64,000 bases of DNA from positions 1-64,000 of the forward strand of contig JAHEBL010000008.1 of the NCBI GenBank assembly GCA_024642265.1, written 5' to 3'. Below the pieces are notes generated by a model. The model was not told the DNA's origin, ran no database searches, and was given only the letters and a program-made list of their open reading frames with translations. The DNA comes from Haliea sp. Lineage in GTDB: Bacteria; Pseudomonadota; Gammaproteobacteria; Pseudomonadales; Halieaceae. The translations under genes and the position numbers were made by a program. Shown piece by piece: positions 1 through 64,000 of this stretch; the first letter of the stretch is position 1, and every line of letters starts with the position of its first letter.

Positions 1-36
1 GCAGGCACAACAAAGCCCACGGCTTGAGCACGGTAT

Positions 37-2556
37 TCAGCGCTCGATCTCCAGTTTTAACAGGGTCCAGCTGTTATAGCCGTGGTTGTGCAGGTGAAAT
101 TCCACCGCGCTGCCCGCGGGGGCGTCAAAGTCCAGCGGGATACGCAGGTCGTAGATGTTCGCCTCGGTGGGAATCGCCACATCAGCCTGCCAGACGAGCT
201 TGCCGGCGACCGTGACTGCCACGTGGGCAACCGCGGGCTGCTCGAACGCCAGTGCGGCATGCCACAGCACCAGGTGCAACGAGTCTCCCGCCTTTACGGC
301 AGCGAGGCTGGGCTGGGCGAGGGACAGGTAATTGCAGTAGCCGGTTTCGACTTCCAGCGCCCCGTCCTCGTCGTACCAGCTGTTGGATGGGCACTGCACA
401 TCCGCGGGGCGGTGCCCGGCCAGACTGTCGGTGGCGGAGCCCTGTTCGCTCCAGTCCTCGACATCCACCAGGCTGAGGCTCTCCTTCGCGGCAGTTTCAA
501 CCACCTCGAACTCCACCTCGTGTTCGATCCCCAGGGCATGGTGGTCTGAACCGCGCAGGCTCACCCGCAGGGAGTGGACACCGGGCTCGATCTCCTCAGG
601 CAGCTGGTAGAAGTAGCTGCTGTCCCAGGCCGTGAGGTGCTCCGCGCTGTCGTCGTCAGTGTCAAGATAAACATGGTAGTGACCTTCGAAGACCTGGCTA
701 TGGTCCGCACCTTCGGCAGCGTGTTCCGAATCCGCGTGCATGGACGCATCGGCGTGATCGTGCATGCCCGGGTCGTGCAGGGTGAAATTGTTCAGCAGCA
801 GTTTCAGCGGCACCAGTTCACCGGCGGCGAACTGCTGGCGATAGGCTGGCGTCTCGATGTACACCGTGGGAGCGTAGCTGTAGTCGTAACCCTCCCTGGG
901 TTTGGTCATCAACACGGACATCAGGCACATCTCGTCATCGGTATCATCGCCCCACTCAATGTATTGGGGGGTCTGCTGGACTCCGTTGACGATGTCCTGG
1001 TTGGCCTGGGTGTTGTCCCAGCGACACTCCAGCTTGAGCCTGTCGCCCGGGTTGATAAGCACTTCCCGCTCCAGCCGGTAGGTGCTCTGCCAGTTGAAAT
1101 CCCAGTCGCGGATGTCCAGCACTACCTGGTGGGTGCCATTCTTGCGTTGCAGGGTGACGCGGCCGCTCTTGCCCCGGGTATGCATGTGGATGAAGCCGTT
1201 GTGCAGCACCCATGGGTCGCGGGTTGTCAGCCCGGCCGGCTTACCGAAAATCAGTGCCAGGGCCGCTGTCGGCGCGGCAAATTCATGGTGGGCGTCGGGA
1301 TCCCCTGCGGCGATCGGCATGCCCCCGGGGCGCAGCCAGGCCGGATTGGGCAGCAGGAAGGAACTGGCGGGCAGTTCCACCTCGGGCGCAGTCTCGACCA
1401 GTATCAGTGACTGGTCAGGCTTGGGCTCCGCAACCAGGGTGTTGTAGTGCATTTGCACGACCATCACCGAGCCGGGAAGCACCACAATGCCGGTGCCCTC
1501 CGGTGGTGGCTCGCGCCCCGCCCCGGGCACCCAGCCACCGATCTGGCGCGGCAGCGGAGCACCATCAACGCCACCCATACCCAGGCAGTGCCAGCCCGGG
1601 TGGCCATCTTCACCGTCGGCGGCATAATAACTAGCGGCATCTTCCGGTGCGGCGATGGAAACGATGACGTGATGCACCTCGTCCTGCTGGTCGGGGATGA
1701 CATCCACCCCGGTGACATAAGAGGTCTCATCCAGCGGCCACTCGATCGCGAAGCAGCGGTGATCGTCCGGGCGCAGCACGGGGGTATAGGCCTGGGGCAG
1801 GGCCAGCCGCAGGTTATAGTCGCCAGTGTCCTTAATTTCTTTTTGCGGCGGCGCCACGTACTCCCCGGGATTGCCCTGGGCGAGGTCGCCCTGCAGCCAG
1901 TTGAGCAGGACATATTTCTGCTCGGGCGCCAGGGCCCGACTGTTGCTGAACGCGCTGTAGCCCTCGGTCGGGTGCCACGGTGGCATACTGCCGTTTTCCA
2001 CCGCGAAAGCCGCGGCGGACGCCACCGCCTTCACCTTGTCATAACTGTCCAGCGGGAAGGGTGCGATACCCCCTTCGACATGGCAGGTGACGCACTTGTC
2101 CTCGATAATGGCACGGGCGTCGGCGTGATAGGTAAAACCACCCGCCACCTGACGCAGGGGTTCCTGCGAGGGATCGCCCAGGGGCGCGCCCGCATTCAGC
2201 CAGTCCAGCAACAGGCCCGCATCGCCAGGCAACAGGTCGCTGTAGCCCTGCGGTGGCATGGTGTCGCCCTCCAGCACATAGATCATCGCCGAGCGCTTGG
2301 CGACCACCTGGCTGTGGGTTTCCAGTGGAAACGGCGCCACCCCGCCGTCGGTGTGGCAGGCCACGCAATAGCGCTCGATCAGCGGCCTCGCGGCGCTGTA
2401 CCAGGACACCGCCGGCGGCGGGTTATTCGTGGCGGAGGGCTCGCTATCCGTGTTGATACTCGTTGCAGAGCCACCACCCCCGCCGCCGCCACAGGCGGCC
2501 AGCAGAAGACAGGCGGGCATTGCTGCCCGGCGGATAAAAAACGTCAGGGGTCTCAT
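37..2556 (-). CDS. Dihaem lipoprotein with copper type II monooxygenase-like region
   Basis: An exported lipoprotein of about 839 residues. The signal peptide ends in LLAAC and is followed by a poly-glycine linker. Two c-type haem motifs, CVACH (near residue 64) and CVTCH (near 155), each precede a GGVAPFPL or GGIAPFPL repeat. Further on are HH (near 296), MHYN (near 369) and HMH (near 455), the spacing expected for the copper ligands of the dopamine-beta-hydroxylase/PHM fold. A His/Asp-rich stretch (about 589-615) may bind metal. I infer an outer-membrane or periplasmic redox enzyme in which haem passes electrons to copper; the substrate is unknown. The chosen ATG at 2556 is followed by a basic stretch and then the hydrophobic signal; an upstream in-frame start at 2586 is possible. 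It is divergent from fadBA. Confidence 0.8.
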
Positions 2557-2701
2557 AGCGCGGGAAAATAGCATAAAGGGCGTCAATTGTCAGTACGGCA
2601 GGCGACCGGGTAGCGGGACATTTCCTCGTCGCGAGTCCGCCGCTGACAGCGTCGCCCCGGGAGAGCGCGGGACACCTTATGTGATCGCTGTAAACTTATC
2701 A

Positions 2702-2730
2702 TTCACACAGCTCCCGTTGCCCGCTACAAT
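2702..2730 (+). promoter_or_regulatory. Sigma-70 promoter for fadBA
   Basis: TTCACA (2702-2707), a 17-base spacer and TACAAT (2725-2730) match the consensus closely. Transcription would start near 2737, giving a leader of about 80 bases before the fadB ATG. No clear FadR- or PsrA-type operator was recognised by eye. Confidence 0.6.
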
Positions 2731-2818
2731 GACCGCCCCCGGCAGGGGCCCGTGCGAGACAAGCAGCACACGGGAACCAACCACACCCACCTTTACCGGA
2801 CATCTACAGGACATCGAT

Positions 2819-4966
2819 ATGATCTATCAGAGTGACGCGCTCTCGGTGAAACGCCTGGACGGCGACATCGCCGAATTGAATTTCGACCGGCAGGGCGAAT
2901 CCGTCAATAAATTCGACCAGCAGACCGTGACCAACCTGACCGAGGCGCTGGACGCCCTGGAAGCCGAATCGGGCATCCGCGGGCTGCTCGTCACCAGCGG
3001 CAAACCGGTATTCATCGTCGGTGCGGATATCACCGAGTTCACCAGTTTGTTCGGCGCCGGCAAGGATGAAATCAAGCCCTTCACCGGCATCAACAACGCC
3101 AACTTCAATCGCCTGCAAAACCTGCCCTACCCCAGCTGCGCGGTGATCAATGGCGCTGCCATGGGCGGCGGCCTCGAGATCTGCCTGGCCTGTGACTTCC
3201 GGGTGATGAGTACTGCCGCTGTGATCGGTCTGCCGGAAACCAAGCTGGGCATCCTGCCGGGCTGGGGTGGCACAGTGCGTCTGCCACGTATCCTGGGTGT
3301 GGACGAGGCGGTCATGTGGATTGCCACCGGTGCGGAAAAGCGCGCCGATGACGCCCTCAAGGCCGGCGCGGTGGATGCGGTGGCAAGCCCGGAGCAGCTG
3401 CGCGATATCGCCCTGGCTACCCTGCAGGGCGGCGTTGCAGGCAAACTGGACTACGCAAATCGCCGCGCGGCCAAGAGCAGCCCCCTGCCCCTTAACGACA
3501 CCGAGGCCATGATGGCTTTCTTCACCATCAAGTCGATGGTGGCGCAACAGGCGGGCAAGAACTATCCGGCACCCGTCAAGGTCGTCGACGTGATCGAGAA
3601 AGCCCGCGGCATGAGCCTCGACGAAGCCCTGGACGTCGAGGCCGACGGCTTCGCCGAGCTGGCCACCACTCCTGTGGCGGCGGCGCTGGTCGGCGTGTTC
3701 CTGTCGGACCAGCTGCTGGGCAAGAAGGCCAAGGAGTGGGAAAAGAAAGCCAGCAAGAAGATCGAGCGCGCCGCCGTGCTCGGCGCCGGCATCATGGGCG
3801 GGGGTATTGCCTACCAGTCGTCGCTCAAGGGCGTACCCATCAAGATGAAGGACATCGCCCAGGCGGGCCTGGACCTCGGCCTCAACGAAGCCAACAAGCT
3901 GCTGGCCAAGCGGGTTGCCCGCGGCCGCATGAGCCCGGAGAAAATGGGCGAGGTACTGAACAATATCGACCCGACCCTGAGCTACGAGGGTTTTGAGAAT
4001 GTGGACATCGTGGTGGAAGCCGTGGTGGAAAACCCCAAGGTGAAGCACGCGGTACTGGCCGAGACCGAGAAACACATTCGCGAGGACGCAATACTTGCCT
4101 CTAACACCTCCACCATATCAATTACCTACCTGGCGGAAGCGCTGAAGCGGCCGGAAAACTTCTGCGGCATGCACTTCTTCAACCCGGTGCACGCCATGCC
4201 CCTGGTGGAAGTCATCCGGGGCGAGAAAAGCTCCGACGAGGCGATCGCCCGGACTGTGGCCTATGCCAACCGCATGGGCAAGAAAGCCGTTGTGGTCAAG
4301 GACTGCCCCGGCTTCCTCGTCAACCGGGTACTGTTCCCCTACTTCGACGGCTTCTCCAAGCTGGTCCGCGACGGCGCGGATTTCCAGGCGGTGGACAAGG
4401 TCATGGAGCGCTGGGGCTGGCCTATGGGCCCGGCCTACCTGATGGATGTGGTCGGCATAGACACCGGCGCCCACGCCGGGCAGGTCATGGCAGAGGGCTT
4501 CCCCGATCGCATGACCCTGGACTTCAAGACCGCCACCGAGGTGATGTTCGAAAACGAGCGCTACGGCCAGAAAAACGGCAAGGGCTTCTACGAGTACATT
4601 CCGGACAAGCGTGGCAAGCCGAAAAAGACGGTCTCTGAGGACGCCTACAAACTGATCGAGCCGGTATCGGCCAAGCGAGTCGAATTCGACCGCGAGGAGA
4701 TTATCGCCAGGATGATGCTGCCCATGGCGACGGAACTGGCCCGCTGCCTGGAAGACGGGATTGTCGGCACCCCGGCAGAGGCCGACCTGGCCCTGCTCTA
4801 CGGCATCGGCTTCCCCCCCTTCCGGGGCGGCGTATTCCGCTGGATGGACACCGTCGGCCTGGCCCATATTGCCGAGGCGTCAAAGAAATACGCGCACCTT
4901 GGCAAGACCTATGAACTGACCGAAGGCATGCAGGCCAAGCTGGCTGCCGGCGAAACCTACTATTAA
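2819..4966 (+). CDS. fadB: Fatty acid oxidation complex subunit alpha FadB
   Basis: Multifunctional enzyme of cytoplasmic beta-oxidation: enoyl-CoA hydratase, 3-hydroxyacyl-CoA dehydrogenase and associated isomerase activity. The N-terminal crotonase part shows GAAMGGGLE and [14 protein letters not shown], which carry the oxyanion hole and catalytic glutamates. The dehydrogenase begins with the NAD-binding GAGIMGGG (about residue 320), and HFFNPVH (about 451) supplies the catalytic histidine. The 715-residue length equals that of Pseudomonas FadB. The frame is open upstream of 2819, but ATG 2819 begins the family-typical MIYQ-type N-terminus and lies downstream of the promoter. fadA follows after 12 bases, so the two form one operon. 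Confidence 0.97.
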
Positions 4967-6154
<1,188 letters not shown>

Positions 6155-6166
6155 TTCCATCCCCGC

Positions 6167-6191
6167 CGGCGGGCACTCTCAATGCCCGCCG
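6167..6191. terminator. Hairpin between fadA and the yqcC-like gene
   Basis: A perfect 9-bp inverted repeat, CGGCGGGCA (6167-6175) and TGCCCGCCG (6183-6191), with a 7-base loop. It overlaps the last codons of the leftward gene. Neither side has a long T run, so it may be a weak bidirectional terminator or an mRNA 3-prime stabiliser. Confidence 0.45.
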
Positions 6192-6511
6192 TCACCTTCC
6201 CCGGACAACAGCACATCGACTTGCGACAGCGCCCGCTCCAGAGCGCCGCTGGCAAGGCCCAAGCCGCGAAAATACTCCTCTGCCATCGGCGCGATACCGC
6301 AACGCCCGGGCAATGGCTGCCCCTCTTCCAGCAGCCGGTACATGGTGGGCAGGAAGATAAACTGCAGCCACTGGGGCAGGGTCAGGGTATCGATACTGAA
6401 AGGCTGGTCCGAGGCCAGCGCCTCGGGCGAAGGCGGCAGCCGCTCCCACAGGCCAAGCCGGCGCAGTTCGGCCTCGACATCGATCAGCAATTCAGCAATA
6501 CCCGTGTTCAT
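6179..6511 (-). CDS. YqcC family protein (DUF446)
   Basis: A 110-residue cytoplasmic protein of the YqcC/DUF446 family, whose biochemical role is not known. Family hallmarks are the central F-x-x-D-T-L-x-x-x-x-WLQF segment (SIDTLTLPQWLQF), LPTMY and LPGRCGIAPMAEE. The ATG lies 3 bases after the dinG stop codon, so translation is probably coupled to dinG and the gene closes an acyltransferase-dinG-yqcC operon. Confidence 0.85.
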   Translation of the reverse strand: MNTGIAELLIDVEAELRRLGLWERLPPSPEALASDQPFSIDTLTLPQWLQFIFLPTMYRLLEEGQPLPGRCGIAPMAEEYFRGLGLASGALERALSQVDVLLSGEGDGGH

Positions 6512-6514
6512 ATT

Positions 6515-8647
6515 TCAGGAGTTCGCCAACTCGCGCCGGAAGGGCGGCAGTGAATCAAGAATCGCCCGGCCGTAACGCCGGGTCAGGATACGCCGGTCCA
6601 TCAGGGTGACCCGCCCGGTATCCTGCTCGGTGCGCAGCAGGCGGCCACTGGCCTGCACCAGCCGCAGGGCGGCGTCGGGCACGCTGATTTCCATGAAGGC
6701 ATTGCGCCCCTGGGCTTCGACCCACTCCGCCAGCGCCGCCTCCAGTGGACTGTCCGGCACGGCAAAAGGAATTTTTGCAATGACCACATGCCTGCAGTAG
6801 TCGCCGGGCAGGTCCACCCCCTCGGCAAAACTGGCCAGGCCGAAAATGACGCTGCCGCGGCCGGCATCGATGGTCTCCCTGTGCCGGCGCAGGATTTCCT
6901 GCTTGCTGTAGTCGCCCTGCATGAGGACGAGGTCGCGCAGGGCGCCGTCAATCCCCTGGAACACCTCTAGCATCTGGCGCCGCGAAGAGAACAGCACCAG
7001 GCTGCCCTCGCGGGCATCGAGCAGGCGGGGCAGTTGCTCCACCAGTGCCTGGGTGTGGGCCTGGGCGTCGCCCGGGTCGCAATCCATGGGTGGCACGCTG
7101 AACACGGCGTTGGCGTAGTTGAAGGGGCTGGCCACGATCTTGTAGTTGGCCTCCCGGGGAGCACCGGAGTGCAGGATAAAGCGTTCAAAGGAGTTGAGCG
7201 CTGTGATGGTGGCGGAAGTAACAATAACCCCCGCTGCCCGGGACCAGAGATACTCCTGCAGGATATCGGCCGCCAGGATCGGGCTGCAGCGCAGGTCGAA
7301 ACCATACTGGCCATTGCTATTGAGAAGGGTAATCCAGCGCGCCTTCGGCGGTGTCTCGCCCTCCCCTGTCACCGCGTATTCCTGCCACAGGCCCAGGGCG
7401 CCCTCGGCACGGCCCAACAGGCCGCCCAGGTTGATATGCCAGGTTTCGATCGTGGCCTTGTCCAGTGAGGCGAACTCGTCCTCCAGGGCATCCTCCAGCA
7501 GGGCTTCCATGCGGGCCAGGTCCTGTACCAGTTGCTGGAACTGGCCGCTGAGGGTCGTCGCAATCGGTATCAGCCCCGGAGGCACCAGGCCGTGCTCGAA
7601 GCGCAGCTGCTGGTCATCCCGGCGATCGTCCGCTTCGAGCTCCTCGAACAGCCCTGCCACGACCTGCTCCGCCACCTGCAGGCTCGCGACTGCCTCGTCC
7701 ATCATGCCCGGCAGGCGCTGCAATGGGCGCTGCAGGGCCTCCAGGGGAGCCAGCGCGGGTGCCGCCTGGGCCAGCAGTTTGCGACTCTCCTGCAACCACT
7801 GGATAGTGGTGTGCAGGCGACAAAAACTGGCGAAATGGGAGAGGGCCTTGTCGGGCAGGTGATGTCCCTCGTCGAATACGTAGATGCTGTCCTCGGGGGC
7901 GGACAGAATGGCGCCGCCACCCAGGGCAAGGTCCGAAAGGGTGAGGTCGTGGTTGGTGACAATGATATCCGCGCTCTGCAGTTCGTCCCGGGCCTGGAAA
8001 AAGCTGCACTGGCCGATATTGGGGCAGCGCCGGCCACTGCACTGGCTGTGGTCGGTGGTGACACCGAACCAGACTTCCTCGGAAATCGTCTCCGGCCAGT
8101 TGTCGCGGTCGCCGTCCCACTGGCCCCGACCCAGGGCGTCGATCATGGCGGTGTAGACGGGCAGCGCTTCCGCGGTGACAGGCTGGCCCACCTCATCGGG
8201 GTACAGGGGCAGCAGGTCGCCGGCGCCATGGCCCTGCCCGAATACCCGATCGAGCTTGGACAGGCAGACATAGCGGCGCCGGCCCTTGGCCAGGGTAAAA
8301 CTGAAGTCCAGCCCCGTGTGGTGCCGGATGTCGGGCAGGTCCTTGTTGACGAACTGCTCCTGCAGCGCGATGGTCGCAGTCGCCACCACCAGCCGCTTGT
8401 TCAGCGCTCTCGCAACGGGGATGGCCGCCACCGCATAGGCGATGGTCTTGCCGGTGCCGGTGCCGGCCTCGATCACGCACACCGCGGGTTCCCTGGGGGC
8501 GGACTCGCCGGGAGCGGGTATGCGCGCCAGGGTATTGGCGATTTCCGCGATCATCTGGCGCTGGCCCCAGCGCGGGGTGAGGGACTTGCCCGCTATGATG
8601 GCGCTGTAGGCATCCCGGATGGCGCCCTTGAGGTCCTCGCTCAGCAA
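6515..8647 (-). CDS. dinG: ATP-dependent DNA helicase DinG
   Basis: XPD-like superfamily 2 helicase (5-prime to 3-prime), thought to clear R-loops and replication-transcription conflicts. Walker A is EAGTGTGKT (about residue 60) and the Walker B variant is DEGHH (about 258). Cysteines of an iron-sulphur cluster appear as RYVC followed by C-x4-C-x5-C at about 201-212 (CSGRRCPNIGQC). The C-terminal motif VI region holds QASGRLLRT. The 710 residues match the 716 of E. coli DinG. The TTG start overlaps the end of the acyltransferase gene by 7 bases, indicating coupling. Confidence 0.93.
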   Translation of the reverse strand: MLSEDLKGAIRDAYSAIIAGKSLTPRWGQRQMIAEIANTLARIPAPGESAPREPAVCVIEAGTGTGKTIAYAVAAIPVARALNKRLVVATATIALQEQFVNKDLPDIRHHTGLDFSFTLAKGRRRYVCLSKLDRVFGQGHGAGDLLPLYPDEVGQPVTAEALPVYTAMIDALGRGQWDGDRDNWPETISEEVWFGVTTDHSQCSGRRCPNIGQCSFFQARDELQSADIIVTNHDLTLSDLALGGGAILSAPEDSIYVFDEGHHLPDKALSHFASFCRLHTTIQWLQESRKLLAQAAPALAPLEALQRPLQRLPGMMDEAVASLQVAEQVVAGLFEELEADDRRDDQQLRFEHGLVPPGLIPIATTLSGQFQQLVQDLARMEALLEDALEDEFASLDKATIETWHINLGGLLGRAEGALGLWQEYAVTGEGETPPKARWITLLNSNGQYGFDLRCSPILAADILQEYLWSRAAGVIVTSATITALNSFERFILHSGAPREANYKIVASPFNYANAVFSVPPMDCDPGDAQAHTQALVEQLPRLLDAREGSLVLFSSRRQMLEVFQGIDGALRDLVLMQGDYSKQEILRRHRETIDAGRGSVIFGLASFAEGVDLPGDYCRHVVIAKIPFAVPDSPLEAALAEWVEAQGRNAFMEISVPDAALRLVQASGRLLRTEQDTGRVTLMDRRILTRRYGRAILDSLPPFRRELANS

Positions 8648-9861
8648 GGTGCCGGCGCGCCCGCTCGCAAGGCCAGCTTGCTCACCACGGCATTGGCGTA
8701 AATTGCCAGCGCGTAGGGTTGGTGTGGCGCGGGCATTGCGGCGATGCGCTGCTCGAACTGCTCGCGACTGCAGTCACCCGGCTCGGCGGTGAGCGTGTCG
8801 GGTAGTGCCGGCGCATCAGGGTTGAGCATTTTATAGGCGTAGATATTGGTGGGGTGCAGGCAGTAACCGGAGATCACCTGTCGGTCGATCTCGGCTGCCA
8901 CCGCATCGGCTGTCGCCAGCCCGGCACCCACGGGAGTGCCAAAAGACACATGGACCCGTCCCTTGTTACCGGCTATACCGCGGCCGATAGACGCCACATC
9001 TTCCTGCGCACCCTTCTGGTAACCGCCCTGGCTGGCACGCTGGTAAAGCTCGTTGGCCTTGAGGCCATCACAGGGATCCAGCTCGTAGGAGATAGCCACC
9101 GGCACGATCCCGAGGCCCTGTATGTGGGCATCGAAGTCCTGGGTGCTCTTGTCGCGACTCATGGACAGCATCTTGATCACCACCGGCTCGGTGCGATCTA
9201 CCCCATCCTTGGCGCGCCCCTCGCGCTGGGCAATCCACACGGGTACCCGCTCCTGCAGCAGCGAGTGCTGGACATAATTGGCGAGGTTTTTCGATGCCGC
9301 CAGCAATTCCCGGGGGCCGCTGACGGAACGCTTGACGATAAAGCTCTTGTTGAGGCGCATCAGGTCCGACACCCAGGGCTTGGTCAGCAGGTTGTCGCCA
9401 ATGGCAATCCGCACCGTCTCGTGACTGGCCCGGTGCAGGGCGTAATTGATGAAGGCCGGGTCCATGGCGATATCCCGGTGGTTACTCATGTACAGGTAGG
9501 GTCGCACCGGGTCCAGGCCCTCGAGGCCGGATACGCTGAAACCGCCGGTGGTGTCCTCGATCATGCGATCCATGTAGCGCTTGATGACGGCCTGCATGGC
9601 GCTGACATCCGCCACGCCGCGCACCTCACGCGCCAGGGCGCGACGCACCAGCGGGCGCAGCAGCGCCGGCGCCAAAGCGGCGAGCCTGCCGAGCCGGAAC
9701 CCGGCCATGGTGTCGAGGAACTCCCGGTCGTCGAGCAATCGCGCCAATACCGTGGCCACTTCCTCATCGCGATAGGGCCGGATATCGGCAAATGGATCGT
9801 CCAAGCGTTTGTCCTCGACTGGAAAGCGGCACACGATACCCAAATTCCAGCGACTAGTCAT
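8641..9861 (-). CDS. Lysophospholipid/glycerol-3-phosphate-type acyltransferase
   Basis: A protein of about 406 residues with a PlsC-like acyltransferase core: SNHRDIAMD (about residue 122-130), then IAIGDNLL, FIVKRS (substrate-binding basic residues) and WIAQREGRAKDG, which correspond to blocks I-III. It probably acylates a lysophospholipid or glycerol phosphate at the membrane. The catalytic block has five residues between H and D instead of the usual four. ATG 9861 is chosen because the open upstream extension is Arg/Pro-rich and unlike the family. It is the first gene of an operon with dinG. Confidence 0.75.
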   Translation of the reverse strand: MTSRWNLGIVCRFPVEDKRLDDPFADIRPYRDEEVATVLARLLDDREFLDTMAGFRLGRLAALAPALLRPLVRRALAREVRGVADVSAMQAVIKRYMDRMIEDTTGGFSVSGLEGLDPVRPYLYMSNHRDIAMDPAFINYALHRASHETVRIAIGDNLLTKPWVSDLMRLNKSFIVKRSVSGPRELLAASKNLANYVQHSLLQERVPVWIAQREGRAKDGVDRTEPVVIKMLSMSRDKSTQDFDAHIQGLGIVPVAISYELDPCDGLKANELYQRASQGGYQKGAQEDVASIGRGIAGNKGRVHVSFGTPVGAGLATADAVAAEIDRQVISGYCLHPTNIYAYKMLNPDAPALPDTLTAEPGDCSREQFEQRIAAMPAPHQPYALAIYANAVVSKLALRAGAPAPC

Positions 9862-9979
9862 CCGCAACCCCGGCGCTGGAGTCCCTGGCGGCAATAAATC
9901 CGCCGCGGGGCACTGACGCCGCCACGGCTTTCTGATAACCTGCTGCCGCTTGTTCAACCGATGCCTGAGTGGAGAAAAC

Positions 9980-10201
9980 ATGGATGCGATAACAGCCTCA
10001 CTGACAACATTTGGCGTGGTAGCCCTGCTGGCCAGCTGGGTGCTGCTGCTGATCGTCGCCTGGCAGGAGGATTACGCCTGGGGCCTGTGCACCCTGCTGC
10101 TGCCGCCGCTCTCCTACCTGTATGCACTGACCAGGCTGGACAAGGCGGGACAGGCCCTCCTGCTGGCAGCCGCGGGCTGGATCATGATCTGGCTGGCCTG
10201 A
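9980..10201 (+). CDS. Small two-helix membrane protein
   Basis: A 73-residue protein with two hydrophobic helices, VVALLASWVLLLIVAW (about 10-26) and LLLAAAGWIMIWLA at the C-terminus, joined by a loop with WGLCTLLLPPLSYLYAL. TGGAG lies upstream of the ATG. I recognise no family beyond a generic inner-membrane protein and assign no function. It is divergent from the acyltransferase gene. Confidence 0.6.
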   Translation: MDAITASLTTFGVVALLASWVLLLIVAWQEDYAWGLCTLLLPPLSYLYALTRLDKAGQALLLAAAGWIMIWLA

Positions 10202-10301
10202 CCTGGCCAGCCCATCCCCGATTGGTTTTCTCTATCAAAATCAATGACTTGATTATTTTTCGCGCGCAGCGCGATGCATTTGTTACATAAATACCCAAAT
10301 A

Positions 10302-10317
10302 GTTACTAATCCGTAAC
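10302..10317. promoter_or_regulatory. GTTAC-N6-GTAAC inverted repeat in an AT-rich leader
   Basis: A perfect inverted repeat, GTTAC (10302-10306) and GTAAC (10313-10317), sits in the AT-rich 200-base gap before the small secreted-protein gene. A second GTTAC lies at 10282-10286. TATAAC (10330-10335) downstream could be a -10 element. This looks like an operator but the cognate factor is unknown. Confidence 0.35.
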
Positions 10318-10406
10318 ACCTCACTGGCGTATAACACTACACTGATGTCGCGTACCGTCGGCTGCATAGCACCGCGGATATGTCAGACGAGCCAAAGGAA
10401 ATACGG

Positions 10407-10730
10407 ATGAACATCGCACGAACGCTAGCCGCGACTGCCCTGCTACTGATCTGCGCCAGCAGCCATGCTGCCAGGCCTACCAGCATCGTGTTCGAAACCC
10501 TCGCCGAAACCAAGGAAGGTACGCCCTACGCCCGGTTCAGCGTCAAGTGCGACGATGGCAGGTCCGTGCCCCTGACCGCCTGGGACGGGCGGCGCAAGTG
10601 GTGCCTTGGGGATAGTGGTTCCGGCGGCTGTGAGAAGAGGCAGATCAGCGCGGCCAAAACCGCCTGCATGACAAGCGCAACCTCCGCCCACCCCACTCAG
10701 GAAGAGCGGACCTTCGCCTACTCCAGGTAG
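10407..10730 (+). CDS. Small secreted cysteine-containing protein
   Basis: A 107-residue protein with a cleavable signal peptide (hydrophobic ATALLLICA, likely cut after SSHA). The mature part is about 85 residues with four cysteines (KCDDG, KWCLG, GGCEK and TACMT), which could form two disulfides in the periplasm. The ATG at 10407 is preceded by AAGGAAA. No known family was recognised. The 3-prime end overlaps the convergent phosphatase gene by 13 bases. Confidence 0.6.
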   Translation: MNIARTLAATALLLICASSHAARPTSIVFETLAETKEGTPYARFSVKCDDGRSVPLTAWDGRRKWCLGDSGSGGCEKRQISAAKTACMTSATSAHPTQEERTFAYSR

Positions 10731-11761
10731 CGCCGACGCAGCTCCGCGAGCTCAACCGGCCCCACCCCGAGCGCCTGCTCAAGATAGTTCTCCACCGATG
10801 AGTAATTCTGGTCGATGTGCTGCAGGGCAATTCCCAGGTAATCCTCGTGGACTTGCAGCATTGGCAATATCGCCTCAGCAACCATGTGCTCCAGCTGGTA
10901 CTTTTGCCGCAGCCGGTCGAGTTCACGCTCCGGGTGAAAGTAGCGGGCCGTGAGCAGGTAATCGCGCATCACGATTGCCCGCGGCACGCCCAGTGCCAGC
11001 AAAATGATGGCCGCGGCAAAACCGGTGCGGTCCTTGCCTGCCGCGCAGTGCACCAGAAAGCGGGCATCAGGGGCAGCCAGAATCTCCCTGAACATGCGAC
11101 TGTAGGTCACCGCCTGGGGGCCGGCAAAGTCGCGATTGATCTCCAGCATGAAGTTGAACATGGCGGCCGGGTCATCAGACGGCGCATCCGCCTCCTCAAA
11201 GAAACGCGAATTGCTGCCGGGGATGATTGGCAGGCTGACCACCCGGGGGCCGGCCTGCTGCGGCAGCCGGCTCAGATCAGTCTCCTGCTCCTCCACGCGG
11301 CGAAAATCAAACACCAGGTCGAGTTGCAGGCTGGCGAGCAGCTCGACATCCTGCTCGCTCAGGGCAGACAACTGGCCGGAGCGAAACAGGAAGCCCCATT
11401 TCACCTGCTGCCCACCCGCGCCAGGATAGCCGCCGAAGTCGCGAAAATTGGGGGTCCCGGCCATCCCAAGCCTGCGCTCGCTCGCCAGCACCTCGGTGCC
11501 ATGCTGGTCGCGCAGGCGGAAAAAATGGCGCCGGGCCGGGGGCAACCCCACCAGGCGGGCGCCGGGCATGGGCTGGCTGGAGTAATGAAGCTGCAGCTTG
11601 CCATCGTCCGCAAGGGGCTCAACCGTGACCTCGGTGCCCGGCTGACTCACCTGCCATTCTATGTGGTAATCGCCATCCGGCTCGCGCCAGATATGCACTG
11701 CATCGGAAATCAACATGTTTTCTGAGAAGCCCTGTAGGAAGCGCCGGTTCGGCAGCGCCAC
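10718..11761 (-). CDS. Tyrosine phosphatase family protein
   Basis: A 347-residue protein with the P-loop HCAAGKDRTG (about residue 236), which gives the HCx5R(T/S) active site of the bacterial tyrosine/lipid phosphatases (Y_phosphatase3 type). LFRSGQLSAL and NFRDFGGY earlier are typical of that family. The N-terminal 90 residues form an extra beta-rich region with YHIEW and HYSSQPM. The GTG at 11761 is given; ATG 11716 is an alternative. The substrate is unknown, either phosphotyrosine or phosphoinositide-like. Confidence 0.8.
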   Translation of the reverse strand: MALPNRRFLQGFSENMLISDAVHIWREPDGDYHIEWQVSQPGTEVTVEPLADDGKLQLHYSSQPMPGARLVGLPPARRHFFRLRDQHGTEVLASERRLGMAGTPNFRDFGGYPGAGGQQVKWGFLFRSGQLSALSEQDVELLASLQLDLVFDFRRVEEQETDLSRLPQQAGPRVVSLPIIPGSNSRFFEEADAPSDDPAAMFNFMLEINRDFAGPQAVTYSRMFREILAAPDARFLVHCAAGKDRTGFAAAIILLALGVPRAIVMRDYLLTARYFHPERELDRLRQKYQLEHMVAEAILPMLQVHEDYLGIALQHIDQNYSSVENYLEQALGVGPVELAELRRRYLE

Positions 11762-11811
11762 ATTATGCCAGATGTCCGCACCCGCCCGGTCCGTAATTAC
11801 AATCCTCTACA

Positions 11812-12435
11812 CTAGCCCCTGTACTCAAACACGGCACGCAGCAGGGTTTTGATGAGATTGAGTTGCTTGTCGAGGGCAGACTCACTGAACGGGTCCTGTC
11901 CCAGCAGGTCGCGGTACATGGGCGCCATGGTGACGTAGGACATGACCAGGTTGTTAAAAGCCATGACAGCCCAGGGCTGCAGGCCGGAGTCCCGGAACAG
12001 GGGAATTTCATCGCCCTCTATCTGCGCATCCGGCTGGAACATGGGTCGGAACAGGCGATCTATCATCTCGTTGGTATGCGGCCCTCCCGACAGGGCGGCA
12101 TGCTGCAACAGCCGCGCCAGGTTGGGGTTCGCATGGTGCTGGCGCACTATGGTTTCCAGCCAGTTAAATACCCGTTCGTAAGTCACCGCCGCGCTGCCCA
12201 GCTCCTGCAGCGGCGCCGAAAACTCCGTCAGCAGGCGTTCCAGCACGGCCTGGTAGAGAGCCTCCTTGTTGCGGAAGTGGTTATAGAGGCTGGGGGAGCG
12301 GATTCCCACCCGGTCGGCCACGTCACCCAGCGAGGTGGCACTGTAGCCTTTCTCCGCAAACAGGTCCTCGGCGGCATCGAGGATGCGGTCCGCCGTGCTC
12401 AGGGGCTGGTCAGTGACCGCGGCTCGAATTTCCAT
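11812..12435 (-). CDS. TetR/AcrR family transcriptional regulator
   Basis: A 207-residue regulator. The N-terminal helix-turn-helix is clear: ILDAAEDLFAEKGYSATSLGDVADRVG followed by SPSLYNHFRNKEALY (written here in two pieces of the domain). The remaining 140 residues form the helical ligand-binding domain. A perfect palindrome 34-49 bases upstream of its ATG suggests autoregulation. The ligand is unknown; the neighbouring phosphatase is a possible target. Confidence 0.88.
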   Translation of the reverse strand: MEIRAAVTDQPLSTADRILDAAEDLFAEKGYSATSLGDVADRVGIRSPSLYNHFRNKEALYQAVLERLLTEFSAPLQELGSAAVTYERVFNWLETIVRQHHANPNLARLLQHAALSGGPHTNEMIDRLFRPMFQPDAQIEGDEIPLFRDSGLQPWAVMAFNNLVMSYVTMAPMYRDLLGQDPFSESALDKQLNLIKTLLRAVFEYRG

Positions 12436-12468
12436 CCTGTGCTTGCTCCGCGCTATGCTGCATTAATA

Positions 12469-12484
12469 ACTAATAGCCATTAGT
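12469..12484. promoter_or_regulatory. TetR-type palindromic operator
   Basis: ACTAAT-AGCC-ATTAGT is a perfect 6-bp-arm palindrome in the divergent gap between the tetR gene and rpsT, close to the tetR start. Size and position fit a TetR-family autoregulatory operator. Confidence 0.5.
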
Positions 12485-12499
12485 GTAGCCCAGCTGGCG

Positions 12500-12526
12500 A
12501 TCCGACATAAACCCTGATTGTCGGAT
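12500..12526. repeat. 8-bp inverted repeat ATCCGACA-N11-TGTCGGAT
   Basis: A perfect 8-bp inverted repeat with an 11-base centre, located between the TetR operator and the rpsT promoter. It could be a second operator or a transcribed hairpin; nothing in the sequence decides between them. Confidence 0.4.
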
Positions 12527-12601
12527 GACGCCTTCAGCAAGTCGACCGGGAGGGTCGCGGCACCGGCGGTCGCCGAGCCCGCGAACAGCCTCGCCTGCCG
12601 G

Positions 12602-12630
12602 TTGACAAGGCAGGGCCGAATGTGAATAAT
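12602..12630 (+). promoter_or_regulatory. Strong sigma-70 promoter for rpsT
   Basis: TTGACA (12602-12607), an exact 17-base spacer and AATAAT (12625-12630) are near consensus. Transcription would start near 12637, about 37 bases before the rpsT GTG. Confidence 0.8.
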
Positions 12631-12673
12631 CTCGCCTCCTGATTTTTGACCCCCATATAGAGGTACGTTAACA

Positions 12674-12940
12674 GTGGCAAACTCTCCACAAGCTAAAAAG
12701 CGCGCACGCCAGGCCGAGAAGCGCCGCTCACACAACTCCAGCCTGCGTTCTGTGGTTCGCACCATGATCAAGAAAGTGAACGCCGCTATCGGCACCGGCG
12801 ACGCGGCAGCGGCCAAGGCAGCCTACGACAGCGCTGTTCCCGTGATCGACAGGATGGCGGACAAGGGTATTATTCACAAGAACAAGGCAGCCCGTCACAA
12901 GAGCCGCCTGAACAGCCAGGTCAAGGCACTGGCCGCTTAA
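12674..12940 (+). CDS. rpsT: 30S ribosomal protein S20
   Basis: An 88-residue very basic protein, matching the usual S20 length (87). Family signatures include [12 protein letters not shown] at the N-terminus, RSHNSSLRS, the T-x-x-KK-V helix and the C-terminal [12 protein letters not shown] segment that packs against 16S rRNA helices. The start is GTG with no strong Shine-Dalgarno; E. coli rpsT likewise begins with a weak start (UUG) used in autoregulation. It is monocistronic, with its own promoter and terminator. Confidence 0.97.
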
Positions 12941-12959
12941 CGCCACGCCCGCCCAAATG

Positions 12960-12991
12960 AAAAAAGCCGGCTTGTAAGCCGGCTTTTTTTT
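12960..12991. terminator. Bidirectional rho-independent terminator after rpsT
   Basis: AAAAAAGCCGGCTT (12960-12973) pairs with the following AAGCCGGCTTTTTT and ends in a run of eight T. The inverted repeat has A and T tracts on both sides, so it can end rpsT (+) and also the leftward di-iron gene. Confidence 0.9.
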
Positions 12992-13052
12992 GGCCCAACA
13001 TATCGGGCCATCGTACTCGCGCGGACCACAGGGGTCGCGCGCAAAGTCGGCG

Positions 13053-14240
13053 TCAGGCCGCGTCGCTCTCCCTGGCTGCCTGCTTCTCGTGCTCCGCCTG
13101 GAAGGCCGCCAGCATACTCTGCTCATGTGACTGGGCTTCCTGGGTATCCAGCGGCCGCTCCATCGCGGTCCAGTCGATGTCACCGTCGGTGGCCAGATTC
13201 TCGTAATCGAGAATACCCAGCTCCTCAAATTTGGGACGGATCTTGTCAGTCAGCAGACCAATCCGCTTGAGGTTGGGAATCACACGCTGAAACAGCAGGT
13301 TGCGGAAGGTGGACATGACAAAACCCTCGAGCACCTGCTGGCGGGCCTCCTCCACATCCCAGCCGAAGTGGCGGAATACATCCGTGGCCACCAGTCGCTC
13401 GCGACTGACCACACACGCCTCGTAGGCGAACAGGGCGCGCTCTTCACGCTCCTCGTCAGACAGCGTCTTGACGAACTCTTCCAGATAATTGACCCCGAAG
13501 GTTACATGTCGCGCCTCGTCGCGGGTCACCAGGTACACGACATCCTTGAGCACAGGATCGGGAGTGGTCTCGCGGGTGGTATTGAAGGCCGACAGGGCCA
13601 GGCCCTCGATCACGATCTGCATGCCGATGAATTTCATGTCCCAGCGCTTATCGGTGAGGATCTTGTCGATGATGCTCTTGAGGTAGGTGTTGATGGGATA
13701 CATCATGCCAATGCGCTGCTGCAGGTATTTGTTGAATACCTCCACATGGCGCGCTTCGTCGAAGGTCTGGGAAGCGGCATACAACTTCGCGTTGAGGGTG
13801 GGGGCACAGGAACACAGCTGCGAGGCCACCAGCAGGGCGCCCTGCTCACCGTGCAGGAACTGCGACAGGCTCCAGGCGTTCATATGCAGCCAGAACTCCT
13901 TGCGGGTCTTCTCGTCCATCGCCAGGTAGGGCCCGTATTCGTGCAGGTTCATCATCTCCGGCTGAATGGCCTCCTCGGGCCACGGCCGGTCCCAGTCGAT
14001 ATCCATCTCCGGATCCCAGTTGAGCTGCTTGCCCAGGTCGTAGAGCTTCTTTATCCGATCGTCCTGTATCTGGTAATCCCAGTTATAGGAACCGCTCAGG
14101 GGTGTCTGGAATATCTCGGCGATGTGATCGACATCGGCGCTGGTCAGGAGGTCTTCCAGGTCCGGGTTTTCTTTCGGGTAGTCGGCACCGGGAAACTGCT
14201 GGATCTTGCGGGGGGCACTGTCGGTCCATTCCACTTTCAT
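13053..14240 (-). CDS. Ferritin-like di-iron oxidase/oxygenase family protein
   Basis: A 395-residue helical protein with a complete class-I di-iron ligand set: E132, E162-x-x-H165 (DEARH), E212 and E242-x-x-H245 (second DEARH). The pattern belongs to the ferritin/ribonucleotide-reductase-like superfamily, whose members include soluble N-oxygenases and fatty-acid-modifying oxygenases. The substrate cannot be read from sequence. ATG 14240 is preceded by GGAG at a good distance; the longer open frame to 14276 lacks such a site. It is divergent from an AraC regulator and shares the bidirectional terminator with rpsT. Confidence 0.82.
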   Translation of the reverse strand: MKVEWTDSAPRKIQQFPGADYPKENPDLEDLLTSADVDHIAEIFQTPLSGSYNWDYQIQDDRIKKLYDLGKQLNWDPEMDIDWDRPWPEEAIQPEMMNLHEYGPYLAMDEKTRKEFWLHMNAWSLSQFLHGEQGALLVASQLCSCAPTLNAKLYAASQTFDEARHVEVFNKYLQQRIGMMYPINTYLKSIIDKILTDKRWDMKFIGMQIVIEGLALSAFNTTRETTPDPVLKDVVYLVTRDEARHVTFGVNYLEEFVKTLSDEEREERALFAYEACVVSRERLVATDVFRHFGWDVEEARQQVLEGFVMSTFRNLLFQRVIPNLKRIGLLTDKIRPKFEELGILDYENLATDGDIDWTAMERPLDTQEAQSHEQSMLAAFQAEHEKQAARESDAA

Positions 14241-14349
14241 GGCTATCACTCCACTGTTATATGTACGTGCTGTCAACTATGGGAGACAGCGGCAAGGGCA
14301 ACAAGGTAAAGTGTTGTCAATTTAAGGTCATTTGTGGCCAAATAGGCGC

Positions 14350-15345
14350 ATGGTAAAAACCACTACTCCAGCGCAGTATGTCCTGATTCTGATCGACATG
14401 GCAGAGAGCCGCGGCTGTGACCGGGAACAACTGTTGGCCGGCACCAGCCTGGCCATATCAGGCATCTCCAATATCGGCGCGAGGGTGAGTGACCGGGATT
14501 TCGCCACCCTGGCCGCCAACGCACTGAGCCTGACCGGCGACCCGGCCATCGGGTTGGCCCTGGGACTGCGCCTGAACCTCAGTGCCCATGCAGTACTGGG
14601 CCAGGCGTTTATGACCTGCCGCGACCTCGGCCAGGTGATAGACCTGTTCCTCAAGTACTATCACCTGCTGGCGCCGGCCCTCCACCTGGACTACGAGGTG
14701 GTGGGGGAGCGCTGCATGCTGACCATGGTGAGCAGTCTTGCCGAAACCCCGCTGGATTTCTCTTACGAACTGATCTGCGGCGCCATGCTTAACACCCTGC
14801 AGGGCCTGCTCAACCGCAACGACCTGCAACTGCAGCTGGAAGTACCCTACCCCAGGCCGGCCCACGCCGAGCGCTACTTCGAGGTGTTCGGTCCGAATGT
14901 CCGGTTCAACTGCGTGGCCGGGCGCATCGCCTTTCACCGGGACCTGCTGCTCACGCCCCTGCCGTCTTCCAACCCGGCGCTGCGCAGCCTGTATGAGAGC
15001 GAGTGTGCGAGGCTGCTGGCAGACCTGGAGGAAGAGCCGTCAGTGGCGGAACAGACCCTGCGCCTGATGCGCAAACTGGAGGGTCAGTACCCACAGATGC
15101 CACAGACCGCCAAAATGCTGAATCTCAGCCCCCGCACCTACCGGCGGCGGCTCGAAAGCGAACAGCGCTCTTACCAGGAACTGCTCGACCAGGTGCGGGC
15201 CGAGCACGCGACCCGCTATCTGCAGAACACACGCCTGCCACTGTCCAGCATCGCCTACCTGATCGGCTTTAACGATGCATCCAATTTCCGCCGCGCCTAT
15301 CTCAAGTGGACCGGGCGCTCGCCCTCGGAGGTGCGCCATGGCTAG
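14350..15345 (+). CDS. AraC family transcriptional regulator
   Basis: A 331-residue regulator. The N-terminal two thirds match the arabinose-binding-like domain of OruR/ArgR-type AraC proteins (region near LSAHAVLGQAFMTC and DLFLKYYHLL). The C-terminal HTH_18 domain shows MLNLSPRTYRRRLE and IAYLIGFNDASNFRRAYLKW with the terminal TGRSPSEVR. ATG 14350 is preferred over an in-frame TTG at 14332. Its divergence from the di-iron gene and 8-base overlap with the patatin gene suggest it controls one or both. Confidence 0.88.
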   Translation: MVKTTTPAQYVLILIDMAESRGCDREQLLAGTSLAISGISNIGARVSDRDFATLAANALSLTGDPAIGLALGLRLNLSAHAVLGQAFMTCRDLGQVIDLFLKYYHLLAPALHLDYEVVGERCMLTMVSSLAETPLDFSYELICGAMLNTLQGLLNRNDLQLQLEVPYPRPAHAERYFEVFGPNVRFNCVAGRIAFHRDLLLTPLPSSNPALRSLYESECARLLADLEEEPSVAEQTLRLMRKLEGQYPQMPQTAKMLNLSPRTYRRRLESEQRSYQELLDQVRAEHATRYLQNTRLPLSSIAYLIGFNDASNFRRAYLKWTGRSPSEVRHG

Positions 15346-16402
15346 GGCACTGTCGGTCTACCTTGGCAGGGAAGCGGCCCGGCGCATCAACACACAGGGC
15401 TGGTCGGCACACCTGTTCAGCCTGCTGCTGGGTGCCTCGGGAGGGCCCAAGTGGTTTGTGCTGAGCCACCTCGACAGACTTCTGTTCGGTGATTTCCTGC
15501 GCGGCGGCGACAGCCGCCTGTCTGTGCTCGGCTCCTCCATCGGTTCCTGGCGCCATGCCTGCCTGGCAATGCCCGATCCTGCGGCGGCGATAGACCGGCT
15601 CGAGACCGCCTATCTCAACCAGCACTACGCCAGCAAACCCACCACGGCCGAGGTAAGCCAGGTCAGCCTCGACATACTGCGCGAGGTGCTCGGCGCAGAT
15701 GGCGCGAAAGCCCTGGTCAATCACCCCCGCTTCGACAGCCACATTGTCACCGCCAGGGGCCGCGGTCCGGCAGCCGCCACCTCCAGTGCACTCCTGGCCA
15801 CCGGCATGGGCGCGGCGGCACTGGGTAACGCGGTCAGCCGGGGCCTGCTCAATCACCACTTCCAGCGGGTTGTATTCCACTCCGGGGCACAAGCGCGCCC
15901 GGGCCTCAGACTGGATGACTTCGACACCCGTTACTGCCACCTCCGGGAGGACAACGTATGCGCTGTGCTGCACGCCAGCGGCGCCATTCCCTTTGTGCTC
16001 ACCGGCGAACGCGACATCGTCGGCGCGCCCCCGGGCCAGTACTGGGACGGTGGCATTATCGACTACCATTTCGACCTGGGCCAGTACTGCGGGGAAGGCC
16101 TGATTCTCTATCCCCACTTCAGCGCCAAGGTCATCCCCGGCTGGTTCGACAAGTTCCTGCCATGGCGCAAGGCGGCGATCAACGACATCGATAAGCTGGT
16201 GCTTCTCTGCCCCAGCGAGTCCTTCACCGCCGATCTCCCGTTTGGAAAAATTCCCGACCGCTCGGATTTCAGCCGACTGCCGCACGACGAGCGGGTCAGG
16301 TACTGGGAACAGTGTGTGGAGCGCAGCAAGGCGCTGGCGGAGGAGTTTGCCGACCTGCTGCAGTGCAGCGACCCCCTGCGGGGCGCCACGCTGCTGGGAT
16401 GA
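15338..16402 (+). CDS. Patatin-like phospholipase/lipase
   Basis: A 354-residue protein with patatin elements in order: a glycine-rich oxyanion segment LLLGASGGPKW, the nucleophile elbow GSSIGSW (G-x-S-x-G) and the catalytic aspartate in YWDGGIIDYH. The family hydrolyses acyl esters of lipids or, in some bacteria, PHA polymer. No signal peptide is visible, so it is probably cytoplasmic. The ATG overlaps the end of the araC-type gene by 8 bases, so the two are co-translated. The next gene, convergent, is a PHA granule protein. Confidence 0.82.
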   Translation: MARALSVYLGREAARRINTQGWSAHLFSLLLGASGGPKWFVLSHLDRLLFGDFLRGGDSRLSVLGSSIGSWRHACLAMPDPAAAIDRLETAYLNQHYASKPTTAEVSQVSLDILREVLGADGAKALVNHPRFDSHIVTARGRGPAAATSSALLATGMGAAALGNAVSRGLLNHHFQRVVFHSGAQARPGLRLDDFDTRYCHLREDNVCAVLHASGAIPFVLTGERDIVGAPPGQYWDGGIIDYHFDLGQYCGEGLILYPHFSAKVIPGWFDKFLPWRKAAINDIDKLVLLCPSESFTADLPFGKIPDRSDFSRLPHDERVRYWEQCVERSKALAEEFADLLQCSDPLRGATLLG

Positions 16403-16411
16403 CCAGGTAGA

Positions 16412-16687
16412 CTATGTCACATGTGTATCGAGGTAGCGCTGCACCTCGCTGCGCAGTATCGGCTCAAACATCGAGGCCAGCAGGCCGAGCCTGACCGACA
16501 CATCGATCAGGCCGTCGTGAAAGGACATCTCGCCGTTCACACCGGCGCCGGTAATACGCACGGTATCGCCGTCCCAGCGCGAGCGCACACCATGCTCCCG
16601 CTCAAGGCTGGCAGCCAGCCCCTTGGCAGCATCCCGCACTTCTTCCTTGGACATGGTGTAGGGCTTGGTCAGCCTGAATCCGGCCAT
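16412..16687 (-). CDS. Polyhydroxyalkanoic acid system family protein (PHA_gran_rgn)
   Basis: A 91-residue protein of the family annotated as PHA granule region proteins. Recognisable features are the basic N-terminus (FRLTKPYTMSKEEVRDAAK), the central RWDGDTVRITGAGVNGEM and a C-terminal helix ending in EVQRYLD. Family members occur beside PHA synthesis genes, but their biochemical function is not established. It converges on the patatin gene with a 9-base gap. Two phasins and a PhaD-like regulator lie 4-5 kb away; no PHA synthase is in the window. Confidence 0.75.
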   Translation of the reverse strand: MAGFRLTKPYTMSKEEVRDAAKGLAASLEREHGVRSRWDGDTVRITGAGVNGEMSFHDGLIDVSVRLGLLASMFEPILRSEVQRYLDTHVT

Positions 16688-16806
16688 GCGATTCCCTCAG
16701 TCAGATGACCAGAGTATAGATTAAGCGCCCCGTTGAAGCACCATCAGCAACCCCCGACCCTTGCCCGCGGTGGTCCGGCGGGGATAGTTGCGCGCAGAGG
16801 GCCGCA

Positions 16807-17673
16807 TCAGGCCCGGATAAACTCCCCCGCATACCACTGGAGCATGGCAATTTTTTCTTCCAGGGGCCGGTCCGGCTCCATCTCGTAGACATTGCGAAAG
16901 CCGATAATCACATCGGTAACGCCGAGCTCTTCAAGAGCCTCAATACCCTCGCGGGTGAAGGCGTCCTGGCCTGTGGTGAATATCCTGAAGGGCTTGTCGA
17001 CAGTACCGTACTCTTCGCGCAGTTGCTTAATGCGCTTGATGTAGGCACCCAGCTGCGCCATGTCCGCGCCGGCGCACATCCAGCCGTCGCCCACCCGGGC
17101 GGCGCGCTTGAGCGCGGGCTCGGCGTGGCCGCCAATAAGGATGGGTGTGGGCCGGGAGGGTACCGGGCACATTTTGTTTGCCGGCATTTTATGTATTTCG
17201 CCGTCGTAGCCGAAAAAGCTGCCGGACTCCAGCCCCCTGAAAATCTCGATCTGCTCATCCAGTCGCTGCCCGCGCTTTTCCCAGGGCACATCACATATCG
17301 CAAAATCCTCTTCCCAGGGGCTGATACCCACCCCGAAGATAAAGCGGTTGCCGGACAAAACCTGTATACCCTGCACCTGCTTTGCCACCACAGGCACCTG
17401 GCGCACCGCCAGCTTGTAAACAAAGGTGGCAAATTCGATCGTCTCGGTCACGGCGGCCATGGCGGTCACGGCAATCAGGCTTTCTACAAAGGGCACGCTC
17501 TCGAGGAACTCGCGGCTGCCGTCCTTGTTGTACGGATAACTGGAACTGGCCTCCTGCGGGTAACAAATGCTGTCTGGCACACTTATTCCCGAGTAGCCGG
17601 CCGCTTCAGCGGCCCTCGCAAGAGGCAGGTAATGATCGGGTTCACACATACCCACCTGATAGCTGAATCTCAT
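16807..17673 (-). CDS. LLM class flavin-dependent oxidoreductase
   Basis: A 288-residue TIM-barrel protein of the bacterial luciferase-like monooxygenase class. Supporting motifs are an N-terminal AEAAGYSGISVPDS, LSGNRFIFGVGISPW (the flavin-binding GVGxGW-like turn) and PILIGGHAEPALKRAARVGDGW. Such enzymes use reduced FMN or F420; FMN is more likely here because this lineage usually lacks F420, but the sequence alone does not decide. The natural substrate is unknown. It is transcribed away from hslO. Confidence 0.82.
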   Translation of the reverse strand: MRFSYQVGMCEPDHYLPLARAAEAAGYSGISVPDSICYPQEASSSYPYNKDGSREFLESVPFVESLIAVTAMAAVTETIEFATFVYKLAVRQVPVVAKQVQGIQVLSGNRFIFGVGISPWEEDFAICDVPWEKRGQRLDEQIEIFRGLESGSFFGYDGEIHKMPANKMCPVPSRPTPILIGGHAEPALKRAARVGDGWMCAGADMAQLGAYIKRIKQLREEYGTVDKPFRIFTTGQDAFTREGIEALEELGVTDVIIGFRNVYEMEPDRPLEEKIAMLQWYAGEFIRA

Positions 17674-17825
17674 ACACTCTCTCCTGCATCATGACCGATT
17701 CGCCCACGGGCACCGCTTCGTACACGCGGTCCCACGCCCGCTACTTTACTTCGTAATCCTGCCCGTTGGTACGCTGGCACGGGCGCAGCAGTTCAGCCAT
17801 GCAGCCAGCCGGCCACTAATTGGCT

Positions 17826-17831
17826 TACAAT
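17826..17831 (+). promoter_or_regulatory. -10 element immediately before hslO
   Basis: TACAAT ends 8 bases before the hslO ATG and is followed by AGCCGCCC. If used, transcription starts within one or two bases of the start codon, giving a leaderless or nearly leaderless mRNA. No Shine-Dalgarno sequence is present, and no good -35 was found. Confidence 0.4.
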
Positions 17832-17839
17832 AGCCGCCC

Positions 17840-18739
17840 ATGAAAGACACCGACAACAACAACGAGCAAGCCACAGGCGACCTGGCCCGCCGGTTCCTGT
17901 TTGATGAGGCGGATCTGCGCGGCGAAAGCGTCAGGCTGGAAACAAGCTTCCGGGATATGCTGGCCATTCACCAGTACGCCCCGGGGGTAAGCCGGCTGCT
18001 GGGTGAATTGCTGGCAGCGGCGGTTCTGCTGAGAAGCACCCTGAAGTTCGAAGGCAAGCTGATACTGCAGGCCCGCTCCGAGGGCCAGATACCCCTGCTG
18101 ATGGCCGAGTGCAGCAGCGCGGGAGACCTGCGGGGCATCGCCAGAGGTGCCGATCTCGCCACGGCGAACCACTTTGAGCAGTTGCTGGGCCAGGGCTCCC
18201 TCACCATCACCATCGATCCACAGGAGGGCCAGCGCTACCAGGGGATAGTCCCACTGGCCGGCGACTCACTGGCCCACAGCCTCGACGCCTATTTCGCCCA
18301 GTCAGAGCAACTGGGTACCCGCTTCTGGCTGGCAGCTGACGGGGAGCGGGCCGCGGGCCTGTTGTTACAGCAGCTGCCGGCACAACTGACCCGGGATCCA
18401 CTGGCCCGGGCACAGCAGTGGGAGCACGCCTGCACCCTGGCCGCCACCATCCGGAATGAGGAACTGCTGGAACTGGAGACAGAGGCGCTCCTGTTCCGCC
18501 TCTACCACGAGGATGCCCTGCGCCTGTTCGACCCCTCCCCGGTCAGGTTTCGCTGCAGTTGCTCCAGGGAGCGTACGCTCAGAGCCCTCTCGGCCATCGA
18601 TCCGGCCGAGCTCGAAGCCCTGCTGCAGGAACTGGGCTGCATCACCATGGACTGCGAGTTTTGCAACCAGCAGTATATTTACAAGCGGGAAGACCTGGGG
18701 GACATGCTGGGCCAGGAGCCCTCACAAATTCTGCATTGA
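17840..18739 (+). CDS. hslO: Redox-regulated chaperone Hsp33
   Basis: A 299-residue cytoplasmic holdase activated by oxidation and unfolding. The C-terminal zinc site CSC (about 238-240) and CEFC (about 272-275) is intact; oxidation of these cysteines releases zinc and switches the chaperone on. The core shows LARRFLF, GELLAAAVLL and LKFEGKLILQARSEG, typical of Hsp33. It is followed by pckA, an arrangement also seen in E. coli and Pseudomonas. Confidence 0.95.
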   Translation: MKDTDNNNEQATGDLARRFLFDEADLRGESVRLETSFRDMLAIHQYAPGVSRLLGELLAAAVLLRSTLKFEGKLILQARSEGQIPLLMAECSSAGDLRGIARGADLATANHFEQLLGQGSLTITIDPQEGQRYQGIVPLAGDSLAHSLDAYFAQSEQLGTRFWLAADGERAAGLLLQQLPAQLTRDPLARAQQWEHACTLAATIRNEELLELETEALLFRLYHEDALRLFDPSPVRFRCSCSRERTLRALSAIDPAELEALLQELGCITMDCEFCNQQYIYKREDLGDMLGQEPSQILH

Positions 18740-18777
18740 CCGACACGTTCGGCGACATTCGCCGGAAGTATGCCCAT

Positions 18778-18811
18778 TATATGTCGCAAAAGTTTGCGAT
18801 TCTGACATAAT
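18778..18811 (+). promoter_or_regulatory. Inverted repeat and -10 element upstream of pckA
   Basis: TCGCAAA-AG-TTTGCGA (18784-18799) is a perfect palindrome, nested inside outer arms TATGTC and GACATA. CATAAT (18806-18811) follows and may be the -10 box, so the palindrome would cover the -35 region, as expected for a regulator of gluconeogenesis. Confidence 0.5.
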
Positions 18812-18895
18812 TGACCCCCCCAAAAGACACAGCTGCGACACTGGACACCCGCGTCCCCGGCGCCCAGGCTGGCGACTCCCATAACAGGACGACTC

Positions 18896-20455
18896 ATGAA
18901 CCCCGAAACCCAGACTGCCGAGGAGTTTGAAGACCTGACGGCATCCCAACTGGTGGAAGAATCGATCAAGCGCGGCGAAGGCATGCTGGCCGATACAGGA
19001 GCGCTGCTGGTCACCACGGGCAAGCGCACGGGCAGATCCCCCGCGGACCGGTTTATCGTCCAGGAGCCGAGCACCGCCGACAGCATCAACTGGGGGCCGG
19101 TGAACCGCCCCTTCGACAGCAACAAATTTGATGAACTCTGGGATCGTGTGGAGTCCTACCTGGATACGCGCGACAGCTTTGTATCAGAGCTGCACGTGGG
19201 CGAGCACAGCGATCACTATCTCCCCGTGCGGATCACCACAGAAACCGCCTGGCAGGCACTGTTCGGTCGCAACATGTTCATCCGACCAAGGAGCTACAAC
19301 AGCGGCCGCAAGCCGGAGTGGAACGTACTCAACGTCGCCAGTTTCGTCTGCGAACCGGAGCGGGACGGCACCAATTCAGACGGTGTGGTCATTATCAACT
19401 TTGCCCAGCGCAAGGTGCTGCTGGCGGGCATGCGTTACGCCGGTGAAATGAAGAAGGCGATGTTCTCGGTGCAGAACTTCCTGCTGCCGGAAAAGGACGT
19501 CATGCCCATGCACTGCAGCGCCAATGTGGGTGAAGCGGGCGATACCACACTGTTTTTCGGTCTGTCCGGCACCGGCAAGACAACCCTTTCCGCCGATCCC
19601 GATCGCTACCTGATCGGCGACGACGAGCACGGCTGGACCCGGGGCGCCGTTTTCAACCTCGAGGGCGGGTGCTACGCCAAGACCATTGACCTGAGCCAGC
19701 AGAACGAGCCGGTCATCTGGGACGCGATCCGCTTCGGTGCCATTGTCGAGAACGTGGTGCTGGACGAGGCCCGGCAGGCCGATTACTGCGACACCAGCAT
19801 CACCGAGAACGGACGCTGCTGCTACCCGCTGGAGCACGTGCGAAAGCGCACCGCCAGCAATGCCGGCGGCGAACCCGGCTGTGTCATATTCCTCACCTGC
19901 GACGTGTCGGGTGTGTTGCCACCGATAGCCGTACTGTCCAAGGAGGCGGCAGCGTTTCATTTCCTGAGCGGCTACACTGCCAGGGTCGGCTCCACTGAAC
20001 TCGGCGCCGAAGCGGGGGTGCACCCTACCTTTTCCGCCTGCTTCGGTGCACCTTTCATGCCCCGGCCCGCCGCGGATTACGCCGAGCTGTTGATGAAGCG
20101 GATCGATGATTTCGACAGCCGGGTTTACCTGGTCAACACCGGCTGGACCGGTGGCTCAGGTGCTCCCGGCGGCACCGGCACCCGCTTCCCCATCCCCGTC
20201 ACCCGTGCCGTGGTGGCCGCGGCACAGAGCGGCGAGTTGTCAGACCTGCCCACTCGTCACCTCGACATCCTCAATCTCGACTTCCCCGGCTCGATCCCGG
20301 GTGTGGACCAGCGGTATGTTGACCCCCGCGCCAGCTGGGGCGATGTCGCGGCGTACGATGCCCAGGCTGCGAAGCTGGCGGCGCTGTTTCTGGAAAACAT
20401 CGCCAGATTTGATGTGTCCGCGGCAATCGTCGCCGCCGGACCCCGCAAGCCCTGA
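18896..20455 (+). CDS. pckA: Phosphoenolpyruvate carboxykinase (ATP)
   Basis: Converts oxaloacetate and ATP to phosphoenolpyruvate, CO2 and ADP, the entry step of gluconeogenesis from fatty acids or organic acids. The 519-residue protein has [13 protein letters not shown] (substrate arginine), the kinase P-loop GLSGTGKTT (about 222-230), IGDDEHGW (metal-binding kinase-2 motif) and the adenine-binding TAR segment [11 protein letters not shown] palindromic operator-like sequence lies upstream. Together with fadBA it fits growth on lipid carbon. Confidence 0.97.
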
Positions 20456-20466
20456 ACCGACATCTG

Positions 20467-20486
20467 CCGGGCAGGCTACTGCCCGG
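20467..20486 (+). terminator. Hairpin downstream of pckA
   Basis: CCGGGCAG (20467-20474), loop GCTA, CTGCCCGG (20479-20486): a perfect 8-bp stem 12 bases after the pckA stop. No T run follows, so termination may be Rho-dependent and the hairpin may only protect the 3-prime end. Confidence 0.4.
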
Positions 20487-20573
20487 GGTCAGGACGGGGC
20501 GGCCAGCGGCACAAATTGCCCGTTTTCTAGTATGTTTATTCTAATTAAACTCCGTATTCTCACCCTCGAACTG

Positions 20574-20591
20574 TTACAGACAACCCTGTAA
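20574..20591. promoter_or_regulatory. TTACAG-N6-CTGTAA inverted repeat before the first phasin gene
   Basis: A perfect 6-bp-arm inverted repeat centred about 32 bases before the phasin ATG, within an AT-rich stretch. It is a candidate operator for the PhaD-like TetR protein encoded two genes downstream. Confidence 0.35.
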
Positions 20592-20614
20592 ACATCCTGT
20601 CGAGGAATTGAATC

Positions 20615-21067
20615 ATGGCTGCACAAACAAAAGTTGGGACCACTGCCAAGCGCAAGCCCGCCACCAAGCGTAAGCCCGTTGCCAAAAAGGCTGCCGCCAA
20701 GCGCAAGCCCGTTGCCAAAAAGGCTGCCAATGAATTTGCAGTGAAGGCGCAGGAAGCCAGCCGCAATGCATTCCTGGCCGGCCTCGGCTTCTACGGCAAG
20801 GCCTTTGACCAGGCGCAAGAGCAGTACAAGAGCATCCAGGACCAGATGGAAGACCGTCGCAAGAAGGCTGACAAGCTTTACAAGGAGCTGGTGAAGCGCG
20901 GTCAGAAAGTCGAGAAAGACACCCGGGCCGCCATCAAGGATATCGACCTGCCCAAGCTTGAACTGGACAGCCTGACCGATCGCAAGAAGCTGGACAAGCA
21001 GCTGAAGAAGGTCAAGTCACGCTTTGCTGAACTGAAAGAAACTGTCGGTTTGAAGTCTGCCGCTTAA
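20615..21067 (+). CDS. Phasin family PHA granule-associated protein with basic N-terminal repeats
   Basis: A 150-residue phasin (PhaI/PhaF family). The N-terminus (about 12-40) is a lysine/alanine-rich histone-like tail made of repeated KRKPVAKKAA units. The phasin helix follows, with ASRNAFLAGLGFYGKAFDQAQ, and a charged amphipathic coil fills the C-terminal half. Phasins coat PHA granules; basic tails can bind DNA and help share granules between daughter cells. In Pseudomonas PhaF the basic tail is C-terminal, so N-terminal placement here is notable. Its own terminator separates it from the second phasin. Confidence 0.85.
   Translation: MAAQTKVGTTAKRKPATKRKPVAKKAAAKRKPVAKKAANEFAVKAQEASRNAFLAGLGFYGKAFDQAQEQYKSIQDQMEDRRKKADKLYKELVKRGQKVEKDTRAAIKDIDLPKLELDSLTDRKKLDKQLKKVKSRFAELKETVGLKSAA
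20666..20728 (+). repeat. Two 30-bp coding repeats with 33-bp period
   Basis: Units at 20666-20695 and 20699-20728 differ at one base (CGT versus CGC). They encode the KRKPVAKKAA-type tail of the phasin. The near-identity suggests recent slippage or conversion. Confidence 0.85.
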
Positions 21068-21112
21068 GCGGATCCCATCCAGGACCACTTATCCCCGCCA
21101 AGGGGAACTTTT

Positions 21113-21139
21113 GGGGCCACATTGTGGCCCCTTTTTTTT
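21113..21139 (+). terminator. Rho-independent terminator after the first phasin gene
   Basis: GGGGCCAC (21113-21120), loop ATT, GTGGCCCC (21124-21131), then eight T. A textbook terminator 45 bases after the stop codon. Confidence 0.92.
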
Positions 21140-21213
21140 GTCCGGTAATCTGGTTTAATGGTTGGCCCTGCGTGGCGACATCACTGACCGCGGGCATCCT
21201 GAGGACCAACAGT

Positions 21214-21699
21214 ATGAGCGATGAAAAGAACAAGGTGACAGACAAGGCCAGTGAGATAGCAAAGAATATCTGGCTTGCGGGTGTGGGCGCCTACGGCAAG
21301 GCCGTGGACGAGGCCCAGGGACGGCTGGAGCGGGCGATGGAACCCCCCAAGTTGTTCCGGGACCTGGTAAAAGCCGGCAGTGCCCTGGAGGAAGACGCCC
21401 GCAGTGCGCTGGAAGCAAGCGCCGCGGCCAAGAGCTCGGTAGAGCAGCGCATCAACCGTGTAAGGGAGAATTTCCATATGCAGCGCCCCGCCCGGATCGA
21501 GGATATCGCCGCCCTGCAGAAGAAGGTGGACTCGCTCAGCCGCAAGGTCGACAAACTGGCGAAAGCCCTGGCGGCGCAGGGTCTTGGCGACAAACCCCCG
21601 GCCAGGGGAGCCACCGCAGCGCGCAAGGCAGTGAAGGCCAAATCAGCGGCCAAAAAACCCCGCAAGAAAGCGGCAACAGGGAGACGCAAAAGCACCTGA
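21214..21699 (+). CDS. Phasin family protein with basic C-terminal tail
   Basis: A 161-residue phasin related to PhaF. The N-terminal helix IAKNIWLAGVGAYGKAVDEAQ matches the paralogue upstream. The middle has a leucine/valine coiled coil (about 95-115, KKVDSLSRKVDKLAKAL), and the C-terminus is a Lys/Ala/Arg histone-like tail (ARKAVKAKSAAKKPRKKAA). It likely coats PHA granules and tethers them to the nucleoid. ATG 21214, preceded by GAGGA, is chosen; the frame is open upstream into the terminator. The PhaD-like gene follows after 12 bases. Confidence 0.85.
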   Translation: MSDEKNKVTDKASEIAKNIWLAGVGAYGKAVDEAQGRLERAMEPPKLFRDLVKAGSALEEDARSALEASAAAKSSVEQRINRVRENFHMQRPARIEDIAALQKKVDSLSRKVDKLAKALAAQGLGDKPPARGATAARKAVKAKSAAKKPRKKAATGRRKST

Positions 21700-21711
21700 T
21701 AACCGCGTTTC

Positions 21712-22368
21712 ATGAAAACGAGGGACCGTATTCTCGAAACCAGCCTGGCCCTGTTCAATGGGGAGGGTGAGGCGCACACCACCACCATTGATATTGCCAA
21801 TGAGATGGACATCAGTCCCGGCAACCTCTACTACCATTTCAAGGGCAAGGACCAGATCATCGCCGAGCTTTTCCAGCAATACGAGCTGGCGCTGGGCAGT
21901 ACCCTGACGGCGCCAATCGAACAACCGCTGGGCGCCGAAAAAGGCCAGGTGGAGGACAACTGGTACTATCTCTATGTAGTGATGGAAGAGATGTACCAGT
22001 ACCGTTTCCTTTACTACAACCTGGATGACATCCTGCAACGCTACCCGGACATCAGGAAGAGCTTCAAACGGCTCATCCAGCTCAAACGGGCTGCGCTGTT
22101 TGCGATCTGCCAGAGCCTGCTGCAACAGGAGGTCATCGCCGCCCGCGACCAGCAACTGCTGGGCCTGGTCGACAACATGACCCTCACGCTGACATTCTGG
22201 TTCAATTACGATCAACTGCTGCACGATGACAGGGCTCCGGAGATCACCATTCACCAGGGGGTGCTGCAACTGTTGACCATGGTGGCCCCCTACCTGGGAG
22301 ACAATGAACTCAGTTTCTACCGGGATTGCGAGGGCATCTATACCACCTTGCTGCAACAGGCGGAGTAA
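21712..22368 (+). CDS. phaD: PhaD-like TetR family regulator
   Basis: A 218-residue TetR protein whose N-terminus (MKTRDRILETSLALFN, then ISPGNLYYHFKGKDQII) closely follows Pseudomonas PhaD, the regulator of PHA synthesis and phasin genes that responds to a lipid-CoA-type ligand. The remainder is the helical effector domain with many aromatic residues (NWYYLYVVMEEMYQYRFLYYN). It lies 12 bases after the second phasin gene, so it is probably co-transcribed with it. The symbol rests on similarity and context only. Confidence 0.75.
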   Translation: MKTRDRILETSLALFNGEGEAHTTTIDIANEMDISPGNLYYHFKGKDQIIAELFQQYELALGSTLTAPIEQPLGAEKGQVEDNWYYLYVVMEEMYQYRFLYYNLDDILQRYPDIRKSFKRLIQLKRAALFAICQSLLQQEVIAARDQQLLGLVDNMTLTLTFWFNYDQLLHDDRAPEITIHQGVLQLLTMVAPYLGDNELSFYRDCEGIYTTLLQQAE

Positions 22369-22375
22369 TCGGGCA

Positions 22376-23020
22376 CTACCGGGGACCCAGCAGGATAACG
22401 TCGGCCCCGACAATTTCCAGCGGCGTTCGCTGCTGCCGCGCCCACCACTGCCAGGTCTGTGCGCTGAAAAAACACACATGGGTTGGGTCATTCTTGTAAT
22501 GCCAGCTTGCAAACGCGGCCTGGTCACGCACCAGCTTGGTCATCAGCCCCAGCCAGCCGCCGGGCTCCAGCAGCGCCCACAGGCGTGCGAGCTCGGCGCC
22601 CGGCCGATGCAGGTGCTCGACCACCTCGGTGGCACAGATGAAATCGTAGGGACCCCGCAGAACATCTGGATCCGGCCTGTAGAAGCTGTCGTATAGCGCC
22701 ACCGAATATCCCGCCTCCCCCAACATACAGGCCAGCGCCGGGGCGGGGCCGCAGCCAAAGTCGAGGCCGCGGGCGCCGGGGGCCAGCCGGGTCGCCAGCG
22801 GTAACGCCAGTCTGGACAGAAATTTACGATAGCCTTCGTCTTCTACCCGGTTTTGGTGCAGGTCGTATTCCGCCCGCTCAGCCTCCCGGGACAGGTGATA
22901 TGCCGGCGGCACGAACACCAGTGCACAGTCGCCACAGCGCAGGTAGGGACGGCGGCGGTCCTCGTGGAATTGCACGATTTCCCGCCCCGCGCACAAGGGG
23001 CAATGCATCGCCTCGCTCAT
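22376..23020 (-). CDS. Class I SAM-dependent methyltransferase with N-terminal zinc ribbon
   Basis: A 214-residue protein. Four cysteines at the N-terminus (C7-x2-C10 and C29-x2-C32) form a probable zinc ribbon. The methyltransferase fold follows: GLDFGCGPAPA (motif I, SAM-binding), DFICATEVVEHL (post II) and LLEPGGWLGLMT (motif III). Substrate unknown. It is divergent from the peroxiredoxin gene with only 49 bases between the start codons and converges on the phaD-like gene. Confidence 0.82.
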   Translation of the reverse strand: MSEAMHCPLCAGREIVQFHEDRRRPYLRCGDCALVFVPPAYHLSREAERAEYDLHQNRVEDEGYRKFLSRLALPLATRLAPGARGLDFGCGPAPALACMLGEAGYSVALYDSFYRPDPDVLRGPYDFICATEVVEHLHRPGAELARLWALLEPGGWLGLMTKLVRDQAAFASWHYKNDPTHVCFFSAQTWQWWARQQRTPLEIVGADVILLGPR

Positions 23021-23069
23021 CTGCTATTATTCCCCATCACCCCACCATCCATACACCCAGGAGCGTAAC

Positions 23070-23549
23070 ATGACCATCAAGGCCGGCGACAAGATCCCCA
23101 AAAGCACATTGAAAATCATGGGCGAAAAAGGCCCCACCGATATCAGCACCGACGAGATATTTGCCGGCAAGAAAGTGTTGCTGTTTGCCGTTCCCGGGGC
23201 CTTCACGCCCGGCTGCAGCGTCACTCACCTGCCCGGCTACGTGGTCAACGCGGACAAGATAAAGGCGAAGGGTGTCGACACCATCGCCTGCATGTCAGTG
23301 AATGACGCCTTTGTCATGGGTGCATGGGGCCAGGCCCAGAACGCGGAAGAGTTGCTGATGCTGGCGGACGGTAACGGTGAATTTACCGCCGCCCTCGGCC
23401 TGGAACTCGACGGCAGAGGCTTCGGTCTCGGCACCCGCAGCCAGCGTTTCGCCATGGTTGTCGAGGACGGCACCGTTACCCACCTTAATGTGGAGCCCGG
23501 CGCCGGGGTGGACGTCAGTTCCGCCGAGACCATGATGGCCCTGTTGTAG
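23070..23549 (+). CDS. Peroxiredoxin (Prx5 type)
   Basis: A 159-residue thiol peroxidase that reduces hydrogen peroxide or alkyl hydroperoxides. The peroxidatic cysteine is C49 in PGAFTPGCS, followed by THLPGYV as in Prx5/AhpE-like enzymes. The rest shows SVNDAFVMGAW and LGLELDGRGFGLGTRSQRFAMV. It has no fused glutaredoxin domain, so the reductant is probably glutathione/glutaredoxin or thioredoxin. AGGAG precedes the ATG. Confidence 0.92.
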   Translation: MTIKAGDKIPKSTLKIMGEKGPTDISTDEIFAGKKVLLFAVPGAFTPGCSVTHLPGYVVNADKIKAKGVDTIACMSVNDAFVMGAWGQAQNAEELLMLADGNGEFTAALGLELDGRGFGLGTRSQRFAMVVEDGTVTHLNVEPGAGVDVSSAETMMALL

Positions 23550-23574
23550 GACTGCCCCGCCCTGGCCTGACAGC

Positions 23575-23598
23575 GAGCCCCGCCCGCCGGCGGGGCTC
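23575..23598. terminator. Hairpin between the peroxiredoxin and SLC13 genes
   Basis: GAGCCCCGCC (23575-23584), loop CGCC, GGCGGGGCTC (23589-23598): a perfect 10-bp stem that reaches into the stop codon of the leftward gene. No T tract on either side; it may be a shared 3-prime-end hairpin. Confidence 0.5.
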
Positions 23599-24976
23599 AG
23601 GCGAGCGTCAGGTAACAGACACTGCTGATAACCGCGGCTCCCAGCAAATTCAGCAAGATACCCTCTCGGGCCATACGCGCAATCGTAATCTGGCCACTGC
23701 CAAACACTACCGAATTGGGCGCGGTCGCAACAGGCAGCATAAAAGCACAGCTCGCGCTCATGGCAGCGGGCACCATGATCAGCTCGGGTTTGATACCCGC
23801 GGCCAGGGCAGTGGCTGCCAGTACCGGCATCAGCAGGGTCGTGCTCGCCGTATTGGAGGTGGTTTCTGTCATCAGGCTGACCGCCAGGCAAATAATCAGT
23901 AGCATTGCGAATGTCGGTATGGAGGTCAGGTCCGACAACCACTGCCCCATCAACTCACTCAGTCCCGAATTGACAAAGCCCGCAGCCAGGCAGATGCCCC
24001 CCGAGAACAGCAGGAGCACCCCCCAGGGAATGGTGCTGGCCCGCTCCCAGGTCAACAGCCGCTGCCCCTTGCCATCCGGTACCAGGAACATCACCACAAC
24101 CGCCAGCAGGGCTACCGAGGCATCGTTGGCATGGGGCAGCCCCAGCCAGGAAGACCAGCCCCCAAAAGGCTCTGAACGGGTTATCCAGGCCAGTGCCGTT
24201 AGCGCAAAAACGGCCATAACCCGCCGTTCCTCCGTGCGCCAGGGGCCCACCTCAGGCAGCGCCACCGCAATGGCGCCACGCAGATTGCGGGTGAGCACTA
24301 ACGCCATGGCCGGCACCATCAGCACAACTACCGGCAGCGCCCAGCCCATCCACTGGGTGAAACTGATCGACTGGCCTGTCGTCTGCTCATATACCTGCAT
24401 GAAAATCAGATTTGGCGGTGTGCCGATGGGTGTGCCCAACCCGCCGACGCTGGCGGCGTAGGCGATGCCCAGCAACAGGGGTGTTGCCAGCTCAGCCCTG
24501 TGTTCGGTGGCATCGAGCACCGCCAGTACCACCGGCAGCAGCATCAGGGTGGTGGCGGTATTGGAGATCCACATGCTCAACAGGGCCGAGGCGGCCATAA
24601 ACCCCAGCACCAGGCGTCGCCCGCTGCTGGCGCCGAAGAGGCGCACCATACCCATGGCAACCCGCCGATGGGCGCCGGAGTGCTCCATCGCCTTGGACAG
24701 CAGGAAACCGCCCAGTAGCAGCAGTATCAGGGGCGAGCCGTAGGCCTGCCCGACTTCCGCGGGCGTCAGCACCCCCAGCAGCGGTAATACCGCCAGGGGC
24801 AGCAGCGATGTTACCGGAATGGGGACGGGCTCAAACACCCACCAAAGCACACACACGGTGGCGACAAAACCCACCACGGCGGTATCGTTGCCGTGACCGG
24901 CCGCGGTCAGGCTGGCGGCCACCGCTGCCGCCGCCAACGGCCCCGCCCAAAGGGCTAACTCACGCACTGACGGCAT
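23597..24976 (-). CDS. SLC13/DASS family dicarboxylate or sulfate carrier
   Basis: A 459-residue inner-membrane protein with about eleven hydrophobic helices. Both diagnostic SNT motifs are present: MWISNTATTLMLLP and TSNTASTTLLMP, which line the sodium and carboxylate sites in the two inverted halves; GTPIGTPPNLIF is also typical. Likely transports C4-dicarboxylates with sodium, though sulfate or other anions are possible. ATG 24976 starts directly before the first helix; the open extension upstream is not membrane-like and runs into a tandem repeat. Confidence 0.88.
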   Translation of the reverse strand: MPSVRELALWAGPLAAAAVAASLTAAGHGNDTAVVGFVATVCVLWWVFEPVPIPVTSLLPLAVLPLLGVLTPAEVGQAYGSPLILLLLGGFLLSKAMEHSGAHRRVAMGMVRLFGASSGRRLVLGFMAASALLSMWISNTATTLMLLPVVLAVLDATEHRAELATPLLLGIAYAASVGGLGTPIGTPPNLIFMQVYEQTTGQSISFTQWMGWALPVVVLMVPAMALVLTRNLRGAIAVALPEVGPWRTEERRVMAVFALTALAWITRSEPFGGWSSWLGLPHANDASVALLAVVVMFLVPDGKGQRLLTWERASTIPWGVLLLFSGGICLAAGFVNSGLSELMGQWLSDLTSIPTFAMLLIICLAVSLMTETTSNTASTTLLMPVLAATALAAGIKPELIMVPAAMSASCAFMLPVATAPNSVVFGSGQITIARMAREGILLNLLGAAVISSVCYLTLA

Positions 24977-25096
24977 CTTTTGGGTCCCCTTCCGATTGTC
25001 GACCGCCCGGTTTACGGCAAAGTCTTTTATGGGTGTATCCTGTCCCAGCCGCCGGGCACTGTAAACCCCGGTACGCTCTCCCTGCCAGCGCAAGCA

Positions 25097-25145
25097 TGCC
25101 CACGCCGGTATGCCCACGCTGGTATGCCCACGCTGGTATGCCCAC
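25097..25145. repeat. 14-bp tandem repeat upstream of moaA
   Basis: Three full units TGCCCACGCYGGTA (25097-25110, 25111-25124, 25125-25138) and a half unit (TGCCCAC, 25139-25145), in the 216-base gap between the divergent SLC13 and moaA genes. Unit two and three are identical; unit one differs by one base. Confidence 0.9.
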
Positions 25146-25176
25146 CTCCAGACTAGAGTGCGCCAGGCATAAGGAT

Positions 25177-25182
25177 TACACT
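25177..25182 (+). promoter_or_regulatory. -10 element before moaA
   Basis: TACACT followed by GGCCGCC, ending 10 bases before the moaA ATG. No convincing -35. It shares the TACAMT-GCCGCC layout of several other promoters in the window and would give a very short leader. Confidence 0.4.
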
Positions 25183-25192
25183 GGCCGCCATT

Positions 25193-26200
25193 ATGAAGGA
25201 TCTTCCATCCACATTGATTGATCGTTTCGCGCGGCGCGTGGACTATGTGCGCCTGTCGGTAACGGATCGCTGTGATTTTCGCTGTGTGTACTGCATGGCG
25301 GAGACAATGACATTCGTGCCCAAGCCCCAGGTGTTGACGCTGGAGGAGCATTTTCAGGTGGCGCAGGCATTCACCGAGCTTGGCGTCAGCAAAATACGCC
25401 TCACCGGTGGCGAACCCCTCATCCGTTCCAACATACTTACCCTGGTAAAACGCCTCGGCCAACTGCCCGGACTGGATCAGCTGGTTCTTACCACCAACGG
25501 CTCCCAGTTACAGCGGATGGCAAAACAGTTGCGCGATTGCGGGGTAAGTCGCATCAACATCAGTCTGGACAGCCTGCAGCCGCGCCGTTTCCGCCAGCTC
25601 ACCCGCCATGGCAACCTTGACCAGGTACTGGCAGGCATCGACACGGCCATCGCCTGCGGCTTCGAGCGGATCAAAATCAATGCGGTGATTCTCAAGGGGC
25701 GCAACGAGGATGAGGTACTGGACCTGGTTGATTTCGCCTACAACCGGGGTATCGATATCGCTTTTATCGAGGAGATGCCGCTGGGGCACATAGTGGAGCA
25801 TGACCGCTCGCTCAGTTTCTGCAGCAGCGCGGAGCTGCGCACCGCAATCGGCCGGCGCTACAGTATGCACTCCCTGGGCGACCCCACCGGCAGCGATGGC
25901 CCGGCCCGCTATTACAGCCTGCCGGGCAGCGACTCCCGCCTTGGCTTCATATCGCCCCACAGTGAAAACTTCTGCCACCTGTGCAATCGGGTCCGGGTAA
26001 CGGCAGAGGGCCGCCTGCTGCTGTGCCTGGGTAATGAGCATTCGGTAGACCTGCGCGCAGTACTTCGCCAACCCGGTTTCACGCCGGCAAGCCTGCAGGC
26101 CGCCATCGTCGGGGCCATGGCACTGAAGCCGGAGCGCCACCATTTCGACAATCATGGTGAACCACAAATCGTTCGTTTCATGAATGCCACCGGGGGCTAG
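25193..26200 (+). CDS. moaA: GTP 3',8-cyclase MoaA
   Basis: Radical-SAM enzyme for the first step of molybdenum cofactor synthesis. TDRCDFRCVYC carries the SAM-binding 4Fe-4S cluster. The C-terminal cluster ligands appear in NFCHLCNRVRVTAEG and CLGNEH. The GTP-interacting region includes RLTGGEPLIR. The protein ends in GG, as active MoaA proteins do. 335 residues. No other moa genes are adjacent. It diverges from the SLC13 carrier. Confidence 0.95.
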   Translation: MKDLPSTLIDRFARRVDYVRLSVTDRCDFRCVYCMAETMTFVPKPQVLTLEEHFQVAQAFTELGVSKIRLTGGEPLIRSNILTLVKRLGQLPGLDQLVLTTNGSQLQRMAKQLRDCGVSRINISLDSLQPRRFRQLTRHGNLDQVLAGIDTAIACGFERIKINAVILKGRNEDEVLDLVDFAYNRGIDIAFIEEMPLGHIVEHDRSLSFCSSAELRTAIGRRYSMHSLGDPTGSDGPARYYSLPGSDSRLGFISPHSENFCHLCNRVRVTAEGRLLLCLGNEHSVDLRAVLRQPGFTPASLQAAIVGAMALKPERHHFDNHGEPQIVRFMNATGG

Positions 26201-26275
26201 GGCCGTGCATAGCCCCAACTAACCCCGGGGCGGCACGAACATGTACAATAGCCTGCCGCCAAACGAGGTACCCCG

Positions 26276-27208
26276 GTGCAAATAGACAATTTCCCCCAAC
26301 TGGCTTCCGTCCAGGCGATCGAACAGGGTTTCGAATCTTTCGGCTATATCTGCAGCACAAAAATAGCGACTGCTGTATTCCTGGCATTCCAGTTACGCAA
26401 ACCGATCCTGGTGGAAGGCCCACCGGGGGTAGGCAAGACCGAACTGGCAAAAACCACCGCGCTGCTGCTCGATCTCCCGCTTATTCGCCTGCAGTGCTAC
26501 GAGGGGCTGGATGAGGCCAAGGCACTGTACGAGTGGAAGTACGGCAAGCAGCTCCTGTACACCCAGGTGCTCAAGGAGAAACTGGGGGACCTCCTCAAGG
26601 GGGCCAAGGGTCTGGCGGAATCGGTTGAGCGCCTGCACCAGTTTGGCGATATTTTCTATTCGGAAGACTTTCTCGAACCCAGACCTCTGCTCAAGGCCAT
26701 GCAGCAGGAGCGCGGCGCCATACTGCTGATAGACGAGATCGACAAATCGGACTACGAGTTCGAGTCGCTGCTGCTGGAGATCCTGTCCGATTACCAGATA
26801 TCGATTCCCGAAATCGGCACCATCAAGGCCCGCACCTCGCCCATGGTGTTTCTGACCAGTAACAACACCCGGGATATCTCCGACGCACTCAAGAGGCGCT
26901 GCCTGCACCTTTATATCCCGTTTCCAACGGTGGAACTGGAAGAGCGTATCGTGCGCAGCCGGGTACCGAACGTGGACGCACAACTGCGCCACCAGCTGGT
27001 CGAGTTTGTGCATTCCCTGCGCCAGCTGGACCTGAAGAAATCTCCCGCCATATCCGAGACTATCGACTGGGCCCGCAGCCTGCTGCTGCTGCACGCCGGC
27101 CAGCTCGATGAGGAGCTGGTGAGAAGCACCCTGAACGTCCTGCTCAAATTCGAGGACGATATCGAAGCCGCTGACGCCGAGTTGCGCGCCCTGCTGCGCC
27201 AGAGCTGA
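26276..27208 (+). CDS. MoxR family AAA ATPase
   Basis: A 310-residue AAA+ ATPase. Walker A GPPGVGKTEL (about 48-57), Walker B LLIDEIDKS (about 151) and sensor SNNTRDISDALKRRC are intact. MoxR proteins act as chaperones that mature metal enzymes or complexes together with VWA-domain partners. GTG start; a -10-like TACAATAGCC lies 32 bases upstream. A CoxE-type VWA gene follows after 15 bases, the classic MoxR/VWA pair. Confidence 0.9.
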   Translation: MQIDNFPQLASVQAIEQGFESFGYICSTKIATAVFLAFQLRKPILVEGPPGVGKTELAKTTALLLDLPLIRLQCYEGLDEAKALYEWKYGKQLLYTQVLKEKLGDLLKGAKGLAESVERLHQFGDIFYSEDFLEPRPLLKAMQQERGAILLIDEIDKSDYEFESLLLEILSDYQISIPEIGTIKARTSPMVFLTSNNTRDISDALKRRCLHLYIPFPTVELEERIVRSRVPNVDAQLRHQLVEFVHSLRQLDLKKSPAISETIDWARSLLLLHAGQLDEELVRSTLNVLLKFEDDIEAADAELRALLRQS

Positions 27209-27223
27209 CGACGCGAGCCTGAC

Positions 27224-28648
27224 ATGCAATCAAACCTCGTCAGCTTCATCCAGGTACTGCGCACACATGATGTAAGGGTGTCGCCGGCAGAGACACTGGA
27301 TGCGATGACGGTGGCGACGACCCTGGGCTACGCGGACCGCAATCTGCTGCGCGATGGCCTGGCGATGACACTGGCCAAAACACCCGAAGAGGAGGCTGTT
27401 TTTCTCACCTGCTTCGACCGTTACTTCTACCAGCGCCTGGCGGATTTTTCCCGGCCGGAGAGCAGCGGTGAAGAGCGCCCCGACAGCGCAACGCCACCCG
27501 GAGAGCTGAGCGACGACCCGGCAGGTCAGCGCGATGACAGCGGCGAGATTTCCCCGCTGGCGGCGGCCGCGGCCGACAACGCCAGCATAGGTGCACTGCT
27601 GGAATCACCGCTTATGCAAAGCCTGGCGGGCAACGACCGCAATGAACTGACTGTCGCCATCGGCCGCGCGGCTGAACGGGTCGGCTTGCGCCAGATACAA
27701 CTGTTCACGCAGAAAGGCCAGTTTACCCGCAAGATTCTCGACGAGATGGGCGAGGAGCAGCTGCGTGCCGGGGTGATAGAGCTGGAAAGGCAGGAGAATC
27801 CGGCACTGGTTGAGCTGCAGCGCTACCGGGACATTCTGCGTGAGGAGGTGCGAGCCTACGTCGAGCGGGAATACCTGCTGCACGCGGACGGCAAAACCAG
27901 GCAGTTCATGGACGAGGTATTGAGCAAAACCCGCCTCAACAATATCGAGCACATGTACCTTCACAAGGTGCACGAACTGGTGCGCAAGATGGCCAAAAAG
28001 CTGGCCAGCAGACACTCCCGCAAGCGCCGGCAAGTCAAGCGTGGCCAACTGAACATGGCCAAAACCATCCGCAAGGGCATCGCCAATGACGGCGTGATGT
28101 TCAACACCTACTGGCGCCAGACCCGCAAGGAAAAGCCGCAAATACTGGCCGTCTGCGATGTCAGCGGCTCTGTTGCCGCCTACGCCAAGTTCCTGCTGCT
28201 GTTCCTGTACAGCCTGCAGGACATATTGCCCAAGGTGCGCAGCTTCGCTTTTTCCAGCCACCTGGGGGAGGTCAGCAGTTATTTCGATGATTACCCTGTG
28301 GAAAAGGCCATTGAGCTGGTCAACCGGAAGTACGGCGGCGCCACAGACTACGGCAGCAGCCTGAAGGATTTCGCCAGCCTGGCGCTGGATGACATCAACA
28401 GCAACACCACCGTCATCATGCTGGGCGACGCACGCAACAACAACGGCGACCCCAGGCTGGACATCATGCAGAGTATCTACCAGCGGTCAAAGCAGGTGAT
28501 CTGGTTGAATCCCGAATCCCGCCGGGCCTGGGGCAGCGGCGACTCGGAAATGCTGCGTTACCAGAGTGCCTGTCATTTCAGCGCCGAATGCAATAACCTT
28601 AAGCAACTGGAACGCATCGTCGACCAACTTCTGAAGAGCACTGGCTAG
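27224..28648 (+). CDS. CoxE-like VWA domain protein
   Basis: A 474-residue partner of the MoxR ATPase. The N-terminal half is helical with acidic, low-complexity stretch around 85-120. The C-terminal VWA domain has the MIDAS motif DVSGS (about 311-315), a threonine in GGATDYG and IMLGDARNNNGD. In carbon monoxide dehydrogenase systems CoxE and its MoxR partner CoxD insert metal into the enzyme; here no target enzyme lies beside them, so the client is unknown. Confidence 0.85.
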   Translation: MQSNLVSFIQVLRTHDVRVSPAETLDAMTVATTLGYADRNLLRDGLAMTLAKTPEEEAVFLTCFDRYFYQRLADFSRPESSGEERPDSATPPGELSDDPAGQRDDSGEISPLAAAAADNASIGALLESPLMQSLAGNDRNELTVAIGRAAERVGLRQIQLFTQKGQFTRKILDEMGEEQLRAGVIELERQENPALVELQRYRDILREEVRAYVEREYLLHADGKTRQFMDEVLSKTRLNNIEHMYLHKVHELVRKMAKKLASRHSRKRRQVKRGQLNMAKTIRKGIANDGVMFNTYWRQTRKEKPQILAVCDVSGSVAAYAKFLLLFLYSLQDILPKVRSFAFSSHLGEVSSYFDDYPVEKAIELVNRKYGGATDYGSSLKDFASLALDDINSNTTVIMLGDARNNNGDPRLDIMQSIYQRSKQVIWLNPESRRAWGSGDSEMLRYQSACHFSAECNNLKQLERIVDQLLKSTG

Positions 28649-28658
28649 GCCCTTTCCC

Positions 28659-28862
28659 ATGAACTATCACTGCAAAGACTGCAGCTACCGCGGAAACTCA
28701 AGTGGTCAGGACGGCAGCTGTCCGGCCTGTGGGTCTTTTAAACTGGGCAGGATATCCAGGCAGGATGACGAGAAACCAAAAGCGGGCAAGCTGCGGCTTA
28801 CCCTGCTGGTCGGTCTTTGGGTTTACCTGATCGGCCTGATCATCTGGAAGCTGAACCACTGA
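28659..28862 (+). CDS. Zinc-ribbon single-helix membrane peptide
   Basis: A 67-residue protein: an N-terminal zinc ribbon (C5-x2-C8 and C21-x2-C24), a charged linker, and one transmembrane helix near the C-terminus (LTLLVGLWVYLIGLIIW). Rubrerythrin/rubredoxin-like small zinc proteins look similar, but no function is assigned. It begins 10 bases after the VWA gene and overlaps the proposed start of the DUF1631 gene, so it belongs to the same operon. Confidence 0.65.
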   Translation: MNYHCKDCSYRGNSSGQDGSCPACGSFKLGRISRQDDEKPKAGKLRLTLLVGLWVYLIGLIIWKLNH

Positions 28863-30859
28863 AACTGACGGCCGAACATTTTCCGCTTCCCTGTTCACTG
28901 CGTGACCTGGTGTTGCAACGCTATGGTCAGCCGGCATCGACAGCGGTGGATATGGAGCCGATGGAGCTGTCGGAACTGATCGGCTACCTGTGCAGCGTGG
29001 ACCACCTCGAGCTGGATCCGCTGGAGTCGGTCAGGACCCAGACCGACGCTATCGGCGACCCCGCCCTGCCAGCAGCAGAGCATGCGGCGGTGCTGCGCTG
29101 GCTGGGGGCCGCCTTCGCTCACTGGGAAACAGATTTCCCTCTGGAAGAGCCCCTGCGATCAGAGCTGCGGCGCCTCAAGCCCCTGGCCGCAAAGCTGTCG
29201 ATCACCGACCCGGACTTCCTGGTGGCCGGACGCCACCCACTGCACCAGATACTGGACAATCTGCAGCTGGCCGCGGTGGGCTGGCAGCAGAGGCTCGGCA
29301 GGATAGGTGAACCCCTGCGCAAGCAGTTGTTCGCCGCGGTCGAAGACGCGATCGCCTGTATCGATGGGGACGACGCCGGGCTCGCCACGCTCTGTGCCCA
29401 GGTGGCGGCGGCTACGCAGCGGGACCTGGCGCGCGCGGATCGAATGGCACAGCGCACCATCGAAACCGAGCAGGGCCAGGCCAGGACCGCCGAGGCAAAG
29501 CGGGTCGCCGCAGCCATGATCAACACTGCACTGGAGCAATTCAGGGTTCCCCCCGGTACAGGCGAATTCCTCAAGGGGCCGTGGTACGAGAGCGCCCAGC
29601 TGGTCCTGTTAAAATTTGGCGCGGAATCGGAACAGTGGCACCGAATGAGCGAGACGACCCGAACCCTGCTGGACTCCCTCCAGCCCATTACACAGGAAGA
29701 TGCGCCCGAGCGACGCCAGCAGCTGTTCGAGACTGTGGCCCGGCTGCCCAGGGAACTCAAGCGCTGGCTGTTGAGCCTGCAACACCTCAGCGAAGCCGTC
29801 GAGGAGGCGTTGGGCACGGTGGAATTCACCCATATGCAGATCCTGCGCATGCGACCACTGGAGCTGGAGCTGGCCGACCCGATCCCGGTCACCACAGCCG
29901 AGACTGTCGACACAAGCCATGGCTCCCTGGAGTCGATCGCAACGGGCCAGTGGTTCTGCGTGGAAAAGGATGAGGGTCATCCACTGCGGGTACACCTGGT
30001 GTCGCGTGCAGAAAGCGCCGGCGAATTACTCTTCGCCAACCAGGCGGGTATCAGGGTGTTCAAGCAGAGTTTCGAGGAGTTCGTGGGGCTGCTCGAGCGC
30101 GGCAGGGTAGCAACGCTCGACAGCGGTGCCAGTTTCAGTCGCTCGCTGGCATGGGCGGCCGGCATAGAGAGTACCGCAGGGCTGGACACCCTGCTTGGTG
30201 CGGCAGTGGTACAGGCCAGGCAGGCTGAAGAAGAGCGGCAGCGCCTGGAGCAGGCGCAACGGCAGCAGGAGCAGGAGCAGGCTGAGCGCCTTGAGCGCGA
30301 GCAGCGACAGGCCGAGGAACAGCGACTGCAAAACGAGGAAGCTGCCAGGCGGGAAACCGAACGGGAACAGAACCTGGAGGAAGCAGAGCGGCAGCAGCAG
30401 GAGCAGCGCGAAGCCCAGAAGTTACAGCGGGAATGGGACGATGCCCTGCGGCGCAAACAGGAGCGGGAGGCGGCACAGGTACCGCCAGCGCCCGGGCATG
30501 AGCCGCGCGCATACGCCGCGCCGGTGGCCGGTCGGGACAATCGCGAGTCAGGCGGTGTCGCGGGGGAGGCTGACAGGGAGCCCCAATCCGGCGGCGCTAC
30601 TGCCACAGCCGCAGTCAATCTGCCAATGGGTACCTGGCTGGGCTTCCACGACGGCGATACCCCGCTGCTGGCGAAACTGGCGGTACACGACCGCGAGCAG
30701 AATAACTATATCTTTGTTAACCGCAGTGGTATCAAAATGCGGCAGCTCAACAGTTCAGAGCTGGTAGCACTGATGGAAAGTGGGCTGGTGGACGTACTGG
30801 AATCCAGGTCCAGCTTCAGGGACGAAATCACCAGGGTGAAAGCGAAATCAGACGACTAG
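28817..30859 (+). CDS. DUF1631 family protein with duplicated C-terminal domain
   Basis: A large cytoplasmic protein of about 680 residues. The first 350 residues are helical, as in DUF1631 proteins of Pseudomonas relatives. Two related beta-rich modules follow: about 371-440 (GQWFCVEKDEG, LLFANQAGIRVF, FVGLLERGRV) and about 599-671 (GTWLGFHDGDT, YIFVNRSGIKMR, LVALMESGLV). They are separated by a long Gln/Glu/Arg coiled coil (about 468-551). Related modules resemble PilZ folds, suggesting c-di-GMP sensing, which is inference. The TTG start overlaps the preceding gene by 46 bases and is uncertain; CTG 28859 would follow GGAAG. Confidence 0.72.
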   Translation: MGLPDRPDHLEAEPLKLTAEHFPLPCSLRDLVLQRYGQPASTAVDMEPMELSELIGYLCSVDHLELDPLESVRTQTDAIGDPALPAAEHAAVLRWLGAAFAHWETDFPLEEPLRSELRRLKPLAAKLSITDPDFLVAGRHPLHQILDNLQLAAVGWQQRLGRIGEPLRKQLFAAVEDAIACIDGDDAGLATLCAQVAAATQRDLARADRMAQRTIETEQGQARTAEAKRVAAAMINTALEQFRVPPGTGEFLKGPWYESAQLVLLKFGAESEQWHRMSETTRTLLDSLQPITQEDAPERRQQLFETVARLPRELKRWLLSLQHLSEAVEEALGTVEFTHMQILRMRPLELELADPIPVTTAETVDTSHGSLESIATGQWFCVEKDEGHPLRVHLVSRAESAGELLFANQAGIRVFKQSFEEFVGLLERGRVATLDSGASFSRSLAWAAGIESTAGLDTLLGAAVVQARQAEEERQRLEQAQRQQEQEQAERLEREQRQAEEQRLQNEEAARRETEREQNLEEAERQQQEQREAQKLQREWDDALRRKQEREAAQVPPAPGHEPRAYAAPVAGRDNRESGGVAGEADREPQSGGATATAAVNLPMGTWLGFHDGDTPLLAKLAVHDREQNNYIFVNRSGIKMRQLNSSELVALMESGLVDVLESRSSFRDEITRVKAKSDD

Positions 30860-30927
30860 TGCCCGGCCCGGTGTGTCGCAAGATTTCAGGGCCTGCATAA
30901 CGCTTCACGGGAAGAGGACAGCCATCC

Positions 30928-31287
30928 ATGGCAGAAGAACAGCGTCGGCATTTGCGACTTCCCGTAGAGAGTACGGTGTTTATTGAACTGGTGTCACCCG
31001 GCGTCGGCCGCGCCACTTCCGGCAGCGTCGCGGTCTGCAAAACCCTGGATGTGTCCCGGGGCGGCCTCCGTGTCAGCCTGGAATATGAACTGGTGGTGGG
31101 GGCGATACTGCAAATAGGTGTCGAACTGCCGCAGCGACAGGAGACGTTGTATCTTGCCGGCGAGGTGAGGTGGTGCCTGGCAAACCAGGCGCCAGAAACG
31201 GGATGGTCCGCCGGGTTTGCGCTATTGAATGCGGGCGACTCCGATATAGACAGCTGGATTTCGCTGCTGGTCGACATGGAGCACTGA
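30928..31287 (+). CDS. PilZ domain protein
   Basis: A 119-residue single PilZ domain. The c-di-GMP-binding motifs are both present: R6-x-x-x-R10 in EQRRHLRLP and D-x-S-x-x-G in DVSRGGLRV. It should bind c-di-GMP and act on motility or envelope functions. It ends 13 bases from the convergent pilU gene and lies downstream of the DUF1631 gene, which places two likely c-di-GMP proteins beside a twitching-motility ATPase. Confidence 0.87.
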   Translation: MAEEQRRHLRLPVESTVFIELVSPGVGRATSGSVAVCKTLDVSRGGLRVSLEYELVVGAILQIGVELPQRQETLYLAGEVRWCLANQAPETGWSAGFALLNAGDSDIDSWISLLVDMEH

Positions 31288-31300
31288 GCACCGCCGCGTA

Positions 31301-32449
31301 TCAGCTCAAAAAGCCGCCATCCCCTTCATCCTCAAGATCCGCCAGGCTCAGTCCACCACTGGGGCTGGGGGCTGCAGCCGTCGAACCGTCCTCCTTGGCA
31401 AACTTGATTTTGAGACGTACGTTGTTGGCAGAGTCGGAGTTGCGCACCGCCTCCTCTTCCGATATGAGACCCTCCTGATACAGCTCGAACAGCGCCGTAT
31501 CGAACGTCTTCATGCCAATATTTTCCGACTTTCGCATCACCTCTTTAACCCCGTCGATTTCACCGCGCAGGATGAGATCAGCGATAAGCGGTGTACCCAG
31601 CAGCACCTCGATGGCGGCGCAGCGCTTGCCGTCGACGGTGGGAATCAGGCGCTGTGAAACAAAGGCCTGGATATTCAGTGACAGGTCCATCAGCAGTTGT
31701 TGACGACGATCTTCAGGGAAAAAGTTGATGATCCTGTCCAGCGCCTGGTTGGCGTTGTTGGCGTGCAGGGTGGAGATACACAGGTGGCCGGTTTCGGCAA
31801 AGGAAATGGCGTGTTCCATGGTTTCCCGATCGCGGATCTCGCCGATGAGAATCACATCCGGCGCCTGGCGCAGGGTGTTCTTCAGCGCATTGTGCCAGCT
31901 GCGGGTGTCCACCCCCACCTCGCGCTGGTTGACGATGGATTTCTTGTGGTTATGCACGTATTCCACCGGGTCCTCGATGGTCACGATATGACCGCTGCTG
32001 TTGCTGTTGCGGTAATCGATCAGCGCCGCCAGCGATGTGGATTTGCCCGATCCGGTGGCCCCCACGAACAACACCAGGCCGCGCTTGCGCATCATCACAT
32101 CCGTGAGGATGGGCGGCAGGCGCAGTGACTGCCAGCTGGGAATATCGGCCACGATATTACGGGCCACGATGCCTACCTCATTGCGCTGCACAAAGATGTT
32201 GACCCGGAACCGGCCGTAGCCCGAAATCGAGGTTGCCAGGTTCATCTCCAGCTCCTGCTCGAATTCGGCCTGCTGGGTGGCATCCATGATCTCGTAGGCA
32301 ATCTCCTTGATCTCACCCGGCTGCATGATTTCACTGGCAATCGGCTTTAGCTGGCCCTGGAACTTGGCGCAAGGCGGCGCGCCGGTACTCAGATAGAGGT
32401 CGGACCCTCCCTCCGTCGCCAGGATTTTCAGCCATTCGGAAATTCTCAA
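31301..32449 (-). CDS. pilU: PilT/PilU type IV pilus retraction ATPase
   Basis: Hexameric secretion-type ATPase that powers pilus retraction. Features in order: a PAS-like N-terminal domain (GGSDLYLSTGAPP), Walker A GATGSGKST, the aspartate box IEDPVEYVH, Walker B LIGEIRDRETM and the His box CISTLHANNA. The C-terminal extension of about 40 residues (ending in LSLADLEDEGDGG) and the isolated position fit PilU rather than PilT. TTG 32449 follows GGGGGA at proper distance and gives the normal N-terminus; GTG 32485 is the longer alternative. Confidence 0.88.
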   Translation of the reverse strand: MRISEWLKILATEGGSDLYLSTGAPPCAKFQGQLKPIASEIMQPGEIKEIAYEIMDATQQAEFEQELEMNLATSISGYGRFRVNIFVQRNEVGIVARNIVADIPSWQSLRLPPILTDVMMRKRGLVLFVGATGSGKSTSLAALIDYRNSNSSGHIVTIEDPVEYVHNHKKSIVNQREVGVDTRSWHNALKNTLRQAPDVILIGEIRDRETMEHAISFAETGHLCISTLHANNANQALDRIINFFPEDRRQQLLMDLSLNIQAFVSQRLIPTVDGKRCAAIEVLLGTPLIADLILRGEIDGVKEVMRKSENIGMKTFDTALFELYQEGLISEEEAVRNSDSANNVRLKIKFAKEDGSTAAAPSPSGGLSLADLEDEGDGGFLS

Positions 32450-32685
32450 AACACGTCCCCCGCTATTGGCAGCGTGTTGTTGCACACCGCATTTCTAATG
32501 TTGTCAGCTAATTCTGCTGCTGTCGCGGCGCCTGACGGCCATGCCGCCCGCGCAAGCTGTTTCCCGCGCCCCGCGTACTTTAGCATCTTGTCGCTGGCGG
32601 ACAAATGCCCTGGTCGCCCCACGGTAGCCACTTAACATCCGTGGCCATATACTTCGGTTACCTGCCGTCAACCCAGATTGAACCG

Positions 32686-33750
32686 ATGGAAAATGAACGC
32701 CCTACCCCGCTGATCCAGGATACCGAAGCCACCCGCAGCAAACTGGAGTCCTGGCTGTCCGACCAGCGGGGCAGCCCGGTGCACATCCCCGCGCTGACCA
32801 TACCTGAGTCCAGTGGCATGTCCAACGTTACCCTGCTGTTTGAGGCGCAATGGCAGGAGGCGGGTGCCACCCGCACGGAAGCCTGCGTTGGCCGCCTGCA
32901 GCCTGAAGTGGCGCGCCCGGTGTTCCCGGCCTATGACCTGGGCCTGCAGTACGAAGTGATGGCCAGTATCGGCCGCAACAGCACTATCCCGGTGCCCGAA
33001 CTGCGCGGCCTGGAACTGGACCGGTCACTGCTGGGCGTGCAGTTCTATATCATGAAGCGCACCCCCGGCAGGATCCCCCCGGATATGCCGCCCTACAACA
33101 TGGATGGCTGGATGGTGCACGAGACCAGCGAAGCGCAGCGGGCGGACATGTGGCGCGCGGCAGTGGAAACCATGGCACAACTGCACGGACTGGATCACCG
33201 GACCCTGGGCTTCGGGCACCTGGAAGTGCCCGGCAGCACACCGCTGCAGCAGCAACTGGCGTACTGGCAGTCCTACCTGGACTGGGCACTCGAGGGCGCC
33301 GGCCACACTATTTGCCAGGCCGCCCTGGACTGGCTGGACGCCAACCAGCCGCGCGATGAGCCCACGGTCCTGTGCTGGGGGGATTCGCGCCTGGGCAACA
33401 TCATTTTCAGGGAATCCCTGGACGGTATAGCTGCCGTACTGGACTGGGAAATGGCCGTGCTGGGCAATCCGGTCCAGGACCTGGCCTGGTTCAACTACCT
33501 CGACGCCACGTTCTCGGAGGGTCTGGGCATCCCGAGGCTGGCGGGGCTACCCGGCTATGATGAAACCGTTGAGCAATGGGTGCGGGCGACGGGCTTCTCC
33601 GCTCGCGATTACGATTACTACCTCATCTTCGCCGGGATGCGCTATGCCCTGCTCCTGTCCAGAATCATGCTGGCAACCGGCCAGACAGGGCAGGTACAGG
33701 AGAACTTCGCCTGCCAGCTGCTGCAAAAGTACATGGAACGGCTCACCTGA
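32686..33750 (+). CDS. Aminoglycoside phosphotransferase-like kinase family protein
   Basis: A 354-residue protein of the APH/ACAD10-type phosphotransferase family. It shows an N-lobe with SGMSNVTLLFEA, the catalytic loop LCWGDSRLGNIIF (HGD variant with W-G-D) and the metal-binding AVLDWEMAVLGNPVQDLAWF. Related proteins act on short hydroxy-acyl or other small substrates in fatty-acid metabolism; the substrate here is unknown. ATG 32686 is used; no clear Shine-Dalgarno. Divergent from pilU. Confidence 0.8.
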   Translation: MENERPTPLIQDTEATRSKLESWLSDQRGSPVHIPALTIPESSGMSNVTLLFEAQWQEAGATRTEACVGRLQPEVARPVFPAYDLGLQYEVMASIGRNSTIPVPELRGLELDRSLLGVQFYIMKRTPGRIPPDMPPYNMDGWMVHETSEAQRADMWRAAVETMAQLHGLDHRTLGFGHLEVPGSTPLQQQLAYWQSYLDWALEGAGHTICQAALDWLDANQPRDEPTVLCWGDSRLGNIIFRESLDGIAAVLDWEMAVLGNPVQDLAWFNYLDATFSEGLGIPRLAGLPGYDETVEQWVRATGFSARDYDYYLIFAGMRYALLLSRIMLATGQTGQVQENFACQLLQKYMERLT

Positions 33751-33802
33751 CGGGGGGTCGGCGGCCATGCCCGCGCGCCTGTACTCTGCCCGGCGGTATA
33801 TA

Positions 33803-33808
33803 TACACT
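33803..33808 (+). promoter_or_regulatory. -10 element upstream of gshA
   Basis: TACACT within TATATATACACTTGGCCGCC, about 100 bases before gshA. It shares the GCCGCC downstream signature. The -35 is not clear. Confidence 0.35.
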
Positions 33809-33908
33809 TGGCCGCCACTGCTTCGGGGTGGCCAACATTCACACCCCGCACAACCCTGGCCTGCGCGCAAACGGGCCCCGCCACACGGTTTAGGAAAAGG
33901 AGCTTCGC

Positions 33909-35495
33909 TTGGCCTCCCAATTAGACACGCAACTGCAGGAACTGGCGGAAGCAGAATCCCTTGCCATGCTCCGGGCCATCAGCAGGGGAATCGAAAAGGA
34001 AAGCCTGCGCATCACCCCTGAGGGCAGACTTGCCCAGACCCCGCATCCCGCCGGACTCGGCTCGGCCCTGACCCACGCGTCCATCACCACCGACTATTCC
34101 GAGGCACTGCTGGAGTTCATCACGCCGGTGAGCACCGACATCGAGGAGAGCCTGCAAACCCTTGAAAATATCCACAGCTTCGCCTACCGGGAACTGGGCG
34201 ACGACATGTTGTGGAGCGCAAGCATGCCCTGCATTATGACCGGCGACGACGGTATACCGGTCGCGCATTACGGCAGCTCCAACGTGGCGCACATGAAAAC
34301 CGTATACAGGCTCGGGCTGGGACACCGGTACGGCCGCCTGATGCAGGCTATCGCCGGCATCCATTACAACTTCTCCATGCCCCAGGCCTACTGGGAACGG
34401 GCCTGGCAAAAAGCGGGCAGCCCCGGCGACCTCACCGATTACATCAGCACCCGTTACCTCGACCTGATCCGCAACTTCCGCCGCCATTCCTGGCTGCTCA
34501 TTTACCTGTTTGGTGCCTCACCGGCGGTCTGCGCCAGTTTTCTGCGCGGCCGCGACAACCCCGGGCTGGTGCCCTTCGACGAACAGGGCCGCAGCCTCCA
34601 CCTGCCGCACGGCACGGCCCTGCGGATGGGCGATCTGGGTTACAACAGTGCCGCCCAGAAAAGCCTGAACGTCTGCTACAACTGCCTCGACAACTATGTG
34701 GAAACCCTGCGTCGCGCAATCCTGAGCCCTCACCCGGACTATCACGATATCCCCCGGGGCCAGCACGGGGACTACCAGCAGCTGAGCGACAGCCTCCTGC
34801 AGATCGAGAACGAGTTTTACAGCCCGATCCGCCCCAAGCGCGTCACCCGCCCCGGTGAAACCCCCCTGACCGCGCTGCACGGGCGCGGTATCGAGTACAT
34901 CGAGGTGCGCTGTGTAGACGTCAGTCCGTTTTCACCGGTGGGCATCGACGCCGGGCAGATGCGCTTTCTCGACACCTTTCTACTTTACTGCCTGTTGGAG
35001 GAAAGCCCGCCCTGCAACGATGCGGAGCAGGCCTCCCAGGCGGCCAATCTCGAGGCCGTGGTCAATCGCGGCCGGATGCCCGGCCTGTTGCTGCAATCTG
35101 CCGGCGGGGAAAAACCACTGAAAGACTGTGCTGATGAGCTGTTTACAGGTCTTGCGCGGGTTGCCGACCTGCTCGACCTGGCGAACGACTCCACCCTGCA
35201 CAATGCCAGCCTGCAACAGCAGGCAGCTGCCGTCGCCGACCCTGAACTGACACCTTCGGCCCGGATACTGCGGGAAATGCGCGAGAAGGAGCTGCCGTTT
35301 TTCCGCCTGACCATGGACTATAGCCAGCGTTGGGCACGCCATTTTCGCGAGCGCCAGCTCAGTCCCGCGCAACAGGCTGCATTCGAGGAGGAGACCCGCA
35401 GGTCGATCGAGATGCAGAGGGAGATCGAGCAGAGCGACAACGTCAGTTTCGAACAGTACCTGGACAATTACTTTGCCCAGTACCGCGCGCTCTAG
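33909..35495 (+). CDS. gshA: Glutamate-cysteine ligase
   Basis: ATP-dependent first enzyme of glutathione synthesis, 528 residues (E. coli GshA 518). Signatures include RGIEKESLRI, TTDYSEALLEFITP, the active-site stretch GRGIEYIEVRCVDVSPFSPVG and FYSPIRPKR. The TTG start has AAAAGGAG 6 bases upstream. The next genes (acpH, dsbB, rsd) read the same way with short gaps, so co-transcription is possible, though a promoter upstream of each cannot be excluded. Confidence 0.96.
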   Translation: MASQLDTQLQELAEAESLAMLRAISRGIEKESLRITPEGRLAQTPHPAGLGSALTHASITTDYSEALLEFITPVSTDIEESLQTLENIHSFAYRELGDDMLWSASMPCIMTGDDGIPVAHYGSSNVAHMKTVYRLGLGHRYGRLMQAIAGIHYNFSMPQAYWERAWQKAGSPGDLTDYISTRYLDLIRNFRRHSWLLIYLFGASPAVCASFLRGRDNPGLVPFDEQGRSLHLPHGTALRMGDLGYNSAAQKSLNVCYNCLDNYVETLRRAILSPHPDYHDIPRGQHGDYQQLSDSLLQIENEFYSPIRPKRVTRPGETPLTALHGRGIEYIEVRCVDVSPFSPVGIDAGQMRFLDTFLLYCLLEESPPCNDAEQASQAANLEAVVNRGRMPGLLLQSAGGEKPLKDCADELFTGLARVADLLDLANDSTLHNASLQQQAAAVADPELTPSARILREMREKELPFFRLTMDYSQRWARHFRERQLSPAQQAAFEEETRRSIEMQREIEQSDNVSFEQYLDNYFAQYRAL

Positions 35496-35537
35496 TGTAG
35501 CTGGCATGCGCCGCAGCAGCTCGGGACCCGGGGGCCA

Positions 35538-36152
35538 TTGAATTTCCTTGCCCACTTCCACCTGGCCTGGCCCGACGCAGGCCTGGTAGCCGGGGGGCTT
35601 GAGGGCGACTATTACAAGGGGCCGTTGCGCGGCGAGCTGCCCACAGAGATCGAACGCGGTGTGCGCCTGCACCGCGCCATAGATGCCTACACCGACAGCC
35701 ACCCGGTGGTCGCGCAGTTGCGCCGGGATTTCCCGCCGGACCTGCGTCGCTATGCAGGTATTCTGATCGACCTGAGTTTCGACCACTTTCTGAGCAAATA
35801 CTGGGCGAACTACAGCGAACTGCCTCTGCAGACCTTCAATGCCGGGGTTTACCGCGCCCTCCTGAGCCAGGAACACGCCCTCAGCGACGGCTCGCGCCGG
35901 ATGCTGGCGCGCATGCTGGAGTACGATATCCTTGGCCTGTACCTGGACTGGGAGACGGTGCCCGCCAGCGCCGGGCGCATCGGCGAGCGCTTGCGCCGCC
36001 GCAATCCCCTGAGCGATGTGGGCCCGCAGCTCACGCCGGCCCGGGATATGCTGGAGCGGGCCTTCCTGGCTTTCTATCCCGAATTGCAGGCCTTCAGCGC
36101 GCTACAGGAAGAGTCCCTGCAGGCAAGCGACAGACATGACGTCGCCCGGTGA
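35538..36152 (+). CDS. acpH: Acyl carrier protein phosphodiesterase
   Basis: A 204-residue homologue of E. coli AcpH (YajB), which removes the phosphopantetheine arm from holo-ACP using a metal-dependent HD-type site. Shared segments are MNFLAHFHLA, HRAIDAYTDSHPVV (helix with His and Asp ligands) and IDLSFDHFLSKYW. The start is TTG, with no strong Shine-Dalgarno (GGGGGCC is nearby). It lies between gshA and dsbB on the same strand. Confidence 0.87.
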   Translation: MNFLAHFHLAWPDAGLVAGGLEGDYYKGPLRGELPTEIERGVRLHRAIDAYTDSHPVVAQLRRDFPPDLRRYAGILIDLSFDHFLSKYWANYSELPLQTFNAGVYRALLSQEHALSDGSRRMLARMLEYDILGLYLDWETVPASAGRIGERLRRRNPLSDVGPQLTPARDMLERAFLAFYPELQAFSALQEESLQASDRHDVAR

Positions 36153-36231
36153 ATATTGCACTCGACGGCAAAAGGCCCTAACTTAGCCACCCCGACCGGG
36201 CTATACCGGGCAATACAGGAAAACCTGACCG

Positions 36232-36732
36232 ATGCTTCAAACCCTGTCACCGCGACTGGTATTTGCCGGCCTGGCCATTACGGCCCTGGCCGCCATGCTG
36301 TTTGCGCGCTTATACCTGGAAGAATTCCTGGGGCTCGCACCCTGCCCGTTGTGTATGACACAGCGCTTCTTCGTGGTGCTCTGGGGCGGCATCGCACTGC
36401 TGGCCGCACTCCACAACCCCGCCACCACAGGGCGACGGGTCTACGCGGGCTTGTGCTCCCTGGCAGCCATTGCCGGCGGCGCGGTGGCTGTAAGGCATGT
36501 CTGGCTGCAACACCTGCCGCCGGACCAGGTGCCGGCCTGCGGCCCCAGCCTGGAATACATGCTGGAAACACTGCCCTTCAGTGAGACCCTGAGCATGGTA
36601 ATGATGGGCGATGGTAACTGCGCCGAAACCATGTGGACATTTCTCGGCCTCAGCATTCCCGAGCAGACCCTCATCATGGCCAGCGGCGTGACCCTGGTAT
36701 GCCTGTGGCAGCTGTTTCGCAAATACCCCTGA
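36232..36732 (+). CDS. dsbB: Disulfide bond formation protein B
   Basis: A 166-residue four-helix inner-membrane protein that reoxidises DsbA with quinone. The N-terminal C38-x2-C41 (APCPLC) on the first periplasmic loop and the second pair in PACGPS (about 103) and GNCAE (about 128) complete the thiol relay. The arginine after CPLCMTQR contacts quinone. Four hydrophobic segments are visible. It is followed by the rsd gene, as in Pseudomonas (dsbH-algQ). Confidence 0.93.
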   Translation: MLQTLSPRLVFAGLAITALAAMLFARLYLEEFLGLAPCPLCMTQRFFVVLWGGIALLAALHNPATTGRRVYAGLCSLAAIAGGAVAVRHVWLQHLPPDQVPACGPSLEYMLETLPFSETLSMVMMGDGNCAETMWTFLGLSIPEQTLIMASGVTLVCLWQLFRKYP

Positions 36733-36828
36733 ACTGGCGTCCCGTTTGCGAACGACCTTGCCGAGTCCCCGCCGGCAATCATATAGTTACCAGCTCTGGA
36801 GCTGATAACCAACAGCAGGAAGCACACT

Positions 36829-37317
36829 ATGCCGCACAGGAAAAGTAACCCGAGCCAACAGTTTGCTGCGGTGGAGGAATTGCTTACCCGCTGGCTGAAA
36901 GAGCGACGCGAATTACTTGGCAAGTACACCGAGATAGCCGTGACGCTGGACAGCGCCCCGGAACCGGCAAAACTCAACCAACGGCAGCAGGCCCTGTGTG
37001 CTGTGCTGGTCGACTATGTATCGGCGGGCCACTTTGAGGTATTCCATGAATTGCTGAACGAAGCGGAGAGCTTTGCAGACGGCAGCATAGCCCTGGCCCA
37101 ACAACTGATGCCGGCCATCGGGGATACCACCGAGGTCATTCTGGCTTACGAGGAAAAGTACGGGAGCGGTGACGCTTATCCGGATACCCTGCAACGGGAC
37201 CTGTCGTCCCTGGGTGAGGTTCTGGAGACCCGGTTTGTGGCGGAAGACCGGCTTATCGCCGGCCTTCACAACAAACATCGGCACCTGGTGGAGAACCAGG
37301 TGCCGCAGCCGACCTAG
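36829..37317 (+). CDS. rsd: Rsd/AlgQ family anti-sigma-70 regulator
   Basis: A 162-residue helical protein of the Rsd/AlgQ family that binds region 4 of the housekeeping sigma factor. Support comes from VEELLTRWLKERRELLGKY, the FCxxLVDYVSAGHFEV-like stretch (ALCAVLVDYVSAGHFEVF) and LEDxF-type C-terminal helix. The dsbB neighbourhood supports the call. Its stop overlaps the stop of the convergent FKBP gene by 4 bases. Confidence 0.88.
   Translation: MPHRKSNPSQQFAAVEELLTRWLKERRELLGKYTEIAVTLDSAPEPAKLNQRQQALCAVLVDYVSAGHFEVFHELLNEAESFADGSIALAQQLMPAIGDTTEVILAYEEKYGSGDAYPDTLQRDLSSLGEVLETRFVAEDRLIAGLHNKHRHLVENQVPQPT
37279..37305 (-). terminator. Hairpin inside the rsd 3-prime end, candidate terminator for the FKBP gene
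   Basis: CGGCACCTGGT (37279-37289) and ACCAGGTGCCG (37295-37305) form a perfect 11-bp stem with a GGAGA loop. Read on the minus strand it is followed by ATGTTTGTTGT, a T-rich tail, so it could terminate the leftward FKBP transcript inside rsd. Confidence 0.5.
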
Positions 37318-38090
37318 CCTTCCTTGGCAGGTGCTTCGGCCGCTTCTGCCTGGCTGGGTATGGAGATCAGCTCGACATCGAAAACAAGCGCCGAGTTGGG
37401 CCCTATCGCCTGCCCCGCACCACCGGCGCCGTAGCCCAGATCGGGCGGAATCACCAGCTTGTACTTTGAACCCATGGGCATCAACTGCAGTGCTTCGGTC
37501 CAGCCGGGGATTACCTGGCCAACACCAAATGTAACGGTTTCACCGCGGGCGTAAGACGAATCGAATTCGGTGCCGTCTGGCAGCGTGCCGCGATAATGCA
37601 CCTCAACGGTGTCTTCCGGGCCAGGCTTCGGACCATCACCGGCTTCGACAACCTCGTACTGCAAGCCGGAGTCGGTGGTAACCACACCCTCGCGAGCGGC
37701 ATTTTCCGCCAGGAATGCAGTGGCAATGGCCATATTCTTCTCTGCCAGCTGGGCCTGGACAGCCTGCTGTTCAGCAGCGGCTTTTTCCTGGTACGCCTGC
37801 ATCTCGGAGTTGATTTCCTCCTCGGTCAGGCGGGGCTCTGCGCCGGTCATCGCATCGCGCATGCCAGCTGCGAACGCATCAACGTCCATGGGCACGGCAT
37901 CGGCTTTCATACGGGTGCCGAGGGTAAGCGCTATACCGTAGCTCAGGCGCTGCTCGGTGGTTTCCAGCTGAACACCGGCCGGTGCCGTGGGCGCAGCCGC
38001 GGCAGGTTTGTCGGTTTCGGCTGTTTGTTGATTACAGGCTTGCAGTGCGACCAGGCCGACCAGGGCAAGCGGAAGTGCATACTTCTTCAT
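37314..38090 (-). CDS. FKBP-type peptidyl-prolyl isomerase lipoprotein
   Basis: A 258-residue periplasmic chaperone. The signal peptide ends in the lipobox LQAC (C19). The FKBP_N dimerisation domain (about 40-150, with RLSYGIALTLG and a Gln/Ala-rich helix) precedes the FKBP_C domain (about 165-250), where VEVHYRGTLPDGTEFDSSY, VIPGWTEALQLMP and GAGGAGQAIGPNSALVF carry the active site. ATG 38090 follows GAAGGAA. It is Mip/FkpA-like, probably anchored to the outer membrane. Confidence 0.92.
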   Translation of the reverse strand: MKKYALPLALVGLVALQACNQQTAETDKPAAAAPTAPAGVQLETTEQRLSYGIALTLGTRMKADAVPMDVDAFAAGMRDAMTGAEPRLTEEEINSEMQAYQEKAAAEQQAVQAQLAEKNMAIATAFLAENAAREGVVTTDSGLQYEVVEAGDGPKPGPEDTVEVHYRGTLPDGTEFDSSYARGETVTFGVGQVIPGWTEALQLMPMGSKYKLVIPPDLGYGAGGAGQAIGPNSALVFDVELISIPSQAEAAEAPAKEG

Positions 38091-38382
38091 AAATTCCTTC
38101 CAATCATGAGAAATGGGAGTATCGCGTATACGCGTGTCAAAGCGACTGTTCGCTCCCCGGGATAAAACGGGTGCCCCGTTACTGACAGCCTCGCGGCACA
38201 TCAGTTCCGTTCAATAGCGCGGGCAGAGCAAGCGATTCGCAGTGGCCGCACATATTACTATCCAGCCCCCGGCGGCGCTACCCCAATCCCACCCCCGCAA
38301 CAAGACGGGAAAAGACCACGGCAACATCCCTGGCACAGGCTTCTGGCCGCGCCCCGCTGCTGCGGGTAGAATTCGCGTCCTC

Positions 38383-40269
38383 ATGATCATATTGCGCGAC
38401 ATAGGGCTACGCCGCGGCAGCAAACTGCTGCTGCAGGATGCCAATGTAACCATCCAGCCAGGCCAGCGGCTGGCGATGATCGGCGCCAACGGCTGCGGCA
38501 AATCCAGCCTGTTCGCCCTGCTGCTGGGGGAACTGGTGGCGGACAGCGGCGACATAGAGGGCATGGCAAAACTGCGCATTGCCCATATGGCCCAGGAAGT
38601 ACATGCGTCGGGCACCCCGGCAGGGGAATACGTCTGGCGCGGCGACGGCAAGCTGGCGCTGCTGCGCGATGAACTGCAACAACTGGAAAATTCAGGCCAG
38701 TTTGACGCGGCTGCGCTGATCCACGGCAAACTCGAGGAAATCGACGGCTACAGCGCTGAGCGCCGGGTCGAGCGCCTGCTGCAGGGTCTCGGCTTTGACG
38801 AGGGCGCCGCGGCCAGACCAGTCAACGATTTTTCGGGTGGCTGGCGCATCCGCCTGAACCTGGCGCGGGCCCTGATGACGCCGTCGGATGTGCTGCTGCT
38901 GGACGAGCCCACCAATCACCTGGACCTCGATGCCACCCTGTGGCTGCAACAGTGGCTGCAGCAGTACCCCGGCACCCTGCTGATGATCTCCCACGACCGG
39001 GATTTTATCGATGCGACCTGCGAGCGCATCCTGCATATCGAGCAGCAGCAACTGCAGGCCTACAAGGGCAACTACTCGGACTTCGAGCGGCAGCGGGCCG
39101 AGCGCCTGGCCAACCAGCAGGCCAGTTACGAGAAGCAGCAGCGACGGATAGCCGAGATCGACGACTTCGTGCGCCGCTTTCGCTACAAGGCCACCAAGGC
39201 GCGGCAGGCCCAGAGCCGGCTGAAGGAGCTGGAGCGCATGCAGGCGCTGGCGCCGGCGCATATCGACTCCCCCTTTGATTTCAGCTTCCCGGCTCCCGCC
39301 AGGAGCAGCGACCCCCTGCTGCGCCTTGATGGCGCCACCCTGGGCTATGGTGCGGCCCCGATACTTTCGGGTGTTGAGCTGCATCTGCGTCCCGGCAGCC
39401 GCTATGGCCTGCTGGGCAAGAACGGCGCCGGCAAGTCGACCCTGCTGAAAAGCCTGGTGGGGGACCTGCCCCTGCTGGCGGGTGAACGGGCCCCCGGGGA
39501 GCACTGCCAGATCGGCTATTTCGACCAGCAGCAGCTGGAAGCCCTGGACCTGCAGGCCAGTGCCGCCCTGCACCTGCAGCGCCTGAGCCCTGAGGCGCGG
39601 GAGCAGGACATCCTCAATTTCCTGGGGGGCTTCAATTTCCGCGGCGATGCCGCCACCAGCCAGATAGCCCCCTTCTCGGGCGGCGAAAAGGCCCGCCTGG
39701 CCCTGGCCATGGTAGTGTGGCAACGCCCCAACCTGCTGGTGCTGGATGAGCCCACCAACCACCTGGACCTGGATATGCGCCATGCCCTGGAGGTCGCCCT
39801 GCAGTCCTATGAGGGCGCACTCATCCTGGTGAGCCACGACCGCCACCTGCTGCGCAATACCGTGGATGAATTACTGCTGGTGCACGACGGGCAGGTGGAG
39901 ACCTACGCTGACGATCTCGAGGGCTACGAACGCTGGATCCTGTCGAGTTACCGCCAGGCAGAGCGGTCCGAGCCCGCCGCCGCGGACAGCTCGCGCAAGG
40001 AAAAACGCCAGAGTGCCGCCGCCCTGCGCGAAAAACTGCGCCCGCTGCAAAAAAGTATTGAAAAAACCGAGCGCGAGATGAGCGCCGTGGAAGCCGAGCA
40101 GGCAGAGCTACAGACGCAACTGGGCGATACCAGCCTCTACTCGGTCGGGCGCAAACAGGATCTGGCAGACCTGCTGAGGCGGGAGGGGGAACTGAAGACC
40201 AGGGCCACGCAGCTGGAAGAAGCCTGGCTGGAGCAGCAGCAGACCCTGGAAGAGATCTCGGCTCCCTGA
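38383..40269 (+). CDS. ABC-F family ATPase (YheS-like)
   Basis: A soluble 628-residue protein with two ABC cassettes and no membrane helices, as in ABC-F proteins that act on the ribosome. Walker A motifs are GANGCGKSS and GKNGAGKST; signatures are FSGGWRIRLNLA and FSGGEKARLALA; both Walker B motifs read LLDEPTNHLDL or LVLDEPTNHLDL. The P-site tRNA interaction motif region links the cassettes, and the C-terminal 90 residues form a charged coiled coil. Length matches E. coli YheS (637). ATG 38383 starts MIILRDIGL; the frame is open upstream. Confidence 0.93.
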   Translation: MIILRDIGLRRGSKLLLQDANVTIQPGQRLAMIGANGCGKSSLFALLLGELVADSGDIEGMAKLRIAHMAQEVHASGTPAGEYVWRGDGKLALLRDELQQLENSGQFDAAALIHGKLEEIDGYSAERRVERLLQGLGFDEGAAARPVNDFSGGWRIRLNLARALMTPSDVLLLDEPTNHLDLDATLWLQQWLQQYPGTLLMISHDRDFIDATCERILHIEQQQLQAYKGNYSDFERQRAERLANQQASYEKQQRRIAEIDDFVRRFRYKATKARQAQSRLKELERMQALAPAHIDSPFDFSFPAPARSSDPLLRLDGATLGYGAAPILSGVELHLRPGSRYGLLGKNGAGKSTLLKSLVGDLPLLAGERAPGEHCQIGYFDQQQLEALDLQASAALHLQRLSPEAREQDILNFLGGFNFRGDAATSQIAPFSGGEKARLALAMVVWQRPNLLVLDEPTNHLDLDMRHALEVALQSYEGALILVSHDRHLLRNTVDELLLVHDGQVETYADDLEGYERWILSSYRQAERSEPAAADSSRKEKRQSAAALREKLRPLQKSIEKTEREMSAVEAEQAELQTQLGDTSLYSVGRKQDLADLLRREGELKTRATQLEEAWLEQQQTLEEISAP

Positions 40270-40315
40270 CAGGCCCGCACTCGCGCCGGCCCCAGGCCAG
40301 CCCGCGCCTGGCACG

Positions 40316-40570
40316 CTATTGGTCCACCAGGCGCAGTTTTGCCGACCTGTCCAGCTTCTTGATGGCGGCCTCCCGCTGCTGGGCGGCACTGCGATCAGGC
40401 GCGGCGGCGGACCACAGTAACTGCACCGGGCGACGCCCACTGGTATAGCGGGGACCGCCGGCCAACTGGCCGTTGTGCTGCAAGAGGCGTCTTTGCAGGT
40501 CTCTTGCCACCCCGGTGTAAAGGCTGCCGTCCGCGCAGCGCAGGATATAAACCGACCAGTCGCCAGTCAC
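40316..40570 (-). CDS. GIY-YIG nuclease family protein (UPF0213-like)
   Basis: An 84-residue GIY-YIG domain. WSVYILRCADGSLYTGVARDLQRRLLQHN gives the YIL...YTG variant and the catalytic arginine (written in parts here); the C-terminal helix is LAQQREAAIKKLDR-like. Related YhbQ proteins are small nucleases of uncertain role. The GTG at 40570 gives the family N-terminus and lies 11 bases after the elbB stop; ATG 40612 is an alternative that overlaps elbB by 31 bases. Confidence 0.82.
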   Translation of the reverse strand: MTGDWSVYILRCADGSLYTGVARDLQRRLLQHNGQLAGGPRYTSGRRPVQLLWSAAAPDRSAAQQREAAIKKLDRSAKLRLVDQ

Positions 40571-40581
40571 GGGCGCGGCGC

Positions 40582-41235
40582 TCAGGCCAGTGCCAGCACC
40601 TCCCGGACACATGCGCTGATACCGGTGTAGGCCTCGGACACATTGCCGGCCAGCATATAGGCCGGCGTGGTCACCAGCTTGCGCTCCCGATCCACCCGCG
40701 CCTCGGACACAGGACAGGCCACGTGCTGCCCGCCCATGGCCTCAATAGCAGCAGCGGTCTCGGCATCGTCGCCTATGGTGCACTGGCTGCCCGCCCCGCA
40801 GATGGCCGCCGCCATGACCGGCGCAATACAGATCAGGCCGATCGGCTTGCCGGCCTGGTGAAACGCCCTCGCAATGCGCAGGAAGTCCGCATGCACTTCC
40901 ATTTCCGCACCCGCCACCGCGAAGTTGCAGAGGTTCTTCGCCGCCCCGAAACCGCCCGGCACCAGCAGCGCGTCAAACTCCGCAACCTGCAGGGCAGCCA
41001 GCTCCAGGATATTGCCGCGAGCGATCCGCGCCGCCTCCACCAGCACGTTGCGGGTCTCCCCTGCCACCGGCTGCCCGGTCAGGTGGTTGACGACGTGCAT
41101 CTGCTCGATATCCGGGGCAAAACACTGATAGCTGGCGCCCTGCTGTTCGAGGCTGAGCAGGCTCAGCACCGCCTCATTGATCTCAGCTCCATCGTAGACG
41201 CCACAACCTGCCAGAACCACTGCCACCTTAGCCAT
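40582..41235 (-). CDS. elbB: Isoprenoid biosynthesis glyoxalase ElbB
   Basis: A 217-residue DJ-1/PfpI-like protein. GCGVYDGAEINEAV at the N-terminus, LLVPGGFGAAKNLCNF (nucleophile-elbow region) and GLICIAPVM are typical of ElbB, which has glyoxalase activity in vitro and was linked to isoprenoid synthesis. Its physiological role is not settled. It leads a two-gene unit with the GIY-YIG gene. Confidence 0.9.
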   Translation of the reverse strand: MAKVAVVLAGCGVYDGAEINEAVLSLLSLEQQGASYQCFAPDIEQMHVVNHLTGQPVAGETRNVLVEAARIARGNILELAALQVAEFDALLVPGGFGAAKNLCNFAVAGAEMEVHADFLRIARAFHQAGKPIGLICIAPVMAAAICGAGSQCTIGDDAETAAAIEAMGGQHVACPVSEARVDRERKLVTTPAYMLAGNVSEAYTGISACVREVLALA

Positions 41236-41324
41236 TAACTCACCTCCATTGCCACTGGATAAGCCCGCTCCCGGGCTGGAAAAGCCCTACTTTAGCATCC
41301 TCCGCGCACGCGATCAGCCCGCGG

Positions 41325-43460
41325 CTAACCGCGGCACCAGCGATGGTAGCGCTCCACCCAGCCCAGCACGCGCTCGGGTTTGCGGGCCTTGCGCCATTCA
41401 CTGGCCAGGAAGCGGTTACTCTCACCCAGGGTGGGGTAAACATGGATGGTGGCGAGGATCTTGCCCAGCCCGATGCCGTGTTTCATCGCCAGCACAAACT
41501 CCGCCAGCAACTCTGCGGCGTGATAACCGACAATAGTGGCGCCCAGAATGCGGTCTTTGCCGGGCACCGTCAGCACCTTGATGAAACCGTGGGCCTCACC
41601 GTCTGCGATGGCGCGGTCCAGGTCATCGATATCATAGCGTGTGACCTCATAGGGAATGCCCCGGGCGCGGGCATCATGCTCATTGAGCCCCACCCGCGCC
41701 ACTTCAGGATCGGTAAAGGTCGCCCACGGCACGATCGAATAGTCCACCTTGAATTTGCGAAAGCGGCCGAACAGGGCGTTGACGGTGGCATACCAGGCCT
41801 GGTGGCTGGCCATATGGGTAAACTGGTAGGGGCCCGCCACGTCCCCGCAGGCAAAAATAGTAGGTATCCGGGTGCGCAGGTGATCGTCGACCGCCACAGT
41901 GCCGCCAGCCGTGAGGGGGATGCCCAGCGCTTCCAGACCCATATCCTCGACGTTCGCATGCCGGCCAACCGCCACCAGCACGCGGTCGAAGGCCAGCTCG
42001 CGCTGGCCATCGGGTGTATTGAACACGGCCCGCTGGCCGTCGGGCTCCCGCCTGAACTCCAGCGGCTCATAGCCGGTATGCAGGGTCAGGCCCCGGGCTG
42101 TCAGGGTAGCGGCCAACGCGGCTGACACCTCCGGATCCTCGCGCGGCAGGACCCGGGCTGCATGGGTCACCAGGGTCACCCGGGTACCGAGCCCGGCAAA
42201 GGCCTGGGCGAGCTCACAGCCGATGGGCCCGGCGCCCACCACCAGCAGGCGGGCAGGTGCGGCGCGAATCTCCCAGACCGTGTCCGAGGTCAGGTAGTCG
42301 AGCGCGGCAAGTCCGGGAATGTCCGGCACCCGGGGCCGGGCGCCGCTGGCGATAATGATATTGCGCGCAGACAGGGTCCGGCCGTTAACCTCCACCTCCC
42401 ATGGCGAGACGATGCGGGCGTTACCCTGCAGGCAGTCCACCCCCAGGGAGGTAAAACGCTCCACCGAATCATGCGGTTCAATGGTCTTCACCACCGCCTG
42501 CACACGCTCCATCACCTGGCGGAAGTTCACCTGCACCGACATGGGCTCCAGTCCGTATTCCGGACCGCGCCGGGCATACTCGGCGATGCGGGCGGACCGG
42601 ATCAGTGCCTTGCTGGGCACACAGCCGGTATTGAGACAGTCACCGCCCATTTTGTGGCGCTCGACCAGCGTCACCTTCGCCTTGACCGTCGCGGCGATCA
42701 GGGATGCCACCAGACCCGCTGAGCCGGCGCCGATAACGATGACATTGGTATCGAACCGGGCTGGGCGCCGGTAGGGCGCGAGCACCCGCCGCGCCTGTAT
42801 ATAGCCCAGCAGCCATTTCGCCAGCAGCGGGAAAATTGCCAGCAGGACAAAGGACAACAGCAGGGCCGGTGAAATAATTCCCGAGGCGGACTCAAGCTCG
42901 CCCAGCCGGGTTCCGGCGTTCACATAGGCCGCGGTCGCGGGCAACATCCCCAGCTGCGACACCCAGTAATAGCGCCACGGGCGAATCGGCAACAGTCCCA
43001 TCAGCAGGTTGATCACAAAGAAAGGGAAAATAGGCACCAGCCGCAGGGAGAACAGGTAGAAGGCCCCGTCCTTCTCAAAACCGCTGTTCACCGCGCGCAA
43101 TTGCCGGCCGAATTTGTCCTGCACCCAGTCGCGCAGCAGCAGGCGAGAGACCAGGAATGCCAGCGTCGCGCCGATACTGCTGGCAAAGGATACCAGCAGC
43201 AGCGCATACCAGAAGCCAAACAGAGCGCCTCCTGCCAGGGTCATGATCGCCGCCCCCGGCACCGACAGCGCGGTCACGCCGACATACAGCGCAAAATACA
43301 GCAGACCCGCCAGGGCGGGGTTTTCGCCATACCAGGCGCGCAACTCTCCAACCCGTTGCTGCAGTGTATCGAATTGCAGGTAACTCCCGAGGTCGAAATA
43401 GAACCAGGCGGCGATGGCAAGGGCAATAACTGAGATTACGGCGATTTTCTTGATCGACAC
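41325..43460 (-). CDS. Fusion of VTT membrane domain and mercuric reductase-like oxidoreductase
   Basis: A 711-residue fusion. The N-terminal 220 residues form a TVP38/TMEM64 (VTT) membrane domain with about six hydrophobic helices and GAAIMTLAGGALFGF and RLVPIFPFFVINLLMG motifs. A pyridine-nucleotide disulfide oxidoreductase follows: GAGSAGLVAS (FAD, about 240), the redox disulfide CLNTGC (about 275), VGAGPIGCELA (NAD) and IFACGDVAG, ending with the dimer domain motif ATIHVYPTLGE. The substrate is unknown; a membrane-bound thiol or quinone reductase is plausible. The GTG at 43460 follows AGGTG and is preferred over ATG 43502. Confidence 0.88.
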   Translation of the reverse strand: MSIKKIAVISVIALAIAAWFYFDLGSYLQFDTLQQRVGELRAWYGENPALAGLLYFALYVGVTALSVPGAAIMTLAGGALFGFWYALLLVSFASSIGATLAFLVSRLLLRDWVQDKFGRQLRAVNSGFEKDGAFYLFSLRLVPIFPFFVINLLMGLLPIRPWRYYWVSQLGMLPATAAYVNAGTRLGELESASGIISPALLLSFVLLAIFPLLAKWLLGYIQARRVLAPYRRPARFDTNVIVIGAGSAGLVASLIAATVKAKVTLVERHKMGGDCLNTGCVPSKALIRSARIAEYARRGPEYGLEPMSVQVNFRQVMERVQAVVKTIEPHDSVERFTSLGVDCLQGNARIVSPWEVEVNGRTLSARNIIIASGARPRVPDIPGLAALDYLTSDTVWEIRAAPARLLVVGAGPIGCELAQAFAGLGTRVTLVTHAARVLPREDPEVSAALAATLTARGLTLHTGYEPLEFRREPDGQRAVFNTPDGQRELAFDRVLVAVGRHANVEDMGLEALGIPLTAGGTVAVDDHLRTRIPTIFACGDVAGPYQFTHMASHQAWYATVNALFGRFRKFKVDYSIVPWATFTDPEVARVGLNEHDARARGIPYEVTRYDIDDLDRAIADGEAHGFIKVLTVPGKDRILGATIVGYHAAELLAEFVLAMKHGIGLGKILATIHVYPTLGESNRFLASEWRKARKPERVLGWVERYHRWCRG

Positions 43461-43576
43461 GGTTGGTTCACCTGTTGTTTTTCTATTAAGCCGTTCTGGC
43501 AATTGGGAGACTACTCTTCCCTATGTGACAAGACCACTCCGGGGTGGTTCGATTCGTTTTGTTCCTGATTCCAGGC

Positions 43577-43649
43577 CGGTACATGCGAAAAGGTGCGTGC
43601 CCGGACCCGCCGTAAATACGTCCATGCAGGCTCGTGTCTGCATGTACCG
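43577..43649. repeat. Nested inverted repeats, left cluster
   Basis: CGGTACATGC (43577-43586) pairs perfectly with GCATGTACCG (43640-43649). Inside the second arm, CATGCAG (43623-43629) pairs with CTGCATG (43638-43644), so two alternative hairpins compete for the same bases. Confidence 0.75.
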
Positions 43650-43668
43650 ACGCGAGCACAGGAAGTGA

Positions 43669-43758
43669 AGCCTGCCCTCCCAGGACCGTGTGAGGCCATG
43701 CACGGCCGAACACGAGCGCACATGGATGTGCTTGTAGCGTGTCCTGAGAGGACAGGCT
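43669..43758. repeat. Nested inverted repeats, right cluster
   Basis: Outer arms 43669-43686 and 43741-43758 match at 16 of 18 positions (AGCCTGYCCTCYCAGGAC and its complement). Between them are GGCC-N6-GGCC (43694-43707) and GCACAT-GG-ATGTGC (43718-43731), giving a cruciform-like layout. Confidence 0.75.
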
Positions 43759-44009
43759 CCACTCCCTGTGCGTATCAACCTGGACAAGACATAAATGCAC
43801 GCCGCTGCAGCTGGCAGCTACTTTGCCTGCCGGCACAAGGTCGCACGCGTGGGTTCCAAAGGTTTGCGGGCATACGTATTTTCATACATTGTGGCTCACT
43901 GCTCCGAATACACCGGGCGGGTGCAACGATCAAGGAAACCACTGAAACTGCCCAATCAAGGATATGCCCGGGAAGCATATGAGCATGCCGAAAAACTCTA
44001 CGCCCGCGG

Positions 44010-44037
44010 TTGTGCGCCAAAACTTCGGTGGTATCAT
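44010..44037 (+). promoter_or_regulatory. Candidate trxA promoter
   Basis: TTGTGC (44010-44015), a 16-base spacer and TATCAT (44032-44037). A small hairpin GCGGAC-N5-GTCCGC (44055-44071) lies in the leader before the ribosome-binding site GGAGA. Confidence 0.45.
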
Positions 44038-44090
44038 TGTCCACCTCAAAACCCGCGGACAAATCGTCCGCCGATCAACCGGAGAACACC

Positions 44091-44417
44091 ATGAGCGACC
44101 AGATCGTACACGTCAGCGATGCTACTTTTGACGCAGAAGTACTCAATTCAGATATTCCCGTGCTGGTAGATTTCTGGGCCGAGTGGTGCGGCCCCTGCAA
44201 AATGATTGCGCCGGTACTGGACGAGATTGCCGCCGAGTACAGCGGCAAGCTGAAAGTGTGCAAGGTCGATGTGGACGCCAACCCCGACATACCACCCAAG
44301 TTCGGTATTCGCGGTATCCCCACACTGATCATGTTCAAGGGCGGCAACGCCGAGGCGACCAAGGTGGGCGCATTGTCCAAGACCCAGCTTACCGCCTTCA
44401 TCCAGGAAGTCGTCTGA
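44091..44417 (+). CDS. trxA: Thioredoxin 1
   Basis: A 108-residue thioredoxin, the general cytoplasmic disulfide reductant. The active site is WCGPC (about 33-37) in [13 protein letters not shown]. The cis-proline segment is [15 protein letters not shown] 44091 follows GGAGAACACC; the frame is open upstream but those residues are not thioredoxin-like. rho follows after a 260-base leader, as in many gammaproteobacteria. Confidence 0.97.
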
Positions 44418-44628
44418 CAGACCGCGGGCCCGGAGCGATCCGGGCGCAACTGCCCGGCGCCGCAAGTGCCTGTTATTGAAAGTGTTCCAGGTTCAAAAAA
44501 GCGGTAGACGACACCTGTCGGGCATGCTACCTTCTCACTCGTTGCACACCCTCGTGCACAGATAATAACTCACCACCCAAAATTTTTTGCTTAAAACATC
44601 GCGCGCTGGCTTCGTCAGCATGTCTTTA

Positions 44629-44677
44629 CCCGTACAACACATTCCTGTCCCCCCAATCCAACAAAGCCACTTCCTCT
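44629..44677 (+). promoter_or_regulatory. C-rich, G-poor rho leader (possible rut site)
   Basis: The 49 bases before the rho ATG hold 23 C and 3 G, as expected of an unstructured Rho-binding site. E. coli rho is autoregulated by Rho-dependent attenuation in its leader, so the same may occur here. No Shine-Dalgarno is present in this stretch. Confidence 0.45.
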
Positions 44678-45946
44678 ATGAATCTTACCGACCTAAAAAC
44701 CAAATCCACCCAGGACCTCATTGATATTGCCAAAGAGATGGGCCTGGAAAACATGGCGCGCTCACGCAAGCAGGACATCATTTTTGCTATCCTGAAGCGG
44801 CATGCCAAAAGTGGGGAAGATATTTCCGGCGATGGTGTACTGGAGATCCTGCAGGACGGCTTCGGCTTCCTGCGCTCTGCCGACAGTTCCTACCTGGCCG
44901 GGCCCGATGACATCTACGTCTCTCCCAGCCAGATCCGTCGCTTCAACCTGCGCACCGGCGACTCGATCTCGGGCAAGATCCGCCCACCGAAGGACAGCGA
45001 GCGTTATTTCGCCCTGCTCAAGGTCAGCGAGATCAACTTTACCAAGCCGGAAAACTCCAAGCACAAGATCCTGTTCGAAAACCTCACCCCCCTGTTCCCG
45101 AATGAGCGCCTGACGCTGGAAACGGGCAACGGCAGCACCGAGGACCTGACCGGCAGGATCATCGACCTGGTAGCGCCGATCGGCAAGGGTGTGCGGGGTC
45201 TGCTGGTGGCACCGCCCAAGGCCGGTAAGACCATCATGATGCAGAACATCGCCCAGGCCATCATCACCAACAACCCGGAGTGCTACATCATCGTACTGCT
45301 GATCGATGAGCGCCCTGAAGAAGTGACGGAAATGCAGCGCTCGGTCGGCAGACGCGGCGCGGAGGTGGTAGCTTCAACCTTCGACGAGCCGCCCTCCCGC
45401 CACGTGCAGGTTGCCGACATGGTGATTGAAAAGGCAAAGCGCCTGGTTGAACACAAGAAAGACGTCATCATCCTGCTCGACTCCATTACCCGCCTGGCCC
45501 GCGCCTACAACACCGTGATCCCCAGTTCCGGCAAGGTATTGACCGGTGGTGTCGATGCGCACGCCCTGGAGCGACCCAAGCGCTTCTTCGGCGCGGCCAG
45601 GAACATCGAGGAAGGTGGCAGCCTGTCGATTATTGCCACAGCACTGGTCGACACCGGCTCCAAGATGGACGAAGTGATCTACGAGGAGTTCAAGGGCACA
45701 GGTAACATGGAGCTGCACCTTGACCGCAAGGTCGCCGAGAAGCGTGTCTACCCCGCCATCAACATCCGTCGTTCCGGCACGCGCCGCGAGGAACTGCTTA
45801 CCGCAGAAGATGAGCTGCAGCGCATGTGGATTCTGCGCAAGCTGCTGCACGGCATGGAAGATCTCGCCGCCATCGAATTCCTGTCTGACAAGCTCAAGGA
45901 CACCAAGACGAACGACGAATTCTTCATGTCCATGAAGCGTAAGTAA
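44678..45946 (+). CDS. rho: Transcription termination factor Rho
   Basis: Hexameric RNA-dependent ATPase that ends transcription. 422 residues (E. coli 419). The N-terminal RHO-N helices ([18 protein letters not shown]) are followed by the cold-shock-like primary RNA-binding domain (GFGFLR and [16 protein letters not shown]). The ATPase core has Walker [12 protein letters not shown] (about 178) and Walker [14 protein letters not shown]. The Q loop (GSK) and R loop segments are present. It is preceded by a long leader with a possible rut site. Confidence 0.98.
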
Positions 45947-46039
45947 TACGCCCCACTCCACTATTGCGCGCGATTGCGTGCGCACGGCTCAACGTGTACT
46001 GTCCCTCGGGATAATCATTGTGGTAATGGCAGCCAACAC

Positions 46040-47524
46040 GTGAAATATACAGATTTACGGGATTTTATTGCGGCGCTTGAACAGCGCGGCGAGCTGGTTC
46101 GGATCAAGGCCGAAGTGGATCCCGTGCTGGAGATGACCGAGATTGCCGACCGCACCCTGAGGGGCGGTGGCCCCGCCCTGCTGTTCGAGAATCCCAGGGG
46201 ATTCGATACTCCGGTGCTGGTGAATCTGTTCGGTACCGAGCGCCGGGTAGCACTGGGCATGGGCAGGGAGGATATCGGGGCCCTGCGCGAGATAGGCGAG
46301 CTGCTGGCCTACCTGCGACAACCCGATCCGCCCAAGGGTATGCGCGACGCCTGGAGCAAGGCACCGGTGCTCAAGCAGGTGCTTAACATGGCGCCGAAAA
46401 CTGTGCGCAACCCACCCTGCCAGTATCACGCCCAGCAGGGAGATGAGGTCGACCTTTACCGCCTGCCGATACAGACCTGCTGGCCTGGAGATGCCGCACC
46501 ACTGGTGACATGGCCGCTGGTCATTACCCGCGGCCCTGGCAAGGAGCGCCTGAACCTGGGCATCTACCGCATGCAGTTGATCGGTCGCAACAAGCTGATC
46601 ATGCGCTGGCTGTCGCACCGCGGCGGCGCCCTGGATTTCCGCGACTGGCAACAGCAACACCCTGGACAGCGCTACCCGGTCGCTATCGCGCTCGGCGCGG
46701 ACCCGGCCACCACGCTGGCGGCCGTCACGCCTATCCCCGACGGTATATCCGAATACGCCTTCGCCGGCCTGCTGCGCGGCAGCAAGACGGAACTGGCCGA
46801 GTGTTTTACCGCGACCTGCCGCGAACACGGGCTGACGGTACCGGCCACCGCGGAGTTCATTCTGGAAGGTTACCTCGAGCCCGGCGAGATGGCCGCAGAG
46901 GGGCCCTTCGGTGACCACACGGGCTACTATAACGAGGTGGAGCAGTTCCCGGTGTTTACCGTCGAAGCGATTACCCACCGGGAATCACCCGTTTACCACA
47001 GCACCTATACCGGGCGCCCGCCGGACGAACCGGCCGTGCTGGGGGTGGCGCTCAACGAGGTGTTCGTGCCGCTGCTGAAAAAGCAGTTCCCCGAGATAGT
47101 CGATTTCTACCTGCCCCCGGAGGGTTGCTCCTATCGCATGGCAGTGGTGACCATGCGCAAGGAATACCCGGGGCACGCCAAGCGGGTGATGCTGGGCATA
47201 TGGTCCTTCCTGCGCCAGTTCATGTACACCAAGTTCATCATCGTCACCGACGAGGACGTCAACGCCCGGGACTGGCAGGACGTGATCTGGGCCATGACTA
47301 CCCGGATGGATCCAAGGCGGGACAGTGTATTCATAGACAATACGCCGATCGACTACCTGGATTTTGCCTCGCCCGTGGCAGGCCTGGGATCGAAGGTCGG
47401 ATTTGACGCCACCAACAAGTGGCCGGGCGAAACCGACAGGGAGTGGGGGCAGCCCATCGCGATGGCGCCGGCAGTGAAGCAGCGCATCGACGAATTGTGG
47501 GACCAGTTGGGTATCGAGCTGTAG
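46040..47524 (+). CDS. ubiD: 4-hydroxy-3-polyprenylbenzoate decarboxylase UbiD
   Basis: Prenylated-FMN decarboxylase of ubiquinone synthesis, 494 residues (E. coli 497). The N-terminus [18 protein letters not shown] and [16 protein letters not shown] follow E. coli UbiD closely. The catalytic region holds [14 protein letters not shown] and the glutamate-rich [20 protein letters not shown]. The GTG at 46040 gives the canonical start; the open frame extends upstream to 45974. It lies 93 bases after rho. Confidence 0.96.
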
Positions 47525-47525
47525 C

Positions 47526-48782
47526 TCAGACGCGTGTCAGCAGGCGCTGGTCCGGAACGATTTTGTCCGGTCGGGGCAGTTTGGGCAGGTGGTTTTCCTG
47601 CAGCAGCAGGCCCTCGCGAAAGTAGGCGGCAGCGACATTGGCCTGTCCCATCGCGCTCAGAAGCCTGCCGAGTTCGGCACAGATCTCGGGGCTGCGCTCG
47701 ATACGGTAGCTCTTCTCAAAATAATCCCGCGACTTGCCCCATAACTTGTCCCGGGCAGACAGCCGGCCAAGGCACAGGAGCAACTGGGCATCGTCAGGGT
47801 GGCCGGCCAACCAGCCCTCCGCGTGAGCCAGCTGACGCCGCACATTCTCACTTTCAACGTAACCGTAAATGCGGACCAACTGTGAATCCCAGTCGTGCTT
47901 GAGAGTGCGCAGAATAATCTTTTCAGCAAGTGGATGCCCGCCCAGCATGACCAGCAGGCCCGCGTACTGGGCGACCATGCCGGTATCGTGATGCACAGCT
48001 GCCGGCATCTTGTTCCAGGCATCGCAAAGTGTATCGAGGCTACCGCCGCGGGAGGTATCTGCGGCCTGCTTCAGCAAACGCCCATATATGTCGTGTTCAA
48101 GACGCTGCAGTTCATCGAAGTTGAGTACCCGGTACTTTTTCAGCAGTGGCAAAAGCTGCGCCAGCCCGGCACTGTCGTCGAGCCCGGTATAGGCCCGCTG
48201 CAGCAGGGCCAGCGCCTGCGGATAGCGGCCCGGGCTGCGCCGCGCTGCCTGCAGTGTATCGACAGCCTGCTGATACTGGCCGGCCTGCAGTTGTATCTCG
48301 GCGCGGGCCAGGTCGACCGCGACCTTTGCCGAGCCCGTGGCCCCCTCCGCCGCCAGCAGCTGCTGCTCGGTTTGCTCGGGCTCACCCAACTGCGCACTCG
48401 CGCGCGCGGCCAGCAGATAGTTCACCAGGGGGGCATCGTTGCCGCGAGTGCCGCGCAGCAGTTCACGCCGCGCTTTCGACCAGTTGCCCTCGATAAAGTT
48501 AACCAGTCCGCGATCCGTCAGCCGCGCGGCCTTGCGTGTGCGGCGCGAACCGAGCCAGCCCGAAAAGGACTTCTGCCCGCCCACGAGCCTGCGCAGCAGG
48601 GCAATCAGCGCGTACAGTACCAGGGTGAACAGCAGCAGCAGCACCAGGCCAACCCACAGACTGGACTCCAGGGTGTAGTCCCCATAGGCCATCAGCAGGT
48701 AGCCGGGATCGGTTTCGATGACGGCGACCACCCCGACGCCGAGCAGCAGGGCGATAAGAACGAGGGCAAATAGCTTGCGCAT
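47526..48782 (-). CDS. hemY: HemY, TPR-type membrane protein
   Basis: A 418-residue inner-membrane protein of the gammaproteobacterial haem operon (not the protoporphyrinogen oxidase of the same symbol). Two N-terminal helices (about 4-22 and 40-65) frame GVVAVIETDPGYLLMAYGDYTLE, the HemY_N signature; the remainder is a TPR-like helical array in the periplasm or cytoplasm. It may assemble haem-pathway enzymes; its biochemical role is unproven. Last gene of the leftward hem operon. Confidence 0.9.
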   Translation of the reverse strand: MRKLFALVLIALLLGVGVVAVIETDPGYLLMAYGDYTLESSLWVGLVLLLLFTLVLYALIALLRRLVGGQKSFSGWLGSRRTRKAARLTDRGLVNFIEGNWSKARRELLRGTRGNDAPLVNYLLAARASAQLGEPEQTEQQLLAAEGATGSAKVAVDLARAEIQLQAGQYQQAVDTLQAARRSPGRYPQALALLQRAYTGLDDSAGLAQLLPLLKKYRVLNFDELQRLEHDIYGRLLKQAADTSRGGSLDTLCDAWNKMPAAVHHDTGMVAQYAGLLVMLGGHPLAEKIILRTLKHDWDSQLVRIYGYVESENVRRQLAHAEGWLAGHPDDAQLLLCLGRLSARDKLWGKSRDYFEKSYRIERSPEICAELGRLLSAMGQANVAAAYFREGLLLQENHLPKLPRPDKIVPDQRLLTRV

Positions 48783-48785
48783 GGC

Positions 48786-50000
48786 CTATTCCGCGCCTCC
48801 CTGCTGCAGACGCTGCTTCATCACCGCATCCAGCGCCTGGACCGATCCCGAGATATCGGGCAGGTCGATGGCCACGCTGGTCTGTGCCAGCGCGGTGATC
48901 TCCCGGGACATGGCGCGGGCGGCGGCCTCGTCGGACTCAAAAAACTCACGCACCCAATACTGCGCCCGCTCCAGGCTGTCCTGGTAAAGCAGCTGATTGC
49001 CCGACAGCAGGGCTATCTGCGCCTGCTCCAGCAACATTCGCAAATTTTGCCGCACAAGGCCCTCCCACTGGGGGTCCATCAGGGCCTGCATGGGCTCATC
49101 GCGACGCCTGATAATAATGTAGTCGGACAACTTGGCCAGGGCAGCCTCATAGCCCTGCCGCAGACGCGCTTGCCAGGTATCGGCCTGCTCGGGCTGCGGC
49201 CGGGCCTCGCGCTCCGGCAACTGGAAGATCACCAGCTTGTCCGCCTGCTCCACCAGCGCCGCAAGGCGCAGGTAAAGCCCCTCCACATCCAGCCTGGGAA
49301 TCGCCCTCACTGCGGCCAGGTCGTCGGCCACCGCGGCACGCACTTCGTGCAAGCGCACATCATCCAGTGCCATTAAAATGCTGTCTGCACTGCCCAGCAG
49401 GCCCTGGGCTGCCGCCGCATCGCCGGCCATCAGCAGTTGCTGGTTCGCCAGGCGGATCAGGTACTGCGCCTCGGCCAGTAACCAGTCGTCGCGTTCATCG
49501 TCACTGTAGCGATCCAGTTCAGTGCCCTGTTGCGCCAGCTTGGCGTCATGCTCCGCCAGCTGTGCCTGCACGGAATCCAGCGCCTGGGCCAGGCGGCGGG
49601 CCTGGCCATCCAGGTCACCGGTACCTGCCTGCATTGTCTGCAGCGCGGCATCCAGCTGCTCACGCCACTGCCGGTTGAGCCCGTCCAGGTCGGGTGCGGC
49701 ACGCGCGGGGCTGGTCTCGATCGCCTCCAGCCGTGCGCTGATGCCGGCATCGCCACGCAGTTGCTCGCGCAGCAGCCAGCCCACCCCGCCGGCAGCGGCC
49801 AACGCCAGCAGCAGCGCTATCCAGGCGACCGCGGAAGACGAGCCCTGCCTCACCGGTTCGGGCTCGGACACGGCACCTGCCGGCATACCTGCGGCGATTT
49901 TGGGCACTTCCTCCACGGTATCGCTGGTCTGTATGTCTTCCCCGGCCGCGGCAGTCTCCTGTGCCAGCTGCTCGATATTCTTGTCTCGCTGATCACTCAC
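48786..50000 (-). CDS. hemX: HemX, uroporphyrinogen-III C-methyltransferase-like membrane protein
   Basis: A 404-residue protein with an acidic cytoplasmic N-terminus (about 60 residues), one transmembrane helix (AVAWIALLLALAAAGGVGWLL) and a long coiled-coil domain. The name comes from operon context; no SAM-binding site is visible, so methyltransferase activity is unlikely. It is 3 bases from hemY and 3 bases from hemD, clearly co-transcribed. GTG start. Confidence 0.88.
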   Translation of the reverse strand: MSDQRDKNIEQLAQETAAAGEDIQTSDTVEEVPKIAAGMPAGAVSEPEPVRQGSSSAVAWIALLLALAAAGGVGWLLREQLRGDAGISARLEAIETSPARAAPDLDGLNRQWREQLDAALQTMQAGTGDLDGQARRLAQALDSVQAQLAEHDAKLAQQGTELDRYSDDERDDWLLAEAQYLIRLANQQLLMAGDAAAAQGLLGSADSILMALDDVRLHEVRAAVADDLAAVRAIPRLDVEGLYLRLAALVEQADKLVIFQLPEREARPQPEQADTWQARLRQGYEAALAKLSDYIIIRRRDEPMQALMDPQWEGLVRQNLRMLLEQAQIALLSGNQLLYQDSLERAQYWVREFFESDEAAARAMSREITALAQTSVAIDLPDISGSVQALDAVMKQRLQQGGAE

Positions 50001-50003
50001 TAG

Positions 50004-50789
50004 TCACTCTCCAGCGGTGGTTTGCCACGTTGCCAGGGCGCGCAACATTGCGCTATCCGAGGCATTTTCTGCAGTTATCACCCTGCCAAAACCGGCTGCA
50101 AGCGCCATTTGCGCCACCCGCCCCGACGGCACCAGCAGGGTTATATACCTAAACTTAGTGGTTTCTGCCGGGCTAAGCAATGCCAGCAGATTGGCAAACC
50201 CCTCGCCACTGCTGATCATGATGAGGCCGACACCCCATTGTGTCAGCTTTTTTGCCAGCTCGCCGGGAGCCAGCGCGGGGGCCGTACGTCGATAGCAGGC
50301 AAGCTCTTCTACCCGGCCGCCGCGCTCTCCCAACCGGGCCGCCAGGGTCTGGCGTCCGCCCTCGCCTTTTACCAGCAGCACGCGTTGGCCGGTCAGGTCC
50401 TGCAGCTGGGGCAGGGCCAGCAGGCCCTCGCTGCTCATATCTGTCCCCGGGGTATGCGCGCGGATGCCGAAGGGCAGTAACAAACGGGCCGTCGCATCAC
50501 CCACCGCATACCACTCAAGCCCCACCGGCAGTTGCGGCCAGCAGGCCTCTATCCGGGCCATACCAAAACGCACCGCATTGCCGCTGACAAAAATAATATG
50601 CTGGAAGTGGTCCAGGTCCCGCACCAGCCGACGCTGCAGGGGCGCAAGCTCGGCAACCGGCAACAGTTCCAGCATGGGCAGACTGTGCACGTCAAACCCG
50701 GCCTGCGCCACCCCGGCACACAGCTCGCCGGCCTGGTCCCGGGGCCGTGTCACCAGCACGCTGGCGGCCTGACTCCCGCCTATCGGCAC
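50004..50789 (-). CDS. hemD: Uroporphyrinogen-III synthase
   Basis: Closes the linear tetrapyrrole made by HemC into uroporphyrinogen III. A 261-residue two-domain protein of the usual length; the family has low conservation, but VLVTRPRDQA near the N-terminus, YAVGDATA and the MISSGEGFANL region agree. It starts with GTG, 30 bases after hemC, and overlaps no neighbour; hemX follows within 3 bases. Confidence 0.9.
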   Translation of the reverse strand: MPIGGSQAASVLVTRPRDQAGELCAGVAQAGFDVHSLPMLELLPVAELAPLQRRLVRDLDHFQHIIFVSGNAVRFGMARIEACWPQLPVGLEWYAVGDATARLLLPFGIRAHTPGTDMSSEGLLALPQLQDLTGQRVLLVKGEGGRQTLAARLGERGGRVEELACYRRTAPALAPGELAKKLTQWGVGLIMISSGEGFANLLALLSPAETTKFRYITLLVPSGRVAQMALAAGFGRVITAENASDSAMLRALATWQTTAGE

Positions 50790-50819
50790 GGTCTGGAAGC
50801 CCCCGGCGGATGCGATGGA

Positions 50820-51752
50820 TTACCCAAGCTGGACCTCTGCCAGAATATCGGCGGCGCCCTGTGCCAGCAGTTGCTCGGCAACCTGAACGCCCAGCTGATG
50901 CGCATCTGACGCATCGGCTTCCGCTTCGGCCCGCAGGATCAGTGAGCCATCGGGCTTGCCCACGAGGCCGCGCAACCAGAGCCGACCGGAGTCCCCGAGG
51001 TGCTGCGCATAGCAGGCAATGGGCACCTGGCAGCCACCCTGCAGGTGTTCATTCATGGCGCGCTCGGCGGTCACCCGCTGGGCGGTGGGTTCGTGGTGCA
51101 ACACCTGCAACAATTGCAGCACATCGCGATCAACGCTGCGCACCTCAATACCGACCGCGCCCTGCCCGCCCGCTGGCAGCGAGTCGGTCACCGCTATCTG
51201 CTGCGCGATACGCGCACCGAAACCCAACCTGATAAGGCCGGCGCTGGCCAGAATGATCGCGTCGTAGTCACCCTCGTCGAGCTTGCGCAGGCGCGTGTTG
51301 ACGTTGCCGCGCAGGAATTTCACCTGCAGGTCCGGCCGCCGTGAGCGCAGCTGGCATTCGCGGCGCAGGCTGGAGGTACCCACCACGCTGCCCGCCGGCA
51401 GCTCTTCCAGGGTTTTGAAATCATTGCTGACAAAAGCATCGGAGGGGTCTTCGCGCTCGCAGATCACCCCCAGGCCCAGCCCTTCGGGAAATGACATGGG
51501 CACATCTTTCATGGAGTGCACTGCAATATCAGCGCTGCCGTCCAACAGTGCAGTTTCCAGTTCCTTGACGAAAAGCCCCTTGCCACCGACTTTCGCCAGC
51601 GGAACCTCCAGCAGCTGGTCCCCGCGCGAAGTCATCCCCAACAGCGCAACACTCAGCCCCGGGTGGGCCGCCTCCAGGGCGGCCCGCACGTACTCGGCCT
51701 GCCAGAGGGCCAGTGGACTTTCACGGGTGGCAATCGTCAGTATGGAAGGCAT
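50820..51752 (-). CDS. hemC: Hydroxymethylbilane synthase
   Basis: Joins four porphobilinogens. 310 residues with the family start [14 protein letters not shown], the catalytic region AVHSMKDVP (Asp near residue 82), [11 protein letters not shown] and [10 protein letters not shown]. The dipyrromethane cofactor is carried by the cysteine in [10 protein letters not shown] (about 241). First hem gene after the algZ-algR pair, separated by 68 bases from algR, so it may have its own promoter. Confidence 0.96.
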
Positions 51753-51820
51753 GCCCTGGGTTCCTTGTCAGCAAGCCGCGCATGATAACAGCCGCTCGCC
51801 GGCCCCGCGACAGCACGCGC

Positions 51821-52579
51821 TCAACTCTCAACGAGACGCTGCTTCACCTGGGCGAGATGGCGGCGACTGACCACCGGCCGGTGCTCGACCCCGTCGAGCA
51901 CCACAGTCCAGGTGCCGTCCTCATCACGCTGCAGGCGGGTAATGTGGGCCCGGGCAACCAGCGCATTGCGGTGCACGCGCAGAAAGCGGTCACCAAACTC
52001 ACGCTCCAGTTCCTTGAGTGTGTCGGGAATCAGCAGTTGCGCCGACGGACTGCAGGCAGTCACGTACTTCTGCTCGGCCAGCAGGCAGCGGATCTCGGCC
52101 ACGGGCATGGTCTCGAGGCCACGATGGCTCTGGCTGGCCAGGTGCGCGCGCTGCCCGGGCTGCGGCGCCGCCACATCCGCCGACACGCCCTCCAGCGCGG
52201 CCAGTGAGGCCAGCTGCACTCGGTTGACCCTGCCGGCACCGGCCAACGCCCGTGCCAGTTCAACTTCACGCACAGGCTTGAGCAGATAGGCCACAGCCTG
52301 GTGTTGCAGCGCCTCCAGCGCGTATTGATCGTAGGCGGTGCAGAAAATCACCGCCGGCGGCTGATCCTGCTCATCCAGCCGCTCAGCCAGCTCGATACCG
52401 CTCATGCCGGGCATGCGCACGTCCAGCAACAGGAGGTCGGGGTTGTGCTCCCGAATCAGCGCCAGCGCCTGCTCGCCGTCGGCCGCCTGCCAACACCGGG
52501 CAGAGGGCTGCAGTTTCTGCAACAGGCGCAGCAAGCGTTCCCGCGCCAGCAATTCATCATCAACAACAAGAATCTTCAC
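51821..52579 (-). CDS. algR: LytTR-type response regulator AlgR
   Basis: A 252-residue response regulator. The receiver domain has the acidic pocket VVDDE, phospho-acceptor D53 (LLLLDVRMPG), threonine in FCTAYD and lysine in LLKPV. The C-terminal LytTR DNA-binding domain includes FLRVHRNALVAR and HRPVVSRRHLAQVK. In Pseudomonas AlgR controls alginate, type IV pili and virulence. The GTG start overlaps the algZ stop as GTGA, so the pair is translationally coupled. Confidence 0.92.
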   Translation of the reverse strand: MKILVVDDELLARERLLRLLQKLQPSARCWQAADGEQALALIREHNPDLLLLDVRMPGMSGIELAERLDEQDQPPAVIFCTAYDQYALEALQHQAVAYLLKPVREVELARALAGAGRVNRVQLASLAALEGVSADVAAPQPGQRAHLASQSHRGLETMPVAEIRCLLAEQKYVTACSPSAQLLIPDTLKELEREFGDRFLRVHRNALVARAHITRLQRDEDGTWTVVLDGVEHRPVVSRRHLAQVKQRLVES

Positions 52580-53637
52580 ACCATGTCCCGCAGTGGATAA
52601 CTCAATTCAACCCTGAACACCCCACCCGCCTGCATTGTCTGCAACTGGCCCCGGGCCGCAAACAATACCGCCAGACGCTGGCGTATATTTTCCAGCGCCA
52701 TCTGGTGCCCCCCGCTGCGCGCGGATGTTTCGGGTACCGGGTTCTCGACCAGCGCGCGCACAGTGCCCGAATCCTCCCGCACACTGACGCGAATAGCACC
52801 GCCCGCAGTGAGCTGGGCCACACCGTGGTAGACGGCATTTTCCACCAGCGGCTGGAGAATCAGGCTGGGCATCGACAGCTCAAGCACATCGCGGCCAACA
52901 TCCCAGGCCACCTGCAGCCTGTCCCCGAGGCGCAATTTCTCGATGGCCAGGTATAACTCGCACAGGCGCATCTCATCCGCCACGGTAGTGGGGCGGGTAT
53001 GTTCCTGCAGGCTGACCCGCATCAATTCCGCCAGGTCCTCGACGGCGCGCTCAGCATCCTCCGGGCGGGATACGATGAGACTGGCGATACTGTTGAGGGT
53101 ATTGAACAGGAAATGCGGTCGGATTTTCGCGCGCAGAGAGTCCAGCCGGGACTGCAACTCCTGTTGCTTCTGGACCAGCAGCTGCTGCTGCAGGTAAAAA
53201 TACCGCAACATGATACCGCTGAGCACCGCGGCCACCAGCAGGTTGCGCAACAACCACCAGGCCTGGCTGGAGCCGTTGTTGAAATGCGGCAGCAGGCGCC
53301 AGGCGGCGAGGCTGCTGACGGCTGTAACCGCCAGTACCACCAGCAGGCAGCACAAACTGACCAATGGCAGGCTGCTGGCGCGAATGACCCCGCGCAGGCC
53401 GCATACCAGCGCCGCGCTCAGCAACACCACCCACTGCACGAACAGGGAACACAGGGCCAGCTTTTCCCAGTCGAAGGCCGGCAGGCCACTGGCGCCCAGC
53501 ACATAGACCAGCACCATCAGCTCAACCAGCAGAACCATGAAGAAAACCGAGCGGGGGGCGCACAGGTCGGGGATGAAAAACGCCCCCGTTGCCATGCCCT
53601 CCCCTGTCTGTGCCACCTGCCCCGGTGATGGCTGCAT
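52576..53637 (-). CDS. algZ: LytS-type sensor histidine kinase AlgZ (FimS)
   Basis: A 353-residue sensor kinase, close to the 358 of Pseudomonas AlgZ. Four N-terminal hydrophobic helices form the membrane sensor. The His_kinase domain shows [16 protein letters not shown] with the phospho-acceptor H at about 174, and the ATPase part [12 protein letters not shown] and [10 protein letters not shown]. The start at 53637 is preceded by GGGGAG; an open frame continues further upstream over the argH start and is not used. Divergent from argH. Confidence 0.92.
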
Positions 53638-53661
53638 ATGCGCTTCTCCCCCTGCGATAAC

Positions 53662-53670
53662 TGGTATACT
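53662..53670 (+). promoter_or_regulatory. Extended -10 promoter for argH
   Basis: TGGTATACT (53662-53670) is an extended -10 (TGN before TATACT). No good -35 lies at 17 bases, which extended -10 promoters do not require. Start would be near 53677, about 94 bases before argH. Confidence 0.45.
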
Positions 53671-53770
53671 TGCACCCTTACCCGGCGCCGACAAGTCAAA
53701 ATCGAACGATACGCCAGCGCGACCGCAGACCGGCGCCGCGCCTGGTTTTAACAGCAGGAATCCATACGGA

Positions 53771-55168
53771 ATGAACGAGAAGCAAGATACCAGCAAGCTG
53801 TGGGGCGGGCGTTTCAACGAACCCACCGACAGTTTTGTGCAACGGTTTACCGCCTCAGTCAACTTCGACCAGCGCATGGCCATTGAAGACATCGAGGGGT
53901 CGCTGGCCCATGCGGCAATGCTCACAGCGACGGGCGTACTCACCGCGCAGGAGCTGGCGGACATTCGCGAGGGCCTGGGTAAGATACGCGATGAAATCAG
54001 CACCGGCCGGTTCAACTGGTCAGTGGAGCTGGAAGACGTCCACATGAACATCGAGGCCAGGCTGACGCAACTGATCGGCATCACCGGCAAGAAGCTGCAC
54101 ACCGGGCGCTCGCGCAACGACCAGGTGGCGACTGATATAAGGCTCTACCTGCGCTCCGCCATCGACGCCATCGCCGCCGAGCTGACCCGGTTGCAGCGGG
54201 GTACCGTGGGGCTTGCCGCCCAGCAGGCCGCGACCATCATGCCGGGTTTCACCCACCTGCAAACCGCACAGCCGGTAACATTTGGACACCACCTGCTGGC
54301 CTGGAACGAGATGCTGGAGCGGGATTACAGCCGACTGCTGGATTGCCGGACCCGCCTCAATCAGTCACCACTGGGGGCCGCGGCACTGGCGGGCACAACC
54401 TACCCGATCGACCGCAACATGACAGCGGCCGCGCTGGGCTTCGACCGGCCGACGGAAAACTCACTGGACTCGGTATCCGACCGGGACTTCGCTATCGAGT
54501 TCTGCGCCTTCGCCGCCCTGTTGATGACACACCTGTCGCGGATGTCGGAGGAACTGGTGTTGTGGGCCTCGGCCCAGTTCAATTTCATAGAGCTGCCGGA
54601 TCGTTTCTGTACCGGCTCGTCGATCATGCCGCAGAAAAAGAACCCCGACGTACCTGAACTGGTGCGCGGCAAGGTAGGCCGCGTGAACGGCCACCTGATA
54701 TCCCTGCTGACCCTGATGAAAAGCCAGCCACTCGCCTACAACAAGGACAACCAGGAGGATAAAGAGCCCCTGTTCGACACCGTCGATACAGTGCTCGACT
54801 CCCTGCGCGCCTTCGCCGACATGGTGCCGGCTATCCGGCCAAAAACGGAACAGATGCGCGAGGCGGCGCGACGCGGCTTCTCAACAGCTACAGACCTGGC
54901 TGATTACCTGGTGCGCAAGGGGCTGCCTTTCAGGGATGCCCACGAAGTGGTTGGCAAGGCCGTCGCACACGGAGTGGCGAACGACCAGGACCTGGCCGAC
55001 ATGCCGCTGGCGACGCTGCAGGATTTTTGCCAGGCTATCGACTCGGACGTATTCGAGGTGCTGACCCTGGAAGGTTCCGTTGCGGCGCGCGACCACCTTG
55101 GCGGAACGGCGCCACGCCAGGTGACCGCGGCGGCCGAACGCGCCCGTGCGCGCCTGGAACAGCGCTAG
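53771..55168 (+). CDS. argH: Argininosuccinate lyase
   Basis: Last step of arginine synthesis, cleaving argininosuccinate to arginine and fumarate. 465 residues with [12 protein letters not shown] at the start, [12 protein letters not shown], and the signature [11 protein letters not shown] that holds the catalytic serine. Histidine of the general acid lies in [13 protein letters not shown] 53771 is chosen over upstream open frame. Divergence from algZ is conserved with Pseudomonas. Its stop abuts the stop of the convergent DUF3187 gene. Confidence 0.97.
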
Positions 55169-56155
55169 TCAGTCGCCGCTGTAGCGCAGGCTGACCAGAA
55201 AGGAAACATCGGCCGATGTTTCCACCACAATATCCTCTGCGACGCTGGCATCCACGGCCCAGCCTGGCGCAAACCGCCAGCGCACGCCACCGGTAAGGAT
55301 AGCGGCATCGTCGCCGATGGCGGTAATGTCGCTCCTGGTCGGGGCGGCGTTGCCATCGAGCTGCAGCAGCAAGGACCAACGCTCATTGAGCAGCCAGTCG
55401 AGACTCAGGCCGGCGAACCATAAATCCTGTTGCTGGATACCCTCCAGCAGGTCGCTGTCACCGGCACGGAGGTAGCCCAGCTGGCCGTGCCAGCGCAGGG
55501 GCAGGTCTGACAGGTGAGCGCCGGAAAACCGCAGGGCGACGTAGACATCATCGCCGCCACTACCAAGAAATTTGTCGTCATCACCGGTACCGAACTTGTA
55601 ACCCAGTGCGATGCTGGCCGCGGCATCCTCATCCCGGAAGAAGGCATAATTCAATGCCATGGTAATATCACCCAGACCCGAGCTATCCTCGTCCAGCAAA
55701 AAACCGGGCGCAAAGGTGGAGGCGTACTGGTAATCCAGCACGTCTCTTGGCGCCTTCGAGCGGTCGCCATCAGGCATACCCCAGAAGTCGTGCCAGTCGT
55801 CTATAAGCTTGTCCAGATGGCCGCCGCTCTGCTCCAGCCAGGGCACCTCGAGCTGCACGTCCCAACCGGGCGCCAGGCCATAGCGCAGGTCGAGGGCAAA
55901 GCGCAGAGTCTCACCATCGAGGTTGAGATACTCGCGGCTGTTGGAATCCTGCAGGTAGCTATTGGACAGGCTGCTGTGCAGCGCCACCCCCAGGTCACCC
56001 GCATCCTCAGTGTCGGCGGAGCGCTGGGAGGGCAGTCCCAGCAAACCCGTCACCGGACCGAGATTCCTGACATAAAGAGGTTCGCTGGCCGCCAGCGGCA
56101 GTGCGACCGCCAGCGACAACAGCAGCAGGGGAATCGTCCGCCAGGAAATATTCAA
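55169..56155 (-). CDS. DUF3187 family outer membrane protein
   Basis: A 328-residue protein with a signal peptide (likely cut after LPLAA) and a repetitive beta-strand pattern with aromatic ends, as expected for an outer membrane beta barrel. DUF3187 segments include LYVRNLGPVTGLLGLP, PGWDVQLEVPW and WGMPDGDR. Function unknown. The start is TTG, following GGAGTGATGG; an out-of-frame ATG lies nearby. It shares its divergent promoter region with lptM. Confidence 0.82.
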   Translation of the reverse strand: MNISWRTIPLLLLSLAVALPLAASEPLYVRNLGPVTGLLGLPSQRSADTEDAGDLGVALHSSLSNSYLQDSNSREYLNLDGETLRFALDLRYGLAPGWDVQLEVPWLEQSGGHLDKLIDDWHDFWGMPDGDRSKAPRDVLDYQYASTFAPGFLLDEDSSGLGDITMALNYAFFRDEDAAASIALGYKFGTGDDDKFLGSGGDDVYVALRFSGAHLSDLPLRWHGQLGYLRAGDSDLLEGIQQQDLWFAGLSLDWLLNERWSLLLQLDGNAAPTRSDITAIGDDAAILTGGVRWRFAPGWAVDASVAEDIVVETSADVSFLVSLRYSGD

Positions 56156-56228
56156 ACCATCACTCCAGTTTCCGCAACTGTAAAAAATTCAATGATACGG
56201 GCTGCTCGCGCCGCATACTAGCGACCGG

Positions 56229-56234
56229 TATAAT
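56229..56234 (+). promoter_or_regulatory. TATAAT -10 element for the lptM-lysA operon
   Basis: A perfect TATAAT 30 bases before the lptM ATG. No -35 of good quality was seen at 16-18 bases. Confidence 0.5.
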
Positions 56235-56263
56235 CTCCCGCTTTGCCAAACGGGACAGGGCTC

Positions 56264-56410
56264 ATGCGCTACACAGTTGCCACGCTTGCACTCACCACCG
56301 CGCTACTGACTGGTGGCTGCGGACAGATGGGCCCGCTGTATGAACCGGAGGCGACCGTGCCCGCGCGCCCCACTGCGTCAACAAGCACCACAACCCCCAC
56401 GAGCCCCTGA
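56264..56410 (+). CDS. lptM: LPS-assembly lipoprotein LptM
   Basis: A 48-residue lipoprotein. The signal peptide leads into the lipobox LTGGC (C19), directly followed by GQMGPLYEP, the short conserved segment of LptM (YifL), which helps the LptD/LptE translocon fold. The C-terminus is Thr/Pro-rich. ATG at 56264, stop at 56408-56410, 12 bases before lysA. Position before lysA-dapF is typical. The E. coli protein is slightly longer (67). Confidence 0.85.
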   Translation: MRYTVATLALTTALLTGGCGQMGPLYEPEATVPARPTASTSTTTPTSP

Positions 56411-56422
56411 CGAGAGCGCCCC

Positions 56423-57673
56423 ATGGAATATTTTCCCTACAGGGACGGTAAGCTATACGCCGAAGGCGTGGCAGTAAGCGAGATCGCCAGCGCCCATGGC
56501 ACGCCCTGCTACATCTACTCCCGGGCCGCACTGGAAGCAGCCTTTGGCGCGTACCAGCAGGCCCTGGCGGACTGCGACCACCTGGTGTGCTATGCCGTCA
56601 AGGCCAATTCCAACCTGGCCGTACTCAATGTGCTGGCCCGCCTGGGGGCAGGCTTCGACATCGTTTCGGCGGGTGAGCTGGAGCGGGTGGTGGCCGCCGG
56701 CGGCGAGCCCGGGAAAATCGTGTTTTCCGGGGTGGGCAAAAAACCGGAAGAGATGGCCCGCGCTCTCCAGCTGGGCATTCACTGTTTCAACCTGGAATCC
56801 GCCGCCGAACTGGAGGTGTTGAACCGGGTTGCGGGCGAACTGGGCCTGGTGGCGCCGGTGTCGGTGCGGGTCAACCCCGACGTTGATGCCAAAACCCATC
56901 CCTATATCTCCACCGGCCTGCGCGAGAACAAATTCGGCGTCACCATGGAAGAGGCCCTGCAGGTCTACCGCAGGGCCGCCGAGCTCACTCATATCGAAGT
57001 GATCGGCCTCGATTGCCATATCGGCTCACAACTGACCCAGCTCAGCCCGTTCCTGGACGCGCTGCGCCGCCTGCTGGCGCTGATCGACGCACTCGCCGGG
57101 CTGGGAATAGAAATACGCCACCTCGACCTGGGAGGCGGGTTGGGCGTGCGCTACCGGGATGAGACCCCACCCTCCATCGGCGAATACATTGCCGCCATCC
57201 GGCGCGAGCTGGACAGCCGCAAACTGACGCTCATGTTCGAGCCGGGGCGCTCCATCGCCGCCAATGCGGGACTGCTGGTCACCAGGGTCGAATACCTCAA
57301 GCCGACTCCACAGCACAACTTCGCCCTGGTGGACGCGGCCATGAACGACATGATCCGGCCCGCCCTGTACCAGGCCTGGCTGGAAATCCAGCCGGTTGAA
57401 CCCCACGACAAGGCCGAAAAACTCAGTTGGGACGTGGTGGGCCCTGTTTGCGAGACCGGCGATTTTCTCGGCAAGGACCGCGAGCTGGGCCTGGTGCAGG
57501 GCGACCTGCTGGCCATGTTCGGTGCCGGGGCCTACGGCTTCAGCATGAGCTCAAATTACAATAGCCGCGGCCGCGCCCCGGAGTTGATGGTCGACGGCGA
57601 CCAGGTGCACCTCGTGCGCGAGCGCGAGACTATTGCCGATCTCATGCGCACAGAACGGTGCCTGCCAGACTAA
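56423..57673 (+). CDS. lysA: Diaminopimelate decarboxylase
   Basis: PLP enzyme for the last step of lysine synthesis, 416 residues. The PLP lysine lies in YAVKANSN (about residue 59). Further motifs are HIGSQ, the glycine-rich phosphate binder [10 protein letters not shown], the substrate-binding [11 protein letters not shown] and GPVCETGDF with the active cysteine of the neighbouring subunit. Stop TAA shares one base with the dapF ATG (TAATG). Confidence 0.97.
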
Positions 57674-58503
57674 TGTTGCTCAAATTCACCAAAATGCATG
57701 GCGCCGGTAATGACTTTGTCGTCATCGACCTTATCAGCCAGCGCTACAATCTCCGCCCGCGCGACGTCAAACTGATCGCGGACCGGCATTTTGGTGTCGG
57801 CTGTGATCAGGTACTGGTAGTGGAGGCACCGCGCAAGCCGGAGGTGGATTTCAGCTACCGCATCTTCAACGCCGATGGCAACGAGGTGGAACAGTGCGGC
57901 AATGGTGCGCGCTGTTTCGCGCGCTTCGTGCGTGACAAGAAACTGACCGGCAAGCGAGTGATCACCGTAGAGACCGCCGCCGGCATTATCGAGCTGCGCA
58001 TGCGCAACCGGCATGATGTCGAGGTCGACATGGGCGTGCCGGAGTTCGAGCCGGCCGCGATCCCCTATCGGGCGGACGCCCGGGCGCAGAGTTATTTCCT
58101 GCCGGTGGACGGTGCAAGCCTGGAGATAGGCGCACTGTCGATGGGTAATCCCCACGCGGTATTACGAGTGGATAGCGTGGCAGACGCCCCGGTAGCGCGA
58201 CTGGGTCCGCTGATAGAGGCACACCCGGACTTCCCGCGGCGCACCAACGCGGGCTTTATGGAAATCGTCTCGGAGCAACTGATCAGGTTGCGGGTGTTCG
58301 AGCGCGGTGTCGGCGAGACACTGGCCTGCGGTACCGGTGCCTGCGCAGCAGTGGTGTACGGTATAAGCCGGGGCTGGCTGCGCGATTTAGTGACAGTTGA
58401 GCTGCCGGGGGGTAAGCTTTCGGTATCCTGGGCCGGCGCAGGCCAGTCCGTGATCATGACCGGACCCACCGAGGTGGTGTTCGAAGGCAGTATAAAAATC
58501 TAG
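57673..58503 (+). CDS. dapF: Diaminopimelate epimerase
   Basis: Interconverts LL- and meso-diaminopimelate for lysine and peptidoglycan. 276 residues with the two catalytic cysteines in [12 protein letters not shown] and [12 protein letters not shown]-terminal [14 protein letters not shown] is standard. The ATG at 57673 overlaps the lysA stop; an in-frame GTG at 57658 is less likely. Confidence 0.97.
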
Positions 58504-58540
58504 GGCCGCGCCGGTCAGGGCGCGTCAGACAGGGGAGACA

Positions 58541-59311
58541 ATGTCAGCCAGCAAAGACAAGGCGGGGGCAGCGCCCATCGCGGGGAAAAAGAATCGCGCA
58601 TCGGATGCCTCCGGCGAAACGCCGGCCGGTGCCCATCTCACCGACGATGCCGTGCGTGAGTTCCTCAAGGAAAACGGCGACTTCCTCCAGCGCAATCCCG
58701 ACCTGCTGGACCATTTACACGTGTCCCACGCCTCGGGCAGTGCCGTATCACTGGTTGAAAAGCAGGTCAGTGTACTGCGCGAGCGCAATGTCGACATTCG
58801 TCACCGGCTCAAGACCCTCACCGCCAACGCGAGGGAGAATGACAAGCTGTTCGAGCAGACGCGTGCGCTGGTGATCAAACTCCTGGAAGCGGACTCTGTC
58901 GCCGGCCTCTACCGCGCCTTCGCCGACGCCATGGAAAGCGGGTTTGAAGTGGAATTTGCGAGCATGATCCTGTTTGGCGAAGAGCCGGGTGAGAAGGGCT
59001 GCCGCATGGACAGCCTGGAAAGCGCCAGGTCACACATAGGCGCGCTGCTGAGCGGACGCAAGCCGGTGTGTGGCGTCCTCCGCAAGGAGGAGTTCGACTA
59101 CCTGTTCAGCCCCAGGGGCAGTGGCAACCAGTTCCACCAGGGTGGCTCTGCCGCGATCATGCCGCTGACCGATGGCGCCCAGCTGGGCCTGATTGCCGTC
59201 GGCAGCAAGGATGCCGACCGCTACACCAATACCACCGGCACCCTGTTCCTGTCACACATCGCCGAGGTCATACTGCGACTCCTGCCCCGACTTTCCCGGC
59301 AAGACAGCTGA
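58541..59311 (+). CDS. DUF484 family protein
   Basis: A 256-residue protein matching E. coli YigA and Pseudomonas homologues. Conserved stretches are FLKENGDFLQRNPDLL, VSLVEKQVSVLRERN (start of a coiled coil) and a GAF-like domain from about 95 with SAAIMPLTDGAQLGLIAVGS. Function unknown. dapF-DUF484-xerC-HAD is a conserved order. Confidence 0.9.
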   Translation: MSASKDKAGAAPIAGKKNRASDASGETPAGAHLTDDAVREFLKENGDFLQRNPDLLDHLHVSHASGSAVSLVEKQVSVLRERNVDIRHRLKTLTANARENDKLFEQTRALVIKLLEADSVAGLYRAFADAMESGFEVEFASMILFGEEPGEKGCRMDSLESARSHIGALLSGRKPVCGVLRKEEFDYLFSPRGSGNQFHQGGSAAIMPLTDGAQLGLIAVGSKDADRYTNTTGTLFLSHIAEVILRLLPRLSRQDS

Positions 59312-59318
59312 TGCGGCC

Positions 59319-60266
59319 GTGACCGCGTCGGCAGGGGAGGTCGAGTCCGCGAAAGTCAGCGAGCTGAGCGCGGCTGTCGACAGGTTCCTGGTCTACCTGC
59401 GCGATGTGCGCAGGCTCTCCTCCCATACCCTTGCCGGCTACCAGCGCGACCTGCTCACCCTGCAAACACACTGCCACGAACAGGGCAAGGACAGCCCCGG
59501 GCAGCTGTTGGAGGCGGATATCCGCCAGTGGGTGAGCCAACTGCACCGGCGCGGCCTGGCCGGCAGCAGCATCCAGCGGAGCCTGTCTGCAGCACGCTCC
59601 TTCTTCAACTTCCTGGGCAGGGAAGAGGGCCGGCCGCGCAACCCCGCTGCCAGCGTGCAGGCCCCACGCAAGCCGCGCAAACTGCCAAAGACCATGGATG
59701 CCGACCAGGTGAACAAGTTCCTGTCGTTCAGCGAGGATTCGCTTATCGCCAGGCGCGACCGCGCCATCGCCGAGCTGTTTTACTCCTCGGGACTGCGCCT
59801 GGCTGAACTGGCCGCCATCAATACCACCGATATAGACCGGCACTCACGCCTGCTGACAGTAACCGGCAAGGGCAACAAGACCCGCACTGTTCCGGTGGGC
59901 TCTGTCGCCCTGGATGCCATCCAGTGCTGGCTGGATGTGAGGCCCCGGGTCGCGGCGGACGCGGACAGCGCCGCCGCCCTTTTTACCAGCAACCAGGGCC
60001 AGCGTATCAGCGCCCGCAGCATCCAGGCCAGACTCAAATTGCAGGGGCGCAAGGCGGGCATGCACCAGGACGTTCACCCGCATATGCTGCGCCACTCGTT
60101 CGCCAGCCACATGCTTGAATCCAGCGGTGACCTGCGCGCAGTGCAGGAACTGCTCGGGCACGCCAATATCTCCACCACCCAGATCTACACGCACCTGGAC
60201 TTTCAGCACCTGGCCAAGGTCTACGACGCCGCCCACCCCCGCGCCAGGCGCCGCGACAAGGATTGA
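59319..60266 (+). CDS. xerC: Site-specific tyrosine recombinase XerC
   Basis: Resolves chromosome dimers at dif together with XerD. 315 residues. The N-terminal core-binding domain (LVYLRDVRRLSSHTLAGYQRDL) is followed by the catalytic residues R in SSGLRLAEL (about 158), K in TGKGNKTRTVP, HxxR in HMLRHSFASHML, H in LGHANISTTQIYTH and the Tyr in the same segment. GTG 59319 is 7 bases after the DUF484 stop. The housekeeping operon context argues against a phage integrase. Confidence 0.95.
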   Translation: MTASAGEVESAKVSELSAAVDRFLVYLRDVRRLSSHTLAGYQRDLLTLQTHCHEQGKDSPGQLLEADIRQWVSQLHRRGLAGSSIQRSLSAARSFFNFLGREEGRPRNPAASVQAPRKPRKLPKTMDADQVNKFLSFSEDSLIARRDRAIAELFYSSGLRLAELAAINTTDIDRHSRLLTVTGKGNKTRTVPVGSVALDAIQCWLDVRPRVAADADSAAALFTSNQGQRISARSIQARLKLQGRKAGMHQDVHPHMLRHSFASHMLESSGDLRAVQELLGHANISTTQIYTHLDFQHLAKVYDAAHPRARRRDKD

Positions 60267-61012
60267 CGGGGCGGACCAGTACCGAAGTGGATATCACGGT
60301 AATTACATTCGACCTGGACAATACCCTGTGGGACGTCGAGCCCGCCCTGCTCAGGGCCGAGCAGGCGCAACAGGACTGGTTGCGCCTGCATCGCCCGGGC
60401 GCCGTGGAACACTATGACCACGAGGCGCTGTGGGAATTCAAGAAGTCAGTCTGGCGACGCCACCCGCAGATGCTCCATCACGTGAGCCAGATCCGGATCC
60501 AGATGCTCTACGAATTGCAGGTGGCGGCAGGCTATCCCGAGAAGCAGGCACGCAGCGGCGCCGAGCAGGCGTTCGCGGTATTCCTGGCGGAACGCCAGCA
60601 GGTGAAGCTGTACGAGGAGGCGCTGGCAGTGCTGGAAACCCTGGCCGGCAAGTTTACGCTGGGCGCGCTCACCAACGGCAATGCCGATGTCTACAAGACC
60701 GATGCCGGTGATTATTTTGACTTCGCTTTCCTGGCGGAGGAGGTCGGGGCGAGCAAGCCGCATCCCGACATGTTCCACGCGGCACTGCAGAGGACCGGGG
60801 CTGCGCCGCACAATGTGGTTCACGTGGGCGACGATCCGGAGCACGACATAGCCGGCGCCCAGGCGGTGGGCATGCAGACGGTGTGGATGAACTCACGGGG
60901 TAAGGAGTGGCCGGACAGGCCGCGCGCGAGCCGGGAAATCAGCAACCTGCGCCAACTGCCCCAGGCGATTGCCGAAATCGTCGCCGCTGAAAACATCCGG
61001 GCACCCGGGTAA
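60263..61012 (+). CDS. HAD family hydrolase (YigB-like)
   Basis: A haloacid-dehalogenase phosphatase of about 249 residues. Motif I is FDLDNTLWD, motif II LTNGNAD, motif III lysine SKPHPDMF and motif IV VGDDPEHDI. E. coli YigB dephosphorylates FMN, and the gene order dapF-yigA-xerC-yigB is the same, so a flavin nucleotide phosphatase is plausible. The TTG at 60263 overlaps the xerC stop; GTG 60287 is an alternative start. Confidence 0.88.
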   Translation: MTGRTSTEVDITVITFDLDNTLWDVEPALLRAEQAQQDWLRLHRPGAVEHYDHEALWEFKKSVWRRHPQMLHHVSQIRIQMLYELQVAAGYPEKQARSGAEQAFAVFLAERQQVKLYEEALAVLETLAGKFTLGALTNGNADVYKTDAGDYFDFAFLAEEVGASKPHPDMFHAALQRTGAAPHNVVHVGDDPEHDIAGAQAVGMQTVWMNSRGKEWPDRPRASREISNLRQLPQAIAEIVAAENIRAPG

Positions 61013-61040
61013 TCCCCGCCGCCCGTCTTTCTTCAACGCG

Positions 61041-61409
<369 letters not shown>

Positions 61410-61411
61410 CT

Positions 61412-61439
61412 ATTATGGTGCGCCGTCGCAAAATGGCAA
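61412..61439 (-). promoter_or_regulatory. Sigma-70 promoter of the second glnK gene
   Basis: On the minus strand TTGCCA (61434-61439), a 16-base spacer and CATAAT (61412-61417). It lies 33-60 bases before the ATG. No sigma-54 (GG-N10-GC) element was recognised in this gap. Confidence 0.55.
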
Positions 61440-61486
61440 TATCGAATACATTTCACCCTGCAAAAGCCGTCACTATGCTTTGCGCC

Positions 61487-61513
61487 AAAAAAAAGGGGGG
61501 CCCGAAGGCCCCC
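61487..61513 (-). terminator. Rho-independent terminator after amt
   Basis: On the minus strand GGGGGCC, loop TTCG, GGCCCCC, then eight T. The stable TTCG tetraloop and full T run make this the strongest terminator in the window. It lies 37 bases after the amt stop. Confidence 0.95.
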
Positions 61514-61550
61514 AAAGTACGCATCGTTAAATGCGCCCGCAAAACATGTA

Positions 61551-62801
61551 TCAGGAGCCCTTGGTGAACTCCGGGTAGGCTTCCATCCCGCACTCGGACA
61601 GATCCACTCCCTCGTACTCGTCTTCCTCGCTGACACGGATACCCATGACCGCCTTGAGGATACCCCAGACCACCAGGCTGGCGACAAAGACCCAGATGAA
61701 GATGGTGGCTGCGCCGATCAGCTGGCCGCTGAAGGATGAACCGCCGTCCTCTGTGAGGGGGTTGGTGATGGGCACCAGCATCAGGCCGAGGAAGCCGACC
61801 ACGCCGTGCACCGAGATGGCACCGACAGGATCGTCGATCTTCATCTTGTCCAGGGTGATGATTGAGAACACCACCAGCACGCCGCCTATTGCACCGAACA
61901 GGGTTGCCTGCAGGGCGGTCGGGGTGGAGGGCTCGGCGGTGATTGCCACCAGGCCGGCCAGAGCACCGTTGAGCGCCATGGTAAGGTCGGCCTTGCCGAA
62001 CATGATGCGCGCCACGATCAGTGCCGCGATCAGGCCGCCGGCGGCCGCTGCGTTGGTGTTCATGAACACGACCGCTACGGAATTCGCGCTTTCCACGCTG
62101 GCCGTGGCCAGTACCGAACCACCGTTGAAACCGAACCAGCCCATCCACAGGATGAAGGTGCCGAGGGTTGCCAGCGGCAGGTTGGCGCCGGGAATGGCGT
62201 TGATCTGGCCGTTGGCCCCGTACTTGCCTTTACGGGCGCCGAGCAGCAGCACACCGGCAAGCGCGGCAGCGGCGCCAGCCATATGCACGATGCCGGAGCC
62301 GGCGAAGTCGGAGAAGCCCAGGTCACCGAGGGTGTACATACCGAAAACCGGGTTGCCGCCCCATGTCCAGGAGCCTTCCATCGGGTAGATGAAGCCGGTC
62401 ATGAATACGGCAAATACCAGGAATGCCCACAACTTCATGCGCTCCGCAACGGCACCGGACACGATGGACATTGCAGTGGCAACGAACACCACCTGGAAGA
62501 AGAAGTCGGCTGAGGGTGCATACGTGGCAGGCTCGTCTGCGCCGGCCACACCGTCTCCGGTGATGCTGGACAGCAGGAAGTCGCCGCCGTACATGATCAT
62601 GTAGCCGCAAACCATGTACATGGTACATGCGACCGCGTAGAGGGAGATGTTCTTGAGCAGAATCTCCGTGGTGTTTTTCGAGCGGACGAGACCGGCTTCG
62701 AGCATTGCGAAGCCCGCCGCCATCCACATAACCAGTGCGCCGGTCACCAGGAAATAAAAGGTGTCCAGGGCGTACTGTAATTCAAAGATGCTGTTTTCCA
62801 T
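61551..62801 (-). CDS. amt: Ammonium transporter Amt
   Basis: A 416-residue inner-membrane channel for ammonia/ammonium with eleven hydrophobic helices. The N-terminus lacks a signal peptide, unlike E. coli AmtB, and begins with MENSIFELQYAL. Twin histidine regions are SGIVHMAGA and HGVVGFLGL; the signature FALVMWMAAGF-like helix and FAGSGIVH agree. The C-terminal tail ends in GMEAYPEF. It is 31 bases after glnK, whose product gates it. Confidence 0.96.
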   Translation of the reverse strand: MENSIFELQYALDTFYFLVTGALVMWMAAGFAMLEAGLVRSKNTTEILLKNISLYAVACTMYMVCGYMIMYGGDFLLSSITGDGVAGADEPATYAPSADFFFQVVFVATAMSIVSGAVAERMKLWAFLVFAVFMTGFIYPMEGSWTWGGNPVFGMYTLGDLGFSDFAGSGIVHMAGAAAALAGVLLLGARKGKYGANGQINAIPGANLPLATLGTFILWMGWFGFNGGSVLATASVESANSVAVVFMNTNAAAAGGLIAALIVARIMFGKADLTMALNGALAGLVAITAEPSTPTALQATLFGAIGGVLVVFSIITLDKMKIDDPVGAISVHGVVGFLGLMLVPITNPLTEDGGSSFSGQLIGAATIFIWVFVASLVVWGILKAVMGIRVSEEDEYEGVDLSECGMEAYPEFTKGS

Positions 62802-62832
62802 GGGAATACTCTCTAATAACAGTGTCGTGGGG

Positions 62833-63231
<399 letters not shown>

Positions 63232-63990
63232 TTACATGCTCTTGCTGATGGTGAAAACCGCGGTGTCATCGGCCCAATCGGTACCAAACACATCGTCGTC
63301 ATCCAGGTCTGTGCCAACATAAGCCACGGAGAGGTCAACCCCTGCCACGGAATAGGTGAGCGTTACCGAGTAGTCGACGTAGGAATCCTCGTCAGATGAG
63401 AAAAAACCGCCGCCTTCATCGACTTCGTTGTAGGCCGCCAGCAGGCCCAGGCTCAGGTTATCCGTCAGGGAGAGGCTGTAATCGAGCGCATAACGCCAGT
63501 AGTCACCCGTTTCGGCGTAGTAGTCGTCCGAGTAGTTGACGCTCAGGGCAATGTCTTTCCAGGAGCCGGAGACATAGAATTCCTGGTAGTCGCCCTCGGC
63601 ACCGTTATCCCCGGGGTAGTCATAGTAGATATAACCCACGTCGATACCAAAGTCGGTGTCGCCGATGGCACTGGACCATCCGCCGTAGTAGTCCAGCTCG
63701 AGGCTGCCGTCATAGTCCTCGTTGCTGTCGAAATCGACGGAGGACCCCCAGACGCCCAGGTAGAACCCGGGGGAAAACTCGACATCGAAGCCGCCCTGAA
63801 TGGCAGCGGACTCGTCGGACTGAGAAATACCCCGGAACCGGTAGTCGCTGGTCAGGGCGACGTTGCCGCTGATCTCAAAGCCGTCGCCTGAGGCAACGTC
63901 TATATCGTCCTTTTCCTGTGCCTGGGCAAAGCCGGCGCCACCGATGAGGGCCGAGGTCACTGCTGCGGTCAGTAGTTTCTTGTTCAACAT
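63232..63990 (-). CDS. TorF family putative porin
   Basis: A 252-residue outer membrane protein with a signal peptide (cut after FAQA). TSDYRFRGISQSDESAAIQGG is the family signature (shown here as a short segment of it), and the body alternates strand-like stretches with Asp/Tyr turns of a beta barrel, ending in an aromatic/hydrophobic residue. In gammaproteobacteria such genes often precede glnK-amt, so it may serve nitrogen-compound uptake; this is inference. The start is 10 bases from the window end, so its promoter is not visible. Confidence 0.88.
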   Translation of the reverse strand: MLNKKLLTAAVTSALIGGAGFAQAQEKDDIDVASGDGFEISGNVALTSDYRFRGISQSDESAAIQGGFDVEFSPGFYLGVWGSSVDFDSNEDYDGSLELDYYGGWSSAIGDTDFGIDVGYIYYDYPGDNGAEGDYQEFYVSGSWKDIALSVNYSDDYYAETGDYWRYALDYSLSLTDNLSLGLLAAYNEVDEGGGFFSSDEDSYVDYSVTLTYSVAGVDLSVAYVGTDLDDDDVFGTDWADDTAVFTISKSM

Positions 63991-64000
63991 GTTTCCTATC

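Follow-up and report, generated by a model that had tools for sequence, protein, structure and literature searches.

A predicted PHM-like copper lipoprotein with fused cytochrome c domains in Haliea and its relatives in other bacterial phyla

Gene and domain architecture

The window analyzed here is a 64,000-nucleotide stretch of contig JAHEBL010000008.1 from Haliea sp. The gene studied lies on its minus strand between a stop codon at 37–39 and a first ATG at 2556, with an in-frame TTG 30 bases upstream of that ATG. It encodes an 839-aa protein with the following parts, given with the evidence for each and with the neighboring gene start:

37..2556 (−): complete gene, putative dihaem, PHM-like copper lipoprotein, 839 aa (ORF and Pfam)
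2491..2556 (−): signal peptide with lipobox LAAC, residues 1–22 (translation read by eye)
2182..2403 (−): haem c domain 1, residues 52–125, CxxCH 64–68, Met100 (PF13442 at residues 57–120)
1867..2139 (−): haem c domain 2, residues 140–230, CxxCH 155–159, Met191 (conserved ligands; second PF13442 stretch at E ≤ 0.1)
1342..1827 (−): PHM-like N-terminal jelly-roll, about residues 244–405, predicted CuH ligands H295, H296 and H370 (profile and model)
892..1341 (−): PHM-like C-terminal jelly-roll, about residues 406–555, predicted CuM ligands H457, H459 and M543 (PF03712 at residues 456–545)
487..873 (−): macroglobulin/Ig-like beta domain with His-rich loop, residues 562–690 (5a42, Z 8.8, 90 aligned)
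673..777 (−): acidic His-rich loop and GHYHVYLD motif, about residues 594–628 (sequence, alignment of relatives)
40..486 (−): C-terminal beta-sandwich, carbohydrate-binding-module-like, residues 691–839 (4d0q, Z 9.8; 1of3, Z 9.7)
1..31 (−): start of a TlpA-like thioredoxin gene (GTG first), cut by the contig end (overlap with contig C227)

From its lipobox (LAAC22, read by eye), the protein is predicted to be exported and lipid-anchored. An initial annotation, made from the DNA and its translations, had described two CxxCH sites, each followed by a GG[VI]APFPL repeat, together with HH, MHYN and HMH motifs and an acidic His-rich segment. All of these were located: the CxxCH sites at residues 64–68 and 155–159 with their repeats at 71 and 162, the three His motifs at 295, 369 and 457, and the His-rich segment at approximately 594–628. 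The surface anchoring that it assumed is, going by the lipobox, at most plausible. An NCBIfam scan of the protein returned no informative model, and the AlphaFold model has a mean pLDDT of 77.3.

Downstream of the copper core, the acidic His-rich loop is modeled with low confidence and differs in length among the eight close relatives aligned. The macroglobulin/Ig-like domain is weakly DUF4399-like in orthologue L021 (PF14347, E 0.0043, below cut-off), and a PF14347 scan of the window protein's own piece gave no match. Unrelated beta-sandwiches score nearly as high as 4d0q and 1of3 against the C-terminal beta-sandwich, and its carbohydrate-binding-like character is only a hint as to the substrate. 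Single-haem relatives such as L029, L030 and L046 end near the equivalent of residue 555 and thus lack the His-rich loop. TPR arrays follow the haem–copper core in five (L033, L035, L051, L054 and L065) of the 19 long relatives taken by choice for a Pfam scan.

A second Halieaceae family (L122:8593-11469 and L123:7686-10355) holds similar parts in permuted order, with a carbohydrate-binding-module-like domain near the front, a different PHM-like core, and a His-rich loop with a GHYHVY...DHHA domain. Its core carries HH, H, HTH and EMF motifs by eye, a Pfam scan gave no monooxygenase match, and an N-terminal CxxCH domain is present in L122 with none seen in L123. This permuted family and the window protein both have an acidic, His-rich loop adjoining a GHYHVY...DHHA motif.

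Copper ligands and the shared haem

Ligand conservation was assessed in an alignment of the window protein and 50 relatives (22–76% identical to it). Rows were included when their match ran from residue 150 or earlier to residue 515 or later, with seven chosen close relatives added; partial or haem-free ORFs, including L028, L069, L070 and L073–L075, were left out. The two profile checks suggested by the initial annotation diverged. PF03712 (Cu2_monoox_C) matched the window protein above its curated cut-off (34 bits against 23, E 2.5e-8), while PF01082 gave no match at E ≤ 1, and was found at E ≤ 0.1 in 18 of the 51 rows. The N-terminal jelly-roll assignment therefore rests on profile and structure matches. 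A PDB search with the single sequence gave nothing useful and the family profile made from the 51-row alignment alone produced matches, with PHM at 1.2e-21 and DBH at 2.5e-13.

In the profile alignment with PHM, VHH falls on VHH, HYN on HYG, HMH on HTH and DEMC on DEMC, which is in keeping with the earlier proposal that the motifs are spaced like copper ligands. Window residues H295/H296, H370, H457/H459 and M543 thus occupy the positions of PHM's HH, HYG, HTH and EMC. The EMC motif at 542–544, missing from the earlier motif list, supplies the sixth predicted copper ligand. H295, H370, H457, H459 and M543 occur in all 51 rows and H296 in 50. Absence of the PHM jelly-rolls from the predicted fold, or ligands that do not cluster, had been named as grounds for dismissal. 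Both jelly-rolls are predicted, as model residues 244–555 align with PHM (3mic) at Z 22.0 over 263 residues (3.5 Å) and with DBH (4zel) at Z 22.3 over 291 residues, and the profile alignment puts the ligands on those of PHM. The protein carries the complete PHM/DBH set of copper ligands, and copper is predicted from this set to occupy both sites.

Likeness to rat PHM covers the two-jelly-roll core and all six copper ligands at approximately 20% identity, whereas the bacterial protein is a lipoprotein with fused haem c domains. The equivalent of Gln170 is found in 47 of 51 rows and that of Gln272 in all 51, and the Cys293–Cys315 pair corresponds to window C511/C544, present in 8/8 close relatives and, across the whole alignment, in 15 and 24 of the 51 rows. 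In contrast, Arg240 and Tyr318, the substrate carboxylate anchors of PHM, are not kept in the bacterial family: the window protein has F455 and S547 there, and the Arg240 column holds F, I, L, A, Y or M in 42 of 51 rows. As these columns are not conserved, peptidyl-glycine appears unlikely as the substrate. DBH shares the same core fold, and set against it the window protein has additional haem c, macroglobulin-like and carbohydrate-binding-module-like domains. In the structural features compared, the protein fits the PHM/DBH superfamily, save for the PF01082 match that it lacks, and it is set apart by its predicted, covalently attached haem supply.

Both haem domains contain the class I c-type cytochrome motif of CxxCH plus a distal Met, the likely axial methionine being that of the MPP after each CxxCH (residues 100 and 191). 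PF13442 (Cytochrome_CBB3) matched the protein at 32.2 bits against a cut-off of 27 (E 1.4e-7). The model of haem domain 1 resembles PccH (4rlr; Z 7.4, 75 aligned, 2.0 Å) and that of domain 2 gave a weak fold match only (best Z ~2.6, 1aoq); a haem-region model that drew on 46 of the 51 rows had no Foldseek match at E ≤ 0.001. The genome also encodes CcmH and a DsbD-type protein, both of which are widespread (4/14 and 10/14 control genomes).

The description of a dihaem protein holds for the window protein itself, where both motifs stand, and fails for the wider family, in which only haem 2 is common. Two CxxCH motifs were observed in Halieaceae long forms only, namely group A (at least 60% identical to the window protein, or a fragment at 83%) and the group-B paralogues (44–47%), and the group-A orthologue L026 lacks haem 1 and retains the lipoprotein signal; haem 2 alone is thus widely shared. 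It is common to Planctomycetota, Acidobacteriota, Myxococcota, Verrucomicrobiota, Bacteroidota and Pseudomonadota, at a near-constant spacing from the HH motif. Its ligands C155, C158, H159 and M191 occur in 51 of 51 rows; because the rows were picked to span haem 2 and the core, these partly selected counts indicate that the ligands are kept where the domain is present, and not that the domain is always present. Homologues without haem do exist, comprising 6 of the 11 PF03712 ORFs of a Polyangium genome (in four of these, only the C-terminal half of the profile is matched), Nonomuraea L181 and L073, a 474-aa ORF without CxxCH. A plasmid search gave a single hit, distant and haem-free. The haem–copper fusion is therefore common and not universal.

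Distribution and gene neighbors

PF03712 is rare in Pseudomonadota, with matches in 2 of 398 sampled genomes, one of them the window's own. Within Halieaceae, the family of the window, 41 of 140 genomes match the protein, counting short and permuted relatives; the closest named relative is a Haliea MAG, and others are Halioglobus, Halieaceae and Gammaproteobacteria entries. In the Planctomycetota sample, 60 of 199 genomes carry PF03712 at E ≤ 0.001 (46 above the curated cut-off), which suggests an unrecognized oxygenase activity in this phylum, and all 30 family ORFs in the 28 best-scoring loci have a CxxCH 130–160 residues before HH. In a 70-row tree, rooted at its midpoint only, the Halieaceae long forms (groups A and B) form one starred clade (100/100), with the Halieaceae fragment L137 grouping with group B. 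This dihaem clade joins, at a starred fork (100/99), a mixed seven-row group that includes three Myxococcota and three Pseudomonadota and has weaker support of its own (87/72).

Redoxins recur beside or within these proteins. A redoxin domain lies in the same chain in 23 of the 30 ORFs from the 28 best-scoring Planctomycetota loci (the best scorers, not all matches), none of which contributed to the redoxin profile. Eleven sequences went into that profile, and five of these came from ORFs scored as fused in the first relative set, where the 43 of 49 ORFs holding CxxCH and HxH were considered. Of these 43, six had a fused redoxin (weak in one case), and nine others had one next to them on the same strand. 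Matches numbered nine in 124 kb of near flanks versus none in 385 kb of far flanks. The nine fused domains that were aligned keep one Cys and not a CxxC, which, judged from these residues, would sit poorly with plain thiol-based delivery of electrons. We rejected the idea that every member has a redoxin partner, as one is fused or adjacent in 15/43 only, and a single origin of the partnership is unsupported, the dihaem clade and the mixed seven-row group standing apart from the redoxin-fused forms.

In Haliea, the neighborhood continues on a second contig. Window positions 1–121 are identical to the last 121 bases of contig C227 from the same genome, placing the GTG start of the TlpA-like gene at window 31–29, 5 bases beyond the stop of the 839-aa gene. 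Contig C227 encodes this TlpA-like thioredoxin (WCGPC), a DUF4266 protein ending in CXC, a DUF3570 protein with two SGAS sites, and ApbE. The same gene order follows 12 of 12 close group-A orthologues with downstream sequence (G000, L021, L022, L023, L024, L025, L026, L027, L028, G036, G034 and the G002 fragment), so that the survey for co-occurring genes proposed earlier yields a set of likely partners. It follows none of six group-B paralogues, and the operon as a universal feature was accordingly rejected; a search of loci L029–L075 with a group-A DUF3570 profile was negative.

The four genes are those of the DUF3570/DUF4266/thioredoxin/ApbE flavinylation clusters described in the main text of PMC8238504, where DUF3570 is shown to be flavinylated and its role is left uncertain. 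With ApbE, two [ST]GA[ST] sites in DUF3570, a thioredoxin-like protein and a DUF4266 ending in CXC all present, flavinylation is predicted for the Haliea DUF3570 as well. Neither ‘monooxygenase’ nor ‘copper’ appears anywhere in the main text of that paper (PMC8238504). The module also stands without an 839-aa-type gene in Halieaceae genomes G008, G019, G022 (in two copies, one of which has just 418 bases of sequence before it), G023 and G015 (DUF4266 not detected), and thus is not dedicated to the monooxygenase-like gene. Since the module holding the TlpA gene of the dihaem form occurs alone in this way, that gene speaks less strongly for a redoxin partner than the fusions do.

Several smaller observations concern this neighborhood. 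In G019, a small one-CxxCH lipoprotein (L109:7999-8634 (−)) precedes the DUF3570 module and is perhaps a substitute client. The operon ApbE (L106:993-1997 (−) and L022:12278-13294) has no obvious signal peptide by eye, whereas its supposed target, DUF3570, would be an exported protein. On the other side of the gene, the divergent neighbors at window 2821–6154 (+) resemble, by eye, fadB/fadA-like genes of fatty-acid beta-oxidation. In L021, a fragment of the first of them adjoins the monooxygenase-like gene, and in L023–L025 the upstream sequence instead corresponds to window genes from ~6.2–12 kb (a DinG-like helicase and others).

Proposed electron supply to the dicopper site

The textbook examples of uncoupled dicopper enzymes, PHM and DBH, have been studied as ascorbate-dependent animal proteins, DBH using ascorbate. 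In haem c/copper fusion enzymes such as three-domain copper nitrite reductase, and in the cellobiose dehydrogenase/LPMO pair, electrons for the copper active site come from a haem domain; the copper folds of these systems are unrelated to that of the window protein. Relatives in several phyla keep both the inner haem and the copper ligands, suggesting that haem replaces vitamin C as the donor. We consider it probable that the window protein is an extracytoplasmic, lipid-anchored dicopper monooxygenase of the PHM/DBH fold in which a fused cytochrome c domain takes the role of ascorbate. An extracytoplasmic donor would reduce the haem or haems, and haem 2 would hand single electrons, one after another, on to CuH (H295/H296/H370). 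CuM (H457/H459/M543) would bind O2 and hydroxylate a C–H bond of an exported or environmental substrate. The extra N-terminal haem of Halieaceae may serve as a longer entry wire, and the TlpA/DUF4266/DUF3570/ApbE operon is the best candidate for the source of reducing power, if it is not a maturation kit instead.

Electrons could also run in the opposite direction, from a substrate oxidized at a copper-site oxidase or dehydrogenase through the haems to the flavin protein and the respiratory chain. Cytochrome c domains on periplasmic enzymes such as quinohaemoproteins and flavocytochromes are often electron exits; however, PHM chemistry is electron-consuming, and the full PHM ligand set is kept here, CuM methionine included. 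This reverse flow thus seems unlikely to us, even though PMC8238504 describes the flavin module as an electron-transfer system of uncertain function. The haem might instead be structural or a redox sensor, with the copper core, like the animal enzymes, drawing on a small-molecule reductant. Haem-free relatives imply that the core can work without a fused haem, and haem 1 is missing from L026, yet over the 51 rows the haem-2 ligands match those of copper in invariance and the sequence spacing between haem 2 and HH hardly varies, and we rate this arrangement as rather improbable. Least credible, and very improbable overall, is a non-catalytic lipoprotein for copper storage or sensing, in which the TlpA-like protein and the His-rich loop would handle copper. 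The loop next to GHYHVY...DHHA, shared with the permuted family, would suit such a function, but a storage protein has no need of a dicopper geometry or of a CuM methionine, both of which are retained, and several single-haem relatives (L029, L030 and L046) do without the loop.

If the haem does supply the dicopper site, single-electron delivery to CuH could be tracked by the color change of the haem, a readout that would bear on the debated electron transfer from CuH to CuM. A broader and distinctly more tentative proposal is that a widespread bacterial branch of PHM/DBH carries its own supply, from haem c to CuH with a redoxin fused or alongside, and that in Halieaceae this becomes an extracytoplasmic thiol-to-flavin-to-haem-to-dicopper chain, with the lipoprotein as the first client of a covalently flavinylated DUF3570. 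The DUF3570 flavinylation module, which PMC8238504 leaves with an uncertain function, would thereby gain a definite client. Among the open-access titles and abstract openings searched, no description of a bacterial haem–PHM fusion was found. The Polyangium genome G557, with five PF03712 ORFs that contain CxxCH and six that do not (L158, L163, L166, L169, L171, L172, L174, L176 and L178–L180), provides a natural comparison set.
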